64,000 nt of DNA, taken from positions 1-64,000 of the forward strand of contig JAAYLH010000105.1 of assembly GCA_012521995.1 (NCBI GenBank), given 5' to 3'. The notes beneath the pieces are model-generated. The model was not told the DNA's origin. It saw only the letters and a list, made by a program, of their open reading frames with translations, and ran no database searches. This DNA comes from Bacteroidales bacterium. GTDB taxonomy: Bacteria > Bacteroidota > Bacteroidia > Bacteroidales > UBA7960. The first letter of the stretch is position 1. The number at the start of each line of letters is the position of its first letter. Below are positions 1-64,000 of the stretch, piece after piece. The position numbers and the translations under genes are program-made.

Positions 1-519
1 AAATGATTCACTTGGTTTTAAATTTTCTTTAATGAAGATTTTTAAATAGTCATCATGTACCTGAGATGCAAAAAAAAATTCATTGAGGTTTACCTCTTGA
101 ATTTGTTCGTTACGAACTAATGAGGCATCTTTGTTACAAGAAAATGGCAAGAATAAACTAATCGCCAAAAAAATACCAATGCAAAATTTTTGGGTTTTTT
201 TCTTAGCTTAAATAGTTTATGGTTTGACATAACAAATATATAAAAGTTCATTTTAATCCAAATAATTTTTAATTGATTTTTTGAAAAATAATCACTAAAT
301 TAAAAAATTGTTTAATGTTGATTTTACGAATCATCGATACCAATCCCCCAAATAGTTCTGGTGCCGGAGTAAATTTAATTTATCCTCCAAAACCGGTCGG
401 GATTTTCAAGAAGGCTTTGCAACAAGAGGTTGTTGAAAAAATGTATTTTACAAAAGCTTACCAAGTTTGAAAAAGCCTATTTTCTTTTGAGCCTCTTCTT
501 TATTACCGCCGTAAATAAG

Positions 520-840
520 TAGGCTATCATTGCGTAGTATATCTGGATCGGTGGTGGTAAGGTCCCCTTTTTTTGGACATCAAGCAATTCAGAAACGTTT
601 CTTTGCGGCATAAATGGTGACCCCAACCCCGTCCGCAATTCGCTGAATATTTCCTTGCCCGATACCTTTCAGGATTGCCACACCATAAGCCTGTTCGACC
701 TGAGCGGCAGGCTGTGTTTACAGGGAGTGCATTGCGGTAATGAGTGCAGGTTGGATGTAAAGGAATTTAAGCCGGGGTTTTATTTCTTGCAATTAATAAA
801 CCAAAAGGGTGTATCAGGGCATAAGTTTCTGATAAAATAA
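520..840 (+). pseudogene. Remnant of a secreted protein with a type IX secretion (type A) C-terminal sorting domain
   Basis: Frame through 601 reads ...LCGINGDPNPVRNSLNISLPDTFQDCHTISLFDLSGRLCLQGVHCGNECRLDVKEFKPGFYFLQLINQKGVSGHKFLIK*, matching the PNPVxxxLxI...GxYxLxI...KxxxK sorting-domain pattern. In-frame stop at about 517 and no long N-terminal ORF. Confidence 0.5.
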
Positions 841-883
841 TCTCTTGTTGAAAAACCGATAAATAGGGTGTTTGCTTAACACA

Positions 884-925
884 AAAAAAACAGGAACAAG
901 TCAATGCCTGTTCCTGCTATTTTTG
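884..925. terminator. Bidirectional intrinsic terminator
   Basis: CAGGAACA...TGTTCCTG stem with A8 on the left and T-rich flank on the right, 3' of iorB (- strand). Confidence 0.6.
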
Positions 926-951
926 AATCATTAATACCCAAAAAGGTCTGC

Positions 952-1536
952 TTATTTTTGGGCTTCCATCGAGAACTTCCTTCCCGTATTAAGGGCGTTT
1001 AGATTGAGCGTTACCAGTTCTTCCCCCTTTCTTCCAAACAAAGTGCGGATGGCGTTTTCCAGCTTTTCGAAATCAATGTTGATGAACGGGCTTGCTGCGC
1101 CCAGCACCACCATATTGGCTGCCTTTACGCTGCCCAACTCAGAGGCCACGCTGTCGGCATCCAGTGCAATATGGTTGGGCAGGGCCTTGATCTCGGCCAT
1201 CAGCTTTTCTTCATCAGGGTAATTGGAGATGTTAATGAATGGCTTGGTGTTGGTAATAAGCCAGCCGTCCTTTTTCAAATAAGGCAGGTAACGCAGGCTT
1301 TCCATCGGTTCAACTGAAATGATCAGGTCGGCCTGTCCTTTGGGAATGAGATCGGAAGCAATTTCCTGGTCCGACAGCCTCATGTGCGACTGTACATCGC
1401 CGCCCCGTTGGCTCATCCCGTGGACCTCAGCCTGTTTGAGGTGCAGACCCGCTTCCACTGCAGCGTATCCAATGGTGGCGGCAATGGATAAGATGCCTTG
1501 CCCGCCCACACCGGCTAAAATGATATCGATTTTCAT
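952..1536 (-). CDS. iorB: Indolepyruvate:ferredoxin oxidoreductase beta subunit
   Basis: MKIDIILAGVGGQGILSIAATIGYAA..., gamma-type 2-oxoacid oxidoreductase domain. ORF track start is too far upstream; internal Met at 1536 fits the family. Confidence 0.9.
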   Translation of the reverse strand: MKIDIILAGVGGQGILSIAATIGYAAVEAGLHLKQAEVHGMSQRGGDVQSHMRLSDQEIASDLIPKGQADLIISVEPMESLRYLPYLKKDGWLITNTKPFINISNYPDEEKLMAEIKALPNHIALDADSVASELGSVKAANMVVLGAASPFINIDFEKLENAIRTLFGRKGEELVTLNLNALNTGRKFSMEAQK

Positions 1537-1561
1537 AATGCTGTGCTTTTCTGTTTTTGAA

Positions 1562-3184
1562 TTATTTTCCTGCGGCTTTAGCTTTTTCCTTAAATTTCTC
1601 GCGCATACGTTTGTTAAGGGTTTGCACGCATTCACGACGGGGGATGATGACCGACACCCCGTTGTATTCCATTTCTTCCCTGAGCACCTTCACGTTCTCT
1701 TCGTGGTTCCTGCGCAAAGGTTTGATTACGCGGATGTGGTCCTCCTCAACGCCAAGGCCTTTACAGATCTGTTCGATCTTGCCCAGGGCGGCCGAGGGCT
1801 GTCCTCCAGTCATCCCGGTGGTGGCGTTATCGAGGATGATTACCGTAATGTTGGATTTACTGTTTACGGCATCGAGCAATCCTGTCATGCCCGAGTGGGT
1901 GAAGGTGCTGTCGCCAATGACAGCCACGGCAGGCACCAGGCCTGCGTCGGCGGCACCTTTGGCCATGGTGATGGAAGCGCCCATATCCACGCACGAATTG
2001 ATCGACTCGTAAGGTGGGGTGGCACTGAGGGTATAACAGCCAATATCGGAGAATACCCTTCCTTTTCCGTAAGTTTCGATGACTTCATTGAGGCCAATGA
2101 AGCTGTCGATATGGGGGCAGCCTGCACAGAATGATGGGGGGCGGGCTGCCACCAGCGAGGGTATTTCAAGGGTTCCTTCCTGTGGCATCCCCAGGGCGGC
2201 GCCCACAATGTTGGGGTTCAGCTCGCCGGTGCGCGGCAGCGTCCCGTCAAGCCTTCCCTTAATGGGTTTGCTCAGGTTGAGTAATCCCCTGATCATTTCT
2301 TCGACAATGGGATAGCCTTCTTCCAGGATCATCAGGCTGTCGCACTCTTCATATATTTTTCGGATGTGCTTTTCGGGCAGGGGATACTGGGCAACCTTCA
2401 CAACGGGATAGGGCACTTTGCGGTCGGGATAATTCTCCATCAGGTAATTATATGCAAGGCCGCAGGCGATGATGCCCATCTTATGGTCCTTGCCGGAGAT
2501 ATAGGTGTTGAAAGCTGACTGTTCCGACTCTTCAACAAAGCGGGGCTGGTTGTCGACCAGCGCCTGGTACTGCTTGCGGGCAATGCCTGGCAGCAGCACA
2601 AACTGGCGGAGGTTACCGGGCAGGCCCAGCTTGTTCTGCTCACGGGCTGGCTTTCTGGCTACTGCCGATCGCGAATGTGCCAACCGGGTGGTGATGCGGA
2701 TCATCACAGGAACCTGAAACTTTTCTGAAAGGTCGAAGCCATAATGCACCATATCATAAGCCTCTTGCTGATTGGAAGGCTCGAGGATTGGGATCATTGC
2801 AAACTTCCCGTAAAAACGCGAGTCTTGCTCGTTTTGCGAGGAGTGCATCGAAGGGTCGTCGGCCACCAGAAAGATAATACCCCCGTTGGCCCCCGTGATG
2901 GAAGAGTTTACAAAAGCATCGGCAGCCACGTTCAGGCCCACGTGTTTCATGCAGGTCATCGCCCGTTTTCCGGTATATGATACCCCCAGGGCGCTCTCCG
3001 CGGCAGTTTTCTCGTTGGCACACCAACTGGCCACAATGCCTTTCTCACGGGCTTCACGCGAGGCCAGCACATACTCATTGATCTCAGTGGAGGGCGTCCC
3101 GGGATAGGCATACATGCCCGACATGCCCGCATCAATGGCTGCCTGCGCAATGGCCTCATCACCCAGTAACGACATTTTTTGCAT
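1562..3184 (-). CDS. iorA: Indolepyruvate:ferredoxin oxidoreductase alpha subunit (TPP-dependent)
   Basis: YPGTPSTEI, FCAGCPH, DIGCYTL, GDSTFTHSG TPP-binding motifs; adjacent to iorB. Confidence 0.9.
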   Translation of the reverse strand: MQKMSLLGDEAIAQAAIDAGMSGMYAYPGTPSTEINEYVLASREAREKGIVASWCANEKTAAESALGVSYTGKRAMTCMKHVGLNVAADAFVNSSITGANGGIIFLVADDPSMHSSQNEQDSRFYGKFAMIPILEPSNQQEAYDMVHYGFDLSEKFQVPVMIRITTRLAHSRSAVARKPAREQNKLGLPGNLRQFVLLPGIARKQYQALVDNQPRFVEESEQSAFNTYISGKDHKMGIIACGLAYNYLMENYPDRKVPYPVVKVAQYPLPEKHIRKIYEECDSLMILEEGYPIVEEMIRGLLNLSKPIKGRLDGTLPRTGELNPNIVGAALGMPQEGTLEIPSLVAARPPSFCAGCPHIDSFIGLNEVIETYGKGRVFSDIGCYTLSATPPYESINSCVDMGASITMAKGAADAGLVPAVAVIGDSTFTHSGMTGLLDAVNSKSNITVIILDNATTGMTGGQPSAALGKIEQICKGLGVEEDHIRVIKPLRRNHEENVKVLREEMEYNGVSVIIPRRECVQTLNKRMREKFKEKAKAAGK

Positions 3185-3229
3185 ATCTTATATGAATTTT
3201 TTGTTTTTGGATTAATTTTTGTACTGACG

Positions 3230-3237
3230 CAAAACTA
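3230..3237 (-). promoter_or_regulatory. Putative Bacteroidota -7 element (TAGTTTTG) for iorAB
   Basis: CAAAACTA on + strand = TAGTTTTG on -, matching TAnnTTTG, 46 bp upstream of iorA; no clear -33 TTG. Confidence 0.35.
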
Positions 3238-3363
3238 AGGAAAAATTCAGACCTGTCCTGAAAACTTTGGAAAATTGGCAAAACAATTCTAAAATTAAGG
3301 AGTTTACTTAAAATAGAAGTGCCCTCATTTTTGTACCTTTCAAGAGGAAATTTTACACTTTTT

Positions 3364-3969
3364 ATGAATTTTCTGGCCCACATATACCTGTCAGGCGAAA
3401 ATGAAGATATCCTTCTGGGGAATTTTATAGCCGATATGGTTAAGGGGCGCCAAATCGACAATTTCCACCAGGGCATTGTGGATGGGATTATGCTGCACCG
3501 CAAAATTGATACCTTTACCGATACCCATCCCATTGTTGACCAGAGCAAAAATAGGCTGCGCAACAAATACCGTCTCTATTCCGGGGTGGTGGTCGATATG
3601 TTTTACGATCACTTCCTGGCCAGGTACTGGAGCGATTTCTCGCGTTACTCCCTCACCCGCTTCGTTAAAGAAGCCTATCACATCTTGCTCAAAAACTACT
3701 TCCTCTTGCCCGTAAGGGCCAAGAATATGCTGCCCTATATGGTCTCATCAAACTGGCTGGTGGGTTATGCCAGCCTCGATACCCTCGAGCAACTCTTCGA
3801 AGCTATGGCCAGGCGTACCCCCTTTAAGTCGGGGATGGAAAATGCCGTAGAGGATCTGAAGTTAGATTATGATGTCTTCGAAAATGAGTTCAGGACTTTT
3901 TTCCCTGAACTTGTTGCCTATGTTGAAATGCAGGGGATTTCGCACAAGCATCACCACAACGGCCGCTGA
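3364..3969 (+). CDS. DUF479 / acyl carrier protein phosphodiesterase-like protein
   Basis: MNFLAHIYLSGENEDILLGNFIADMVKG...GIMLHRKIDTFTDTHPIV, typical AcpH-family N-terminus with metal-binding His/Asp motifs. Confidence 0.85.
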   Translation: MNFLAHIYLSGENEDILLGNFIADMVKGRQIDNFHQGIVDGIMLHRKIDTFTDTHPIVDQSKNRLRNKYRLYSGVVVDMFYDHFLARYWSDFSRYSLTRFVKEAYHILLKNYFLLPVRAKNMLPYMVSSNWLVGYASLDTLEQLFEAMARRTPFKSGMENAVEDLKLDYDVFENEFRTFFPELVAYVEMQGISHKHHHNGR

Positions 3970-4935
3970 TCAGTACCACGACCCGGGCAGCAGATAATCC
4001 TGCACATAATCAGCAATGGCCTCCTCAAGCGCATAAAAAGGAAGATTATATCCTGCCTGCCTGAGCTTGTCCATTTTTGCCTCTGTGAAATATTGGTACT
4101 TATCGCGGATGTCTTCAGGGGTGTCCACAAAGTGGACGTCGGCTTCTTTGCCCATGGCCTCGAAAGTGGCACGGCTGAGGTCGAGGAAAGTCCTGGCATT
4201 GCCTGTGCCGAGGTTGAAAATGCCCGGATAGTCCTTATGCAGCATGAAATAAAACAAGACATTGACCACATCCTTCACATAAATAAAGTCGCGTTTCTGT
4301 TCTCCATCCTTGAAGTCGGGATGATGTGAGCGGAAAAGATCCATTTTTCCGCTTTCCTTTATTTTGTTAAAAGTATGGTATACCACAGAGGCCATCCTTC
4401 CCTTATGGTATTCGTTGGGGCCGAAGACATTGAAAAACTTGAAACCTGCCCAGAAGTAAGGCTTCTCTTTCTGCTGCAGGACCCAGCGGTCGAATTCATT
4501 CTTACTTTCCCCGTAAGGGTTCAGAGGCTTTAACTTCGCTATCAAGGCGTGGTCATCGTCGTAACCCAGTTTACCTGCCCCATAAGTTGCGGCCGAAGAT
4601 GCATATATCATGGGCAGGTCGTAGCGGGCACAGGCAGTCCAAAGTTGTTTTGAATAGTTCAGGTTCAGCTTGTCGAAGATGGCTTTGCGCATTTCGGTGG
4701 TGTCGGTACGGGCCCCCAGGTGAAAGACAAAGTTCACCTGTCGGTGATGGTCGCGCAGCCATTCAAGAAATACCTCACGGTCTACCTTGTGTCTGAATAC
4801 CTTGTTTTTGAGGTTCAGGTTCTTGACGGGATTGGTAAAATCGTCCACGAGTACAATGTCGGTGTATCCCTTGTTGTTCAGCTTGTTAACCAGGCAGCTC
4901 CCGATGAAGCCTGCCGCTCCGGTTACGATGATCAT
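3970..4935 (-). CDS. hldD: ADP-L-glycero-D-manno-heptose-6-epimerase
   Basis: MIIVTGAAGFIGSCLVNKLN, YASSAATYG, NPYGESKNEFD, FKFFNVFGPNEYHKGRMASV. Confidence 0.9.
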   Translation of the reverse strand: MIIVTGAAGFIGSCLVNKLNNKGYTDIVLVDDFTNPVKNLNLKNKVFRHKVDREVFLEWLRDHHRQVNFVFHLGARTDTTEMRKAIFDKLNLNYSKQLWTACARYDLPMIYASSAATYGAGKLGYDDDHALIAKLKPLNPYGESKNEFDRWVLQQKEKPYFWAGFKFFNVFGPNEYHKGRMASVVYHTFNKIKESGKMDLFRSHHPDFKDGEQKRDFIYVKDVVNVLFYFMLHKDYPGIFNLGTGNARTFLDLSRATFEAMGKEADVHFVDTPEDIRDKYQYFTEAKMDKLRQAGYNLPFYALEEAIADYVQDYLLPGSWY

Positions 4936-4947
4936 GCTTGCTAAGAA

Positions 4948-5298
4948 TTAGGGTTTATCCTGTTTCAGTTCTTTTTTCAGGTCGAGCAAAAAGTCGCGGA
5001 TCTTGTCGAGCGACTTCACGATCTCGAAGTCGCGCTGCACATCCTGCGGGTTGTCCCTGAGCTTCTCACGGGCGCCCTGAAGCGTATAGCCCCGCTCTTT
5101 CACCAGGTTATAGATCAGATGAAAATTGTCCACGTCCTTTGGCGTAAAGTAACGGTTCCCTTTTTTATTACGGTAGGGTTGTATGATATCGAATTCTTTC
5201 TCCCAGAAGCGGATCAGCGAGGTGTTGACCTTAAACATTCGTGCTACCTCGCCAATGGAGTAATACATCCTTTCAGGCCTATGTTCGGGTTTTTGCAT
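4948..5298 (-). CDS. MerR family transcriptional regulator
   Basis: YYSIGEVARMFKVNTSLIRFWEKEFDIIQPYRNKKGNRYFTPKDVD helix-turn-helix. Confidence 0.9.
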   Translation of the reverse strand: MQKPEHRPERMYYSIGEVARMFKVNTSLIRFWEKEFDIIQPYRNKKGNRYFTPKDVDNFHLIYNLVKERGYTLQGAREKLRDNPQDVQRDFEIVKSLDKIRDFLLDLKKELKQDKP

Positions 5299-5465
5299 AG
5301 AAGCTGCTTTGCTGCTGTAAAATTAAACGAAAATCGTTAATGGATCAAAAATGAAAGGTTAAACCGGGCCCGGTTGACCGGTCTCCTGCTTTTTTTTTGA
5401 AAAATCTTTTTCAACACTCATTTTTGAACAATTTATGAACCTTTTGCAGCAGGAATCTTATTCAT

Positions 5466-5582
5466 ATATAAAACGAAAATTAAACGAATCTGACACGTAA
5501 TTAAGACGTAGTTCAGACGTACGTCATACGTCTTAACTACGTCTTAACTACGTTTTAACTACGTCTTAACTACGTCTGAACT
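5466..5582. repeat. Locus A: 11-bp-phased inverted-repeat array of ACGTCTTAACT-type units
   Basis: Cores ACGA/ACGT at 5473, 5484, 5495, 5506, 5517 | 5528, 5539, 5550, 5561, 5572, all exactly 11 bp apart; left arm is in reverse-complement orientation relative to the right arm. Confidence 0.9.
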
Positions 5583-5768
5583 GCAAGCTTGAACCTTATC
5601 AAAAAGGGTTATGTGAATAAGGCGGTTTGAGGCAACTGAAAAGAGCGTTCTTTTGGGCCATTGCTCCTTTGTGCTTCAGGGCGGGGGAGCTTTACGGGTT
5701 GGTTTTCCTGATGCCTCCTTTAGGGGAAAAGGAAGGGATGGCCGGATGCAGTGGATAGAGGGGTCATT

Positions 5769-5802
5769 AAAAAACAAGCCCCGCCTGATGGACGGGGCTT
5801 GT
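5769..5802 (-). terminator. Rho-independent terminator of the M23 peptidase gene
   Basis: ACAAGCCCCG...CGGGGCTTGT stem with A6 on + strand (U-run on - strand transcript). Confidence 0.75.
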
Positions 5803-5825
5803 AGAAGATGCTGTATGTTAAGGGC

Positions 5826-6797
5826 CTAAGAGAGTGACTGGTTTACCCTTGAAGCCAGTTCAAAGATGATGTCGAATTCTTCAGGCGAGAGGTCGTTGTA
5901 GAAGTAATTGACGGGGTTCACCTTTTTGCCATTGCGGATCACCTCATAATGCAGGTGGGGTCCGCTGGAGAGGCCGGTATTGCCAACCAGGCCGATGACT
6001 TCGCCGCGTTTTATTGTTTGGCCGACGCGGACTTTTACCTGGCTCATGTGTGCGTAAATGGTTGTATACCCATAGCCGTGGTCCACTTCCACCATCAGGC
6101 CGTAGCCCGAGTTGTCGCGCTGGGCGCGCTTCACCACGCCATTGCCAGTAGCGTAGATGGGTGTGCCTGTGGGCGCGGTAAAGTCGACTCCTGTGTGCAT
6201 GCGAAGCGATTTGTAAATGGGATGGATTCGGAAGCCAAAACCTGATACCAGGCGCTCTGTTCCCTTGGCGATGGGGATGATGGCGGGTATGGAGGCCAGC
6301 ATGTCGGCCTTGTTTTTGGCCATTTCGAAGACCTCATCGTAAGAACGCGACTGCACGTAAAGCTGACGCGACATAAGGTCGATGCGTTGCATGGTGGAGG
6401 AGATCAGTTGGCTGTTGTCAAAACCTTCCAGGTGGCTGTAGCGGTCGGAGCCTCCGAATGCGGCCTCCCTAACGGTACGCGGGATGGGGTCTGCCTCAAA
6501 AATGACGCGGTAGATGTGATCGTCGCGCTCCTGGATATCGCCCATGACGGCGTTCAGGATGTCCAAACGGTCGTTGATGATCTGGTACTGGGTCTTGTAT
6601 TGCTCAATTTCGCGGCGAAGCCTTTTCTCCTTGGGTGAATCAAAGACAGTGTACCCAATGCTGAGCACTATGACCGAGAAGACCATCCCCGCAAAAACAA
6701 TCCTTAAAAATACCTTTAACTTATCCCAGAAAGTCTCATGAACCTTTTCAACGGCAAGGGACTTGGTGTTGAATTGATACTTGACTTTTTTACTCAT
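5826..6797 (-). CDS. M23 family metallopeptidase (membrane-anchored, coiled-coil)
   Basis: HTGVDFTAPTGTPIYATGNGVV...VDHGYGYTTIYAHMSQ...GLSSGPHLHYEV LytM motifs; N-terminal TM. Confidence 0.92.
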   Translation of the reverse strand: MSKKVKYQFNTKSLAVEKVHETFWDKLKVFLRIVFAGMVFSVIVLSIGYTVFDSPKEKRLRREIEQYKTQYQIINDRLDILNAVMGDIQERDDHIYRVIFEADPIPRTVREAAFGGSDRYSHLEGFDNSQLISSTMQRIDLMSRQLYVQSRSYDEVFEMAKNKADMLASIPAIIPIAKGTERLVSGFGFRIHPIYKSLRMHTGVDFTAPTGTPIYATGNGVVKRAQRDNSGYGLMVEVDHGYGYTTIYAHMSQVKVRVGQTIKRGEVIGLVGNTGLSSGPHLHYEVIRNGKKVNPVNYFYNDLSPEEFDIIFELASRVNQSLS

Positions 6798-6889
6798 AAG
6801 TTGAGGAATTTGTATCTGAAGGAGATTCTATAATTTGCAGGTTTTTATTTTGCTTATCTGAAAGAAGCAACGTTGCCTTTGAAAGGATG

Positions 6890-6921
6890 TTGCAAAACTA
6901 AGGAAAAATAAATTAATTTTG
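6890..6921 (+). promoter_or_regulatory. Putative Bacteroidota promoter for alaS (TTG-N21-TAATTTTG)
   Basis: TTG at 6890-6892 and TAATTTTG at 6914-6921. Confidence 0.5.
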
Positions 6922-6976
6922 CGTTTTAGCAATCAAAAAAATATATAAAAAATTCTTTAAAACAGGCTCATTATCA

Positions 6977-9595
6977 ATGAACTCCATACAGATCCGTCAG
7001 GCCTTCCTGGATTTCTTTTTGTCGAAGCAGCATTTTATCGCAAATTCGGCGCCCATGGTCATTAAAAATGACCCTACTTTGATGTTTACCAATGCAGGGA
7101 TGAATCAATTCAAGGATATTTTTCTTGGAAATTCCCCGGCAACACATTTGCGTGTGGCCAATTCACAGAAGTGCCTGAGGGTTTCGGGCAAGCACAATGA
7201 TCTGGAGGAAGTGGGGCACGACACTTACCACCACACCATGTTTGAGATGCTTGGCAACTGGAGCTTTGGCGATTACTTCAAGAAGGAAGCCATTGCATGG
7301 GCATGGGAGTTGCTGACGGATGTTTTTGGACTGGAGAAGGATCGACTTTATGCCACTGTTTTTGGCGGGGATCCTGCCGATGGCCTGGATCCTGATCGTG
7401 AGGCCTTTGATTTCTGGAAAGAGATCGCGCCCGAAAGCCATATCCTTTTCGGATCGAAAAAGGATAATTTCTGGGAAATGGGCGATACAGGTCCTTGCGG
7501 CCCTTGTTCTGAGATTCATATTGACCTGCGTGATGATGCAGAACGCAAGGCTATTGAGGGAAGTGAGCTGGTCAACAAGGACCACCCCCTAGTGGTTGAG
7601 ATATGGAATCTGGTGTTCATACAGTTCAACCGCATGAATAATGGCGAGTTGAAGGGCCTCCCCGCCAAGCACGTGGATACGGGTATGGGCTTTGAGCGCC
7701 TGTGCATGGCCTTACAGGGAAAGAAGTCGAATTACGATACCGATGTGTTTCAGCCTTATATTTTGAAACTGGCCGAGATGGCAGGTATTCCATACGGAAA
7801 AGGCAAGATGAGCGATGTCGCCATGCGGGTGGTTGCCGATCACCTGAGGGCAGTTGCCTTTGCCATTGCTGATGGCGAGCTTCCCTCAAACAACAAGGCT
7901 GGCTATGTCATCCGAAGGATCCTCAGGCGGGCTATCCGCTACGGCTACACTTTTCTTGAGTTTCGTGAGCCTTTCGTACACCATCTGGTGCCTGTGTTGG
8001 TGGAGCATATGGGAAAAGCATTTCCTGAAATCAAGGCCCAGCAGGAACTTATCACGCGTGTGATTGCAGAAGAAGAAAACACTTTCCTGAGGACCCTTTC
8101 GGTGGGGATCACCAAATTTGAAGCCTACCTTTCAGCGCATCCTGAAAAAAAGATCATTGACGGGCAGTTTGCCTTTGAGTTGTTCGACACCTATGGTTTT
8201 CCCATTGACCTGACCCGCCTGATGGCCCGTGAACACGGCTGGGAAGTGGACATGGAGGGTTTCGGGAAAGGGATGGATGTCCAGAAGAGCCGCAGCCGTG
8301 CCGCCGCGACCATTGAGACGGGAGACTGGATTGAGCTTAAGCCCGTATCGGGAGAAACCGTTTTCCTGGGCTACGATACTCTGGAAGCGGAAGTGCAGCT
8401 GGTGAAGTACCGCCAGGTCAGCAGCAAGGGACGGACGTTCTTTCAGCTTGTGTTTGACCAGACCCCGTTTTATGCTGAATCGGGCGGTCAGGTTGGCGAT
8501 CGCGGCCTGCTTGAAGCCGGGGGAGTGCACATTACCATTGTGGATACGCAGAAAGAAAATAATCTGGTGGTCCATATTGCCGAAAGCCTTCCTGAAGACC
8601 TGCCCGAGCGCCTGATGGCCAGTGTGGATGGGAAGAAACGGCAGCAGACTGCCAATAATCATACTGCCACTCACCTGCTGCACGCAGCCCTTAGAGAGGT
8701 GCTTGGAAGCCACGTCCAGCAGAAGGGATCGTTGGTGAATGAGGAGCGCCTGCGTTTTGACTTCTCGCATTTTTCAAAGATGAGCCAGGAAGAGATCGGG
8801 CGGGTGGAAGAGATCGTAAATGCCAGGATCCGCGAGAATATTTTCAGGGAAGAACACCGGGAGATGGATATGGCTGAAGCCCAACAAATGGGAGCAATGG
8901 CTCTGTTTGGCGAAAAATACGGAGAGAAGGTGAGGGTCATTTCCTTTAACAAGGACTTTTCCACCGAATTATGCGGGGGTACCCACGTTCATTCAACCGG
9001 CCAGATTGGCCTGTTCCGCATCGTTTCGGAGGGTGCCATAGCCGCCGGCATCCGCCGGGTGGAAGCCATCACGGGCGAAGCTGCCGAGCATTATGTCAAC
9101 CAGAAACTTGGCGAACTCGACGCGCTGAAAGCCTTGCTGAAGAACCCCAAAGACCCCATTCACGCTCTTGAGCAATTGCTCGGGGAGAATGAGACCTTGC
9201 GGAAAAAGATCGAAGCCCTGCAGAAGGACCAGGCAGGACAAATGGTTGAGGAGGTTGTAGCCAGGGCAGAAAAAATCGGCGAGGTGAATTTCATTGCCCA
9301 TAAGCTGGAACTGGACGCCAAAATGGCTAAGGATCTGGCTTATGCCATCAAGGATAAGATTGATCACCTATTCCTGGTGCTGGGATACGTCAGCGAAGGA
9401 AAACCAGGGATCGTGGTAATGATCTCTGAGGAATTGACGAAGAGCCAGGGTCTGCACGCCGGCAACATAGTGCGTCAGCTGGCCGCCCACATCCAGGGCG
9501 GAGGCGGGGGACAGCCCTTCTTTGCCACGGCGGGCGGCAAGAACCCCGGCGGCCTGGACCAGGTATTGGCTGAGGCCAGAAAACTCCTGGGGTAA
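6977..9595 (+). CDS. alaS: Alanyl-tRNA synthetase
   Basis: MNSIQIRQAFLDFFLSKQHFIANSAPMV..., class II motifs, HTATHLLHAAL editing motif, CGGTHV, C-Ala glycine-rich end. Confidence 0.98.
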   Translation: MNSIQIRQAFLDFFLSKQHFIANSAPMVIKNDPTLMFTNAGMNQFKDIFLGNSPATHLRVANSQKCLRVSGKHNDLEEVGHDTYHHTMFEMLGNWSFGDYFKKEAIAWAWELLTDVFGLEKDRLYATVFGGDPADGLDPDREAFDFWKEIAPESHILFGSKKDNFWEMGDTGPCGPCSEIHIDLRDDAERKAIEGSELVNKDHPLVVEIWNLVFIQFNRMNNGELKGLPAKHVDTGMGFERLCMALQGKKSNYDTDVFQPYILKLAEMAGIPYGKGKMSDVAMRVVADHLRAVAFAIADGELPSNNKAGYVIRRILRRAIRYGYTFLEFREPFVHHLVPVLVEHMGKAFPEIKAQQELITRVIAEEENTFLRTLSVGITKFEAYLSAHPEKKIIDGQFAFELFDTYGFPIDLTRLMAREHGWEVDMEGFGKGMDVQKSRSRAAATIETGDWIELKPVSGETVFLGYDTLEAEVQLVKYRQVSSKGRTFFQLVFDQTPFYAESGGQVGDRGLLEAGGVHITIVDTQKENNLVVHIAESLPEDLPERLMASVDGKKRQQTANNHTATHLLHAALREVLGSHVQQKGSLVNEERLRFDFSHFSKMSQEEIGRVEEIVNARIRENIFREEHREMDMAEAQQMGAMALFGEKYGEKVRVISFNKDFSTELCGGTHVHSTGQIGLFRIVSEGAIAAGIRRVEAITGEAAEHYVNQKLGELDALKALLKNPKDPIHALEQLLGENETLRKKIEALQKDQAGQMVEEVVARAEKIGEVNFIAHKLELDAKMAKDLAYAIKDKIDHLFLVLGYVSEGKPGIVVMISEELTKSQGLHAGNIVRQLAAHIQGGGGGQPFFATAGGKNPGGLDQVLAEARKLLG

Positions 9596-9611
9596 TCCTT
9601 GGTTTTCCCTT

Positions 9612-12593
9612 TTAATTTTCAAACCGGCCGCACAAGGCCTGGAAAGGACAATACTTGCAGTTGTCCTCATTTTCCGTTTGGGAAAAAGCTTCCGTGGGGT
9701 CCAGAATCCTTTGAACCAGGGATTCCAGCCGTGACTGGAAAGCTTCTTCAGGATCGGTTCCTTCCGCAAGGATTCTGGGATCCACTTCTGACCGGAGGAA
9801 TCCTGACTTCAGATTGCGCAAGGAGAAGATGCCTGATTCAACAGAATCAGCCTCTGGGTGAGCCTGTTTATAAAGCCAGGCATAGGCCTGTACCTGGAAG
9901 GCTTTTTCATATTTGGTATCCTCGGTCAGGGCATCAAAATCCTTGATCTTCAACTCATAGGGCTGGACTTTCCCCGTTTTGTAATCCACCACCCGCACGG
10001 TGTCACCCAGTTTGTCCAGGCGGTCGGTTTTGCCTTTAATATTCACGGTAATAGGTGCTCCGTTCACGTTTACAGTTAGGGTACCCGTAAGGATTACTTC
10101 GTTCCCCAGCAAGGTCAAATAGCGTCCATGCTGAATGTCCTTTTCAATGATGGCGGCTTCGGTTTTCAGGAAGTTTTCGATATGCCTTTTGGCGAGGCTG
10201 AACAGTAAAAGATTTTTTCCGCTGGTGATCTCCCCTTCAGGGTAGTATTCGCGAAAGCGGCGGATGGTCAGGGGTTCGACCTGGTCGCGCATGGCCGACA
10301 AATGCCTGGGATGGAGCACTTGGCCGATGAAGGGGTTGTACAGGTCTTCCAGTACGCCGTGGACGACATTCCCAAGGGTGCTGGCGTCGATGGTCTCTTC
10401 AACCTCTTCCACTTCCCTGAGGCGGGCTACCTTTTCGAGGTAGAACTTCAGGGAGCATCGGATGAAAGTGTTTAGCGAAGAGGGAGAGAGCCCGTTGGAT
10501 GCCATCTGGCTCAGTCGCTCGATGATCTCGGGTGTTTTCGGAATGTTGATCTCCTGGGCTCCCGTCTTAATAGAGGGGCTGAGGCTGATCAGCTGGTTGT
10601 GGATATGGATCTTGGGATTGAACTTTGGAAGCTCGTGTTCCAGTTGGGTAATGAAGCGGCTTTTCTCGCTGCTCCCCATCCCATCCGACTCGGTGTCGTG
10701 GATCAGGTATATCTTCTGGGCCCGCTGCAGCAAACGGTAGAAATGATAGGCATACACCGAGTCCTTGTCGGAATGCACCTGCAGGCCGTATTTTCGTCTG
10801 ACCTCATAAGGGATAAAGGAATTGTTTGATTTTCCCTTGGGCAAAACATCTTCGTTTGCCGACAAGAGGATGATATTCTTGAAGTCGAGGTTTCGGGTTT
10901 CGAGCATCCCCATCACCTGCAATCCTTCGACGGGTTCGCCCGAAAAGGCCATACGGGTCTCCAATGCCGAAAGCCTTATGATCTGCCATAAGGTGCGGGT
11001 GTTGTTAACTGATTCGCCGTTTGTCAGAATGGTTTCAAGGCGTGCGAAGATCTTACCGAAATAATACAGGGCCTCAAAATCCATGAAGAACGGACTTTGC
11101 TGAAGGCTGCCGAAGGCCTCGCCTGCCTTGTTGCGGAAAGCCTTTTCAAGCCGGTCGCTGAGGCTGCGCAAGGTGGGAATGATGCCGTTGAAGCCCTCTG
11201 TCCAGTCCTGAGAGAGGAAATGAAAGGCTTCCTGAAATCCCTCGTCAACTCCAACGAGCCCGGTAAGCTCCTCAAAGCTGTAGAACACCTTGTTTGAGAA
11301 GCTGATCCTTTGAAACAACTGATCCAGCCTGGTCTGGCCCTGGCGGGTATCCCAAAGGAGGGCTGTGCAGGTGTTGGAAAAGAATCGGAGCAGGTCCTTG
11401 TAGTAGAATGATGGGGTTTTTCCCTGTGCGTGTGCATTCAGCCTGTCAGCCGTAAGGTAGAGCTGGAACAGGGCTTCAAAAAACCCGTAAAGATTGGTCT
11501 TTACCAGGGGGTAGCCCATGGTGATGTTTATGGCGCTGGCCTTTTCGGGCAGAGCATTCAGCACGGGCACCAATAGATTTTCATTGGCCAGCACCACAGC
11601 CGTTTGTTCATTCATGGCCAGGTCTGAATCTTGTTCAAGGATATTCCCGGCCAGTTGTGCCTGGTTGACCTGGCGCGCGATGCCCATCACCCTGATTTCC
11701 TTGGCTGAGGTAAAAAAGGAAGGCTTTTCCTTGTCGAGGGGAATGTCCCATTTTTTTCTGTATTTCCTTATGAAAAAGCCTGCTTCATGGCTTGGGTTTC
11801 CTTCATAATACGGGTCGGAGTCGCTCAGTATCTCGGCCATGCCGGCCTTTGCCAGGCTGTTGATAATAATTTCCTCGGCATGATTGAGGGCATTGAAGCC
11901 TGCGAAAATAACCTTTTCCCAGGGCAGGATGCCGGGATTTTCGTTAAGCCGGTTTGCGGCCTTCCTGTATGACATTCCCTGGTAGGCTAGGTTTTGCTTG
12001 TCGAGGAAAGCAGTCAGGGCTTTGTGGTAAGTGTTAAATTTCTTAAAGAATGAAAGGTAATTCTTTTGAAAAGCATTCAATTCTTCCCCGTCAGGGTTCC
12101 AGGTTTCGATGTATTTAATATCCTGGAGGTATTCGAATAGGAGTTCTGGTTTTTCGAGTGTCGAATCGATCTCATCAAAGTCTCTGAGCAAAACGCTGCC
12201 CCAGCGCAGGAAGTCTTCTACGGGGTCGGCCTTATTCCCCTCGATGTTGCGGTACACGCCATAGAAGTGAAACATCAGGCTGAGGTTGTCAACCACCTGG
12301 TAGCCACTGATGCGGTTCACGAAGTCTTCGATGCTCAGGAAAGAGGGAGACCATGTAGGTTTTGTGACTTTTCTGGAGATGTGTTTGCGCAGGAAAAGCC
12401 CTGCCCTGCGGTTGGGGGTAACGAGGCAAATCTCCCCGCTGCGGTCAGTATATTGCTCCAGTATATGAACGGCTATTTCTTCAAGGAAAGGCTGCATGGG
12501 CATACGGAATGTTTCAAATAAAGATGGGAATTTACGCAGTTTTCCCGAAACATTTCCCGAAAAGGGGAAGAAATATTTTCCGAAAGGGATCAA
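9612..12593 (-). CDS. AddB-like PD-(D/E)XK nuclease-family protein
   Basis: RecB-type nuclease motif (VRVVDYKTGK) and Fe-S cysteines (C-SLKFYLEK...CKYCPFQALC); true start may be 12503. Confidence 0.8.
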   Translation of the reverse strand: MIPFGKYFFPFSGNVSGKLRKFPSLFETFRMPMQPFLEEIAVHILEQYTDRSGEICLVTPNRRAGLFLRKHISRKVTKPTWSPSFLSIEDFVNRISGYQVVDNLSLMFHFYGVYRNIEGNKADPVEDFLRWGSVLLRDFDEIDSTLEKPELLFEYLQDIKYIETWNPDGEELNAFQKNYLSFFKKFNTYHKALTAFLDKQNLAYQGMSYRKAANRLNENPGILPWEKVIFAGFNALNHAEEIIINSLAKAGMAEILSDSDPYYEGNPSHEAGFFIRKYRKKWDIPLDKEKPSFFTSAKEIRVMGIARQVNQAQLAGNILEQDSDLAMNEQTAVVLANENLLVPVLNALPEKASAINITMGYPLVKTNLYGFFEALFQLYLTADRLNAHAQGKTPSFYYKDLLRFFSNTCTALLWDTRQGQTRLDQLFQRISFSNKVFYSFEELTGLVGVDEGFQEAFHFLSQDWTEGFNGIIPTLRSLSDRLEKAFRNKAGEAFGSLQQSPFFMDFEALYYFGKIFARLETILTNGESVNNTRTLWQIIRLSALETRMAFSGEPVEGLQVMGMLETRNLDFKNIILLSANEDVLPKGKSNNSFIPYEVRRKYGLQVHSDKDSVYAYHFYRLLQRAQKIYLIHDTESDGMGSSEKSRFITQLEHELPKFNPKIHIHNQLISLSPSIKTGAQEINIPKTPEIIERLSQMASNGLSPSSLNTFIRCSLKFYLEKVARLREVEEVEETIDASTLGNVVHGVLEDLYNPFIGQVLHPRHLSAMRDQVEPLTIRRFREYYPEGEITSGKNLLLFSLAKRHIENFLKTEAAIIEKDIQHGRYLTLLGNEVILTGTLTVNVNGAPITVNIKGKTDRLDKLGDTVRVVDYKTGKVQPYELKIKDFDALTEDTKYEKAFQVQAYAWLYKQAHPEADSVESGIFSLRNLKSGFLRSEVDPRILAEGTDPEEAFQSRLESLVQRILDPTEAFSQTENEDNCKYCPFQALCGRFEN

Positions 12594-13327
12594 AAAAGGC
12601 CGGGGTGACTTGTCAGCAGATGCCTTGCGTGATCCAGTTTTTTTGGGGTGCCGATATCGGCCCAGAAGTCTGGGTCATGTTCAAAGGAATGGATGTGATA
12701 GTTCTTTGCCAGCCTGAGGTATACCCCGTTGATGGAGAACGCCCCCTGTTCGGTGATCAGGTCAAACAATTCGGGCTGGATGATGTGAATGCCGCTGAAT
12801 GCCAATTGTTCCAAATCCTCTCTGGGGCGCTCATCGCAAAGGATGAGCTCATTGGATTCAGTGTTCTCCCATCCTGAAAGGCTGCCCTTTTTCCAGAGAA
12901 AATAGCGTGCAGTGCTCCTGCGCGTAACGGCCAAGGTTGCAAGGGCTCTTGTCAAGCGGTGGTGGCTGAGCATAGCCCGGATATCAATATTGGAAAGCAC
13001 GTCAACATTGTGAAGGACGATGGGCTCATCCCCCTCGAGCCATTCCCTGGCCTTAACCAACCCCCCTCCTGTATCGAGTAACTTGCTGGTCTCATCCGAA
13101 ATGAAAAACCTTGCGCCGGGATAATCCATATGGTAAATGAACCGGCGCATCTGTTCGGGATGGTGGTGAATGTTAATCACGATGTCGCGGGCTCCTGCAC
13201 GGATCAGCTTTTCCGCAACCCGCTGAAGCATGGTCTTGCCCCCGATTTCCACAAGGGCTTTGGGGGTATGCTCACTAATGGGATGCAGACGCTTTGCGAT
13301 CCCTGCAGCGAAAATCATGGCTTTCAT
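12590..13327 (-). CDS. Sugar-nucleotide nucleotidyltransferase, MurU-like
   Basis: MKAMIFAAGIAKRLHPISEHTPKALVEIGGKTMLQR NTP-transferase signature; paired with the AmgK-like kinase upstream. Confidence 0.85.
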   Translation of the reverse strand: MKAMIFAAGIAKRLHPISEHTPKALVEIGGKTMLQRVAEKLIRAGARDIVINIHHHPEQMRRFIYHMDYPGARFFISDETSKLLDTGGGLVKAREWLEGDEPIVLHNVDVLSNIDIRAMLSHHRLTRALATLAVTRRSTARYFLWKKGSLSGWENTESNELILCDERPREDLEQLAFSGIHIIQPELFDLITEQGAFSINGVYLRLAKNYHIHSFEHDPDFWADIGTPKKLDHARHLLTSHPGLF

Positions 13328-13356
13328 TACAAGGCCTCTTAAATCATCCTAAACAA

Positions 13357-13479
13357 TCATACTTCACCGGGCTTGCAAAGATGCTTTTCCATGGCAGCGG
13401 TAAGGCCGCACTTCCTGCAACTATATTTTTTCTTTTTTGGTTTCTCTACATTGCCCTTGCAGCGCTTCTTTTTCCCCAT
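13357..13479 (-). CDS. Conserved-looking 40-aa zinc-ribbon-like small protein
   Basis: Reverse-strand ORF MGKKKRCKGNVEKPKKKKYSCRKCGLTAAMEKHLCKPGEV*, Lys-rich with CRKCG and a third downstream Cys; below the 60-aa cutoff of the ORF track. Confidence 0.65.
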   Translation of the reverse strand: MGKKKRCKGNVEKPKKKKYSCRKCGLTAAMEKHLCKPGEV

Positions 13480-13616
13480 GGATTGACGGAATAGGATTTG
13501 ACTTTTATGAATGATGAATAAAGTTAACAATAATTCTGCTAAATATTCAAACAGATTTCATGCTAATAACAGGAATTGTATGAAGGTTAAACTTTGCTAT
13601 TAAGGCCTTGACGACA

Positions 13617-15080
13617 TTAGTGTTCCTTTGGCCAGTTGTGGGCTTCTTGGTGTTTCAGGTCGATCTTCACCTCAAATTCTTTTCCCAGGTGTTTGGCAAG
13701 CTTTTCCGCGCAGTACACGGATCTGTGTTGCCCGCCAGTGCAGCCAAAGCTGATCATCAGGTTAGAGAAACCCCGCTCAATATAGTTTTTAACGGCGTTT
13801 TGAGTGATATTCCTGACGCTGCCCAGGAAATCAATCACGCTGTCTTCCTTTTGCAGATATTCGATGACTGGTTGGTCGAGCCCTGTATGTTCCATAAACT
13901 TGCGCTCTCTTCCAGGATTTGGCAGGGCGCGGCAGTCAAAGACAAATCCTCCGCCGTTGCCCCATTCATCCGCGGGAATCCCGTTCTTGTAAGAGAAACT
14001 GCGGATGTGAAGGGTTAGGCCTTTTGGGGGCTGGGGAAGGATATCGGAAGGGGCTGTATGGGCCATTTTTTCGATCAGGCTGCTCAGGTGTGGCGTGATC
14101 TTTGGCAGGTAATCCATCTCGGCAAGCCATCGCAGGTTTTTCAGGGCATAGGGCACGCTTTGCAGGAAAAGGGCTTTTTTCTCGACCCCGCCCCTGAAAC
14201 CATAGCTTCCCAGTGCCTGCAGGATACGCATCACGGCGAAGTCGTAAAAGTTTTCCTTGAAAAGCCCTTCGTCGATGGGAACCCATTTCTGCAGGCTTTC
14301 AATATAATAATTAAGCAGCACCTGGCGCTGTTCGAAGGGGATGTTGGCTTTGGCATCGAATAACAGGGAGGCCACGTCGTATTGCAGTGCCCCCTGTCGT
14401 CCGCCTTGGTAGTCAATGAAGTAAGGCTCTTGGTCCACGATCATGATATTCCTCGACTGGAAGTCACGATAAAGGAAGAAATCGGAAGGCACATTGACCA
14501 GGTGCTGGGTGAAGCGTTCAAAATCATCCTCCAGTTTCTGCTCATCAAAGCCGATTCCACTGATCTTCAGAAAGTAATATTTAAAATAGTTGAGGTCCCA
14601 CATCATCGAGTGCCTGTCAAAAGCGTGCCTGGGGTAGCAAATGTTAAAGTCCAGGTCTTGCTTCCCCTTCACCTGGAATGCGGGGAGCCAGTCCAGGGTC
14701 TTGCGGTACAGGTTCATGGTTTGGGTATTGAAAGTTTTCACCGCAGGGTCATGGGGCAAGAGGGAGAACAAGGTGGTATCGCCCAGGTCAGAGACCAGGT
14801 AGCAAAGGCCGTCGGCATCGCGGGCATAGACCTTCGGAACAGGTAATCCCAGGGCGAGGAAGTGCTCACTCAGGGTAAGAAAGGCATTGTTCTCGCGGAT
14901 ATCAGGATTAAAGGCTCCGATGCAGGTCTTGTCCTGGTAGAAAATACGAAAGTACTTCCTGTTGGAGCCGGAAGGAGCCAACGGAGATATGGCATCGGGT
15001 TTCTGGTGTTGCCACGATTCAAAAAGTTTGGTGATCGCCTGATCAATATTCCATTGCATATCGGGAGAATTTAACCCCAA
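13617..15080 (-). CDS. Fusion: aminoglycoside-phosphotransferase-like (AmgK-type) sugar kinase + RapZ C-terminal domain
   Basis: N-term SGSNRKYFRIF...FLYRDFQSRNIMIV...FIDYQGG kinase motifs; C-term GGGFVFDCRALPNPGR...SFGCTGGQHRSVYCAEKLA as in RapZ/YvcJ C-terminal domain. Confidence 0.85.
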   Translation of the reverse strand: MGLNSPDMQWNIDQAITKLFESWQHQKPDAISPLAPSGSNRKYFRIFYQDKTCIGAFNPDIRENNAFLTLSEHFLALGLPVPKVYARDADGLCYLVSDLGDTTLFSLLPHDPAVKTFNTQTMNLYRKTLDWLPAFQVKGKQDLDFNICYPRHAFDRHSMMWDLNYFKYYFLKISGIGFDEQKLEDDFERFTQHLVNVPSDFFLYRDFQSRNIMIVDQEPYFIDYQGGRQGALQYDVASLLFDAKANIPFEQRQVLLNYYIESLQKWVPIDEGLFKENFYDFAVMRILQALGSYGFRGGVEKKALFLQSVPYALKNLRWLAEMDYLPKITPHLSSLIEKMAHTAPSDILPQPPKGLTLHIRSFSYKNGIPADEWGNGGGFVFDCRALPNPGRERKFMEHTGLDQPVIEYLQKEDSVIDFLGSVRNITQNAVKNYIERGFSNLMISFGCTGGQHRSVYCAEKLAKHLGKEFEVKIDLKHQEAHNWPKEH

Positions 15081-15206
15081 AATTACATTTTTTTGACCCT
15101 TTGTCTGAGATAAATTCTCGCCTTAAGGCTTATTATTGGTATTCTTTTGAGAAATCCACTAAATTTGTTGCTGGACAACTCAATTAAAAACTTTAAATAA
15201 AATAAT

Positions 15207-15713
15207 ATGGAAAGCAATAAGGTTACTGACATCCTGAAACAGGCGATCATTATGGAAAACCGGGGTAAATCTTTGTATGCCAAGGTAGCTGAGACAACAA
15301 GCAGTGAAGAGGTTCGTAAGATCTTTGATATTATGGCAAAGGAAGAACAGATGCACATTGATTTTCTGAGTAAGCAGTTTGCAAACTATAAGAAAAGCGG
15401 GAAATTTGACAAGCTTACCCTGGAGGAGGCTTCAGGTGAGGATGCCATCGCCAATTTGATCCTTTCCGACAAGATCAAGAAGGACATTTCGGGCTCAGGC
15501 TTTGAGGCCGCTGCCATTTCTGCCGCCATTGACATGGAAACAAAATCCATTGAGGTTTACCAGGCAAGGGCAAAGGAAGCTGCTGATCCCAATGAAAAAG
15601 AATTGTACCAATGGCTTGCCGATTGGGAAAAGGGACATCACAAAATGCTTATTGATCTCAATAAGGAGTTGACCGAAAAGGTATGGTATGACAATAACTT
15701 TTGGCCTTTTTAG
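15207..15713 (+). CDS. Ferritin-like / rubrerythrin-type family protein
   Basis: IIMENRGKSLYAKVAE...IFDIMAKEEQMHIDFL...AIDMETKSIEVYQARAKEA...WEKGHHKML Glu/His four-helix pattern. Confidence 0.85.
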   Translation: MESNKVTDILKQAIIMENRGKSLYAKVAETTSSEEVRKIFDIMAKEEQMHIDFLSKQFANYKKSGKFDKLTLEEASGEDAIANLILSDKIKKDISGSGFEAAAISAAIDMETKSIEVYQARAKEAADPNEKELYQWLADWEKGHHKMLIDLNKELTEKVWYDNNFWPF

Positions 15714-15733
15714 AAAGCCTTTAAGGAACTCAT

Positions 15734-15784
15734 AAGCCGCAATCCTTGGTGCATGGTCAGCAGTAAGGTTGCGGCTTTTTTTTT
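15734..15784 (+). terminator. Rho-independent terminator
   Basis: AAGCCGCAA...TTGCGGCTT followed by a T run. Confidence 0.75.
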
Positions 15785-15869
15785 GCAGGAAAAGAATGGG
15801 AAACTATTCCTAAATTTGATGGACTATATGAGGTATTCCCACGGGAGTCCCCTTGAAAAGCAAAAATAT

Positions 15870-16580
15870 ATGCCAATAGACCAGGAACACCTGATCAGCC
15901 GAATTTTATTTGAGGATAACCACTTAATAGTGGTGAACAAGATGCCTTCCGAGATTGTGCAGGGGGATAAAACAGGCGATCAGCCACTTGTAGAGGCTGT
16001 GAAAGAATATATAGCCCAAAAATACCAGAAGCCTGGCAAGGTGTTCCTTGGGGTGGTGCACCGCATTGACAGGCCTACCAGCGGGCTGGTGATTTTTGCC
16101 CGCACCTCAAAAGCCCTGGCCCGCCTGAATGAGATGCTGAAGAATCGCGATATCTCAAAGAAGTACTGGGCAGTGGTGAAAAATGCCCCCTCTGAAATGG
16201 AGGGCAGGCTGACGCATTACCTCAGGAAAAACGAGAAACAGAACAAATCTTATGTGGTCAATCCTGAGGCACCCGGAGCCAAAAAGGCGGAGTTGTTGTT
16301 TAAGGTGCTGACCCGGGGCGATCATTATACTTTGGTAGAGTTGGAGCTCCTTACTGGAAGACATCACCAGATCAGGGCCCAGTTTGCGGCCCTCGGATGC
16401 CCCATAAAAGGCGATCTGAAGTACGGGGCTGATCGCAGCAACCCCGATGGCAGCATTCATTTGCACGCAAGGGAGCTTTGCTTTGTTCACCCTGTTAAAA
16501 AGGAAAGGATCAGTTTATCTGCTCCTGTGCCTGAGGAGGGGCTCTGGCAGTTTTTTGAGAAGAGCATGCAAGGGCAATAA
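15870..16580 (+). CDS. RluA/RluD-family RNA pseudouridine synthase
   Basis: VVHRIDRPTSGLVIFARTSKALARLNEML; LLTGRHHQIRAQFAALGCPIKGDLKYGA. Start set to internal Met. Confidence 0.93.
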   Translation: MPIDQEHLISRILFEDNHLIVVNKMPSEIVQGDKTGDQPLVEAVKEYIAQKYQKPGKVFLGVVHRIDRPTSGLVIFARTSKALARLNEMLKNRDISKKYWAVVKNAPSEMEGRLTHYLRKNEKQNKSYVVNPEAPGAKKAELLFKVLTRGDHYTLVELELLTGRHHQIRAQFAALGCPIKGDLKYGADRSNPDGSIHLHARELCFVHPVKKERISLSAPVPEEGLWQFFEKSMQGQ

Positions 16581-19492
16581 TGTTTTCTGAAATCAAGGAG
16601 GATGCTACCATGTTAACAACCACCTTAAAAACATTGTTTTTTGGTTTTCTTCTGGCGTTGTTGCCTGTCCTAGGTTTTGGACAGTATTATATCTGGGGTC
16701 AGGACCCTGGTTCCCTGAAGTGGAAGCAGATTCGGACGGAGCATTTCCATGTCATTTTTTCTGAGGGCTATGAAGCGCAGGGTAGCTATGTAGCGGATGT
16801 GCTGGAGCTCACCTATGAGCTGGGTTCCCTTAGTCTTGGCCATCGCCCCCGAAAGGTCCCCGTAATCATTCACAATCAGACTGTGGTGTCCAATGGTTTT
16901 GTTTCCTGGGCCCCGCGGCGGCTGGAGATCTTTTCCAATCCCCCTCAAAACAATTACGCCCATGATTGGCTCGAGCAATTGGCAGTACATGAGTTCAGGC
17001 ATGTGGTGCAGGTGGACAAGCTTAACCAGGGCGTTACACATTATCTTTCCTTTCTGCTGGGCGAACAGGCGCCCGGGGCTGTATTCGGGCTTTTTGTGCC
17101 CATGTGGTTTGCTGAGGGCGATGCCGTTGCAGTTGAGACAGGGCTTTCCAACAGCGGGCGCGGAAGTATGCCCTCCTTTGAGCAGGGCCTTCGGGCACAG
17201 GTGCTGGAGAAGGGTATGTATTCTTTCGAGAAGGCTTTCTTTGGCTCGTTTAAGGATTATGTGCCCAATTATTACGAGTTGGGCTATCAGATGGTTGCTG
17301 CCGGAAGGCTTCAATATGGGTCTGATATCTGGGAAAAAGTGATGACCGATGTGGGCCGAAAACCCATTCCCCTCTTTCCTTTTTCCAGGAGTTTACAGAA
17401 ACACGCAGGGGTGAGCGAACAACAGCATTACAGGCAGACCTTTGAAAGTCTTGATTCGGCCTGGAGGGAGCAGGACCGCCGGATAAACCCTGCTTCAATG
17501 GAGGTTATCACTCAGCCCAATTCTCTTTATACCGATTACCGTTATCCCTCCTTTGTCAACGATACCCTTTTGGTTGCCCTAAAGACTGGTCTTGAGGAGA
17601 TCCCCCGGGTGATAAGCATTGATCAGCAAGGACAGGAACAAACCCTCTTCAGGCCTGGGTTGGTCAATACGCATGGCTTTTCGGCGGGCGGCGGAAAAGT
17701 CGTATGGACTGAACAACGCACTGACCCCCGCTGGGAACACCGCTCTTGGTCGGAAGTTCACGTTTATGATTTAGAAAGCGGCAAGCGAAGCAGGCTTACC
17801 CGCAGGACCCGTTTCTTTGCCCCCTCCATCTCCTTTGATGGTGAAAAGATTGTGGTGACAGAGGTTAGCGAAAGAAATGAATATGCCCTAGTGGTGCTGG
17901 ATGCGCAAAGCGGACAGGAGGTCGGCCGCCTGACAACCCCTGCCAATGAATTCCTGATGACGCCTGCATGGCATCCCGATAATCGAACACTGATAGCGGT
18001 TGCACTGGATGAAACAGGGAAAAGGATCGTTACTGGTGATATGAAAACAGGCGATTTCAGTACAGTGTTTCATGCAGGATATGAAGAAATTTCCCGCCCC
18101 TCATTTACTGAAAAAGGGGAGATCTTGTTTACGGGTGCTTTCTCGGGACTTGAAGGCATTTATTGGTTAAACACGAAAACCGGTGACCTTGCCCAGGTTG
18201 TTTCTTCAAAGTATGGTGCCAGGGATGCGGTGGTTCAACCGGGTAAACAAAAACTGTTATGGTCAGAATACACGGCTGAGGGTTATGTAATTGCAAGGGG
18301 AATTAACAAGGAGCACGAGGATATGGTCCCGCTGGAAAGGGTGGAGAACCATTCGCTTAAGTTGCATGCCGCCATCAGGGAACAGGAGGGAGGCCTGGTG
18401 ACTCGCTCAAATGTTGGCAGACAGGTAAGGGACATCAAGCCTTATTATAAATTTCCGAATCTATTTAACCTGCATTCCTGGTCTCCGGCTTATATTGATG
18501 CGGGAAATATTGAGGTTAGGCCGGGGGTAGCTTTGTACTTCCAGGATGACCTCAGCACATCAGTGGCCGTCCTGGGGTATGACTACGACCTGAATGAAGA
18601 GGTGGGTACCTATTCTCTTGATTACAGTTACCAGGGCTGGTATCCCGTGGTGAACCTCTATGCGGGAACGGGGCTTAGGCCGGCAAGTTACAGGCAGGGT
18701 GACAATATTTTTCCTTTCTTCTTCAGGGAAAGCGCACTGAAGGCCGGTCTTAGTCTACCGCTGACCTTCAGAAACTATGAATGGTATTATGGGATAAATC
18801 CCTCGGTAAGGCTTGCCTTTACCAAGGCAGGGCCTTCAAAAGACAGCCCCGATTTCTTACGCCGAAATGACATGCACTCGATGGAGTATCGTTTTTATGC
18901 CTATCGCCAGCAAAGATCAGTGGCAAGGGACATCAGACCCCGCTGGGCGCATACCATCGATGTCAATTACCGCCACACCCCCTTTTCAGGAACAAATATG
19001 GGCAGCGTTTTTTCGGCAAGGGTTACAGGGTTCTTCCCTGGTGTTATGCGGCACCATTCACTCAAGCTTTCCGCTGCCTGGCAGGAACACCAATCGGGAA
19101 CAAGGGTAGAGCAAACCATCAACTACAGCTTCCCCAATCTGATCAGCTACCCCCGTGGGTTATCAGGACAGCGTCACGATCGGGTGGCCTTGCTTTCGGC
19201 CGACTATGCCTTGCCCCTAATATATCCCGATTTAAATATCCCCTACTTTGTTTACCTCAAACGAATCAGGGCCAACCTCTTTTTTGACCGCGCCTTTACT
19301 GAAACCACAATCCGGCCGGAGAGTGGAGACCCTTATTTATCCAAGGTTAACCTAAACTCTTTTGGGGTCGATCTGATCGGAGATATGCATTTCTTCAGGT
19401 TTATCCAACCCATTGACCTTGGCGTAAGGATGTATCACCTCCCCGAGTTGGAAGAAACTGGCTTACAGTTGTTGTTTGGGATCAGTTTTTAG
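16580..19492 (+). CDS. Secreted/outer-membrane protein: gluzincin (HEFRH) domain + TolB-like beta-propeller + C-terminal beta-barrel-like region
   Basis: Signal peptide; LAVHEFRHVVQVDKLN + MWFAEGDAVAVE; WD40/TolB-like repeats (FAPSISFDGEKIVVTEVS, LMTPAWHPDNRTLIAV); C-terminus ends in LFGISF. Confidence 0.75.
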   Translation: MFSEIKEDATMLTTTLKTLFFGFLLALLPVLGFGQYYIWGQDPGSLKWKQIRTEHFHVIFSEGYEAQGSYVADVLELTYELGSLSLGHRPRKVPVIIHNQTVVSNGFVSWAPRRLEIFSNPPQNNYAHDWLEQLAVHEFRHVVQVDKLNQGVTHYLSFLLGEQAPGAVFGLFVPMWFAEGDAVAVETGLSNSGRGSMPSFEQGLRAQVLEKGMYSFEKAFFGSFKDYVPNYYELGYQMVAAGRLQYGSDIWEKVMTDVGRKPIPLFPFSRSLQKHAGVSEQQHYRQTFESLDSAWREQDRRINPASMEVITQPNSLYTDYRYPSFVNDTLLVALKTGLEEIPRVISIDQQGQEQTLFRPGLVNTHGFSAGGGKVVWTEQRTDPRWEHRSWSEVHVYDLESGKRSRLTRRTRFFAPSISFDGEKIVVTEVSERNEYALVVLDAQSGQEVGRLTTPANEFLMTPAWHPDNRTLIAVALDETGKRIVTGDMKTGDFSTVFHAGYEEISRPSFTEKGEILFTGAFSGLEGIYWLNTKTGDLAQVVSSKYGARDAVVQPGKQKLLWSEYTAEGYVIARGINKEHEDMVPLERVENHSLKLHAAIREQEGGLVTRSNVGRQVRDIKPYYKFPNLFNLHSWSPAYIDAGNIEVRPGVALYFQDDLSTSVAVLGYDYDLNEEVGTYSLDYSYQGWYPVVNLYAGTGLRPASYRQGDNIFPFFFRESALKAGLSLPLTFRNYEWYYGINPSVRLAFTKAGPSKDSPDFLRRNDMHSMEYRFYAYRQQRSVARDIRPRWAHTIDVNYRHTPFSGTNMGSVFSARVTGFFPGVMRHHSLKLSAAWQEHQSGTRVEQTINYSFPNLISYPRGLSGQRHDRVALLSADYALPLIYPDLNIPYFVYLKRIRANLFFDRAFTETTIRPESGDPYLSKVNLNSFGVDLIGDMHFFRFIQPIDLGVRMYHLPELEETGLQLLFGISF

Positions 19493-20561
19493 TGGATTCG
19501 GGTGGTGGTCTCAGGGCAACGATGAACAGGAAAAGAAACAGGGCTGAAAGATAAGCGATAAATATATAGGAATACATAGGCTTCCATGCCTTGCCCAGGC
19601 TGTTGATCAGGATAGTCAATGCGGCAGAGCTCATCGAAAACACCAGAAAAAAAACGGCCACCTGGCGGTCACTCAGCCCCAGATAAGAAAGGTGATGCGT
19701 GGTATGATCCTTTCCACCAACAAAAGGGTTGCCACCCTTTGAAATCCGCTTATAAAAAACAGTAGTGGTGTCGATCAGGGGTAGGGCGAAAGCCATTGCA
19801 ACCATGATAACCCGCGGCATACGGCCCAACTCATCAGGGTTGCCTGCAGCATTCCAGAAAAAGATAATCCCAAGGCTTGCCAGCAATATTCCAAGGAACT
19901 GGCTGCCTGTATCCCCCATATACATTGTGGAGGGGTTCCAGTTGTAATGAAGGAATCCTGCAAGGGAGGCCAGCCCTCCAATCAGAATAATGATCATAGG
20001 GTTGGAGAAATCGCCTGCCGCCAGGATAATGCCCAGGATGGCAAGAAGGACACCTGTAGAAACAACAGAGCTGATCCCATCCATGTTGTCGAGCATATTG
20101 ATGGAGTTCATGATTCCGACAACCCAAAACAGGGTTAGCAAGTAATTCAACCATTCATTGCTAAAGAACTGAATGTGAGTTCCTGATAATATTAACAATA
20201 TCCCGCACAACACCTGTCCTGCAAATTTCAGCCAGGGGCGCGTGTTGTAGGCATCATCGTATAGCCCCACCAGGAATCCCAGGGATACTGCGGCCAGAAC
20301 ACCTATCATTCTCAGTCCGCTGATAGCGGAAGTTTCATCCTGAAGAAAAATTAGGCTGATAAAGGAAAAAAGGAAAACGATGAAAAAAGAAATACCACCC
20401 AGGGCAGGTTTTGCCTCAGAGCTCCAGCGGATGACGCTATCCTGGTAGTTGCGTATGCCCAGGGTCTTGGCAAATTTCAGCAATAATGCGTTGATGGTCA
20501 ATGTGAAGGCCAGCGCTATAACAAAAAAACCTGAATAAATAAAAGCGAGTGATGTGCTCAT
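19482..20561 (-). CDS. MraY/WecA-family undecaprenyl-phosphate sugar-1-phosphate transferase
   Basis: Multi-TM; NSINMLDNMDGISS, GFLHYNWNPSTMYMGDTGSQFLG, HHLSYLGLSDRQ. Confidence 0.9.
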   Translation of the reverse strand: MSTSLAFIYSGFFVIALAFTLTINALLLKFAKTLGIRNYQDSVIRWSSEAKPALGGISFFIVFLFSFISLIFLQDETSAISGLRMIGVLAAVSLGFLVGLYDDAYNTRPWLKFAGQVLCGILLILSGTHIQFFSNEWLNYLLTLFWVVGIMNSINMLDNMDGISSVVSTGVLLAILGIILAAGDFSNPMIIILIGGLASLAGFLHYNWNPSTMYMGDTGSQFLGILLASLGIIFFWNAAGNPDELGRMPRVIMVAMAFALPLIDTTTVFYKRISKGGNPFVGGKDHTTHHLSYLGLSDRQVAVFFLVFSMSSAALTILINSLGKAWKPMYSYIFIAYLSALFLFLFIVALRPPPESTKN

Positions 20562-20580
20562 TTTTCTCCGAGCTTCTTTT

Positions 20581-21126
20581 TTATAAAAACGGGCTTGCCA
20601 ACTCCTTGAAAAACCCTGCATTGCTGTCTTTCTCCGATAGGATTGGATCGGAAACTTCCCAGTCGATGGCCAGGTCAGGGTCATCCCAGCGAAGGACCTT
20701 TTCGCAATCCTTATTGTACACCTTGGTGCATTTATAAACGAAAACAGTATGGTCCTCAAGGGTAACAAAGCCATGGGCAAACCCCGGAGGGATATACAGC
20801 ATGGTGTGGTCGCGGTCATCCAGCCTTAGCTTGAAGTGCTGCCCAAAGGTGGCCTCTTCCCTACGCAAATCCACTGCCACATCCATTACAGCACCCCGAA
20901 TGGCTCTTACCAGCTTGCCCTGTTCGTAGGGAGGCACCTGGAAATGTAAGCCTCTGAGCACGCCCTTTTGTGATGAGGACTGGTTGTCTTGGGCAAAACG
21001 AATATCCAGACCTTTCTTAAGAAAGTTTTCCTCATTCCAGGATTCGAAAAAATATCCCCGCTTATCTCTGAAGACTGCGGGTTGTATGATCAGCAAACCC
21101 CGAAAGGGCGTTTCCGTTATCTGCAT
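20581..21126 (-). CDS. rfbC: dTDP-4-dehydrorhamnose 3,5-epimerase
   Basis: RGYFFESWNEENF...FAQDNQSSSQKGVLRGLHFQ...YIPPGFAHGFVTLED. Confidence 0.95.
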   Translation of the reverse strand: MQITETPFRGLLIIQPAVFRDKRGYFFESWNEENFLKKGLDIRFAQDNQSSSQKGVLRGLHFQVPPYEQGKLVRAIRGAVMDVAVDLRREEATFGQHFKLRLDDRDHTMLYIPPGFAHGFVTLEDHTVFVYKCTKVYNKDCEKVLRWDDPDLAIDWEVSDPILSEKDSNAGFFKELASPFL

Positions 21127-23564
21127 TATTTGAATAATTTTTTTATCCGCCTGCGAATTCGTTTGATTATGGAACTCCCGGTGGATCTGGTACCGACCGA
21201 TTCCTCGTAATAGCCATAACCATATCCACCATAATAACCATAGGCATATCCCTTGTCATACCCATAGCTCGAGTATTCCCTGTCGACTGCATTCAGGACT
21301 ATCGATAAATTGCCAATATTGCTTTCCGATACCAGGCGGTTGACATTCTGGATAAACAGTCGCTTTGAATAATTGGCTTTGAAGATATAAACGGGATATT
21401 CAGCCATCAGAATGCTCTTCATCCCATCCGTAACAATTCCTACAGGGGGGTTGTCAATGATGACGTAATCGTATTTTTCTTTCAGATAGGCCACCAAATG
21501 GTCCATACGGGGCGTCAGGATCAGCTCCGATGGGTTGGGCGGCACGGGTCCTGCCGTAATAAAGTCAAGGTTCTTAACCCGTGAGGGCTTGATGCAGTCA
21601 TCAATGTCATCTATGCCTGACAGAATAGTACTGACCCCTTTAATGTTTTCAGTATTGAAGCCCAGGTGGATCTTAGGCTTACGCATATCGAGGTCAATCA
21701 CGATGACTTTTTTGTCGCTGAAGGCCAGGATCCCTGCCAGGTTCATGGCAAAGAAGGTCTTACCTTCCCCAGAAATGGTGGAGGTCACGGCTACCAACTT
21801 GGGCCCGGGCTCATTGTTGATGAACTGAAGATTGGTTCTGATGGACCGCAGGGCCTCGGAAATCAGTGACTTTGGCTTTTTAAGCACAAGCAACTGGTTT
21901 GGAGGTATCTCGCTCTTGTACTTTGGTATCACCCCAAGCACAGGCGAATTGGTGTACTTCAGGATGTCATGAAGCGAAGGGATCTCGTTATAGAATAGAT
22001 ACTTCAGCAGGATAATCCCTGCCCCGAGGAAGATAGCTGCCAGCAGGCTGCTTAAATATACGTTCCTTGCAATGGGCGAGATGGGTTTTGTAGGGGTTTT
22101 CGAGCGCTCCAGGATAATGCTCTGTGACACAAACCCTGCACGGGAAATTGAATATTCGGCCTTCTTCTCAACCAATTGATTGTAAAACCTTTCGTTGATG
22201 CTATACACCCGTTGAAGCCTGCTGAACTCAATCATATTGTAGCGGGAGGCACGGTTGGAAAGCACCGATTCAAAATCTTCTATGTTTTGCTTCAGGTCAT
22301 TGATCCGCGAACGGATGTTATTTTTCAGCACTGCAATGCTCTCTATGAGCATCCGATTTTGGATGCCTATCTGGTAGTCCAGAGCTTCAATCTGACGGCT
22401 GTTGGGGGTCACCTCATATAATAGCTTCTCGCGTTCCATCAGTTGCTCCTGTAAGGCCTGAAGGAGATTGGAAATAGTGCCCCTGAACTCACTGCCTGAA
22501 AGGAAAGCAATCAGTTGATAGATGTCAATATCTTCATCGGAATTCAGGCTTTTCTCTATTTCCGAATAGATTCTGTCTTCCATTTCAAGCATGACGATCT
22601 GGTTCTCATAATCCCCGATTCGCGAATGGATGGCAGGCAAGGGGGTGATGGTCGCCTCGTCAATATTGTTTTCCTTCTTGAAACGGTCAAGGTCCATTTC
22701 AGAGCCCGCCAATTCATCAAACACAAGGTCAAGCTGGCGGTCGATGAATTCAAGGATGTTGTTGGCGCTTTCAGCCTTCTTTTCAAGGTCGAAAACATTG
22801 AATTCCTCGGCCATGGAATTCACTATATCAGAGGCTTTCTGGGGGTTTGTTCCTGTATGGCTGATCAAAATGGTCCTGGCTGCCGCATTGAGCACATTGA
22901 TCTTGATGTCGGGCGAAAACTTGGAGATGGCCGTCTCGGGGTTGTTGAGCACAAAGAAATAGGGGTTGCGGGTAAAGACACTTTGCTGCTCCTGGAATAT
23001 CCTGGGGTTGGTCACCTCTACCTTGATGTCAAGGTCGGGAAAGGAAGCAGAGGTCCCTGCCTGGAACTGTTGACTCTGGGGCCCTTTGCCGTTGATCTCA
23101 TAATTGATCCGGATAAGGTTCTGGTCCAAAAAATCAATGTTGATAGGAAGGCCATACAGCGACCCGTTCTTCACCCTGGCTTCCACCCTGAAAGGTGCAT
23201 TTTTGTATAGCTCAAAGTTGAGTACCCTGCCTTTTGTGAAATAACTGACATCGAGCGGGAGCAGCGCCAAAGCCCTTTGCTGAAATACTGAAGACCGGAT
23301 CAGTTCAATTTGTTTGGCCATGTCATCCTCATAAATATTGACTGTCGATAGGATGTGGCTTGCTTGGTTCTCCCCGCCCAACTGCAGGATAGCCGAGGTT
23401 TGGTAAACAGGAGGGGTATAACGCAGGTACAGCCACGAGCCTCCCAGGGCCAACGCAATAAAGGCCAGGGGGAAAAGGATGTTTCGCTTGGCAATGTAAA
23501 GAAACAGTTTTACATCAAGCTCATCGTTCAGAACGGATATTTTTTTTAAGGGTTCTCCGGCCAT
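21126..23564 (-). CDS. Polysaccharide biosynthesis tyrosine autokinase (Wzc/BY-kinase)
   Basis: Wzz domains, AVTSTISGEGKTFFAMNLAGILA Walker A, DLDMRKPKIHLGF, Tyr-rich C-terminus. Confidence 0.93.
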   Translation of the reverse strand: MAGEPLKKISVLNDELDVKLFLYIAKRNILFPLAFIALALGGSWLYLRYTPPVYQTSAILQLGGENQASHILSTVNIYEDDMAKQIELIRSSVFQQRALALLPLDVSYFTKGRVLNFELYKNAPFRVEARVKNGSLYGLPINIDFLDQNLIRINYEINGKGPQSQQFQAGTSASFPDLDIKVEVTNPRIFQEQQSVFTRNPYFFVLNNPETAISKFSPDIKINVLNAAARTILISHTGTNPQKASDIVNSMAEEFNVFDLEKKAESANNILEFIDRQLDLVFDELAGSEMDLDRFKKENNIDEATITPLPAIHSRIGDYENQIVMLEMEDRIYSEIEKSLNSDEDIDIYQLIAFLSGSEFRGTISNLLQALQEQLMEREKLLYEVTPNSRQIEALDYQIGIQNRMLIESIAVLKNNIRSRINDLKQNIEDFESVLSNRASRYNMIEFSRLQRVYSINERFYNQLVEKKAEYSISRAGFVSQSIILERSKTPTKPISPIARNVYLSSLLAAIFLGAGIILLKYLFYNEIPSLHDILKYTNSPVLGVIPKYKSEIPPNQLLVLKKPKSLISEALRSIRTNLQFINNEPGPKLVAVTSTISGEGKTFFAMNLAGILAFSDKKVIVIDLDMRKPKIHLGFNTENIKGVSTILSGIDDIDDCIKPSRVKNLDFITAGPVPPNPSELILTPRMDHLVAYLKEKYDYVIIDNPPVGIVTDGMKSILMAEYPVYIFKANYSKRLFIQNVNRLVSESNIGNLSIVLNAVDREYSSYGYDKGYAYGYYGGYGYGYYEESVGTRSTGSSIIKRIRRRIKKLFK

Positions 23565-23567
23565 GTT

Positions 23568-24317
23568 TTATTTGGTAAACAGGGAATAAACCAATAATGC
23601 GGTGGTTACCAGTGAAAGATATGGGGTCACATTCTCCAGAATCCGCTGGGGCACCCGCTCTCGAGGCTCTACATATATGATGTCGTTGGCTTGCAGCACA
23701 ATGTTCGCGTTTTTGACCCCTTCAATGGTAGAAAGGTCAACGAGGTAAACACTGGGGTTGTCGGGTTCGCCCCTGATGAGCTTTACCCTGGAAGCCTTGC
23801 CATCAGCAATGCCGCCCGATTTTGCAAGGGCCTCAAAAAGGGTGGTGTTGGGGTTGTCAAGAAAAATCACGCTGGAAGTGCCCCCTCGCCCTCCTGGGAA
23901 AAGAATCACCCGGTTGTTGACCACCCTGAGTTGTACAAAGGGATTGATGTAAGAAGTAGAGAACTCCTCTTCAAGCATCATTTCTGCTTCGCGGGTTGTA
24001 AGCCCTGAAACCCGGGTGTAACCCAGAACGGGAAGCTTGATGGTACCATCAAATTCAACCCTGTAGGTTAATTGCTGTTGCCTGAGGCTCTGACCCGAAA
24101 GCATGGTCACAGGGTCAATCAGCCGCTCCCCGTCATTGGTGAACAACTGAAAGGTGATCTCGTCATTGGGGGCTAGACGGTATTGATCAGTTACCAGCAG
24201 TTCTTCAAGGTCCGAATAGGAATAGTCCCGGGGCGTTCGCAGCATCTGCTCAGGATTCAACACACTGCAGGATGCGAAAACCAGTAGGAAAAAAAACGGA
24301 AATAAACGGTTCCTCAT
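23568..24317 (-). CDS. Polysaccharide export (Wza/SLBB) lipoprotein
   Basis: Lipobox ASCSVL; YRLAPNDEITFQLF; LPVLGYTRVSGLTTREAE; SLBB-like repeat. Confidence 0.9.
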   Translation of the reverse strand: MRNRLFPFFFLLVFASCSVLNPEQMLRTPRDYSYSDLEELLVTDQYRLAPNDEITFQLFTNDGERLIDPVTMLSGQSLRQQQLTYRVEFDGTIKLPVLGYTRVSGLTTREAEMMLEEEFSTSYINPFVQLRVVNNRVILFPGGRGGTSSVIFLDNPNTTLFEALAKSGGIADGKASRVKLIRGEPDNPSVYLVDLSTIEGVKNANIVLQANDIIYVEPRERVPQRILENVTPYLSLVTTALLVYSLFTK

Positions 24318-24395
24318 GGGATCTTCTTCTGTTAGAAGGACAAATTTATAAAAAAGCCTGCTCAGTTCTTATAAAATAATAAACCCTTATGAGGC

Positions 24396-25601
24396 TTATT
24401 GAAATTTTATTCCTTTTGCCGTGAGCAATGAATTATAATATTCCGCCATGTCATCGATCAAACGCTGGTAATGAAACTTTTGGTAAACCATCTCCCAACT
24501 GCCACGGCCCATTGCTTTCCTTAGTGACTCATTCTCTGCCAGCATCCGAAGCTGCTCTGCGAATTCTTCAGGGTTGCGGTTTTTTATCAGTAAGGCGGTT
24601 TGCCCGGGCAATACGATGTTTTCAATGCCCCCAACATTGGTCGAAACGATGGGTTTGCCTGCTGCCTGTGCCTCAATTAAACTTACAGGGGTGCCTTCAT
24701 TCAACGAACAGAGCGCTATGATGTCCATTCCTGCATTCACCTGGTCCATTTCGGTAAGCCAGCCCGCAAAGGTGAGTAAAGCAGGCCGCTGTTCCTCTTT
24801 CCAGTCGACAAAATCCAGCTTTAAGTGCCTGGCCTTAGCCTCGAGGTGATGCCTCGACTCCCCGTCACCAATGATAAAAGCCCGGATATTCGACTGGCTC
24901 CGCTGACTTAAGTAGTGAAGGGCCTCAAGAAACAATTCGTGGTTTTTGATGGGCACCAGCCTGCCTACAATGCCTATGGCAATTTCATCTTCAGCAAGTT
25001 GGTATTTTTCCCTGAAAGCTTTGCGCTTGCCTTCAGGGTCTTCCCTGAAGTGCGACAGGTCAAAGCCCAGAGGGATGACTTTGATTTTCTCCTCAGGACA
25101 AATACGGTATTTATGACTCAGGTCATATTTCTGAATGTCGCTGATGGCAATGATTCCTGTACTGATCCGGGCCAGATAGCGTTCAATGTTCTTATAAAAG
25201 CCTGCTTTCAGGTGGCTGAAGTAAGCATCAAAAACGTGACCGTGAAAAGTATGCACGACAACAGGCACTTTTTCTGCCCTGGCTGCCAGGCGGCCCACTG
25301 CCCCTGCTTTGGATGCGTGGGTGTGGACTATGTGGGGCCTGTACTCGCGGATGATCTTTTTGATTTCCCGATAGGCTTCACGATCCTGTGCAGGCGATAA
25401 ACTGCGGCGCATCTGCTCTATTATCACGGGGCTTATGCCGAGCTGATGGGGGATAAATTCAGAGTTCTTCTCCGTAGGGTCGTTTTTTCCCCCTACCAGC
25501 AGGGTCTCAAATGGCTCAGGAAGATAGCGCGTTAAATAAGCAGCGTTATAAGTGGGACCACCCAGGTTAAAGCGGTTCAATATCCGAAGGACCCTGATCA
25601 T
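24396..25601 (-). CDS. GT4-type glycosyltransferase
   Basis: HTHASKAGAVGRLAA; GIVGRLVPIKNHELFLEAL; SLNEGTPVSLIEAQAAGKPIVSTNVGG. Confidence 0.92.
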   Translation of the reverse strand: MIRVLRILNRFNLGGPTYNAAYLTRYLPEPFETLLVGGKNDPTEKNSEFIPHQLGISPVIIEQMRRSLSPAQDREAYREIKKIIREYRPHIVHTHASKAGAVGRLAARAEKVPVVVHTFHGHVFDAYFSHLKAGFYKNIERYLARISTGIIAISDIQKYDLSHKYRICPEEKIKVIPLGFDLSHFREDPEGKRKAFREKYQLAEDEIAIGIVGRLVPIKNHELFLEALHYLSQRSQSNIRAFIIGDGESRHHLEAKARHLKLDFVDWKEEQRPALLTFAGWLTEMDQVNAGMDIIALCSLNEGTPVSLIEAQAAGKPIVSTNVGGIENIVLPGQTALLIKNRNPEEFAEQLRMLAENESLRKAMGRGSWEMVYQKFHYQRLIDDMAEYYNSLLTAKGIKFQ

Positions 25602-25662
25602 CTAAGTAAATATATAAGCCAAAAGTACTATTATTTTTGACAAAATAATTGAATAATCTTAT

Positions 25663-27549
25663 CTAGCACATATGTTTTTTCCACCAGTACTGAAATACGA
25701 GTAATCCCCATATCCTGGACGGGGCTTCCCCGGGGTTTCTTGAGTATAATTGTTGTTTTAAGCGGAATACCTCTGTCGGATTAAAAATGCCCTGATGACG
25801 GATCAGGCCTTCACTCAACAGATCGTCCTCAATCACGCTGCTCAGTTCATTGCGAAACCAGCGCAGCAGCGGCACCTCAAAGCCCTGTTTGTCGCGTTGA
25901 AACAATTCGGGCGGGAGCTCATCCCTGAAGGTCTCACGCAGGATCTTCTTGCGATGGTTCTTATCTATCTTATAGGCATCGGGCAGGGAAATGACATAAT
26001 CAACAAGATCGTGATCCAGGAAAGGCACCCTTACCTCAAGGGAGTTGGCCATCGACATCAAGTCGACCTTGGTAAGCATGTCATAGGGGAGCACGAACCG
26101 AAGATCTGTCCGCAAAACCCCACTGATCCCGCTGCCTGGGTTAATGGCTTCCATCCATTGTTCTCTGCGATTTTCAAGGTTTTTGGCTTGTTCATCCACC
26201 AACAGGAGCTTCCCTGCGTCGCCTGGCAGGGTGAACCCTGCCCATTGCCAGTACCTTTCCTCCGCGTTGAGTTTCATCCCTGTGGCGAAACGGTTGGCTT
26301 GCCTGAATTTATTCATCAGGAAGCTGTTTCTTGACTGGGGAAGCCACCAAAAGAGGGGGTGCGCGTGTTTAAGCACCCTTTCGGGAAAACCGGGGTGAAG
26401 CATTCGCCACTCTGCCCGGTGCTTATTATACCCCGCAAAGAGCTCATCAGCCCCGTCGCCCGATAAGGCTACCGTGACTTTTTTTCGGGTCTCGCGGCTG
26501 AGGATATACACGGCAATGGCCGAAGAGTCGGCAAAGGGCTCGTCGATATAGTTCATTACATCGAATACACATCCCAGCAAATCATCGGTGCTGAGCCTGA
26601 ACTCCGTATGGTTGGTTCCATGCATGCGTGCCACTGCCCGTGCGTAATGGGTCTCATCAAACATGGGCTCGTCGCGGAAACCAATGGAAAAGGTGTTCAG
26701 CCCCTTGACCTCCTGCGCAGCAAGGGCCGTGATGATGCTGCTGTCAATGCCCCCGCTCAGGAATGACCCCAGCGGAACATCCGCCACCAGCCGTTTTCTG
26801 ACTGCCTCCGCAAGCTTTTCACGCAACATCTTCTTCGCCGATTCATACGACAGGGCCTGAACGGCTGCATCACCGGCGGGAAGGCGATAGTATTCCTTTT
26901 CTTCAATCCCTTTCGGGGAAAGTTCCATATAATGCCCGGGCGAGAGTTTGTAAACCCCGCTGAAAATGGTCCAGGGACCGGGGATGTAATTCAGGTGAAG
27001 GTAAGCCGAGAGGGAAGTCTTGTCCATTATTTTTGGGATGCCCAGGCTGAGCATAGCCTTCATCTCCGAGGCGAAGAGAAACTTTTCTTTACCATGATGA
27101 TAATACAGGGGCTTGATGCCATAACGGTCGCGGGCAATCAGCAAACTGTTTTTCTTTTTATCATACAGGGCAAAAGCAAAAAAGCCCTGCAGGTCCTTCA
27201 GCCCTTCCGCTCCTTTTTTAATGATCCAGTGTAGCAAGACCTCAGTGTCGCTTTCCGAGCGGAAAGTGACAGGGTCCTGCCTCAGTTGTTCTTTCAGGCT
27301 CCTGAAGTTATAAATCTCCCCGTTAAACACCAGGGTATAGCGTCCCGAGGGATCATGAAAAGGCTGGCTGGCTGCGGCCGAAGTATCAATAATCGACAGT
27401 CGGGTATGCCCCAGGCATACCGGGCCTTCGGCATAGGTGCCCCGCGTGTCTGGGCCTCTCAGGTGCATCATCAGCAGGGCATCTGCCATACCATTGGGCT
27501 TGGTACGGGCAAAATCACCGAAAAAGTAAACCCCTGCTATTCCACACAT
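25663..27549 (-). CDS. asnB: Asparagine synthase (glutamine-hydrolysing)
   Basis: MCGIAGVYFFGD catalytic Cys; SFLSGGIDSSIITALAA PP-loop; start set at MCGIAG. Confidence 0.93.
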   Translation of the reverse strand: MCGIAGVYFFGDFARTKPNGMADALLMMHLRGPDTRGTYAEGPVCLGHTRLSIIDTSAAASQPFHDPSGRYTLVFNGEIYNFRSLKEQLRQDPVTFRSESDTEVLLHWIIKKGAEGLKDLQGFFAFALYDKKKNSLLIARDRYGIKPLYYHHGKEKFLFASEMKAMLSLGIPKIMDKTSLSAYLHLNYIPGPWTIFSGVYKLSPGHYMELSPKGIEEKEYYRLPAGDAAVQALSYESAKKMLREKLAEAVRKRLVADVPLGSFLSGGIDSSIITALAAQEVKGLNTFSIGFRDEPMFDETHYARAVARMHGTNHTEFRLSTDDLLGCVFDVMNYIDEPFADSSAIAVYILSRETRKKVTVALSGDGADELFAGYNKHRAEWRMLHPGFPERVLKHAHPLFWWLPQSRNSFLMNKFRQANRFATGMKLNAEERYWQWAGFTLPGDAGKLLLVDEQAKNLENRREQWMEAINPGSGISGVLRTDLRFVLPYDMLTKVDLMSMANSLEVRVPFLDHDLVDYVISLPDAYKIDKNHRKKILRETFRDELPPELFQRDKQGFEVPLLRWFRNELSSVIEDDLLSEGLIRHQGIFNPTEVFRLKQQLYSRNPGEAPSRIWGLLVFQYWWKKHMC

Positions 27550-27651
27550 GATATACGGCTTATAAACAAGAAAAGCACGGCAGGTAACCAAGGCCTTGCT
27601 GTGCTTCTCTCGGGTTGTTTATTGATATCTTGTCAGCTGTTTTGCCTGGCC

Positions 27652-29043
27652 TTAAATATGAATCACCTCACCATAGGCTGCAGCAGCTGCTTCCATAATG
27701 GCTTCCGACATGGTGGGGTGGGGGTGTACCGCCTTGATGATCTCGTGGGCAGTAGTCTCAAGCTTGCGCGCAACAACGGCCTCAGCAATCATCTCTGTCA
27801 CGTTGGCGCCTATCATGTGCACGCCCAGCAACTCTCCGTACTTGGCGTCGAAGATCACCTTGACGAAACCTTCCTTGCTGCCTGCAGCGCTGGCTTTGCC
27901 TGATGCCGTAAAGGGAAACTTGCCCACCTTAAGCTCATAGCCTGCCTCTTTTGCCGCCGCCTCGGTGTAACCCACCGACGCTACTTCAGGCATACTGTAT
28001 GTACAGCCCGGAATGTTGTTGTAATCCATCGGCTCGGGATGGTGGCCAGCAATCTTCTCCACGCAAATGATCCCCTCTGCCGAGGCTACGTGCGCCAGGG
28101 CTTGCCCCGGCACCACATCGCCAATGGCATAATATCCTTCCACATTGGTGCGGTAATACTCATCCACAAGAATTTTTCCTTTTTCTGTATGAATGCCTGT
28201 CTCTTCCAGCCCAATGTCTTCAATATTGGTGGTCACGCCAACGGCTGAAAGCACTATGTCGGCCTCAATGGTTTCTTCCCCTTTTTTGGTCTTGACTACC
28301 ACCCGGCATTTCTTTCCCGAAGTGTCAACAGATAACACCTCGCTGGAAGTCATCACCTTCATTTTCGATTTCTTGAAGGAGCGCTCCAGTTGTTTCGATA
28401 CCTCTTCATCCTCCAGGGGAACAATGTTGGGCAGGTATTCGACCAGGGTAACCTGGGTGCCGATGGTGTGATAGAAATAGGCAAATTCGGTTCCAATAGC
28501 GCCTGAGCCAACTACCACCATGCTCTCCGGCTGCTTGTCTAGCACCATGGCCTGGCGGTAGCCGATGATCTTCTTACCGTCGATGGGCAGGTTGGGAAGC
28601 TGGCGGCTTCTTGCGCCCGTGGCAATGATGATGTGCTCGGCCTCGTAGGTGGTGGTTTTCCCATCCTCGGCCTTCACCTCCACTTTCTTCCCCGGCATCA
28701 CTTTCCCGAAACCCTGGATCAGGTCAATTTTATTCTTCTTAAACAGGAACTGGACACCCTTGCTCATGCCTTCCGCCACTCCCCGGCTTCTCTTTACCAT
28801 GGCAGGCAGATCAGCTTTGGGCTGACCCTCGATAGCAAGGCCGTAATCTCCGGCATGGTTCAGATAATCAAACACCTGGGCGCTTTTTAGGAGGGCTTTG
28901 GTAGGGATGCAGCCCCAGTTGAGGCATACCCCCCCAAGCTCTGATTTCTCCACTACACCCACTTTCATCCCCAGTTGCGAGGCTCTGATGGCCGCAACAT
29001 ATCCTCCGGGACCACTGCCCAGCACGATCAAATCATAGCTCAT
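27652..29043 (-). CDS. lpdA: Dihydrolipoyl dehydrogenase
   Basis: GSGPGGYVAAIRA; GGVCLNWGCIPTKALL; HPHPTMSEAIMEA. Confidence 0.95.
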   Translation of the reverse strand: MSYDLIVLGSGPGGYVAAIRASQLGMKVGVVEKSELGGVCLNWGCIPTKALLKSAQVFDYLNHAGDYGLAIEGQPKADLPAMVKRSRGVAEGMSKGVQFLFKKNKIDLIQGFGKVMPGKKVEVKAEDGKTTTYEAEHIIIATGARSRQLPNLPIDGKKIIGYRQAMVLDKQPESMVVVGSGAIGTEFAYFYHTIGTQVTLVEYLPNIVPLEDEEVSKQLERSFKKSKMKVMTSSEVLSVDTSGKKCRVVVKTKKGEETIEADIVLSAVGVTTNIEDIGLEETGIHTEKGKILVDEYYRTNVEGYYAIGDVVPGQALAHVASAEGIICVEKIAGHHPEPMDYNNIPGCTYSMPEVASVGYTEAAAKEAGYELKVGKFPFTASGKASAAGSKEGFVKVIFDAKYGELLGVHMIGANVTEMIAEAVVARKLETTAHEIIKAVHPHPTMSEAIMEAAAAAYGEVIHI

Positions 29044-29072
29044 ATCTAAAAAAAGTTTAATTTCAAAAATGC

Positions 29073-29846
29073 TTACACGAATTTAATGTTTTTTTCCCGG
29101 TTTGCGGCATTCAGTTCCTTTTTGGCCTCTGCGATCTTGGGGATCACTTCGGGGTGGGTCTCAGCGGCATTGCCAATGGTCACGACGTCCGCTCCCGAAG
29201 CCCAGGAATCATAAGCGGTCTCTGCCGTGCGGATGCCCCCGCCTACGATCAGGGGAACCCTGATGCTTTCCTTCACAGCCCTGATCATGTCGAGGGGGAC
29301 AGGGTGCATGGCCCCGCTGCCCGCATCCATGAAAATGATCCTCAAGCCCAGCATCGCCCCCGCCAGCGCTGTAGAAACGGCAATATCCGTCTTGTCAAAG
29401 GGAATGGGCATGGTGTTGCTCATGTATTGCACCGAAGTGATCTTCCCGCTCTCGACCAGCATATATCCCGTGGGGATAAGCTCCAGCCCGCTTTGTTGGA
29501 GCATGGAGGCTGCCACCACGTGGTTCCCGATGAGCATATCGGGATTCCTGCCCGAAATGAGCGAAAGCAACAGCAGGGCATCTGCCTGCCCGTCAACCTG
29601 GAATACAGAACCCGGAAATAATACCACGGGAATCCCGCAATGCCGCCTGACCTCTTCAATGCAGAAGGAAAGGTTGTCGCGGGTCAGCAAACTGCCTCCG
29701 ACAAAAATATAATCTACCCCCGTCTTGCAGGCAAGCCTTGCAATTTCTTCCAGGCTCGATTGCGTGCTCTTGTCAGGGTCAACCAGGATGGCTAACTGCT
29801 TCTTCCTGAGCTGGGTCTGTTCTTCAATTTTTTGTATAATAAGCAT
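29073..29846 (-). CDS. Geranylgeranylglyceryl/heptaprenylglyceryl phosphate synthase family (PcrB-like)
   Basis: LAILVDPDKS; VGGSLLTRDNL; PVVLFPGS; GYMLVESGKITSVQYMSNTMPIPFDKTDIA; MDAGSGA; VGGGIRT; GNAAE. Confidence 0.9.
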   Translation of the reverse strand: MLIIQKIEEQTQLRKKQLAILVDPDKSTQSSLEEIARLACKTGVDYIFVGGSLLTRDNLSFCIEEVRRHCGIPVVLFPGSVFQVDGQADALLLLSLISGRNPDMLIGNHVVAASMLQQSGLELIPTGYMLVESGKITSVQYMSNTMPIPFDKTDIAVSTALAGAMLGLRIIFMDAGSGAMHPVPLDMIRAVKESIRVPLIVGGGIRTAETAYDSWASGADVVTIGNAAETHPEVIPKIAEAKKELNAANREKNIKFV

Positions 29847-29867
29847 AATTCAATGGAAATGGCCGGC

Positions 29868-30506
29868 CTAACGGTCAACCGCATATACAAGAATATAGTC
29901 TTCAAGTGTTTGATAGCAAACTTCGTATACCCTGGGCTCATCCTTTACGATGATCTCTCCCTGTATGCACCCCTGTCCCTGGAATTCAAAGGGCAAAATC
30001 CTGATGTGCTCCCTGAATTGCAGGTCGCGCCTGCCGTGAAGCTTAAATAAAGCCTCTTTGGCCGCCCAAATGGTAAAAAGCCCCTCCATGGCATGGGAAG
30101 AGAAAACGATACGCAACTCGCAATCGTTCAAAAACTTATGAGCCACCTTGAATATCTTCGGGCTCATCTGCTCGATGTCGATTCCTACGTTTTTCCTGGT
30201 GCTGGCAATCAGGGCCGAGAATTTCCCCGAATGGGTCACAGAAATGTGGCGAACCCCGTTGTTCAGGTGTGGCTTCCCATCCTGGTCGTATTCTATCCCG
30301 GTCAGTTCGCCAGGCCTGATCAGGTGGGGCAGAATCAGGCGGTAACTCAGCCAATGCTGCCTGCGGGTGTCCGAACGCAGATATGAATAATACTTCAGTT
30401 CCTGCTCGGAAAGGTTTACGCTCTTCCATAGCTGCTCAACGGTTTCGCTGATCTCCCAAACGCCCAGGGCCGCGTCTTCAAGCTTCTTTTTCAGGAAGAG
30501 ACTCAT
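29868..30506 (-). CDS. 4'-phosphopantetheinyl transferase superfamily protein
   Basis: HISVTHSGKFSALIAS...VGIDIEQMSPKIFKVAHKFL...FTIWAAKEALFKLHGR. Confidence 0.88.
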   Translation of the reverse strand: MSLFLKKKLEDAALGVWEISETVEQLWKSVNLSEQELKYYSYLRSDTRRQHWLSYRLILPHLIRPGELTGIEYDQDGKPHLNNGVRHISVTHSGKFSALIASTRKNVGIDIEQMSPKIFKVAHKFLNDCELRIVFSSHAMEGLFTIWAAKEALFKLHGRRDLQFREHIRILPFEFQGQGCIQGEIIVKDEPRVYEVCYQTLEDYILVYAVDR

Positions 30507-30642
30507 TTGTTTATCGTTAATGATTGCTTTTGTTGCCTAATAAAAAAAGTATCTTGGGAACCATTCTCCGCGGAACCTGGCGGGTCCAGGCATGCGTTCC
30601 TGCCAATACTTCATATTCTGTTTCCCCTTTTAGGGAATGTAT

Positions 30643-30650
30643 TATCTTTG
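30643..30650 (+). promoter_or_regulatory. Putative -7 element TATCTTTG for ahcY
   Basis: TATCTTTG 29 bp upstream of the ahcY start, matches TAnnTTTG. Confidence 0.5.
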
Positions 30651-30678
30651 CAAAACAAAACTCAAAGGTAAAAAATAA

Positions 30679-32100
<1,422 letters not shown>

Positions 32101-32175
32101 TGGGAAAAACGGTTTTTCCTCCTGTGATCCTCAATCTATAAGGGGAAAAAGGAAACGTTTCCATAATAGGAACTA

Positions 32176-32216
32176 AAAAACGGATAAGAGTCATAATCAG
32201 GCTCTTATCCGTTTTT
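32176..32216. terminator. Bidirectional intrinsic terminator after ahcY
   Basis: AAAAACGGATAAGAG...CTCTTATCCGTTTTT perfect stem. Confidence 0.8.
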
Positions 32217-32243
32217 ATTTAATAAAAACCCTTAAAAGATCCT

Positions 32244-32295
32244 AAGTTAATACGGAGTTTATACGCTTTAAACCGTATAAACTCCGTATTAACTT
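32244..32295. repeat. Locus C: compact 11-bp-phased inverted repeat (CCGTATTAACT-type units, 2+2)
   Basis: Perfect 22-bp inverted repeat AAGTTAATACGGAGTTTATACG-ctttaaac-CGTATAAACTCCGTATTAACTT; cores at 32252, 32263 | 32273, 32284. Confidence 0.9.
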
Positions 32296-32443
32296 TGGCT
32301 TTGGCAGGTAAAACGAAGGGCGTTGGCCCCCTGCGAAACAGAAAAAAAACCCCTAAAGGTCCTTGCGAAAAAATGATTTGTGAAGTGCGTATTATGGGAC
32401 GGCTTTATCCCGCGAAAAAAAACGATTAAGGCCCTTTAGGAAA

Positions 32444-32869
32444 TTACCAATTGGTCACCTGGAGGTAGGGCTCCTGGTAATGAGTGCGGTATTGTTTGAG
32501 GGGGTATTTTGAGGGGCCTTCAACCACGGAGCCGTCAATCAGGAGGAACTGTGATCCACAGCAATCGCAGGTGGCAATGGGGGGGTCGGTAACCGCTACC
32601 ACTCCGCAGGGATCATAGGGGTGATGGGGGCATGCCTTGTCAAAAGCCATGAACTCATCAAAGCTCCAGCGATAAATGATGATGCCTTTATACCCTCCCG
32701 AGAAATCGGCCCAGCCTCCAATGCCATTCAGCTCAATGTATTGGGTCGATTCGAGGTTGATCGTAAAGCCTACCCAGATATCAGGCACCGGATGATCATC
32801 CTTTCCGCAGGCTAGGGGAAGACTTACCAGGGCAAGAAACAAGAGCAGGTATGACAGCTTACGGGGCAT
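32444..32869 (-). CDS. Rieske-fold-like lipoprotein
   Basis: Lipoprotein signal (PLACGKD); KACPHHPYDPCGVV...ATCDCCGSQFLLIDGSVVEGPSKYPLKQYRT, Rieske-like spacing. Confidence 0.7.
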   Translation of the reverse strand: MPRKLSYLLLFLALVSLPLACGKDDHPVPDIWVGFTINLESTQYIELNGIGGWADFSGGYKGIIIYRWSFDEFMAFDKACPHHPYDPCGVVAVTDPPIATCDCCGSQFLLIDGSVVEGPSKYPLKQYRTHYQEPYLQVTNW

Positions 32870-33044
32870 CGGTTTTTGTGGGGTTCAGGCGGGTTTTGTC
32901 GCGCTTGCAGTTTGTTAAAAAAACGGAATGGCAGGGGGTTTGTTATTTGTTTCGATACAAATTTACAAATTAATTGGTATTTTTGTTAAAATAATGGGCT
33001 TGGTGGTCTCGTTAGATAATTGAAAATCAGTTTTTTTAATTATT

Positions 33045-33323
33045 ATGCGTTTTCTCGTTTATCTTTTGATTTTTTTCCTTCCTTTGTTTGGCTGCAGCTC
33101 AAACCGCCAGGTCGTCAAGGCCGAGCGCAAGGCAGAAAGGGCGGAACGGAAGCTTGACAAGGAGGCTCGAAAGGCATACGAGGAAGGGCTTGACAGGCAT
33201 CTGAGCATACAGACGCCCGAGACCCTGGACCGTATGAAAAAGAACCGTAAGAAAAGCAATCGCTGGATCAGGCCCAAGCAAAGGGATCCCTTTTATAAGC
33301 GGTGGTTCAAAAAAAGACGTTAA
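33045..33323 (+). CDS. Small hypothetical lipoprotein, Lys/Arg-rich
   Basis: MRFLVYLLIFFLPLFGCSSNRQ lipobox. Confidence 0.65.
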   Translation: MRFLVYLLIFFLPLFGCSSNRQVVKAERKAERAERKLDKEARKAYEEGLDRHLSIQTPETLDRMKKNRKKSNRWIRPKQRDPFYKRWFKKRR

Positions 33324-33336
33324 AAAACAGCAGGCT

Positions 33337-33870
33337 ATGGAAGATTTTGTATACATCATTCTGGTGATCGCGTGGCTGGCATTCAGTTTCATGAAAAGGA
33401 AACCCAAAGGGCAGTCACCTTCGCAACCCAGGCCTGCATCAAGGCCTCAACCTGCAAGCCCTCCGCGTGGGTTCGACCTGGAGGAAGCCCTGAGGGATAT
33501 GTTAGGGGGAAAGCCTTCGCCTGTGCCGGAGCCCGCATCCACCCCTGTCCCTGAAAAGGAAAGCGATGAGGTGGTGTTCGAAAAATCCGAACCCGAATAT
33601 AAATCCATGTCAGAGGAGCTTAGCTCTTACCAGGAGCCCGAGTATCAATCCTTTGGGCCATCGTCAGCGGTTTCTGAAGAATACCGGTTCTCGACGGAGG
33701 TGCGCAACCAAACCCTTGATGACCTTATCAGGGCCAGCAATGCTGAGGATGCCCGCCTGCAGGCCGCCGAGGAAATGCGTGCAGGCTTGGCCGAAGGATC
33801 TGTAGCCGCTGAATTCAACATCAGACAGGCAGTGATCTTTTCAGAAATACTCAATCGAAAGTATTCCTGA
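33337..33870 (+). CDS. Hypothetical protein with N-terminal TM and Pro-rich linker
   Basis: YIILVIAWLAFSFMKRKPKGQSPSQPRPASRPQP; C-term IRQAVIFSEILNRKY. Confidence 0.7.
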   Translation: MEDFVYIILVIAWLAFSFMKRKPKGQSPSQPRPASRPQPASPPRGFDLEEALRDMLGGKPSPVPEPASTPVPEKESDEVVFEKSEPEYKSMSEELSSYQEPEYQSFGPSSAVSEEYRFSTEVRNQTLDDLIRASNAEDARLQAAEEMRAGLAEGSVAAEFNIRQAVIFSEILNRKYS

Positions 33871-33876
33871 TTTTTA

Positions 33877-33908
33877 TTTGCAGTATATTGTTTTATTGCT
33901 TAATTTTG
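33877..33908 (+). promoter_or_regulatory. Strong consensus-like Bacteroidota promoter (TTTG-N20-TAATTTTG)
   Basis: TTTG 33877-33880; TAATTTTG 33901-33908. Confidence 0.5.
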
Positions 33909-33931
33909 CTCTGTATTTAAACAATTTTGTG

Positions 33932-33956
33932 CCCTGGCCAAGGTCAGGGGTTTTTT
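33932..33956 (+). terminator. Intrinsic terminator-like hairpin
   Basis: CCCTGGCC-AA-GGTCAGGG followed by G and T6. Confidence 0.5.
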
Positions 33957-34365
33957 CTGTAAAGGCCCCGGTAGCGGGAAAATGCGAAAATGTTGTCAGT
34001 TTTAGTTTCCTTTGGCTGTCAGCAGTTTTTTTTTGCCCGCCCCCCGAGAAGTGTTTTTTGATGAATGAATAGTGTTATGAACCTCTTGCTGAAACACACA
34101 CCTGCATATGCAGCCCTCCCGACAGGGGGCCCTGGTATATTGCATCCCGGCAGCAAGCAGGGCTCAGGTCATCATCAGGATCTTCTGTTTTTTGATCACC
34201 CCAGGGTGTTCCCCATTGTCAGCTCACCGGTCTTCCATTTGAAGTTGAACCCTGAAGGGGGACCGGAAACCAGCCGATAAAGTAAATCACGTTTTCTTTA
34301 GGCCCCCTTTAATCATACACCAGGTGTATGGAAAAGCATTTTTAATATTTTTAATACGCATTAAA

Positions 34366-34839
34366 ATGAACGAAGTAAAGTATTTCACACAAGAAGGATT
34401 AAACAAGCTCAGAGATGATTTGGAAAAACTGAAGTCGGTAGAACGTCCGGCCATCTCTCAGCAAATTGCAGAAGCACGCGAAAAGGGCGATCTTTCGGAA
34501 AATGCCGAGTATGATGCTGCTAAAAACGCGCAGGGGATGCTCGAACTTCGTATCTCAAAACTCGAGGAGACCCTGAGCAATGCCCGCGTCATTGACGAGA
34601 GCCAGATCGATGAGAACAAGATCTCCATTCTTACTACTGTGAGGATTCGTAACCTGAAGAATAAATCAGAGATGGCATATACCCTGGTTCCCGAAAACGA
34701 GGCCGACCTGAAGAACAGGAAAATCTCGGTGAATTCACCCGTTGCGCGTGGCCTGCTTGGAAAAGCCGTGGGCGAAGTGGTGGACATCGAAGTTCCTGCC
34801 GGCGTCCTCTCCTTTGAAATCATGGAGATTTCAAGGTAA
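34366..34839 (+). CDS. greA: Transcription elongation factor GreA
   Basis: YFTQEGLNKLRDDLEKLKSVERPAISQQIAEAREKGDLSENAEYDAAK; SPVARGLLGKAVGE. Confidence 0.97.
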   Translation: MNEVKYFTQEGLNKLRDDLEKLKSVERPAISQQIAEAREKGDLSENAEYDAAKNAQGMLELRISKLEETLSNARVIDESQIDENKISILTTVRIRNLKNKSEMAYTLVPENEADLKNRKISVNSPVARGLLGKAVGEVVDIEVPAGVLSFEIMEISR

Positions 34840-34859
34840 GCTCTGCATGGGCAACCTTT

Positions 34860-34903
34860 ATGCCGGATGGTTTTATCAATTAGCCATCCGGCATTTTTTT
34901 TTA
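34860..34903 (+). terminator. Intrinsic terminator after greA
   Basis: ATGCCGGATGG...CCATCCGGCAT followed by T run. Confidence 0.75.
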
Positions 34904-34932
34904 ATTTTGATTACATCCAAAACATTCAGATC

Positions 34933-35328
34933 ATGGCATCCATATTTTCCAAAATCGTTGCAGGCGAGATTCCCTGCTATAAGGTGGCCGAAGACGATCG
35001 CTACCTGGCATTTCTCGACATCAACCCCCTTGCTAAGGGCCATACCCTGGTCATCCCAAAAAAGGAAACCGATAATATCTTCGATATTGAAGATGAGGAA
35101 TACCAGGGCTTGTTTCTTTTTGCAAAAAAAGTGGCCCGTTCTTTGAAAAAGTGCATACAGTGTGAGAAGATCGGGGTGGCGGTAATTGGCCTTGAGGTGG
35201 CCCATGCCCACATTCACCTGGTACCCATCAATGGGATTTACGACATTGATTTCAGAAAGCCGAAGCTGAAACTCACCCCGGAAGAATATAAGATGATCGC
35301 TGAGCGCATTGCAGCGCGGATAGAATAA
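34933..35328 (+). CDS. HIT family protein
   Basis: MASIFSKIVAGEIPCYKVAEDDRYLAFLDINPLAKGHTLVIPKK; AHAHIHLVPI HIT-like triad. Confidence 0.95.
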   Translation: MASIFSKIVAGEIPCYKVAEDDRYLAFLDINPLAKGHTLVIPKKETDNIFDIEDEEYQGLFLFAKKVARSLKKCIQCEKIGVAVIGLEVAHAHIHLVPINGIYDIDFRKPKLKLTPEEYKMIAERIAARIE

Positions 35329-35331
35329 GTC

Positions 35332-35901
35332 TTATTTGCTGACACGCTTGGGGTTCTCGGCAATGAAGGCTTTCCATCCCGTAAGGGTGGTTTTGCCGGC
35401 AGGTGCATCGGCCTTTTTCTGGAAGAAATGGCACATGGCCACCGCCAGGGCATCGGTTGTGTCAAAGTTTTTCGGAAGCTCGCTGATGGTCAGAATGTGC
35501 TGTATCATGGCTGCTACCTGTTCTTTTGAAGCGCTACCCTTTCCTGTGATCGACTGCTTGACCTTGCGGGGAGAATACTCGAAGACCGGGATATCGCGAA
35601 ACAAAGCAGCGGCAATAGCTACGCCCTGTGCACGGCCAAGTTTCAGCATCGACTGAACGTTCTTGCCAAAGAAAGGCGCTTCTATGGCAAACTCGTCGGG
35701 TTTATAATGATCAATGTTGCGCAGGACGGTTTCAAATATTTTTTTTAGCTTTAAGGGATGATTCGTCAGTTTATCCAATTTCAACACATCCATAGCAATG
35801 ACCTCGGCCTTGTTCTTTTTAATGCCGATCACCCCCACACCCATGTTGTTGGTGCCAGGGTCAATGCCTATAATGATCCTTTCGTAATCCAATGATGTCA
35901 T
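35332..35901 (-). CDS. ruvC: Crossover junction endodeoxyribonuclease RuvC
   Basis: RIIIGIDPGTNNMGVGVI; FAIEAPFFGKNVQSMLKLGRAQGVAI; KQSITGKGSASKEQV; DALAVAMCH. Confidence 0.95.
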   Translation of the reverse strand: MTSLDYERIIIGIDPGTNNMGVGVIGIKKNKAEVIAMDVLKLDKLTNHPLKLKKIFETVLRNIDHYKPDEFAIEAPFFGKNVQSMLKLGRAQGVAIAAALFRDIPVFEYSPRKVKQSITGKGSASKEQVAAMIQHILTISELPKNFDTTDALAVAMCHFFQKKADAPAGKTTLTGWKAFIAENPKRVSK

Positions 35902-36929
35902 TGTTAAATCAAAACGCCCCGCAGGAGGGTAGGGCAAAAGTACTGAAAATATTTTGGGTGGTGATTCGCTATGTTGTGCCCCTGGCAGCCATTTTCTATG
36001 TTGTTTTTTCCCTGGCACGTATTCCCTCTGATCAGCTGTCCTTTTGGAGGGCTTCCCTTGACTGGTCGTTTCGTGCTTTTTTTCTAATCTTTCTGGTCCT
36101 GCTGCTTACCTTTCTTAACTGGTTGTTGGAGGCGATGAAGTGGCGCAGGCTGGCCCGGCGCTTCGAGCAGGTAAGCCTCAAGCGGGCCTATGCAGGGGTA
36201 TTGTATGGCATTAGCCTGGGGATGGTTACCCCCCGCCGGGCAGGCGAGTTCGCGGGAAGGGTGGTGGTGTTGCGTCCCGAAAACCAGGTACAGGGCATGG
36301 TCATCAATACAGCCGGGAGCTTCACCCAGTTCTTGGTTACCCTGCTGCTCGGCCATGTTGGAGTAGCCCTTGCTGTTTTAGGGAAAGCCGCATCTTTTGA
36401 GGCATCACGTGAGGGGCAGCTGCTGCTGTTTTCGGGAATTGCCTTGGTGCTCTCAGCCTTGCTCGTGCTTTATGCCAAGCGCATCCTGGGATGGCTCGGG
36501 CAAAAGCCCTGGTTTCCGCAGCGCCTGAAGATTGTGGAGGTGATTATGACCCTGACCCATAAGGAAATGGCATCCCTGTTTTCGCTGAGTATATTGCGCT
36601 ATGTTATTTTTATTACCCAGTTCCATTTGTTGCTCTGGCTCCTGGGGGTTCAACTGAGGTTTTACGAGACTTTTATGGTGCTGAGCATTATTTACCTGAT
36701 TATGGTGGGCATTCCTGTTTCGGGGCTGGCCGAAGCAGGCATCAGAGGCTCTGTGGCCCTGCTGGTGTTTACCCTTTACCTTGGCGATAAGCTGGAAGGA
36801 ATGCCAGCCGTTGATTTGACAATCGTTTCGGCTACTCTCTTGTTGTGGCTGTTCAATCTTGCCCTTCCCGGGCTCCTGGGCGCAGGTCTCTCCCTGGGTG
36901 GTAAGTTAAAGCCTGTTGAAAAATCCTGA
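35892..36929 (+). CDS. YbhN/UPF0104-like (lysylphosphatidylglycerol synthase TM family) membrane protein
   Basis: Multi-TM; KRAYAGVLYGISLGMVTPRRAGEFAGRVVVLR; GIPVSGLAEAGIRGSVALL. Confidence 0.75.
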   Translation: MMSLLNQNAPQEGRAKVLKIFWVVIRYVVPLAAIFYVVFSLARIPSDQLSFWRASLDWSFRAFFLIFLVLLLTFLNWLLEAMKWRRLARRFEQVSLKRAYAGVLYGISLGMVTPRRAGEFAGRVVVLRPENQVQGMVINTAGSFTQFLVTLLLGHVGVALAVLGKAASFEASREGQLLLFSGIALVLSALLVLYAKRILGWLGQKPWFPQRLKIVEVIMTLTHKEMASLFSLSILRYVIFITQFHLLLWLLGVQLRFYETFMVLSIIYLIMVGIPVSGLAEAGIRGSVALLVFTLYLGDKLEGMPAVDLTIVSATLLLWLFNLALPGLLGAGLSLGGKLKPVEKS

Positions 36930-38055
36930 TGCCATGGCCATGACCCTTATCTTAATCTTAATTGCCTTGCTATACGCAATTCTAATCCTGGCCTTTACTG
37001 CGGGATGGGTGAGGCTGCCGGTATTCTGGCATAAAACCGACAGCACCACCCACTTTTCAGTTATCATCCCAGCCCGAAATGAGGAGCGGTACATCATGCA
37101 GTTGCTCATCCTGTTGCGCAAACAGAGCTACCCTAAGGATCAGTTCGAGGTTATCCTGGTGGACGACCACTCTACGGATGCCACTGCAGGCATTGTGGAG
37201 CGAAAAATCAAATCGGGATTCTTCTCCAATGTACATTTGATCAGGGCGGTGGATGAGGACCTGGTACCGGGCAAAAAGAACGCTTTGTCATCAGGCATCG
37301 CCCGGGCAAGCTACGATTGGATCGTGACAGTAGATGCCGATTGCATTATTGGGAGCCACTGGCTGGAAAGCCTGGCAGGATTTATTGAGCAGGAAGGGCC
37401 GGCTATGGTCATCGGCCCGGTAGCCATCGCCCCGGGCAAAACACTGTTCTCGCAAATGCAGGCCCTTGAATTTATGAGCCTTACAGGAAGTACTGCAGGA
37501 GCTGCTGCCCTTGGAAGGCCCATCATGTGCAACGGCGCCAACCTGGCTTTCCGCAAAGATTGTTTTGAAAAGGTATGTGGGTATAGCGGCAACGAACACC
37601 TGGCTTCAGGCGATGATGTATTCCTGCTCCATAAATTCAAGCAACTGAAAGGGAACAGGATTGCTTTCCTGAAAAGCCATGGGGCCATTGTTTACACCCG
37701 TGGGCTTATTTCTCTTAAGGAATTCTTTCGTCAGCGGGGCCGATGGGTAGGAAAGGCCGGTGGATACAAGGATGGATTTACGCTGCTCACAGGGGGTGTG
37801 GTGGCCTTGATCAACCTGGGGATCGTGCTGGGCCTGGGTGCAGGGCTTTTCATTTCGCAAAAGCTTCTGCTTAGCGCACTCCTGCTGCTGGTGTTCAAGG
37901 CATTGGTAGATTTTCCCCTGCTGCTGAGCGTTTCGGGATTTTACCAAAGGCGGGTCCTGATGTGGCTGTTTCCTGCCCTTACCCTGGTATACCCATTCTA
38001 TGTGGTGGCTTCCCTGTTCTCAGGATTTGTACTTAAACCCCGCTGGAAATCCTGA
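36916..38055 (+). CDS. GT2-family glycosyltransferase
   Basis: HFSVIIPARNEERYIMQLL...VILVDDHSTDATAGIV...VTVDADC...QRGRW; C-terminal TMs. Confidence 0.92.
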   Translation: MKNPDAMAMTLILILIALLYAILILAFTAGWVRLPVFWHKTDSTTHFSVIIPARNEERYIMQLLILLRKQSYPKDQFEVILVDDHSTDATAGIVERKIKSGFFSNVHLIRAVDEDLVPGKKNALSSGIARASYDWIVTVDADCIIGSHWLESLAGFIEQEGPAMVIGPVAIAPGKTLFSQMQALEFMSLTGSTAGAAALGRPIMCNGANLAFRKDCFEKVCGYSGNEHLASGDDVFLLHKFKQLKGNRIAFLKSHGAIVYTRGLISLKEFFRQRGRWVGKAGGYKDGFTLLTGGVVALINLGIVLGLGAGLFISQKLLLSALLLLVFKALVDFPLLLSVSGFYQRRVLMWLFPALTLVYPFYVVASLFSGFVLKPRWKS

Positions 38056-38071
38056 TGGTAAACCCATCTGC

Positions 38072-39832
38072 TTACTTCTGCTTTTCTTGTGCAGGAGGTG
38101 TAAAAATTTGGATCTCCACTTTGCGCTCCTTCTCGCTGAAGACTTCGGACGCAAACTGGTCGCCCAGGGCTTCAATGCTTATCCGTTCAGGGTCAATGCC
38201 ATAACCTTCAAGACATTCGCGTATAACCACTGCACGCTGCCCCGACAGGATCATATTGTATACCGGGTCGCCGCTTTTATCGGCATGCCCCGAGATTTTA
38301 CACAACAGGGCAGGATGGGCTTCAAGGTCCTTGGCCACCAGATGCAAAATATCCTGGTGGGCCTCCTGAAGGCTGGCACTGTTGAAGGGGAAAGTCAGCA
38401 CAATGGGATAACGGTTTTCAAGGCTGTCGGGAACCGTTACGGGGGATGTAACCACCGGCAAGGGTTCTGGTACTTGTATCGCCTCTTCTGCCTGGGTTGT
38501 TTCCGCCTCCTCAGTTATTATTTTTTGGGCTTCTGTAGGTTCCTGTTCTGCTTTTTTCCCCTCCGCCGGTTCTTCGCGGGCTTCTTCAGGCCTGGCTTCA
38601 TTCTCAGCTTTTTCAATCGTCTCAGGTATTTCTTCCTCAACCTCCCCTTCAACGATTACAGTTTCAACGACTGCTTCCGTTTCTTTCAATTCCTCAACTG
38701 CTTCAACCGCTTCCGTTTCCTCAATTTTTTCAGCGACCTCCTGCAAGGTTTCTTCTGATGTTTCTTCGGCGACCTCTTCGGCGATTTCTTCAGTTAGGCC
38801 TTCTTTTGTCTCTTCCGGGCCTTTTTCCCGGATGGTCTCCGCTTCAGTTTCTTCAATGGTTTCAACCCCTTCTTCCTCGACTTCTTCTTCAGGGGCTTTT
38901 GCTTCAATACTTTCTTGTGCTTCTTCAGGCTCCACTTCTAAGGCCCCTTCTTCACTAAAAGCCTCTTCCTTTTTCTCCACCGCTGGTTGCCCAAACATAT
39001 GGGGAGAAATATTGATGATGACTGCTTCGCCTCTTTTTACGCTGATCTGAATTAAGGAATCCGTTCTGATGATCTCAATTTGGGATTCTTTCGGAAGGGT
39101 ATCCTGCTCCAAAACAACAATTGTTTCTTCTATTATGACCTTAGGCTGAGTAAGGGAGTGGGGCGGGTCTTCAGCAACCGCTTGCAGGCTTGTTTCTGGA
39201 AGAACAGAGGTCTCCCGCGGGATAGGGAAGAAGGATCCAGCGTTGAAGGCAGGTCCCCTGTATTTGATTTTACGTGCCCCGAAATGATAGGAGAAGCCTG
39301 CTTTCCACTGTTGATAAAAAGCCAGGTCCGACCATTTATTCCCTTGGTTGTAATCCAATGGGAAATAAAAGCCAAAGCTCAGACGAGCCGAGAATCGGTG
39401 GCTGAGGCGAAACTTAAGGCCATGGGTTGTGCCGGCAGCAAAGTCGTGGTGAATTTCTCCGTTGAGGCGCTTCTCTCCGCTAAGATAGCCTGCCTCAAGG
39501 GTATGGTAAGGCGCCAGGAAAACACGCTCACCCAGCAGCCAGCCGTTATCCCACCTGAAGCCAAACGAAAGGCCAGCGTATCCGGCGTTCTTCAGAATTC
39601 CGCCCATAGGTCGCCCGGTGAAAAGACTGAGGCCAGTGCTGAAACTGCGATTCAGCGTACGTTCAATGTGCAGACCAAACGCAGCATGTTTCAGGTCTTC
39701 CGGAAAACTGAATTGATCCTCAAAAACAAAGGATCCGCCCTCAGTCGTCAATTTCCAGTTAAAAATGTCTGTCTGGGCCCTCAAGGAACCCATACTAAAA
39801 ATCAGGATCAGCAGTATGAAAAATTTATTCAT
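38072..39832 (-). CDS. OmpA-family outer membrane protein with long acidic (Glu-rich) linker
   Basis: Signal peptide; N-terminal barrel-like region; C-terminal LTFPFNSASLQEAHQDILHLVAKDL...ISGHADKSGDPVYNMILSGQRA. Confidence 0.85.
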   Translation of the reverse strand: MNKFFILLILIFSMGSLRAQTDIFNWKLTTEGGSFVFEDQFSFPEDLKHAAFGLHIERTLNRSFSTGLSLFTGRPMGGILKNAGYAGLSFGFRWDNGWLLGERVFLAPYHTLEAGYLSGEKRLNGEIHHDFAAGTTHGLKFRLSHRFSARLSFGFYFPLDYNQGNKWSDLAFYQQWKAGFSYHFGARKIKYRGPAFNAGSFFPIPRETSVLPETSLQAVAEDPPHSLTQPKVIIEETIVVLEQDTLPKESQIEIIRTDSLIQISVKRGEAVIINISPHMFGQPAVEKKEEAFSEEGALEVEPEEAQESIEAKAPEEEVEEEGVETIEETEAETIREKGPEETKEGLTEEIAEEVAEETSEETLQEVAEKIEETEAVEAVEELKETEAVVETVIVEGEVEEEIPETIEKAENEARPEEAREEPAEGKKAEQEPTEAQKIITEEAETTQAEEAIQVPEPLPVVTSPVTVPDSLENRYPIVLTFPFNSASLQEAHQDILHLVAKDLEAHPALLCKISGHADKSGDPVYNMILSGQRAVVIRECLEGYGIDPERISIEALGDQFASEVFSEKERKVEIQIFTPPAQEKQK

Positions 39833-39918
39833 GTTCTGGGATTTTTTGCCTGTTCATAAATCGGTTTCAACGGCCACTGCAAGGGTGTAATTTGCCCTGA
39901 AGGCCTGGAAAACTTGCA

Positions 39919-41079
39919 TTAACGGCTTAAACCCAGCCAAAGATTGAGTTCAATGCTAAGCCCAACAAAGGGCCTGATGTAAATATTGCTTTTGTCGCTT
40001 TGGTTTTCCTCCTGCAAAACGGTCATCCCAGCATTAAATCTTAAGAAATAGGCCGTTTTATATCCATAGGCCACATAAATGGGCCTTCCGACCAGAGGTC
40101 CGGTGATTTCCTTGCTGTCGCCGAAATCAAAATTGTTGAGAAAAACCCCTGCCGAAACCGAACTGTTGCTGCGGAACTTGCGGTGCAGGGCAGGGTTCCC
40201 CAGAGGGAATGACACCCCTGCATAAGGTGCGCTGTCATAGGAGAGGTCATTAAATCCGCCCTCATTGTAAATGCCGCCATAGCCAAAATTAATGGGCAGT
40301 GTTCTTCGTGTTTTTTCGGTAGGATAGTTCGGAATGACCCTCGAATCGGCCAGCACCAGGAATTGAAAACCAAGGTATTGGTTCACTTCCTGCATGCACA
40401 TTTGCTTGAGGTCCTCCAGGTTTTGCTGGAAAAAGGTGATCTTCAGGGCTTGTTCATCGGCATCCTTACTGCCCAGGATGTTAAACCGCGCCTTGCGAAG
40501 ACTTAAGTCATTGATTTGATGAAGTTTGTTGTATATCAAGTCGGAGAAGCCCGGGAAGGCAATGCCTGTGCGGTTCCGGTATAAGCCAAGTCCCTTTTCA
40601 ACGATTTGATCCAGTTCCTGCCGCATTAGCCGGGGATGCTTCGACAGGGAAACACTGTTGCGATCAGAACGGACCGACATATTCAGGTAGGAAGCAAGGG
40701 CTTCACCGATCATAATTTTCAGTTGCTCAATCTCGGTGGGGGCAGCAGGCCTGAAATAATTGACGCGCAGGGTATATTCATTATTGCCCTTCAGGATATA
40801 GTTGACGGGGATTGAAAAGCTCCCTTCCTGAATTCCCGATGCTTTGCGGAAATCAGACCTATACAAGGGTTTTCTGTCCAGGTCATTGCTCCCGTATAGC
40901 TCCAGTTCTACCATTTCTATGCTCGCAGGCATAGAACCATTGAGCATCCATTGGCTTTCGGCGGGCAAGGGCTGGTTCTCACCCAACCAGTTTTTCTCGT
41001 AACTATACTGTACACTCTTATACTGGGCGTTAAGGGTTAATACAGGAAAGAGGAGCAGGAATGTAAATTTTTTCAGCAT
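39919..41079 (-). CDS. Hypothetical secreted protein
   Basis: Signal peptide MLKKFTFLLLFPVLTLNAQ; no family recognised. Confidence 0.7.
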   Translation of the reverse strand: MLKKFTFLLLFPVLTLNAQYKSVQYSYEKNWLGENQPLPAESQWMLNGSMPASIEMVELELYGSNDLDRKPLYRSDFRKASGIQEGSFSIPVNYILKGNNEYTLRVNYFRPAAPTEIEQLKIMIGEALASYLNMSVRSDRNSVSLSKHPRLMRQELDQIVEKGLGLYRNRTGIAFPGFSDLIYNKLHQINDLSLRKARFNILGSKDADEQALKITFFQQNLEDLKQMCMQEVNQYLGFQFLVLADSRVIPNYPTEKTRRTLPINFGYGGIYNEGGFNDLSYDSAPYAGVSFPLGNPALHRKFRSNSSVSAGVFLNNFDFGDSKEITGPLVGRPIYVAYGYKTAYFLRFNAGMTVLQEENQSDKSNIYIRPFVGLSIELNLWLGLSR

Positions 41080-41228
41080 TGTTTTTGAAAATTAAAATTG
41101 AGTGTATTGTTCGACTTTAATAATAAGCTGTCCTGTAATGGTCTCTAAGCATTAAAAGATAGGATAAAGTTAATAATAAAAGCATGGATATGCACTAATT
41201 ATTTTACCGTAGCACCAGGAAAGCTGAA

Positions 41229-41267
41229 AAAAAAGCCCGGAAAATCCTTAAAGGATTTCCTGGCTTT
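41229..41267 (-). terminator. Intrinsic terminator
   Basis: AAAGCCCGGAAAATCCTT/AAGGATTTCCTGGCTTT stem with A-run on + strand. Confidence 0.55.
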
Positions 41268-41406
41268 GGTTGTGATCATCTATGGTCTGAATTATTATCA
41301 GGCCTGCAAAGGGGAAGGTCCAGGCACAAGGCAGCAGGCCTGCCTTAGCAGGAGGGCGCCCAGGTTGAAGGCTCCTGCTTGTCTCCCTTCCCTTTACAGG
41401 GAAGAA

Positions 41407-41979
41407 TTATTCCAGTTTTCCTGTGACGGTATAGCCTGCAGCCATAATAGCCCCAACGATCAGGTCCTCGTTAACCTTGGTCTTGTCGTACACTACCTGC
41501 GTCTGGGCTGCCTGCCAGTCAGCATTTACGGTCTGTACCCCATCGAGCTCCGAAACCCGGTTGATGATGGCGTTTTCACAACCTGTGCAGGTCATCCCTT
41601 CTATCAGAAAAACAGTCTCTATGCGGTTCTGTGGGGCAATATCAGTGGCCTCTGAAGCGGCGGGAGCCTTGTCTCCAAGGTTGTTAACCAACCAGGGCAT
41701 GGCCAGAAGTACTATTGCAAAAACCGTGACGATGCCAAGGGTAGTTACCGAGTTTAATCCTCCCGTTTGCCGCCGGCCGCTCTTACGCTGACGCTTCATC
41801 GCCTTGATCCCCTGGTACCAGAGCACCGCAAGCAGAAGTAAGACCAATATCACCACAAAAGGCCAAAATGACACGATCTTGTCAAGGGCCCCCGTTTCTT
41901 TTCCTGCAGCTTGCCCGAAGCTTAAACCGCTGGTTAAAAGAAAACTGAAAAACAAACTGATTCTTGAGCATTTCTTCAT
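41407..41979 (-). CDS. Membrane-anchored heavy-metal-associated (HMA) domain protein
   Basis: Signal/TM segments, C-terminal VFLIEGMTCTGCENAIINRVSELDGVQTVNADWQAAQTQVVYD. Confidence 0.85.
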   Translation of the reverse strand: MKKCSRISLFFSFLLTSGLSFGQAAGKETGALDKIVSFWPFVVILVLLLLAVLWYQGIKAMKRQRKSGRRQTGGLNSVTTLGIVTVFAIVLLAMPWLVNNLGDKAPAASEATDIAPQNRIETVFLIEGMTCTGCENAIINRVSELDGVQTVNADWQAAQTQVVYDKTKVNEDLIVGAIMAAGYTVTGKLE

Positions 41980-42170
41980 GACATGATTTTTTTTTGTAAA
42001 TATAGGGTGAATTAAAGAATCTGCTAATTGGCCTGGTATGAAAAAAGAGAAAGTTTCTTTATTAAAAGTAAAAAATAAATAGGTAAACAATTACCTAAAT
42101 AATTAAAAAATCATTAACTTTAATATAGGCGATTTAAACTCAGGTTCTTAACCCCAAAAAATCACGTGCT

Positions 42171-43958
42171 ATGAGAAAGCTGTATCTTTCCTTTTTTTTG
42201 AAGACAATCGTGTTTATCCTGTTTTTTTTCGGAGTGGGCATTCCTCGTGAAGCGAATGCTTGCGAGGCTTGTAACCGTTTGTTTTTAGGTCAACTTCAGA
42301 ATCAACGGGCAGGAAGCCTGGTGTCCCAGGAATTGCTGGCTTCCATTGCGGCTCAGCAAAACATTGGCCGCAACAACCCGGCAGCCCAGTCTGAGGGCTG
42401 GTCGAACAACACCCTTATTGCTTCAAATACCCCCACTCCGGCAGGCCAGAGCAGGGCTCCACAGGTGCAGCCCGTGCAAGGAGGCAGCCCGGGCCATGTG
42501 CCCCTGGACAATAATATTGACTTCATAGATATCATTCGTCGCGACAACCGCCTGCCCATCCCGCCCACCAGCTTCGTCCCCCAAAATTCCGTTCCAAACA
42601 AGCACGTAAGGATTACCCTTGAGGAAGGGGATGCTTACATTGGAAACGGGGTCATTTACAAGGGGTTCACCATCGACGGAAAGATTCCCGGCCCAACCAT
42701 CATCGTCGATGAGGGCGATATCGTTGATTTCAAGATCGTCAACAATGGTGAATTGCCTCACGGGGCTTCCATACATTCGGTGAACAGCCAGACGTCCAAA
42801 TACCTTGGAAAAGTAGAGGCAGGCGACAGTGCCAACGTGGTATTCAAGGCCAATATGCCAGGGGTGTATATGTACCACTGCGCCCCCGGGGGACACGCTA
42901 TCCCCATGCACATCATCTTCGGGCAATACGGAATGATGGTGGTTCGGCCTAAGAAAAAATATGAACTCGAACGGGTGCTGGGAAAGGATCCCGACATTGA
43001 GATCTTCCTGGTGCAGCACGAATATTACGCCTCGGGCAAGGATGCCGTAGAAGGCCAGGGAAAACCCATGTATACCGCCTTCAATGGCAAACTCTTTCGT
43101 TATGTGGAAGAACCTATTGTCGGAAAACCAGGCGATTACGTAAGAATCAATTTCCTGAATGCAGGCCCCAACCTGCTTTCTACTTTCCATATTGTGGGCA
43201 TCATCTGGGATTTTGCTTACTGGCAAGGGCACCCCGATAATCAATTCATAGGGGGGCAAACCGTCACGGCAGGGCCATCCGATTCATGGGTTATTGAATT
43301 CCGCATTCCTCCGGATGAAGGTACTTATATGATGTTGACCCACGCCGTTGGCTCAACAGACAGGGGGGCCATAGGCTTGCTGGTCTGCGACCGGGATGCC
43401 GAAGCCCAGAAGACCTACCTTTCCGACGGAATCAAATATTCCGATGAGCAAATGGCCCGGTACCGCGAACAGGCCCTGCGCACCATTACCCCCTTTGGCA
43501 TCGGATCGCCCGATGTGGATGTGCCTGTGGTTTTTGGCCCCGAAACCAAGGAAGTCACAGTTCGCATCATTGGCAATTCCTACTATCCAAAAGTAATCCA
43601 GGTGGCTCCGGGCACCGCGGTCAGGTGGATTAATGAAGATGTCTTCTCTTATATGGAAGGCGAATTTGCAGGCATCCATAACGTGATTGTCAAATCGGGC
43701 CCAGAACGCTTTGCCTCCGATATGCTTGCACATGCCGAGAGCCATTCTCAGGTCCTTACCCAGGAAGGCGAGTATCTATACATCTGTACGCCTCACCCTT
43801 ATATGGAAGGTAAGATAATTGTTTCCAAGGATTCAGGAACCCCCGGTGTGCAGTATGCAGGAACCGGAACTCCTGCTACCAGTAGAATGATGTGGGTAGT
43901 GCTGGTCATTGCTGCCTTTGCCCTCATGATCGCATTGATCAGCCTGATCAACAAATAG
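42171..43958 (+). CDS. NirK/AniA-like multi-cupredoxin protein with extra C-terminal cupredoxin and TM anchor
   Basis: LPHGASIH, GVYMYHCAPGGHAIPMHIIFGQYGMMVV, NLLSTFHIVG, GTYMMLTHAVGSTDRGAIG; C-terminal GIHNV...YLYICTPHPYMEGKIIV; terminal TM. Confidence 0.85.
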   Translation: MRKLYLSFFLKTIVFILFFFGVGIPREANACEACNRLFLGQLQNQRAGSLVSQELLASIAAQQNIGRNNPAAQSEGWSNNTLIASNTPTPAGQSRAPQVQPVQGGSPGHVPLDNNIDFIDIIRRDNRLPIPPTSFVPQNSVPNKHVRITLEEGDAYIGNGVIYKGFTIDGKIPGPTIIVDEGDIVDFKIVNNGELPHGASIHSVNSQTSKYLGKVEAGDSANVVFKANMPGVYMYHCAPGGHAIPMHIIFGQYGMMVVRPKKKYELERVLGKDPDIEIFLVQHEYYASGKDAVEGQGKPMYTAFNGKLFRYVEEPIVGKPGDYVRINFLNAGPNLLSTFHIVGIIWDFAYWQGHPDNQFIGGQTVTAGPSDSWVIEFRIPPDEGTYMMLTHAVGSTDRGAIGLLVCDRDAEAQKTYLSDGIKYSDEQMARYREQALRTITPFGIGSPDVDVPVVFGPETKEVTVRIIGNSYYPKVIQVAPGTAVRWINEDVFSYMEGEFAGIHNVIVKSGPERFASDMLAHAESHSQVLTQEGEYLYICTPHPYMEGKIIVSKDSGTPGVQYAGTGTPATSRMMWVVLVIAAFALMIALISLINK

Positions 43959-43999
43959 CTTGGGGTTAACCTTATAGTCCTTGTCAGGCGATTCAATAG

Positions 44000-44035
44000 T
44001 GGCTGTCCCAAGGTTCCGGGACAGCCATTTTTGTT
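44000..44035 (+). terminator. Intrinsic terminator after the NirK-like gene
   Basis: TGGCTGTCCC...GGGACAGCCA followed by TTTTTGTTTTT. Confidence 0.75.
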
Positions 44036-44182
44036 TTTCAGCGCGTGGTTTTCATCAGTAAAAATACCGACTCCTTTTCTTGCTATCCCTCTATGAATCT
44101 ATTCCCGCACAAATTTTTCCTTTTCGTTGGAGCTGGTTTGTTGCTCAAACACATGTGCTCCTTAAAGGCATTTCAGATACTG

Positions 44183-44298
44183 AGTTAAAACGTAGTTCAA
44201 ACGTAGTTAAGACGTAGTTCAGACGTAGTTCAGACGTGTATACACGTCTGAACTACGTCTGAATTACGTCTAAGTCACGTTTAAGATACGTTTTATTT
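44183..44298. repeat. Locus B: 11-bp-phased inverted-repeat array of ACGTCTGAACT-type units (5+5)
   Basis: ACGT at 44190, 44201, 44212, 44223, 44234 | 44244, 44255, 44266, 44277, 44288; about 48 of 58 positions pair between arms by hand count; centre ACGTGTATACACGT is a perfect palindrome. Confidence 0.95.
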
Positions 44299-44556
44299 TT
44301 AATCCGGGAGTGTTCCGGATAAGCCAATCTCACTGCCCGGGGATGAAAAGTTTCCAGCCTGGTGAATTACTCAGAAGGAGGAAATCCCGATTATTTTTGG
44401 ATGACCAGGAAAAGAGAGGCCATCCCGATTTATGAGAAGGCACCCTTGTTATGTTGGTGCTTTTAATTTTCTGGCCGGGGAAATAAAATCCGGAAAAAGA
44501 AATAAGGAAAGGGAAAATGAAGGACCGGCCAGTTACAGGAGGGTTGTTGAATAATC

Positions 44557-45432
44557 TTACCTCAACAGGGCATCGGCCATAAAAACCAGCATTATGGCAA
44601 GATAGAAGACGTTGATGGTAATGAAGGCGGGTTGTGGATTGGGTGTCTCGGGGGCTTTGTGCCAATTGCGAAACAACCAAACCAAGACGATTGCAAGGGC
44701 AAAGATGGTCAGGTTCAGCAGAGGGGAATGAATCACTCCGAAGAGGGCAGGGAGGATGGCTGCCATGGCGGTTGCTGCTACCCAAATAAGGGTCAGGTTG
44801 GCGATTTGTCTTATAGTGAAAAGGCGTGTAATGGTGGGAAAACCTGCCTTCTCATAGTCATTGCCGTGCCTGAGCAGGATAAGCCAAAAATGAGGGATTT
44901 GTCCAATGAAAAAGAAGAAGGCCACCAGGATGATTTTGGGGTTGGTGATGTTTCCTCCCGCAGCTGCCCATCCTATGAGTGGTGGGAGGGCCCCAACAAG
45001 CGATCCCGGTACTACAGCAAAGGCTGTAATTTGCTTCAGCCTGGTATAGATCAGGTTGTACCACAACAGTGTGATGAGACCCAGGACCAGGGGCGTCAAG
45101 GTATTTAGGCTTGCGAGGATGGCAGAGCCCCCCGCCACCAGCAATGCCGAGAATATTGCTGCCTCTGTCCTTGAGAGCCTGCCAGAGGGTATGGGCCGCT
45201 GGCGGGTGCGATCCATCAAGCTGTCGAGCCGGGCTTCCTGAAGGTGGTTTATTGTGGCGGAACCCGCCGACAAAAGGAATACTCCCAGGGTAACCCTGAA
45301 CCATCCTTCAGCAAAAAAGCCCTGACTGAGGATAAAACCCGTCAGGGCGGTCAAGGCAACCGAAAGAGTTACCAAAGGTTTTGTCAGTTGGAGGAAAGCT
45401 ATTGATTTTTCCTTAATTCCCTGCTTATTCAT
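44557..45432 (-). CDS. ctaB: Protoheme IX farnesyltransferase (heme O synthase)
   Basis: UbiA family: TINHLQEARLDSLMDRTRQRPIPSGRLS; GQIPHFWLILLRHGNDYEKAGFPTI. Confidence 0.93.
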   Translation of the reverse strand: MNKQGIKEKSIAFLQLTKPLVTLSVALTALTGFILSQGFFAEGWFRVTLGVFLLSAGSATINHLQEARLDSLMDRTRQRPIPSGRLSRTEAAIFSALLVAGGSAILASLNTLTPLVLGLITLLWYNLIYTRLKQITAFAVVPGSLVGALPPLIGWAAAGGNITNPKIILVAFFFFIGQIPHFWLILLRHGNDYEKAGFPTITRLFTIRQIANLTLIWVAATAMAAILPALFGVIHSPLLNLTIFALAIVLVWLFRNWHKAPETPNPQPAFITINVFYLAIMLVFMADALLR

Positions 45433-46366
45433 TTAATGATTTAAGAAACTCGACAATCAATTCGATTTGTTGTTCAGTGATCTCGCCCTGGTATGAGAAC
45501 ATCTGCCCGGCACGGTAGCCCTGGTGAATGTCGGCATCTGGCTCATAAATGGAGCGCAGCACATAAGCTTCGTCAAAAGCAACCTCCCGTTCCTGGCCGT
45601 TGGTAACCACCGGAACGTTGCTTCCCCAAGCTCCGAGGAAGCTGGGCCCGATGATGGTGGATCCATCGAGGGAATGGCAGGCCAGGCATCCCTTGCTCTC
45701 CACCAGCTGACGCCCAAGGAGGGCTAGATCGGCGCCTTCCTCAATGGGTATAGCCACGGCTGTGGTATCGGAATACCACTCCCAGAACTCTGCCGGCTCC
45801 ATGACCACCACTTCAGTATGCATAAAACTGTGCTGCAAGCCGCAGTATTCGGTGCAGAACAGCGAATAGTTGCCCACTTTGTTGGGCTGGAACCACATTT
45901 GGTTGTTAGCCAGACCAGGCACCATATCTTCCTTTACACGGAAAGCGGGTATGTAAAGCGAATGGACTACATCGAGGGCGTTTAGCCTGACGATCACTGC
46001 CGTATCAACGGGAACATAAAGCTTTTCGGTGATCCGGCCGTTCTCATAGGTAAAACTGAAACTCCACATGCGGGCATTGGCCGTGATGCGCACCCCTTCG
46101 TCGGGGATCCTTTTCATGGGTTTCCAGCCTACGTAACCGTAATAAAACATCCCCATAACAAGGGCAAGGGGGATAATGGTCCAGATGACTTCCAGCTTAT
46201 TGCTGCCTTCGATCTGGACAGCCTTGGGGTGCCTTTTCTTGTTGTACCTGTATAAGAACAGGATGATGACAAGGGTGATGCCTATCAGGAAGAAAAGGGA
46301 AATCCCGATGATAAAAATAAAGGCATTGTTGACGCCTTCTACAAAGTTTGAGGCTCCTGGGTTCAT
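45425..46366 (-). CDS. coxB: Cytochrome c oxidase subunit II with C-terminal cytochrome c domain (caa3 type)
   Basis: CuA motif FCTEYCGLQHSFM; SKGCLACHSLDGSTIIGPSF. Confidence 0.95.
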   Translation of the reverse strand: MNPGASNFVEGVNNAFIFIIGISLFFLIGITLVIILFLYRYNKKRHPKAVQIEGSNKLEVIWTIIPLALVMGMFYYGYVGWKPMKRIPDEGVRITANARMWSFSFTYENGRITEKLYVPVDTAVIVRLNALDVVHSLYIPAFRVKEDMVPGLANNQMWFQPNKVGNYSLFCTEYCGLQHSFMHTEVVVMEPAEFWEWYSDTTAVAIPIEEGADLALLGRQLVESKGCLACHSLDGSTIIGPSFLGAWGSNVPVVTNGQEREVAFDEAYVLRSIYEPDADIHQGYRAGQMFSYQGEITEQQIELIVEFLKSLNE

Positions 46367-46375
46367 AATGCTATT

Positions 46376-46660
46376 TTATCTGTATGAATAATCAAAGAAA
46401 GTTACAAGGATTACCAGCAGGAACAGGATGAACACGGCAGCCACCATTACGGTAAAAAAGCGGCTCTCGAATTTGAGGTGCATAAACCAGGCCAGAACAA
46501 TGGAGGCCTTGATGGATGCAATAAGCAGGGCTGCAGCCGTGTTGAAGGGCCCCATCTCGATGCGGGTAATGGCTACACTGATGGCGGTCAGCACCAGCAA
46601 GGCAAGCAAGACGAATATCTGGGTTTTGTAACTGACGATATGGGTTGTTTCTTGGCTCAT
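46376..46660 (-). CDS. Cytochrome c oxidase subunit IV (caa3-type small subunit)
   Basis: Three-TM small protein between subunits II and III. Confidence 0.85.
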   Translation of the reverse strand: MSQETTHIVSYKTQIFVLLALLVLTAISVAITRIEMGPFNTAAALLIASIKASIVLAWFMHLKFESRFFTVMVAAVFILFLLVILVTFFDYSYR

Positions 46661-46673
46661 GTCGTTGTGCTTT

Positions 46674-47270
46674 TTAATGGATCAAGTATAAAAGCGGGAA
46701 CAGAAATATCCAGATCAGGTCGACCAGGTGCCAGTAAAGGCCTGTGTTCTCCAGCCAGATATAATCAGTCTGATGTATTTTGTCTTTTCTCAACTGCAGT
46801 AAGACATAAATGAAGAGTCCTACCCCGATCAGGATGTGGATGGCGTGGATACCCGTCATGACAAAATACAGACCGAAGAATAGAATGGTTCCGTGACCCA
46901 GCTGGAGCAGCTCTTCTCCGCCGGGGTTGAAGCCGTATTCGAACTTCGACCCCCATTCAAAATATTTGTTCACCAGGAATACCACTGCAATGACCAGGGT
47001 AATGATCAGCAGGGTCATGGCCAGTTTTTTGTTGCCTTTCTGGATGGACGTGATGGACATGGCCACGGTCATACTGCTGATGAGCAGGATTACCGTATTG
47101 AAGGTACCCAAGACCACATCCAGTTCTTCACTGGCCAGTTTAAAGGCTTCGGGGTGCATAGAGCGATAAACGGCATAGACAACAAACAGCATCCCAAACA
47201 ATAGCAGTTCGGTAAAAATAAACAGCCACATGCCCATTTTCGAGGCCAGGTCATCACGATGTTCTATCAT
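46674..47270 (-). CDS. coxC: Cytochrome c oxidase subunit III
   Basis: GMWLFIFTELLLFG; FVMTGIHAIHILIGVG; YWHLVDLIWIFLFPLLYL. Confidence 0.93.
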   Translation of the reverse strand: MIEHRDDLASKMGMWLFIFTELLLFGMLFVVYAVYRSMHPEAFKLASEELDVVLGTFNTVILLISSMTVAMSITSIQKGNKKLAMTLLIITLVIAVVFLVNKYFEWGSKFEYGFNPGGEELLQLGHGTILFFGLYFVMTGIHAIHILIGVGLFIYVLLQLRKDKIHQTDYIWLENTGLYWHLVDLIWIFLFPLLYLIH

Positions 47271-47298
47271 ATTCTTCTGTTTTTATGATTTCAATGCC

Positions 47299-48912
47299 TT
47301 ATTCTCCAAAATGGTAAGGTCCTTTTTCAATGGTTGGAATTTCTTCAAAGTTCTCTAGGGTAGGGGGTGTTTCCACCTGCCACTCGAGGGTCTTTCCGCC
47401 CCAAGGATTCTTTTGGGTGGTTTTTTTCCCGTGGCGTGCCGAGCGGATCAGGTTTGCAAAGATGATGATGATTCCTGAGATCATGACCCAGGCCCCGAGC
47501 GAAGAGATGATGTTGCCGCCGTGGAAGTCGGGCAGATAATCGTAATACCTGCGGGGCATTCCTTGCATGCCCAGGAAGAACATGGGCAGGTAAAGGGCAT
47601 TAAAACCTATGAAGAAAATACCCCATCCGAGATTAGCCCAGCCCAGGTCATACATGCGCCCGAACATTTTTGGGAACCAGTAATGGAGGGCGGCCATAAA
47701 GGCATAGCCTGTTCCGCCGAATACGATGTAATGGAAGTGGGCAACCACAAAGTGGGTGTCGTGCACGTGGACGTTGGTGGCCAGCGAGCCCAGAACCAGT
47801 CCCGTGAGGCCGCCGATCATAAACACGAAGATGAACGAAACCGCCCAGTAGAAAGGGGTTTGCATATCGAGCGAGCCCTTGTGCATGGTGCTGACCCAGT
47901 TGAACACCTTGATGGCTGAGGGGATGGCTACCAGGAAGGTCAGGAAAGAGAAGGTATATAGGGCGCGTCCGCTCATCCCTGAAGTGAACATATGGTGGCC
48001 CCAAACAAAGTATCCTACAAAGGCAATGGCCATGGTTGATAACACGATGGCCTTATAGCCGAAAATGGTTTTCTTCGAGAACACAGGAATAATCTCACTG
48101 ATCACTCCCATCCCGGGAAGGATCATGATGTACACGGCGGGGTGCGAATAGATCCAGAACAGGTGCTGGTATAGGATGGGGTCACCCCCGAGGGCAGGAT
48201 CGAAGATGCCAATACCCAGGAGTCTTTCTGCCACGATAAGCAGCAGGGTAATGCCGATAACGGGTGTGGCCAGGATCTGAATCCAGGCGGTGCCATAGAG
48301 GGTCCAGGGGAAGAGGGGCATCTTAAACCAAGTCATCCCGGGGGCACGCATGCGGTGAATGGTCACTACAAAGTTTATACCCGTTAGGATGGAGGAAAAA
48401 CCCATAACAAAGGCTCCAAAGACGGCAGGCAGAACGTTGGCAGGGGTTTGGAAGCTGTAGGGGGCGTAAAAGGTCCAGCCTGTGTCGGGCGGGCCGTCGC
48501 CAAGAAATTGCGAGGTAAGAACAATCAGGATGCCAATGACGTATAGCCACCAGGAAAGGAGGTTCAGTCGGGGGAAGGCAACATCCTTGGCCCCTATCAT
48601 AATGGGCAGAAAGAAGTTGCCAAAGACCGCTGGCAGGCCGGGCACCACGATGATGAAGATCATGATGATGCCGTGAAGGGTAAAGAGGGCATTATAGGCC
48701 TTGGGACCCATGATGGTGGCGCCAGGGGCGATGAGTTCGGTTTTCATCAGCAAGCCCAGGATGGCTCCTACAGAGAAAAATGCCAGCATGGTGTAGAGAT
48801 ACAACAAGCCGATCCGCTTGTGATCGGTTGAAAAGATCCATGCAGATAGTCCTTTGTATTGCCCCTTGTAATCGAGGTAACTTACATTGTGGGCGTTGTT
48901 TGAATCAGACAT
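47299..48912 (-). CDS. coxA: Cytochrome c oxidase subunit I (A2-like, YSHP motif)
   Basis: FTLHGIIMIFI; WIYSHPAVYIMILPGMG; VWGHHMFTSGM; DTHFVVAHFHYI. Confidence 0.97.
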   Translation of the reverse strand: MSDSNNAHNVSYLDYKGQYKGLSAWIFSTDHKRIGLLYLYTMLAFFSVGAILGLLMKTELIAPGATIMGPKAYNALFTLHGIIMIFIIVVPGLPAVFGNFFLPIMIGAKDVAFPRLNLLSWWLYVIGILIVLTSQFLGDGPPDTGWTFYAPYSFQTPANVLPAVFGAFVMGFSSILTGINFVVTIHRMRAPGMTWFKMPLFPWTLYGTAWIQILATPVIGITLLLIVAERLLGIGIFDPALGGDPILYQHLFWIYSHPAVYIMILPGMGVISEIIPVFSKKTIFGYKAIVLSTMAIAFVGYFVWGHHMFTSGMSGRALYTFSFLTFLVAIPSAIKVFNWVSTMHKGSLDMQTPFYWAVSFIFVFMIGGLTGLVLGSLATNVHVHDTHFVVAHFHYIVFGGTGYAFMAALHYWFPKMFGRMYDLGWANLGWGIFFIGFNALYLPMFFLGMQGMPRRYYDYLPDFHGGNIISSLGAWVMISGIIIIFANLIRSARHGKKTTQKNPWGGKTLEWQVETPPTLENFEEIPTIEKGPYHFGE

Positions 48913-48930
48913 GTTGTTTTGAGATATGGT

Positions 48931-49713
48931 TTAAGCCTTACGTTTCTTGGGTTTGATGACAAGGAAAAGGAGAATGACCAGGGCAAAGAACAAGATTATG
49001 GTACCTGAAACCTTGGTGATGTTCAGCACATACTGCTGCCCTGCAGGGTCAAAGGTATAGCAATAGGAGAGGACCCTGCTCAGTGAAGGTCCTGATTTGC
49101 CTTCTGCAGTCTCGATCACGGCCATCTTGAGGTCGATGGGCAGGAAGTAGGTTCCGTGGAGGTAACGGGTCAATTTCCCGTCAGGGGTCATGAAGATCAT
49201 AGCTGAGGTATGCAGAAAATCGAAGCCTGTTCGCTTGTACCTGAAACCCACGGCCTGGGTGATGCGGGCTATGTTGGCACTATCGGCAACAAAGAACTGC
49301 CACCCGTTGGGATCAATGTCCTTTTTTATCAGGTGGTGGTAGTTGTTTCGGTTTTGGCGTGCCAGTTCAGGGCCTTCCCTGGGGTCGAAACTGATGGATA
49401 GGATCTGGTAATCCTCGCCGATGACCAAGTCACTGCGGTAGACAACCTCAGCCATCGATTCCATAAACGGACTGCAGATCCCGGGACAGCGGTAATACAC
49501 AAGGGCTATCACTGTGGGCTTGTCGACCAGTTGTTCAAGTTTTACCTTTTGACCCAGTTCATTGATAACTTCAATGTCGAGCGGAACATAGGTGTCGAGC
49601 CGCTCAAAAATGCCGATTTCTCCTTCATCGGGATTGTATGCCATCTCAAGGTCCTGTGAAAACAAGCCAAGGGGCATGATAACACCGAGAAGAAAAAGAA
49701 ATATTTTATTCAT
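48931..49713 (-). CDS. SCO1/SenC family copper chaperone
   Basis: VIALVYYRCPGICSPFMESM; ISFDPREGPE; HTSAMIFMTPDGKLTRYLHG. Confidence 0.93.
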   Translation of the reverse strand: MNKIFLFLLGVIMPLGLFSQDLEMAYNPDEGEIGIFERLDTYVPLDIEVINELGQKVKLEQLVDKPTVIALVYYRCPGICSPFMESMAEVVYRSDLVIGEDYQILSISFDPREGPELARQNRNNYHHLIKKDIDPNGWQFFVADSANIARITQAVGFRYKRTGFDFLHTSAMIFMTPDGKLTRYLHGTYFLPIDLKMAVIETAEGKSGPSLSRVLSYCYTFDPAGQQYVLNITKVSGTIILFFALVILLFLVIKPKKRKA

Positions 49714-49725
49714 TGCTGTTGGTTT

Positions 49726-50886
49726 TTATAAATGATGGTGAATACTATCGTCAAGCATAGGATGATTCTTCGGAACGATGCTCAGTCCAGAGAGGCAGAG
49801 GAACACCATAATCAAATAAAGACCAATATATCCGATCCAGATCCCGATTTCAAGGAACCCTAGCTTCAGCGAGCCATAACTTCCCGGCATGATTTGCAGA
49901 AAGAGGCTCATCCAGAGGCCAATCATAAGCAGGGCGCTGATGCCGATCAGGACAGGCTTCTTCCTGCCGAAGTCGTCTGCCATGACCACCACAAAAGGAA
50001 TGGCCCAATTGATAATGGGTTCAGCATAAAAGAAGAACTTCCATTCGCCGTGAAGACGAGGGGTGTAATAAATGGTGGATTCGGGGATGTTGGCATACCA
50101 GATAATCAGGAATTGCATGAACCAGAGATACCCGAATACAATGCTGAAGCGGAAGAGGTAGCGGGCCAGGTCGTGGCGGTGTGCCTCCTTAAGCTGTGGA
50201 AAGAAGTCCATTCTCTTTAAAAGAAAGATAAGCAAGATAATGATGGCCGTCCCGTAATACATGCTGGTGATCATCGAACGGAATCCAAACATTGTACTAT
50301 ACCAATGGGCGTCGATGGTCATGATCCAGTCGACAGATGCCAGCGAGAAGATCAGCACGGCTGCAAAGATGAATACTTTGGCATAGAATGCGCTTTTGTG
50401 ATACCATTGCTCGCCACCTATCTGGTCTTCCTTCCTGGCCATGGAGCGCAGGAGGAAGAACAGGGGCACCCAAAGTGCAAAATAGAGGACCATGCGGATC
50501 ATGAAAAACGGCACGTTGAGGAAAGGCGCTTTGTGGGCCATGAGCTTGTCGGTTTCAGTAATCTCCGGATGGGACCACTCATAGATGTCGTGCAACCCGA
50601 AATAGAGTAGGAGCATCAGGATAAAGCCTATGGGCAGGAAGGCGCCTGCTGCCAGAGGGATGCGCTGAATGAGCGCTGACCAGGACGAACCCGAAATATA
50701 CTGAATGGCGTAAAACATCAAGGCCCCCATGCTCAGGGTGATGAAATACATATTGTTGAGCAGGACATTGGGCCAGGTCCTTGCGGGATCGGAGACAAAG
50801 CCTGCAATGACTGCGACAAGCCCGATAAGGATCATTGCAGCAAAGATCAGCATAAACTTTTTGGTGGGTTTAAAACGTGTATCCAT
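49726..50886 (-). CDS. actF: Alternative complex III subunit ActF (NrfD-like membrane subunit)
   Basis: Multi-TM; gene order; SLASVDWIMTIDAHWYSTMFGF. Confidence 0.85.
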   Translation of the reverse strand: MDTRFKPTKKFMLIFAAMILIGLVAVIAGFVSDPARTWPNVLLNNMYFITLSMGALMFYAIQYISGSSWSALIQRIPLAAGAFLPIGFILMLLLYFGLHDIYEWSHPEITETDKLMAHKAPFLNVPFFMIRMVLYFALWVPLFFLLRSMARKEDQIGGEQWYHKSAFYAKVFIFAAVLIFSLASVDWIMTIDAHWYSTMFGFRSMITSMYYGTAIIILLIFLLKRMDFFPQLKEAHRHDLARYLFRFSIVFGYLWFMQFLIIWYANIPESTIYYTPRLHGEWKFFFYAEPIINWAIPFVVVMADDFGRKKPVLIGISALLMIGLWMSLFLQIMPGSYGSLKLGFLEIGIWIGYIGLYLIMVFLCLSGLSIVPKNHPMLDDSIHHHL

Positions 50887-50898
50887 AATGGGTTCGGT

Positions 50899-51483
50899 TT
50901 ACTGTTCCTGGATTACCTGTTCGATGAACGCCACAATTTTCCAGCGGTCTTCGGGGCGGATGAGGGGGGCGTGGGCTCCCATGACACCCCATCCCATGGA
51001 AATGACGTGAAAGATCTCTCCTGAGGGCTGTTCTATAACTTGGGGGGTGATAAGTGAGGCAGGAGGGATGACATATTTACCGCTGGTGTGCAGGCTGCCT
51101 TTACCGTCTCCCTGTTCCCCGTGGCAATGCATGCAATAGACTCCATAGAGAACCTTGCCTTGCTCAAGCAGCTCGGGGGTGATCTCAAGGGGGTTTACAA
51201 GGTCCTGTGCCGCCTTTGCCCGTCCTTCAAAATCAGCGGCATAGGGATGTGGCTCCATATGTCTGGGAACGGAGCCAGCTACGGGTTCTCTCATGGTTTT
51301 GCCGTCCTCCATGGCGGGGTTCTCCGACCAGGTCTCATATGACTGCCCATGGGCCATGTCGGGAAAATACTCATAACCCCTGTCCATCCTGGTCCGGTCG
51401 CAACCAAAGAGAACCACCAGGGCCACGGTAAGGAGCCTGATGCCGTGGGTTTTTATCGATGCTGGGTGTATGTTGCCTAACAT
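50899..51483 (-). CDS. actE: Alternative complex III mono-heme cytochrome c ActE
   Basis: LFGCDRTRMDRGYEYFPDMAHGQSYE lipoprotein; YCMHCHGEQGDGKG. Confidence 0.9.
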   Translation of the reverse strand: MLGNIHPASIKTHGIRLLTVALVVLFGCDRTRMDRGYEYFPDMAHGQSYETWSENPAMEDGKTMREPVAGSVPRHMEPHPYAADFEGRAKAAQDLVNPLEITPELLEQGKVLYGVYCMHCHGEQGDGKGSLHTSGKYVIPPASLITPQVIEQPSGEIFHVISMGWGVMGAHAPLIRPEDRWKIVAFIEQVIQEQ

Positions 51484-51500
51484 AATGGAAAAAGTATAGG

Positions 51501-52013
51501 TTATGCTTCGGTTTCTTTTTCAATGATTTCTTCTGCGCCTTCCTCCCTGAGCCACTCGGTAATCTCGTCAGGGTTGAAATTGCGTTCGAGCACCAGATAG
51601 AAGCGGTCAATGGCTGCCCGCGGATCCACCAGCCTCGGGGCTTTGCCCGGGAACATCTTCTCGCTCGTCAGGAAGGAGAAGGTGGTGAAGGCGCCTGTTA
51701 TCAGGATGCAAAGCAAGTACATCACCACCACCAAGGATGGGAAAGCAAACACCGGCTTACCCCCGTAATGCAGGGGATAATCGATGACTGTGACATAATA
51801 CACAAAGGCAAAGGTCAGCAGAATTGTCAGAATCCCCGTGAATACCGAGAGATAAGGCAGTTTGGATTCCCTGGTAAGGTTCTTTATCAGGTCATGATCT
51901 GCACTGGGACCGTAGATATCCCTGATGTTGACACCGTGCGATTTTAGCTTTTGGGTAGCTTTCAGCAAAAGGGCCTCGTCATCAAATACGCCTATGATTT
52001 GTTTAGTGCTCAT
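51501..52013 (-). CDS. actD: Alternative complex III subunit ActD (DUF3341)
   Basis: IIGVFDDEALLLKATQKLKSHGVNIRDIYGP; DYPLHYGGKP; gene order. Confidence 0.9.
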   Translation of the reverse strand: MSTKQIIGVFDDEALLLKATQKLKSHGVNIRDIYGPSADHDLIKNLTRESKLPYLSVFTGILTILLTFAFVYYVTVIDYPLHYGGKPVFAFPSLVVVMYLLCILITGAFTTFSFLTSEKMFPGKAPRLVDPRAAIDRFYLVLERNFNPDEITEWLREEGAEEIIEKETEA

Positions 52014-53382
52014 GGTTTTGCTCTTTTAGTTTTCTTAATTTTTCTGCCCTGGCAATGGGTTTGACCTCATTGATCGCAATGATGGGGATGTAACGGATAA
52101 ACATCATCATTCCGCAGGTAAACAGGCCGAAGGTTCCCAGGTAGATGCCGATATCCACCATAGTGGGATGATATGGCGTCCAGCTCGATGGCAGGTAGTC
52201 TTGCGCCAGGGTTGATACAAGGATGATGTAGCGCTCAAACCACATCCCGATGTTGATGATGATCGAAACAATAAAAAGGATCACCAGGTTGCGCCTTGCC
52301 TTTTTAAACCAGAACAACTGGGGGATGATTGCATTGAAGGTAAACATGACCCAGAATTGAACGGAGTAGTTTCCTGTGAACCTGGCACGAAAGAAAGTGA
52401 ATATCTCGTATTCCACCCCGGAATACCAGGCGGTGAAGAGCTCGGTGACATATGCCAGACCGATGATCAGCGAGCCGAACTTCAGCACCTGGGCAATGTT
52501 GTCGAGGTGTTTCTCTGTAATGTAGTCTGTAAGTTTAAATGCCTTTCTGAGCAGGATCATAATTGTAAGCACCATGGCAAAGCCGCTGAAAATGGCGCCC
52601 ACAAAAAAGTAGGGGGGAAGGATGGTGGTGTGCCAGCCGGGCATTACTGATACCGCGAAGTCGAGTGCTACGATGGTGTGCACAGAAATAACCAGTGGGG
52701 CTGCCAGTCCACCCAGAATCTTCATCAGGGTCTCATAGCGATTATAGGAATAAAGCGAGCCGTTCCACCCCATACTGAACATGCCGTAGAGAAATTTGCC
52801 CACCTTGTTTTTGGTGCGCTGGGCGATGGTGGCCAGATCGGGTACCATCCCCATATACCACAGCATAATTGAAGTAATCAGATAGGTGGTGATGGCCAGC
52901 ACGTCCCAGAAAAGCGGCGAGTTGAAGTTGAGCCACAGCAGACGGGTGTTGGGGTATGGGGCAATGTAGAACGCCAGCCAGGGGCGTCCCATGTGCAGCA
53001 GGGGAAACATAGCCGCACAGACTACTGCGAATACCGTCATAGCCTCGGCAGCACGGTTGATGGACCCTGCCCACTTCTGGCGGAACACCAGGAAGAAAAT
53101 TGAAAATGCCGTACCAGCGTGGCCGATGCCAATCCACCAGACAAAGTTGATTATGTCCCATCCCCAGGCCACACTATTGGTTAGCCCCCAGGTGCCCAAG
53201 CCCTGGCTGAGCGACATGTATACCGCCCAAGCTCCTATGGCAAGGAGAATGGTTCCAATGGTCATGGCTCCGTACCACCAGAGCGGCGGCTTTTGCTCTA
53301 CATTGGCAAGCAATTCGTCGGTGATCTGGCCGTAGGTCTTATTGCCCTTCACCAGGGCATATCTGATTTTGTTGTTGAGCAT
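52003..53382 (-). CDS. actC: Alternative complex III NrfD-like subunit ActC
   Basis: Multi-TM NrfD/PsrC; WGWDIINFVWWIGIGHAGT; HTIVALDFAVSVMPGWHTTILPPYFFVGAIFSG. Confidence 0.93.
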   Translation of the reverse strand: MLNNKIRYALVKGNKTYGQITDELLANVEQKPPLWWYGAMTIGTILLAIGAWAVYMSLSQGLGTWGLTNSVAWGWDIINFVWWIGIGHAGTAFSIFFLVFRQKWAGSINRAAEAMTVFAVVCAAMFPLLHMGRPWLAFYIAPYPNTRLLWLNFNSPLFWDVLAITTYLITSIMLWYMGMVPDLATIAQRTKNKVGKFLYGMFSMGWNGSLYSYNRYETLMKILGGLAAPLVISVHTIVALDFAVSVMPGWHTTILPPYFFVGAIFSGFAMVLTIMILLRKAFKLTDYITEKHLDNIAQVLKFGSLIIGLAYVTELFTAWYSGVEYEIFTFFRARFTGNYSVQFWVMFTFNAIIPQLFWFKKARRNLVILFIVSIIINIGMWFERYIILVSTLAQDYLPSSWTPYHPTMVDIGIYLGTFGLFTCGMMMFIRYIPIIAINEVKPIARAEKLRKLKEQNHEH

Positions 53383-53420
53383 GAACGTTGCTTTATTGTT
53401 GGTTCAACATCCTGGTTTTT

Positions 53421-56378
53421 TTATGAGCGCGGGTTTCTGATCTTTGTCAGGTAACCAACTGATGGCAGAGTATGCAATTCCTCCAGCAGGTGATAGTTCC
53501 TGGAATCCTTGATGAGTTGCGAAACCTTACTCTCGGGATCATTCAGGTCACCAAAGACGAGGGCGCTTGATGGACAGGCTTGCACACAAGCGGGCATGAC
53601 TTCCCCATCCTTCAAGGTGCGTCTTTCCATCTTGGCCTTCAGTTTGGCTTCCTGGATGCGCTGCACGCAGAAGGAGCACTTCTCAACCACCCCCCGTTCT
53701 CTTACTGTAACATCCGGGTTCAGTACCATGCGGCCCAGGTCGGTGCTGGTATGGGTGTTGAATTGTTCTTTGGTTGCGTACTCATACCAGTTAAACCGCC
53801 GTACCTTGTAGGGGCAGTTGTTGATGCAATACTTGGTGCCTACGCAGCGGTTGTATGTGATCTGGTTTATGCCTTCCTGGCTGTGTGTAGTGGCTGCCAC
53901 TGGGCATACGTTCTCGCAGGGGGCATGATCGCAATGCTGGCACATCAGTGGCTGGAACACCACACCGGGGTTGTCTGCATCTCCTGTATAATAGCGGTCA
54001 ATGCGCATCCAGTGCATAATGCGCCTGCGACGTACTTCATCCTTGCCTATGACAGGGGTGTTGTTTTCGCTTTGGCAGGCCACTACGCAGGTGCTGCATC
54101 CCGTACAGGCATTCAGGTCGACCATCAGTGCCCAGTGGTGTCCCGGGAATTCGGGATCAGGATATAGGGTGTTGTGATGTTTCAGGTGGTATTCACGCAG
54201 CTCGTTGCCTGCCGCAGGGTCGTTCTTGTATTTGTCGAGGGTTGACTCCCTTACGATTGCACGGCCTTCCATGGAGAAGTGCGTCTGGGTGCGGGCAAAG
54301 AGGTGTCCTGAGCCCACCTTCGTCCACGAGCTCACCAGGCCATGGAAGCTGCGCTTGGGGCTCAGCAGGAAGGCGTTGCCACCCCTGCCGTCGGCGCTGA
54401 TGCCGCCCTGGGTGCGTCCGTAACCCAGGGCAATGGCAAGGGTGCCTGCGGCAAGACCTGGCTGAATCAGCACGGGGACTTCCACCTTATCATTGATGCG
54501 GATCATGTCTCCCTCTACCAGGCCAAGGCTTGCTGCTGTGGCTGGCGAAACGGCCGAAAAGTTATCCCAACAAACAGAGGTAACGGGATCGGGTAGTTCC
54601 TGAAGCCAGGGATTGTTGGCATCGTGACCATCGCCCATCGAAAGACTGGGGTATGTTACATATTCCAGGTCTGCACCCTGGATCTGTTCGCGCAGGGCCG
54701 CCATAATATCTCCAAGAGCCCCCGGGTTGGGTAGGAGATTGGCCATTCCACGTGCGGGAACCTCCAGTACCCCTGCCTGCAGGGTCTTGACCCAGAAGTT
54801 GGTGGGGTCGGGATAGACATTTTGTTGAGGTAGCAAGTTTTTCTGCCACCAGTTCTTCAAATAGCTGTGGAAATCGGCCTCCCTGCCCAGCCAGGTCAGC
54901 AGGCTGTCTTGAAACTGCCTGGTCTTGAACAGCGGGTGGATTAGGGGTTGCATCAGGCTGTAATGCCCTGCCTTGAATTCGGCATCACCCCATGACTCCA
55001 AGTAGTGGTGGTCGGGAAGGATGTACTGGCAGACTTCAGCAGTCTCATCCCTGGTAGTGGCGAAGGACAGGCTCAGGCCTGTATTTTTTATTGCATTGAC
55101 GATGCCTTCCGTATCGGGATATTGGTATACGGGGTTCGTCTGGTAGAACATCACCGCCCCTACCTTTCCTTGACTCATGTCGCTGAGTAAGGTTTCGAAA
55201 GCATCATCATCAGACATGCCGGTCATCAGCGGAGTGCTTGTATCTATTGTATTGCCATAAGCACCCGAAAGCTGGTTGATGGCAGCAACCAGCATTTGAA
55301 CCTCCTTTTGTGGGCTGCCGCTGACCACTAGGGCTCTTCCGCGGTGCTCCATCAACTGCCCGGCAAGGGCATCCACATCATAAGCAGGGGAAACCTCCAT
55401 TGCAGGGCTTTGTCCTGCAAGACCTGCAAGCTTGTTGTAAAGGGATATCAATATTTTCAGTTCCTCTGAAGGTTTCACGGGAACGCGCTCATCGGCATTG
55501 GCGCCGGTAAGTGAAAGCATTCCCTCGAATTGGATGTGTTGCGACATCTCGGGCTTATCGCGGCTAACACGACGCTTTTTGGCATATCGTCTTGCAAATT
55601 CCACTGGGGAAAGCCAGGTGCCCAGAAAATCACAACCGAAACCAACAATCAGCTCAGCGTTGTCAAAACGGTAGTCGGGGATAATGGGTTGACCAAACAA
55701 CTGTTCGTGGGCCTTGCGGATTCCTGCATAGGATACTGCATCCCATGTGACTAACTCCAGGCTGGGATGGGCTGCTTTAAATTCATCGATGAGGGCACGG
55801 GTGACGGGGCTCAGCAGGGTGGGGGTCACCAAGGCCATTCGGCCACCCTGGGCTGTGATTTCCCCAAGTTTTTTCACCACATCTGCATCGGCTTCTTCCC
55901 ACAAAAGGCCTTCACCATTGCGCATCGCTTGCTTGTAGCGAGCTCCCGTATCATAAAGACTGAGCACCGAAGCCTGGACCCGCGCCGAGGTGCCTCCCTT
56001 GGTAATGGACGACAAAGTGTTTCCCTCAATCTTGATAGGCCGTCCGTCTCTGTTTTTTACAAGCACAGGACAGTAATCATTTCCGCGCAGGTAAGTAGAG
56101 GCATACCACGAGGCCTTCCCGGGGATCAGTTCTTCAGGCTGGTTGAGATAAGGGATAGCCTTCTTTACGGGGTTCTCGCAGGCCGAGAGAACTGTGGCTG
56201 AAAAGAAACTTATCCCGCACCACTTCAAAAAGTCGCGCCGCGATGAGGATTTTGAGTTGTCGTCATCGGCCAGGATGTCTATCATCGATTTGGCTTGGTG
56301 GTCCGCAGGAAGTTCATCGGCTTGCAGATGCTCCGCTCTCTGAACCTCTTTTAAACTTTTCCAGTATTTCTTTTCCAT
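53421..56378 (-). CDS. actB: Alternative complex III ActB (Tat-targeted molybdopterin-like domain fused to Fe-S domain)
   Basis: SSRRDFLKWCGISFFSATVLSAC; CTGCSTCVVAC, CQHCDHAPCENVCP, CVGTKYCINNCPYKVRRF, CSFCVQRIQEAK...CVQACPSSALVFGD. Confidence 0.95.
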   Translation of the reverse strand: MEKKYWKSLKEVQRAEHLQADELPADHQAKSMIDILADDDNSKSSSRRDFLKWCGISFFSATVLSACENPVKKAIPYLNQPEELIPGKASWYASTYLRGNDYCPVLVKNRDGRPIKIEGNTLSSITKGGTSARVQASVLSLYDTGARYKQAMRNGEGLLWEEADADVVKKLGEITAQGGRMALVTPTLLSPVTRALIDEFKAAHPSLELVTWDAVSYAGIRKAHEQLFGQPIIPDYRFDNAELIVGFGCDFLGTWLSPVEFARRYAKKRRVSRDKPEMSQHIQFEGMLSLTGANADERVPVKPSEELKILISLYNKLAGLAGQSPAMEVSPAYDVDALAGQLMEHRGRALVVSGSPQKEVQMLVAAINQLSGAYGNTIDTSTPLMTGMSDDDAFETLLSDMSQGKVGAVMFYQTNPVYQYPDTEGIVNAIKNTGLSLSFATTRDETAEVCQYILPDHHYLESWGDAEFKAGHYSLMQPLIHPLFKTRQFQDSLLTWLGREADFHSYLKNWWQKNLLPQQNVYPDPTNFWVKTLQAGVLEVPARGMANLLPNPGALGDIMAALREQIQGADLEYVTYPSLSMGDGHDANNPWLQELPDPVTSVCWDNFSAVSPATAASLGLVEGDMIRINDKVEVPVLIQPGLAAGTLAIALGYGRTQGGISADGRGGNAFLLSPKRSFHGLVSSWTKVGSGHLFARTQTHFSMEGRAIVRESTLDKYKNDPAAGNELREYHLKHHNTLYPDPEFPGHHWALMVDLNACTGCSTCVVACQSENNTPVIGKDEVRRRRIMHWMRIDRYYTGDADNPGVVFQPLMCQHCDHAPCENVCPVAATTHSQEGINQITYNRCVGTKYCINNCPYKVRRFNWYEYATKEQFNTHTSTDLGRMVLNPDVTVRERGVVEKCSFCVQRIQEAKLKAKMERRTLKDGEVMPACVQACPSSALVFGDLNDPESKVSQLIKDSRNYHLLEELHTLPSVGYLTKIRNPRS

Positions 56379-56453
56379 TGGAAACAGTTTGTATTTCTAT
56401 GTGCTTTTCATTTTCATTACATATGATCAGACAAGGATTCTGCCAACTGTTTA

Positions 56454-57713
56454 TCAGTAATGGCACTTCATGCAGTCTTCCCCGCCAATCTGGGCGGCCT
56501 TTACGGCATCAATCTTTCCATCCTTAATGTCTTGATGCAATTGCTTGTAGATCCCGAAATAGGGGTTGCCCACAAAATCCGCATCATTGTCGCGGTGGCA
56601 GGTAAGACACCAGCCCATGCTCAGGTCGGCATGTTGATATAGGACATGCATCTCCTCCACGGTGCCATGGCATTCCAGGCATTCTAACCCGCCCGCATTC
56701 ACGTGCTGGGCGTGGCTGTAAAAGGTGTGGTCTGGAAGGTCGTGGATGCGCAACCATTCGATGGGCTTGCCGCTTTCCTCGGCTTGGTGTATCTTGTTGA
56801 TCTCAAAACGCCCCGAACGGGTCCCCTCGCGAATAACCCCATGGCAGTTGAGGCAGGTATTGTTGGATGGGATCCCAGAACTGGGACTGAACTGGTTCAC
56901 TGTATGGCAGTAGTTGCAGTCGATGGCATTTTCGCCTGCATGCACCAAGTGAGAGAACTTGATGGGCTGATCGGGTGCATACCCTTGCGTGCGCCCCAAG
57001 TTGCGGCTCTCGGCTACGGCATATTGCATATGCACCACCAGGCCCACAATGAGAATCAGCACGTGGATTGCCTTGAAACGAACCTTCTTTGTGATCAGCA
57101 GGTCAACAACGGCCAGCAGCATCAACACACCCAGTCCCCAGAATATAATGGAATTCACCGGGTAAGCCCTTAACTCCCCGGGGCCTTCCTCTAAGATGGC
57201 TTCATAATAGGCTTCCAGTTGTCTTTCTTCTTCAAGGGTTACGGTCATGTCTAGGTGGTCAGTCATCATGCGCATACCGGTGGGGTTGTTCATTTTCTGC
57301 TGTATCCTGTATTCAGGATCCTTATGCCATGCCAAGGCCAGGTCAAACGCCGAAGGATTCCAGTTCAGCGTATCCGTCCGGCTGGTGTAATGACAGGATG
57401 CACAGGAATGGGCTCCGCTCCCAAAAGGCACAAGGCCCTTGAACAGCCGCTCCCCCCTTCTTAAATCCTGTTTGCTGTAGCCTCCCCGGGCGTATGCCTC
57501 GGCGGGCTGATTTTCGGTGATTTCTGCTGCTGCCTCCGCAGTCTCCTCCACAAGGCTGTCAACCGTTTCTACCACACCCTCTGCCTCCCCAGCCAGGGTG
57601 TCCTGTCCTTGTACAGCTTTGGGCAACCAGCAAATGATGCTGATCAGCAGCACCAATACCATTGGAAATACTTTCCCGAGTCGGATAATTCCTTCTTTAA
57701 AGGTGTTGTGCAT
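56454..57713 (-). CDS. actA: Alternative complex III multiheme cytochrome ActA
   Basis: Six CxxCH: CASCH, CNYCH, CLNCH, CLECH, CLTCH, CMKCH; signal peptide and central TMs. Start set to internal Met 57713. Confidence 0.93.
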   Translation of the reverse strand: MHNTFKEGIIRLGKVFPMVLVLLISIICWLPKAVQGQDTLAGEAEGVVETVDSLVEETAEAAAEITENQPAEAYARGGYSKQDLRRGERLFKGLVPFGSGAHSCASCHYTSRTDTLNWNPSAFDLALAWHKDPEYRIQQKMNNPTGMRMMTDHLDMTVTLEEERQLEAYYEAILEEGPGELRAYPVNSIIFWGLGVLMLLAVVDLLITKKVRFKAIHVLILIVGLVVHMQYAVAESRNLGRTQGYAPDQPIKFSHLVHAGENAIDCNYCHTVNQFSPSSGIPSNNTCLNCHGVIREGTRSGRFEINKIHQAEESGKPIEWLRIHDLPDHTFYSHAQHVNAGGLECLECHGTVEEMHVLYQHADLSMGWCLTCHRDNDADFVGNPYFGIYKQLHQDIKDGKIDAVKAAQIGGEDCMKCHY

Positions 57714-57732
57714 GTTGTTATTGGTTTGAATG

Positions 57733-57763
57733 CAAACATAGCAAACTTGCTTACCTACCCCAA
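57733..57763 (-). promoter_or_regulatory. Putative promoter of the act-cox cluster (TTG-N20-TATGTTTG)
   Basis: On - strand: TTG at 57763-57761 and TATGTTTG at 57740-57733, 20 bp upstream of ActA start. Confidence 0.5.
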
Positions 57764-58210
57764 TCAATCGGTTCAGGTGCTTATACGTTTTAAGAACGTT
57801 TTGAAAGCCAGCCCTTTGAAGAGGGAGTAGTGACTTGATTTGGCCTGTGTTTATAGCCTCGGCGGTAAAATTATAAAAAATAGTTTCTCTTTTTCCTATT
57901 CGTGCTAATTCATAATCATTCAAAATAAAGCCCACCAAAAGATGGTATTCTCTGCTAAGGATAGATTATTCGGGCGATCTTTGCATTAATTAACATTAGG
58001 ATGGGCATTCCCGCAAATTTAAAGGTAGTTGATGGACCAATATTTTTTTATAAATTCAGTACCACCACGGTGTTTTTTTTTAGAAAAACCAATTTCTTTT
58101 GCTTTTTCTCAAGATAATGCCCCATTTTTGCTTCGAATAACATAAACTTGCATAATCAGCGTTAGAATTAGAATAAGACCTTCATGTGAACCATAAGTAA
58201 GGATTGAACC

Positions 58211-59500
58211 TTGCAATGGGTTGTTTCAGGGAAGTCAAATTTAATGCCGTTTCAACCGAGCCAAATGTCAAAGAAAACAACTCAGCCAAAATCTTCTGAA
58301 AGCCTTTCAACAGTGCCTGTATGGGTTCTTGATGATGATGTCATGATGGTAAAGGCAATTGAGAAAAAACTTTCGTCCAATGGCTATGTGAGCCGTGGAT
58401 TTACAGATACAGGTTCTTTTATGGAGGCCTTTTTGGACGGCGATCAGAATGGATTGCTTTTGCTGGTCGATTACCAGCTGGGTTCAACCACTGGCCTCTC
58501 TGTCATCAGGGATATTCAGGCAAAGGGATTCCACCCGTCCTTTCTGGCTATGACAGGTTATGGCGATGAAAAGGTGGCGGTTTCCATGATGAAGGCCGGT
58601 GCCATCGATTACCTGGTAAAGGAGAAAGGCTTTGTTGAACACATCCCCCTGGCCGTGGATGCCGCCTTTAAGCAAATTGAACTTAACCGCAAACTGGATA
58701 AAGCCCATGCCGCTCTGAAACGCAGCCTCGAAAAGCATAAAATTCTCAATAAGAAAATCCAGGAACAAAACAAGGCACTGGCTAATGAAAAGGCCAGGGT
58801 GGAAAAGCTCCTTCAGAATATCCTCCCCTCCAAGGTTGCAGGCGAATTACTCACGGTTGGGACTGCAAAGGCCAGGTATTTCCCCTGTGTCAGTGTGCTT
58901 TATGCCGATGTGGAAGACTTTTCAGCCAAATCAGTATTGTTTTCTCCCATTGACCTTGTGGAAAAACTCGATGAGTATTTCAGCGCTTTCGATGTGATCA
59001 TCGACCGGTTGAAGCTTGAAAAAATAAAAACCATTGGCGACTGCTATATGTGTGCCGGTGGCATCCCCGAGTCCGACACCCTTAACCCGGCGCGCGTGGT
59101 GCTGGCAGGGCTTCAAATACAAGACCTCATCGCGCGCAAGGTCAGCGAAGCCAATGCCGAAGGCCAGCCCTTTTTTACAATGCGGGTGGGCATCCATACG
59201 GGAGAAGTGGTGGCCGGGGTCATCGGGCGCAGGAAATTCTCCTATGACATTTGGGGCAATGCCGCCAACAAAGCCCATTGGATGGTGCAGTCCAGTCTCG
59301 AAAATATGGTCAACATCTCTGCTGAATCTTACGAATATGTGGCCCAATACTTCGAATGCACCTTCAGGGGAATGGTCAAAACAAAACATTTCCAGCAGGA
59401 AGGAATGTATTTTGTCCAGCAACTGAAACCTGAATTTGCAGAAGATGAGGCAGGCCTGATTCCCAACCAGAAATTCCTCGAAGCCACAGGCCTTGACTGA
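58211..59500 (+). CDS. Response regulator with class III adenylate/guanylate cyclase output domain
   Basis: REC: VLDDDVMMV...LLLVDYQLG...MTGYGD...YLVKE; cyclase: VSVLYADVEDFS...EKIKTIGDCYM...RVGIHTGEVVAGVIG...YDIWGNAANKAHWM. Alternative start 58265. Confidence 0.9.
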   Translation: MQWVVSGKSNLMPFQPSQMSKKTTQPKSSESLSTVPVWVLDDDVMMVKAIEKKLSSNGYVSRGFTDTGSFMEAFLDGDQNGLLLLVDYQLGSTTGLSVIRDIQAKGFHPSFLAMTGYGDEKVAVSMMKAGAIDYLVKEKGFVEHIPLAVDAAFKQIELNRKLDKAHAALKRSLEKHKILNKKIQEQNKALANEKARVEKLLQNILPSKVAGELLTVGTAKARYFPCVSVLYADVEDFSAKSVLFSPIDLVEKLDEYFSAFDVIIDRLKLEKIKTIGDCYMCAGGIPESDTLNPARVVLAGLQIQDLIARKVSEANAEGQPFFTMRVGIHTGEVVAGVIGRRKFSYDIWGNAANKAHWMVQSSLENMVNISAESYEYVAQYFECTFRGMVKTKHFQQEGMYFVQQLKPEFAEDEAGLIPNQKFLEATGLD

Positions 59501-59560
59501 TGCCAAAAGCATGGCCTCCCCTTCGCATGAAGTACTTTTTATGCTATTCAGCCCCGCTTA

Positions 59561-59590
59561 TTGTTTAAATCTTAGATTATTGTAAATTTG
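59561..59590 (+). promoter_or_regulatory. Putative promoter for hybrid histidine kinase (TTG-N19-TAAATTTG)
   Basis: TTG 59561-59563, TAAATTTG 59583-59590. Confidence 0.5.
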
Positions 59591-59623
59591 CTTCTTCATA
59601 AGGATTTGCCATAACCCCATTCA

Positions 59624-61969
59624 ATGGAGCAATATTTCGATGACCCCGCGAATCAGCAGTTTGTTATCTCTGTAGTTGAGGATGACCTATCGCTGAACCG
59701 CCTGATTCAGAAAACCCTCGAAAAAGAAGGCTATGTGGCCAAAGGTTTTCTCTCAGGGTCAGAAGCCCATGCCTGGATTACCGCCAATCCAAAACAGGAT
59801 ACCCTCATCCTGCTCGACTACCGTCTTGCCGACATCCACGGTGAGGAACTTATTAAGCAATTACGTCGCGAAAACCGCGACCTCCCCTTTGTGATCATCA
59901 CAGGACACGGGGACGAACGCACTGCCGTTGAAATGATGAAACTGGGCGCCCTCGATTACCTGGTCAAGGACAACAGCTTTATCGACCTCTTGCCTTCGGT
60001 CATCCACCAGGTGGTGGGCAGGCTCAGCATCCAGAAACAACTAGTCGAGTCGCAGGAAGCCCTGCGCCAGAGCGAGGAAAAATACAGGAGCATCTTTGAC
60101 AACATTCAGGATGTCTATTTTGAACTCACCCTTGAGGGAAATGTCATTGAACTTTCTCCTTCCATCGAACAGATTTTCCAATACAAGAAAGAGGAACTCC
60201 TTGGTAAACCCCTCTTTAGTGAGCGAAGCAAAAAAGAGGTGTTTTTTGAACACCTCAACGAAAAAGGCTACATGTCCGATTTCGAAATGCTCCTGAGCCG
60301 CAAAAACAAGGAAACGGTCTCTTGCTCCTTTACCTGTAAATATATTTACGACCACGATGGCGAAGCTATTATGATCGTGGGCTCCATTCGCGATATCAGC
60401 GAACGCAAACTCGTGGAAGAAAACCTCAGGATCAGTGAGGAACGCTACCGTATTCTGGCAGAGACTTCCAGTGACATGATCTCAAAGCACAGTTGGGACG
60501 CCACTTATGTGTATGTTTCCCCCGCCAGTAAAAAATTGTTGGGATATGAGCCCGAGGAAATGATCGGAAAATCCGCTTATGTGTTCATCCATCCCGATGA
60601 CATTGACTTGGTCAGAAGAAACCATATCGGGCTGCTTGAAACCCATCATGACAATTTTGTCGAAAGCTACCGTATCCGCCAAAAAAACGGGAATTATATT
60701 TGGTTTGAAACCAATAATCAGGTGCTCTTCAACCCCAAGACCAAACTGGTCGAGGAAATCGTTTGCGTGAGCCGCGATGTGACAATCCGAATGGAAAAAG
60801 AAGAGTTGTGGAAAGCCAAGGAAGTGGCCGAACGCTCCAACAGGGTGAAGTCAGAATTTTTGGCAAATATGAGCCATGAGATCAGGAACCCCCTGAATGC
60901 CATTATCGGGATGACCCGAACTCTTGGGAAATCATACGTCGACAAGGAACACCAGGGCATCATCAACTCCATTCTCATTTCGGCTGGCAACCTGCTGCAT
61001 ATCCTGAACGACATCCTGGACTTCTCGAAAATTGAAGCCAACAAAATAGACCTCACCTTTGCTGACTTCAACCTGCGGACTGCCCTGGAAGAAACCCTTG
61101 TCGTCTTTGAACCCCAGGCCAACAGCAGAAACATCGGCCTGCAACTGAACTATGGCAAGGACGTGCCCGACTGGTTTCACGGCGATGAAAAGAAAATATG
61201 CCAGGTGCTGAACAACCTCCTGAGTAATGCCCTGAAATTTACCAATGAAGGGAAAATTGAGACAGGCGTAATCAATAAATCGGCCCAGAAGGAAAACATT
61301 CGGCTGGAGTTTTATGTTAAAGATACAGGGATCGGTGTGAAGGATGAAGACATCCCCCTTATGTTCGAATCGTTCCGTCAGCTGGATATCTCCTCAAGGA
61401 AAGAATACCAAGGAACGGGACTGGGGCTGAACATAGTGAAAAGCCTGGTTGAAATGATGAATGGTGAAGTGAAGTTTGAAAGCGAATATGGGGTGGGAAG
61501 CAGGGTGTCTTTCGAGATTCCCCTGGTGTTAGCCCGCGATCAGCGGATAGAAGCGGATAAGGAAGTTGATGAACCTTTGGATATGGAGCAACCAGCTAGC
61601 AATCTGAAAATTTTGGTCGCAGAAGACGATGCCATCAACCAGTTGTACCTGGCTGGTTTCCTGCGCTCGCAAGGATGGTCTGTCGATACTGCTGCCAATG
61701 GCTTGATAGCCATTGAGAAGTTTACGGCCAATCCCTACGATCTGGTTCTGATGGATGGACAAATGCCCCGTATGGATGGCTTCGAAACAGCCCGCCGCAT
61801 CCGTGAAATGGAAAAAGACACGGGAAAGCACGTCCCCATAGTTGCCATTACGGGCTATGCCATCCCCGGCGACCGCGAACGCTTCCTCGAAGCGGGAATG
61901 GATGATTACGTGTCAAAGCCCATTGACGAACGCAAACTCATCGAGATCATCAACCGCATGACCCGCTAA
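59624..61969 (+). CDS. Hybrid histidine kinase (REC-PAS-PAS-HisKA-HATPase-REC)
   Basis: N-term REC; PAS PYRSIFDNIQDVYFELT, YRILAETSSDMISKHSW; HisKA FLANMSHEIRNPLNAIIGM; GTGLGLNIVKSLVEMM; C-term REC ILVAEDDAINQLY...LMDGQMPRMDG. Confidence 0.95.
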   Translation: MEQYFDDPANQQFVISVVEDDLSLNRLIQKTLEKEGYVAKGFLSGSEAHAWITANPKQDTLILLDYRLADIHGEELIKQLRRENRDLPFVIITGHGDERTAVEMMKLGALDYLVKDNSFIDLLPSVIHQVVGRLSIQKQLVESQEALRQSEEKYRSIFDNIQDVYFELTLEGNVIELSPSIEQIFQYKKEELLGKPLFSERSKKEVFFEHLNEKGYMSDFEMLLSRKNKETVSCSFTCKYIYDHDGEAIMIVGSIRDISERKLVEENLRISEERYRILAETSSDMISKHSWDATYVYVSPASKKLLGYEPEEMIGKSAYVFIHPDDIDLVRRNHIGLLETHHDNFVESYRIRQKNGNYIWFETNNQVLFNPKTKLVEEIVCVSRDVTIRMEKEELWKAKEVAERSNRVKSEFLANMSHEIRNPLNAIIGMTRTLGKSYVDKEHQGIINSILISAGNLLHILNDILDFSKIEANKIDLTFADFNLRTALEETLVVFEPQANSRNIGLQLNYGKDVPDWFHGDEKKICQVLNNLLSNALKFTNEGKIETGVINKSAQKENIRLEFYVKDTGIGVKDEDIPLMFESFRQLDISSRKEYQGTGLGLNIVKSLVEMMNGEVKFESEYGVGSRVSFEIPLVLARDQRIEADKEVDEPLDMEQPASNLKILVAEDDAINQLYLAGFLRSQGWSVDTAANGLIAIEKFTANPYDLVLMDGQMPRMDGFETARRIREMEKDTGKHVPIVAITGYAIPGDRERFLEAGMDDYVSKPIDERKLIEIINRMTR

Positions 61970-62147
61970 TTTCCCTGCCTGATGCCCGCTTTTTGGGCTG
62001 GCCTCCCTAATATTTCCAGGTTAAATCCCCCTTTAATTAAGGATTTGTTGTCTTTCTCAAGCTACACCAAGAAGGCTTTTTGCCCTTGTTGAAAAGACGC
62101 CTGTGGTGTTTTTGAAAAGAACCGTAGCCATACAATCCAAAGGTTTT

Positions 62148-62193
62148 GACGGTTTAAACCGAATTAACACCGTCTAAATTCCGTTTAAACTCC
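62148..62193. repeat. Locus D: short 11-bp-phased inverted-repeat array (CCGTTTAAACT-type units)
   Basis: Cores ACGG 62149 | CCGA 62159, CCGT 62170, CCGT 62181; centre CGGTTTAAACCG is a perfect palindrome. Confidence 0.7.
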
Positions 62194-62339
62194 AATCCTG
62201 ATACTTGGATGAAGGATGTCAGAATCAGCCCGAATGCAATGGTAAGTCGATTGGTAATCAATGCTTTGAGGTAAAAAGGGTATGGAGTGTGCCTGGAGGT
62301 AATTCTCCAGGAGCCAACTGGGTTCTGCCCATAAAAAGA

Positions 62340-62370
62340 GGGCCGTCTCAAAAACTATTGAGACGGCCCC
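62340..62370 (-). terminator. Intrinsic terminator of pgk
   Basis: GGGCCGTCTCA...TGAGACGGCCCC stem, A-rich on 5' side of + strand. Confidence 0.65.
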
Positions 62371-62390
62371 CTTAAGGGTTTTTCCTTGAA

Positions 62391-63581
62391 TTATTCGTTG
62401 ATTGCCTGCACTCCCGGCAGGACCTTGCCTTCCATGTATTCGAGCAGGGCGCCGCCACCGGTGCTGACATAGCTTACCTGCTCGGCAAGGCCAAGCTGGT
62501 TGATGGCTGCTACCGAGTCACCCCCGCCAATCAAAGTGAAAGCGCCGTTTTTGGTGGCCTTTACCAAGGCCTCGGCAACGACTTTGGTTCCCTTCGCAAA
62601 GTTCTCCATCTCGAAAACACCCATGGGACCGTTCCACAGCACCGTTTTCGATTGCTCAATGACTTTACTGAAGGCTTCCCGACTCCCGGGGCCAATGTCG
62701 AGGCCCAGCCAGCCTTCGGGAATGGCATCCGCTTTCACTTCCCTAGTGTTGACATCGTTGGCAAAGGTGTCAGCAATGATGGCGTCGGTAGGAATGTGCA
62801 GTTTCACCCCTTTGGCCTTGGCTTTTTCAATGATCTCTCCGGCCTTTTCCAGAAAGTCGTCTTCTACAAGGCTCCCGCCGATGCTGCCTCCCCGGGCCTT
62901 GATGAAGGTGAACATCATTCCGCCGCCTATGATCAGGTCATCGACCTTGTCGAGCAGGTTCTCAAGGATCTGTATCTTGGTGCTGACCTTGGCTCCTCCG
63001 ATGATGGCGGTGTAGGGCCGCTTCACATCCCTGATTACCTTGTCGATGCTTGAAAGCTCATTGGCCATCAGGTAACCAAAAGCCTTATTCCTGGGGAAGA
63101 ATTTGGCAATGATGGTGGTGGAAGCGTGGGCGCGGTGGGCGGTTCCGAAGGCATCGTTAACATATACATCGGCTAGCTGAGCCAGTTTTTGGGCAAAGGC
63201 TTCATCGCCCTTGGTCTCTTCCCTGTAAAAACGCAGGTTTTCGAGCAACAATACTTCGCCGGGCTTAAGGTTAAGGGCTTTTTGGTGGGTGAGGTCACCA
63301 ATGCAGTCATCGGCAAACCTGACGTCGATGCCCAGCAGCTTGCTGAGGTGGTCGCGCAGGTGGCGCAGAGAGTATTTGTCTTCGGGTCCTTCCTTGGGAC
63401 GTCCCAGATGCGACATAACAATGACCGCTCCCCCGTCTTCCAGTATCTTTTTTATGCTGGGGATGGCCGCCCGCATGCGCGAATCGTCAGTGATCTGAAA
63501 TTCACGGTTGAGGGGAACATTGAAATCCACACGCATAATGGCCCGTTTGCCCTTGAAATCAATTCCATCAATTGTTTTCAT
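62391..63581 (-). CDS. pgk: Phosphoglycerate kinase
   Basis: [66 protein letters not shown]. Confidence 0.98.
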
Positions 63582-63758
63582 GTTTACTGTTTTTTGAGGT
63601 TTAATGTTTCCGAATTTTGAATAAAAAAAGCAGGGTTCTGGGTTTTTGCCTCCTGCCTTAACATTATTTCAGTTAAATTTGCAAGCCTTCTTTCTTCTGA
63701 AAAGAAGCATAAAATTAATGATTTTCACCGGAATTATCGTCACCAAAAATAGAGGTGT

Positions 63759-64000
63759 ATGAACCCATTTCCTGAGACCGTTACTTCCAAGCTCCCCCAG
63801 ACGGGCACCTCAGTTTTTGCGGTGATGACCCAGCTGGCCCAGGCCCACGGTGCCATCAACCTTTCGCAGGGGTTTCCTGATTTTCCCGTGTCGGAAAAGC
63901 TGATTGAATTGGTTTCAAGGCATTTGCGCCTGGGACACAACCAGTATGCCCCCATGCCCGGCCTGATGCGCCTCAGGGAACGTATTGCCGTAAAGACGGA
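63759..64000 (+). CDS. Class I/II aminotransferase (methionine-aminotransferase-like), truncated by the window end
   Basis: MNPFPETVTSKLPQTGTSVFAVMTQLAQAHGAINLSQGFPDFPVSEKLIELVSRHLRLGHNQYAPMPGLMRLRERIA. Confidence 0.85.
   Translation, partial: MNPFPETVTSKLPQTGTSVFAVMTQLAQAHGAINLSQGFPDFPVSEKLIELVSRHLRLGHNQYAPMPGLMRLRERIAVKT

Follow-up and report, generated by a model that had tools for sequence, protein, structure and literature searches.

Results

An inverted array of 11-bp units lies between two converging genes

The window, the whole 64-kb stretch of DNA analysed here, contains a NirK-like gene and ctaB that converge on an intergenic array of short repeated units (Table 1). The array consists of five 11-bp units, an 8-bp centre and five inverted units in a head-to-head arrangement, and it lies far above chance expectation. 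The pattern ACGT-N7-ACGT-N7-ACGT, with at most one mismatch, occurs 13 times in the window as compared to 0.02 expected from shuffled sequence, and all 13 matches fall either in this array or in another near 5.5 kb. A sequence-only reading of the locus had described ten ACGT cores separated by 11-bp steps, with a single 10-bp step at the centre. The cores sit where that reading placed them and the spacing is right, but the repeating unit is better written AGTTnAnACG(T). The innermost 23 positions of the arms pair perfectly, as it had counted, and the measured arms (44186-44240 and 44241-44295) are 85% complementary without gaps. Its placement of the array between the NirK-like gene (+) and ctaB (-) was confirmed, as was a separate ordinary terminator, which it had put at 44000-44035. 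Its description of the outer units as more degenerate than the inner ones needs correction: the right arm is degenerate and the left arm is perfect.

Table 1. Coordinates of the arrays and neighbouring features in the window
Feature	Position	Strand
Focal array, left arm ("perfect"), with five successive 11-bp units AGTTnAnACG(T)	44183-44236	+
Focal array, 8-bp centre TGTATACA, alternating purine-pyrimidine like most type 1 arrays	44237-44244	.
Focal array, right degenerate arm: five inverted units, mainly A..T.A.ACG positions kept	44245-44298	-
Ordinary intrinsic terminator of the NirK-like gene, apart from the array	43994-44033	+
NirK-like multicopper gene, upstream of the array and oriented towards it	42171-43958	+
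ctaB (protohaem IX farnesyltransferase-like), neighbour converging on the array	44557-45432	-
Second type 1 array: perfect arm 5529-5582, 9-bp centre 5520-5528, degenerate left arm	5466-5582	.
Type 2 array: AGTTAATACGG AGTTTATACG - CTTTAAAC - inverted copies	32245-32294	.
Degenerate half array resembling type 2, with a single arm (CGGTTTAAACCGAATTAACACCGTCTAAATTCCGTTTAAACTC) and centre GGTTTAAACC; flanking genes converge	62151-62193	-

The 64 kb contain 17 exact single units, 16 of which belong to the arrays near 5.5, 32.2 and 44.2 kb; the 17th lies at 62.15 kb, inside the degenerate half array. When phased palindromes were sought irrespective of sequence, exactly three loci came up, namely the arrays near 5.5, 32.2 and 44.2 kb. 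The arrays near 5.5 and 32.2 kb each have an orthologous array in the closest congener (L157 and L158, respectively). No Rfam family was matched in the window. Folded as RNA and compared with shuffled sequence, the + strand of the focal array reached -69.4 kcal/mol (z -11.3) and its - strand -70.1 (z -12.2), and the long hairpin that had been proposed is therefore possible on either strand.

The arrays form a dispersed family limited to one genus

The family was traced through the window's own genome (G000, an uncultured Bacteroidales of 3.26 Mb in 140 contigs), its closest congener (G001) and the further congeners G002, G003 and G004; L numbers denote individual loci. Judged by ctaB, the nearest named relatives of the source organism are UBA4814 and KA13, at 73-74%. 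G000 contains 139 two-unit matches and 50 palindromic centres (dyads), as compared to 0 and 1 in the reversed control, and G001 contains 81 dyads as compared to 2. Two-unit matches numbered 160 in G001, 14 in G003, 14 in G004 and 0 in G002, and two-unit arrays were absent from the remaining 95 family- and order-level relatives among the 100 genomes compared (G000 included). The arrays are a genus-limited dispersed family, of which the focal locus is one of about 50 copies in G000. No array matches were found in phages, plasmids or viral contigs, and no earlier description was found in the literature covered, which was incomplete.

Alignment of 42 type 1 arrays revealed one almost invariant arm, TAGTTnAnACG repeated five times with unit 3 mostly AGTTAACACG, and an opposite arm that conserves TAnnTnAnACG. 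The 8-bp centre of type 1 arrays is usually TGYRYRCA in G000 and G001. In the flank outside the strict arm, the C from ACG continues to recur with the 11-bp phase, at a frequency of 0.54, as compared to about 0.2 for most of the other phases (permutation p 0.004). Type 2 solo arrays, those dispersed between genes, are restricted within the genus to G000 and G001. Two variations in form were also seen. A type 2 sub-type extends outward with in-phase 11-bp units such as CGACCATGGTA and CCTCCATGGTA (L100, L110 and L125 in G000; L173, L174, L204 and L207 in G001). At the centre ACGTGYRYRCACGT (e.g., window 44234-44247), purine-pyrimidine alternation spans 14 bp in most G000 and G001 copies, the bases themselves varying, and the centres of most G003 and G004 copies are instead A/T-rich.

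Gene context was counted with calls from a simple ORF-scoring script rather than curated annotation. Array-bearing intergenic spacers have a median length of 531 bp, as compared to 93 bp in the background, and 54 of 102 arrays lie between tandem genes, 38 between convergent and 10 between divergent ones, as compared to 470, 92 and 126 of 688 background gene pairs; convergent pairs are thus enriched (38/102 vs 92/688). The candidate role of intrinsic terminator for the adjacent transcript was not supported: another, simple terminator stands between gene and array at 73 of 134 facing gene ends, as compared to 29 of 110 background ends. The arrays mostly fill space beyond transcription units. A polar replication signal was likewise discarded, as array orientation bears no consistent relation to local GC skew (15/22 in G000, 6/15 in G001).

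The motif is conserved and the pairing is not

In a set of 46 arrays, the variable positions of one arm pair with those of the other no more often than in shuffled arms (z about 0), with observed over expected pairs of 18/18.6 in unit 1, 17/16.3 in unit 2 and 14/13.2 in unit 3, whereas A..T.A.ACG is conserved in both arms separately. Because the variable positions do not co-vary, base pairing is not the conserved feature, and an RNA hairpin maintained by compensatory pairing was rejected. The dyad arises instead because each arm independently fits one directional motif, as the half-sites of a protein do. This bears on the suggestion in the sequence-only reading of a cruciform or hairpin: the array can fold on both strands, but the evidence is against either structure being what is selected. 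By hand count the strict arm comes first at 7 and last at 6 tandem-gene loci of G000, so neither direction relative to transcription is favoured.

Orthologous counterparts in G001 exist for more than 25 of the G000 arrays. Comparison of nine orthologous type 1 pairs gave identity at 389 of 405 fixed strict-arm positions (96%) and at 57 of 90 variable ones (63%), the latter no higher than among unrelated arrays (64%); the flanks are 66% identical, the flanking proteins 70.6%, and array orientation is the same in 9/9. Purifying selection on the motif is a simpler reading of these sequence comparisons than wholesale homogenisation, since the latter would have evened out the variable positions as well. 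At some orthologous sites type 1 in one species stands opposite type 2 in the other (L098/L166, L109/L201, L123/L178 and L102/L187), which implies either that the types are interchangeable or that sites are hit repeatedly. The focal site itself is unshared. The nirK-ctaB spacer is about 70 bp and arrayless in G003 and G004, as compared to about 600 bp here, and no units lie around ctaB in G001. The earlier reading had regarded a lack of phased units in close relatives as a case against it; such relatives exist at this site, but the family itself is not refuted, because more than 25 arrays elsewhere are conserved between orthologous positions.

Matching arrays precede the promoters of DUF6266 genes

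Arrays L105, L116, L162 and L185 precede paralogous genes. Those at L105, L116 and L185 were identified by Pfam as DUF6266 (PF19781; E 1e-15 to 1e-18), and the gene at L162 was recovered as DUF6266 in a family search of the genus. DUF6266 genes number 9 in G000, 6 in G001, 2 in G003, 6 in G004 and 0 in G002, a pattern of presence across the five genomes that equals that of the arrays. All 16 complete clade-I DUF6266 genes in the genus have an 11-bp phased palindrome upstream, a test passed by 1 of 773 control upstream regions, and the units differ in sequence (AGTTCAGACGT, AGTTAATACGG, AGTTTAACCGT, GTATCTCGACC and others). In 16/16, the distance from the dyad centre to a promoter box, AATTTGnTTAnnTTTG, is 41, 52 or 63 bp, that is, 41 bp plus whole units (the distances at L278, L296 and L298 were measured separately). 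This box resembles the sigma-ABfr -7 consensus TAnnTTTG (as quoted in PMC7366714). The spacing places the array upstream of the transcript at these genes and not inside it. The presence of matching arrays just before DUF6266 promoters suggests that DUF6266 is a DNA-binding protein that recognises them.

Array similarity tracks DUF6266 protein similarity (Mantel r 0.44, 0/20,000 permutations) in a set of 16 arrays, one of which, L298, was mis-centred, an error whose only possible effect is to lower the correlation. Part of the correlation stems from shared descent of the gene-array cassette. The type 2-linked DUF6266 gene is found within the genus in G000 and G001 alone. G003 has type 1 solo arrays, yet the array next to its DUF6266 gene is of a variant form, AGTTnAATCGT. 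A scan of 0.52 Mb of G000 found no dispersed units for three other DUF6266 paralogues and one occurrence of a single unit of a fourth.

The more distant clade II genes often have short upstream 11-bp tandems, CCGTATCAAGT, the complement of which, ACTTGATACGG, resembles the type 2 unit. At three clade II loci (L309, L324 and L325, in G136 and G075) the DUF6266 gene is followed by a gene for a protein of 450-580 aa with the same N-terminal domain, and at 2/3 of these loci a J-domain protein precedes the DUF6266 gene. The N-terminal domain seems to act as a module to which different C-termini are attached.

A confident AlphaFold2 model of DUF6266 (pLDDT 87.7) has a small sheet of basic character at the N-terminus, together with three helices and a sandwich of FN3-like form, and residues 1-60 carry a net charge of +5 to +10. 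Foldseek matched the C-terminal domain to the FN3-like fold only, and the N-terminal domain, modelled by itself with three strands and three helices (pLDDT 83.9), had no PDB match; no DNA-binding fold was thus recognised. The predicted structure and charge would permit DNA binding. In Pfam, DUF6266 had no match among nuclease or transposase families, no DUF6266 matches were found in phages or plasmids, and no described function or DNA target of PF19781/DUF6266 proteins was found in the literature covered.

Similar arrays occur elsewhere in the order

A generic, sequence-light search for ACG every 11 bp was run over 295 Bacteroidales genomes. Because it also catches ordinary tandem repeats (about 20 genomes in the reversed control), only multi-locus genomes were used. 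One of these, G181, from another Bacteroidales family, has its own dispersed unit, ACG[GC]TTnATCT, with 158 two-unit matches, and its arrays have one strict and one loose arm, as in the genus of G000. By eye, a clade-I DUF6266 gene of G181 lies about 250 bp downstream of this unit, and a second DUF6266 gene has a different phased palindrome. Arrays in G110 and G247 directly precede small proteins (about 100 aa) that by eye resemble the DUF6266 N-terminal domain and that Pfam did not recognise. Head-to-head 11-bp arrays of ATACGG / CCGTAT occur in another family of the order, in G104 (L220, L243) and G303 (L219, L242), two genomes with no PF19781 matches.

Discussion

The analyses demonstrate an array family with a motif conserved per arm without covariation and across species, linked to a gene in register with its promoter, and co-diverging with the paralogues of that gene. 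They strongly favour an array that acts at the DNA level and is read by a protein. We regard it as an even call whether the locus is a binding-site array for a cooperative DNA-binding protein, for which DUF6266 is the most likely candidate, with solo copies that are probably architectural. Such a sequence-specific protein would place one protomer on each 11 bp, about one DNA turn, head to head about the 8-bp centre. The focal locus would be a dispersed copy of an operator-like array whose promoter-linked form lies directly upstream of DUF6266 genes, in register with the promoter. Binding would be through the basic N-terminal domain, a three-stranded sheet plus helices, and every paralogue would recognise its own unit. 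DUF6266 may regulate its own promoter through the linked array and may also decorate tens of solo arrays between genes, often past terminators, where the arrays could serve local nucleoprotein assembly or mark a boundary between convergent genes rather than terminate transcripts. Our confidence in DUF6266 as the binder is moderate, and in the solo arrays as architectural sites it is weak. Counting against DUF6266, an FN3-like domain is an unusual component of a DNA-binding protein, no DNA-binding fold was recognised, the DUF6266-linked array of G003 differs from its type 1 solo arrays, G104 and G303 carry phased palindromes but no PF19781 match, the units of three other paralogues are not dispersed in the part of G000 examined, and the co-divergence of gene and array could instead reflect joint inheritance of a duplicated cassette. 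A bolder extension, which we consider possible but somewhat doubtful, is that DUF6266 constitutes a new family of array-reading DNA-binding proteins, the paralogues of which polymerise head to head on their own arrays, control their own promoters and organise the chromosome (or spread selfishly) via tens of inter-operon solo arrays, with specificity re-invented by each lineage.

There is precedent for dispersed palindromic repeats that have a cognate protein family. REP/REPIN elements and their RAYT transposases are the example, the repeats being GTAG- or CGTC-tagged palindromes that form single stem-loops of 20-40 bp (PMC3733652). Like them, the arrays are dispersed intergenic palindromes, tens per genome, mostly near gene 3' ends, and have a cognate protein family with paralogues that match repeat types. 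They are not, however, short tagged stem-loops: REPs typically have 6-9 bp stems and a tetranucleotide tag, whereas the arrays are about 50-120 bp of repeated 11-mers, phased, with up to 5+5 units and no arm covariation, and are linked to DUF6266 rather than to a tyrosine transposase, at a fixed register upstream of the promoter. Phasing, lack of pairing, promoter register and protein family are the points of difference. A cognate Y1 (RAYT) transposase was also sought and rejected, as counts of PF01797 (1 in G000, 1 in G001, 3 in G002, 2 in G003 and 6 in G004) do not follow array number. The ParR-bound parC site of plasmid R1, discussed in PMC9426499, likewise has ten repeats of 11 bp that fall into two groups, is tied to the promoter of an operon under its control, and forms a multimeric nucleoprotein array. 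Its repeats are direct, plasmid-borne and beside the parM ATPase gene; those described here are inverted, chromosomal, in many copies and DUF6266-linked, and no par operon was noted among the ORFs near arrays that were read in detail. Intrinsic terminators and BIME-like elements share the inverted repeats in inter-operon space, whereas the arrays are about 110 bp, lack a consistent U tract and covariation, and have separate terminators.

The model of paralogue-specific binding would give the DUF6266 family a first testable function. The repeat family is defined by an 11-bp phase as its conserved feature, not by base pairing. If DUF6266 binds solo arrays, Bacteroidales would possess a sequence-specific system that decorates the chromosome with paralogue-specific codes, and, if true, this would be a counterpart of ParB/parS or REP/RAYT built from other components. 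Pairs of paralogue and unit offer natural material on the evolution of binding specificity.

The two main rivals are a selfish repeat family and a separate regulator. The arrays may be selfish or mobile palindromic repeats, in which the DUF6266 gene and its array are the master and solo arrays are non-autonomous copies, spread by the DUF6266 element or another enzyme as REPs are by RAYTs. Copy number that is genus-limited and varies by species, two dispersed types that fit two linked gene types, the absence of an array at the focal site in three congeners and the exchange of types at orthologous sites are all consistent with this reading. We nevertheless consider it unlikely, given that more than 25 arrays occupy common orthologous sites with constrained fixed positions, that DUF6266 has no match to nuclease or transposase families in Pfam, that the number of Y1 transposases does not track that of arrays, and that phages, plasmids and viral contigs lack the arrays, and phages and plasmids DUF6266. 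It is also rather unlikely that the arrays are operators of another regulator, with DUF6266 being just one target. The fixed register upstream of its promoter and its FN3-like C-terminal domain would suit a target, but the strong parallel divergence of units and paralogues is not favoured under a single shared regulator, and solo arrays lie mostly away from promoters.

A transcribed long hairpin, acting as a bidirectional terminator or as a stabiliser of mRNA 3' ends, would draw on the very stable predicted folds (z -11 to -12) and the enrichment at convergent pairs; it is improbable in view of arms that do not co-vary, the ordinary terminator often found between gene and array, the absence of an orientation preference by hand count, and the position of the array upstream of the promoter at DUF6266 genes. 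An assembly artefact or adapter contamination, the former raised in the sequence-only reading, can practically be dismissed. The 13 nt AGTTCAGACGTGT (window 44227-44239) are identical to part of an Illumina TruSeq adapter, a match judged to be a coincidence. Independent assemblies contain arrays of the same kind at independent sites, about 130 of them in two assemblies, with units varying in register and orthologous positions conserved, which makes an artefact very unlikely. Adapter trimming could, conversely, harm such arrays in assemblies.
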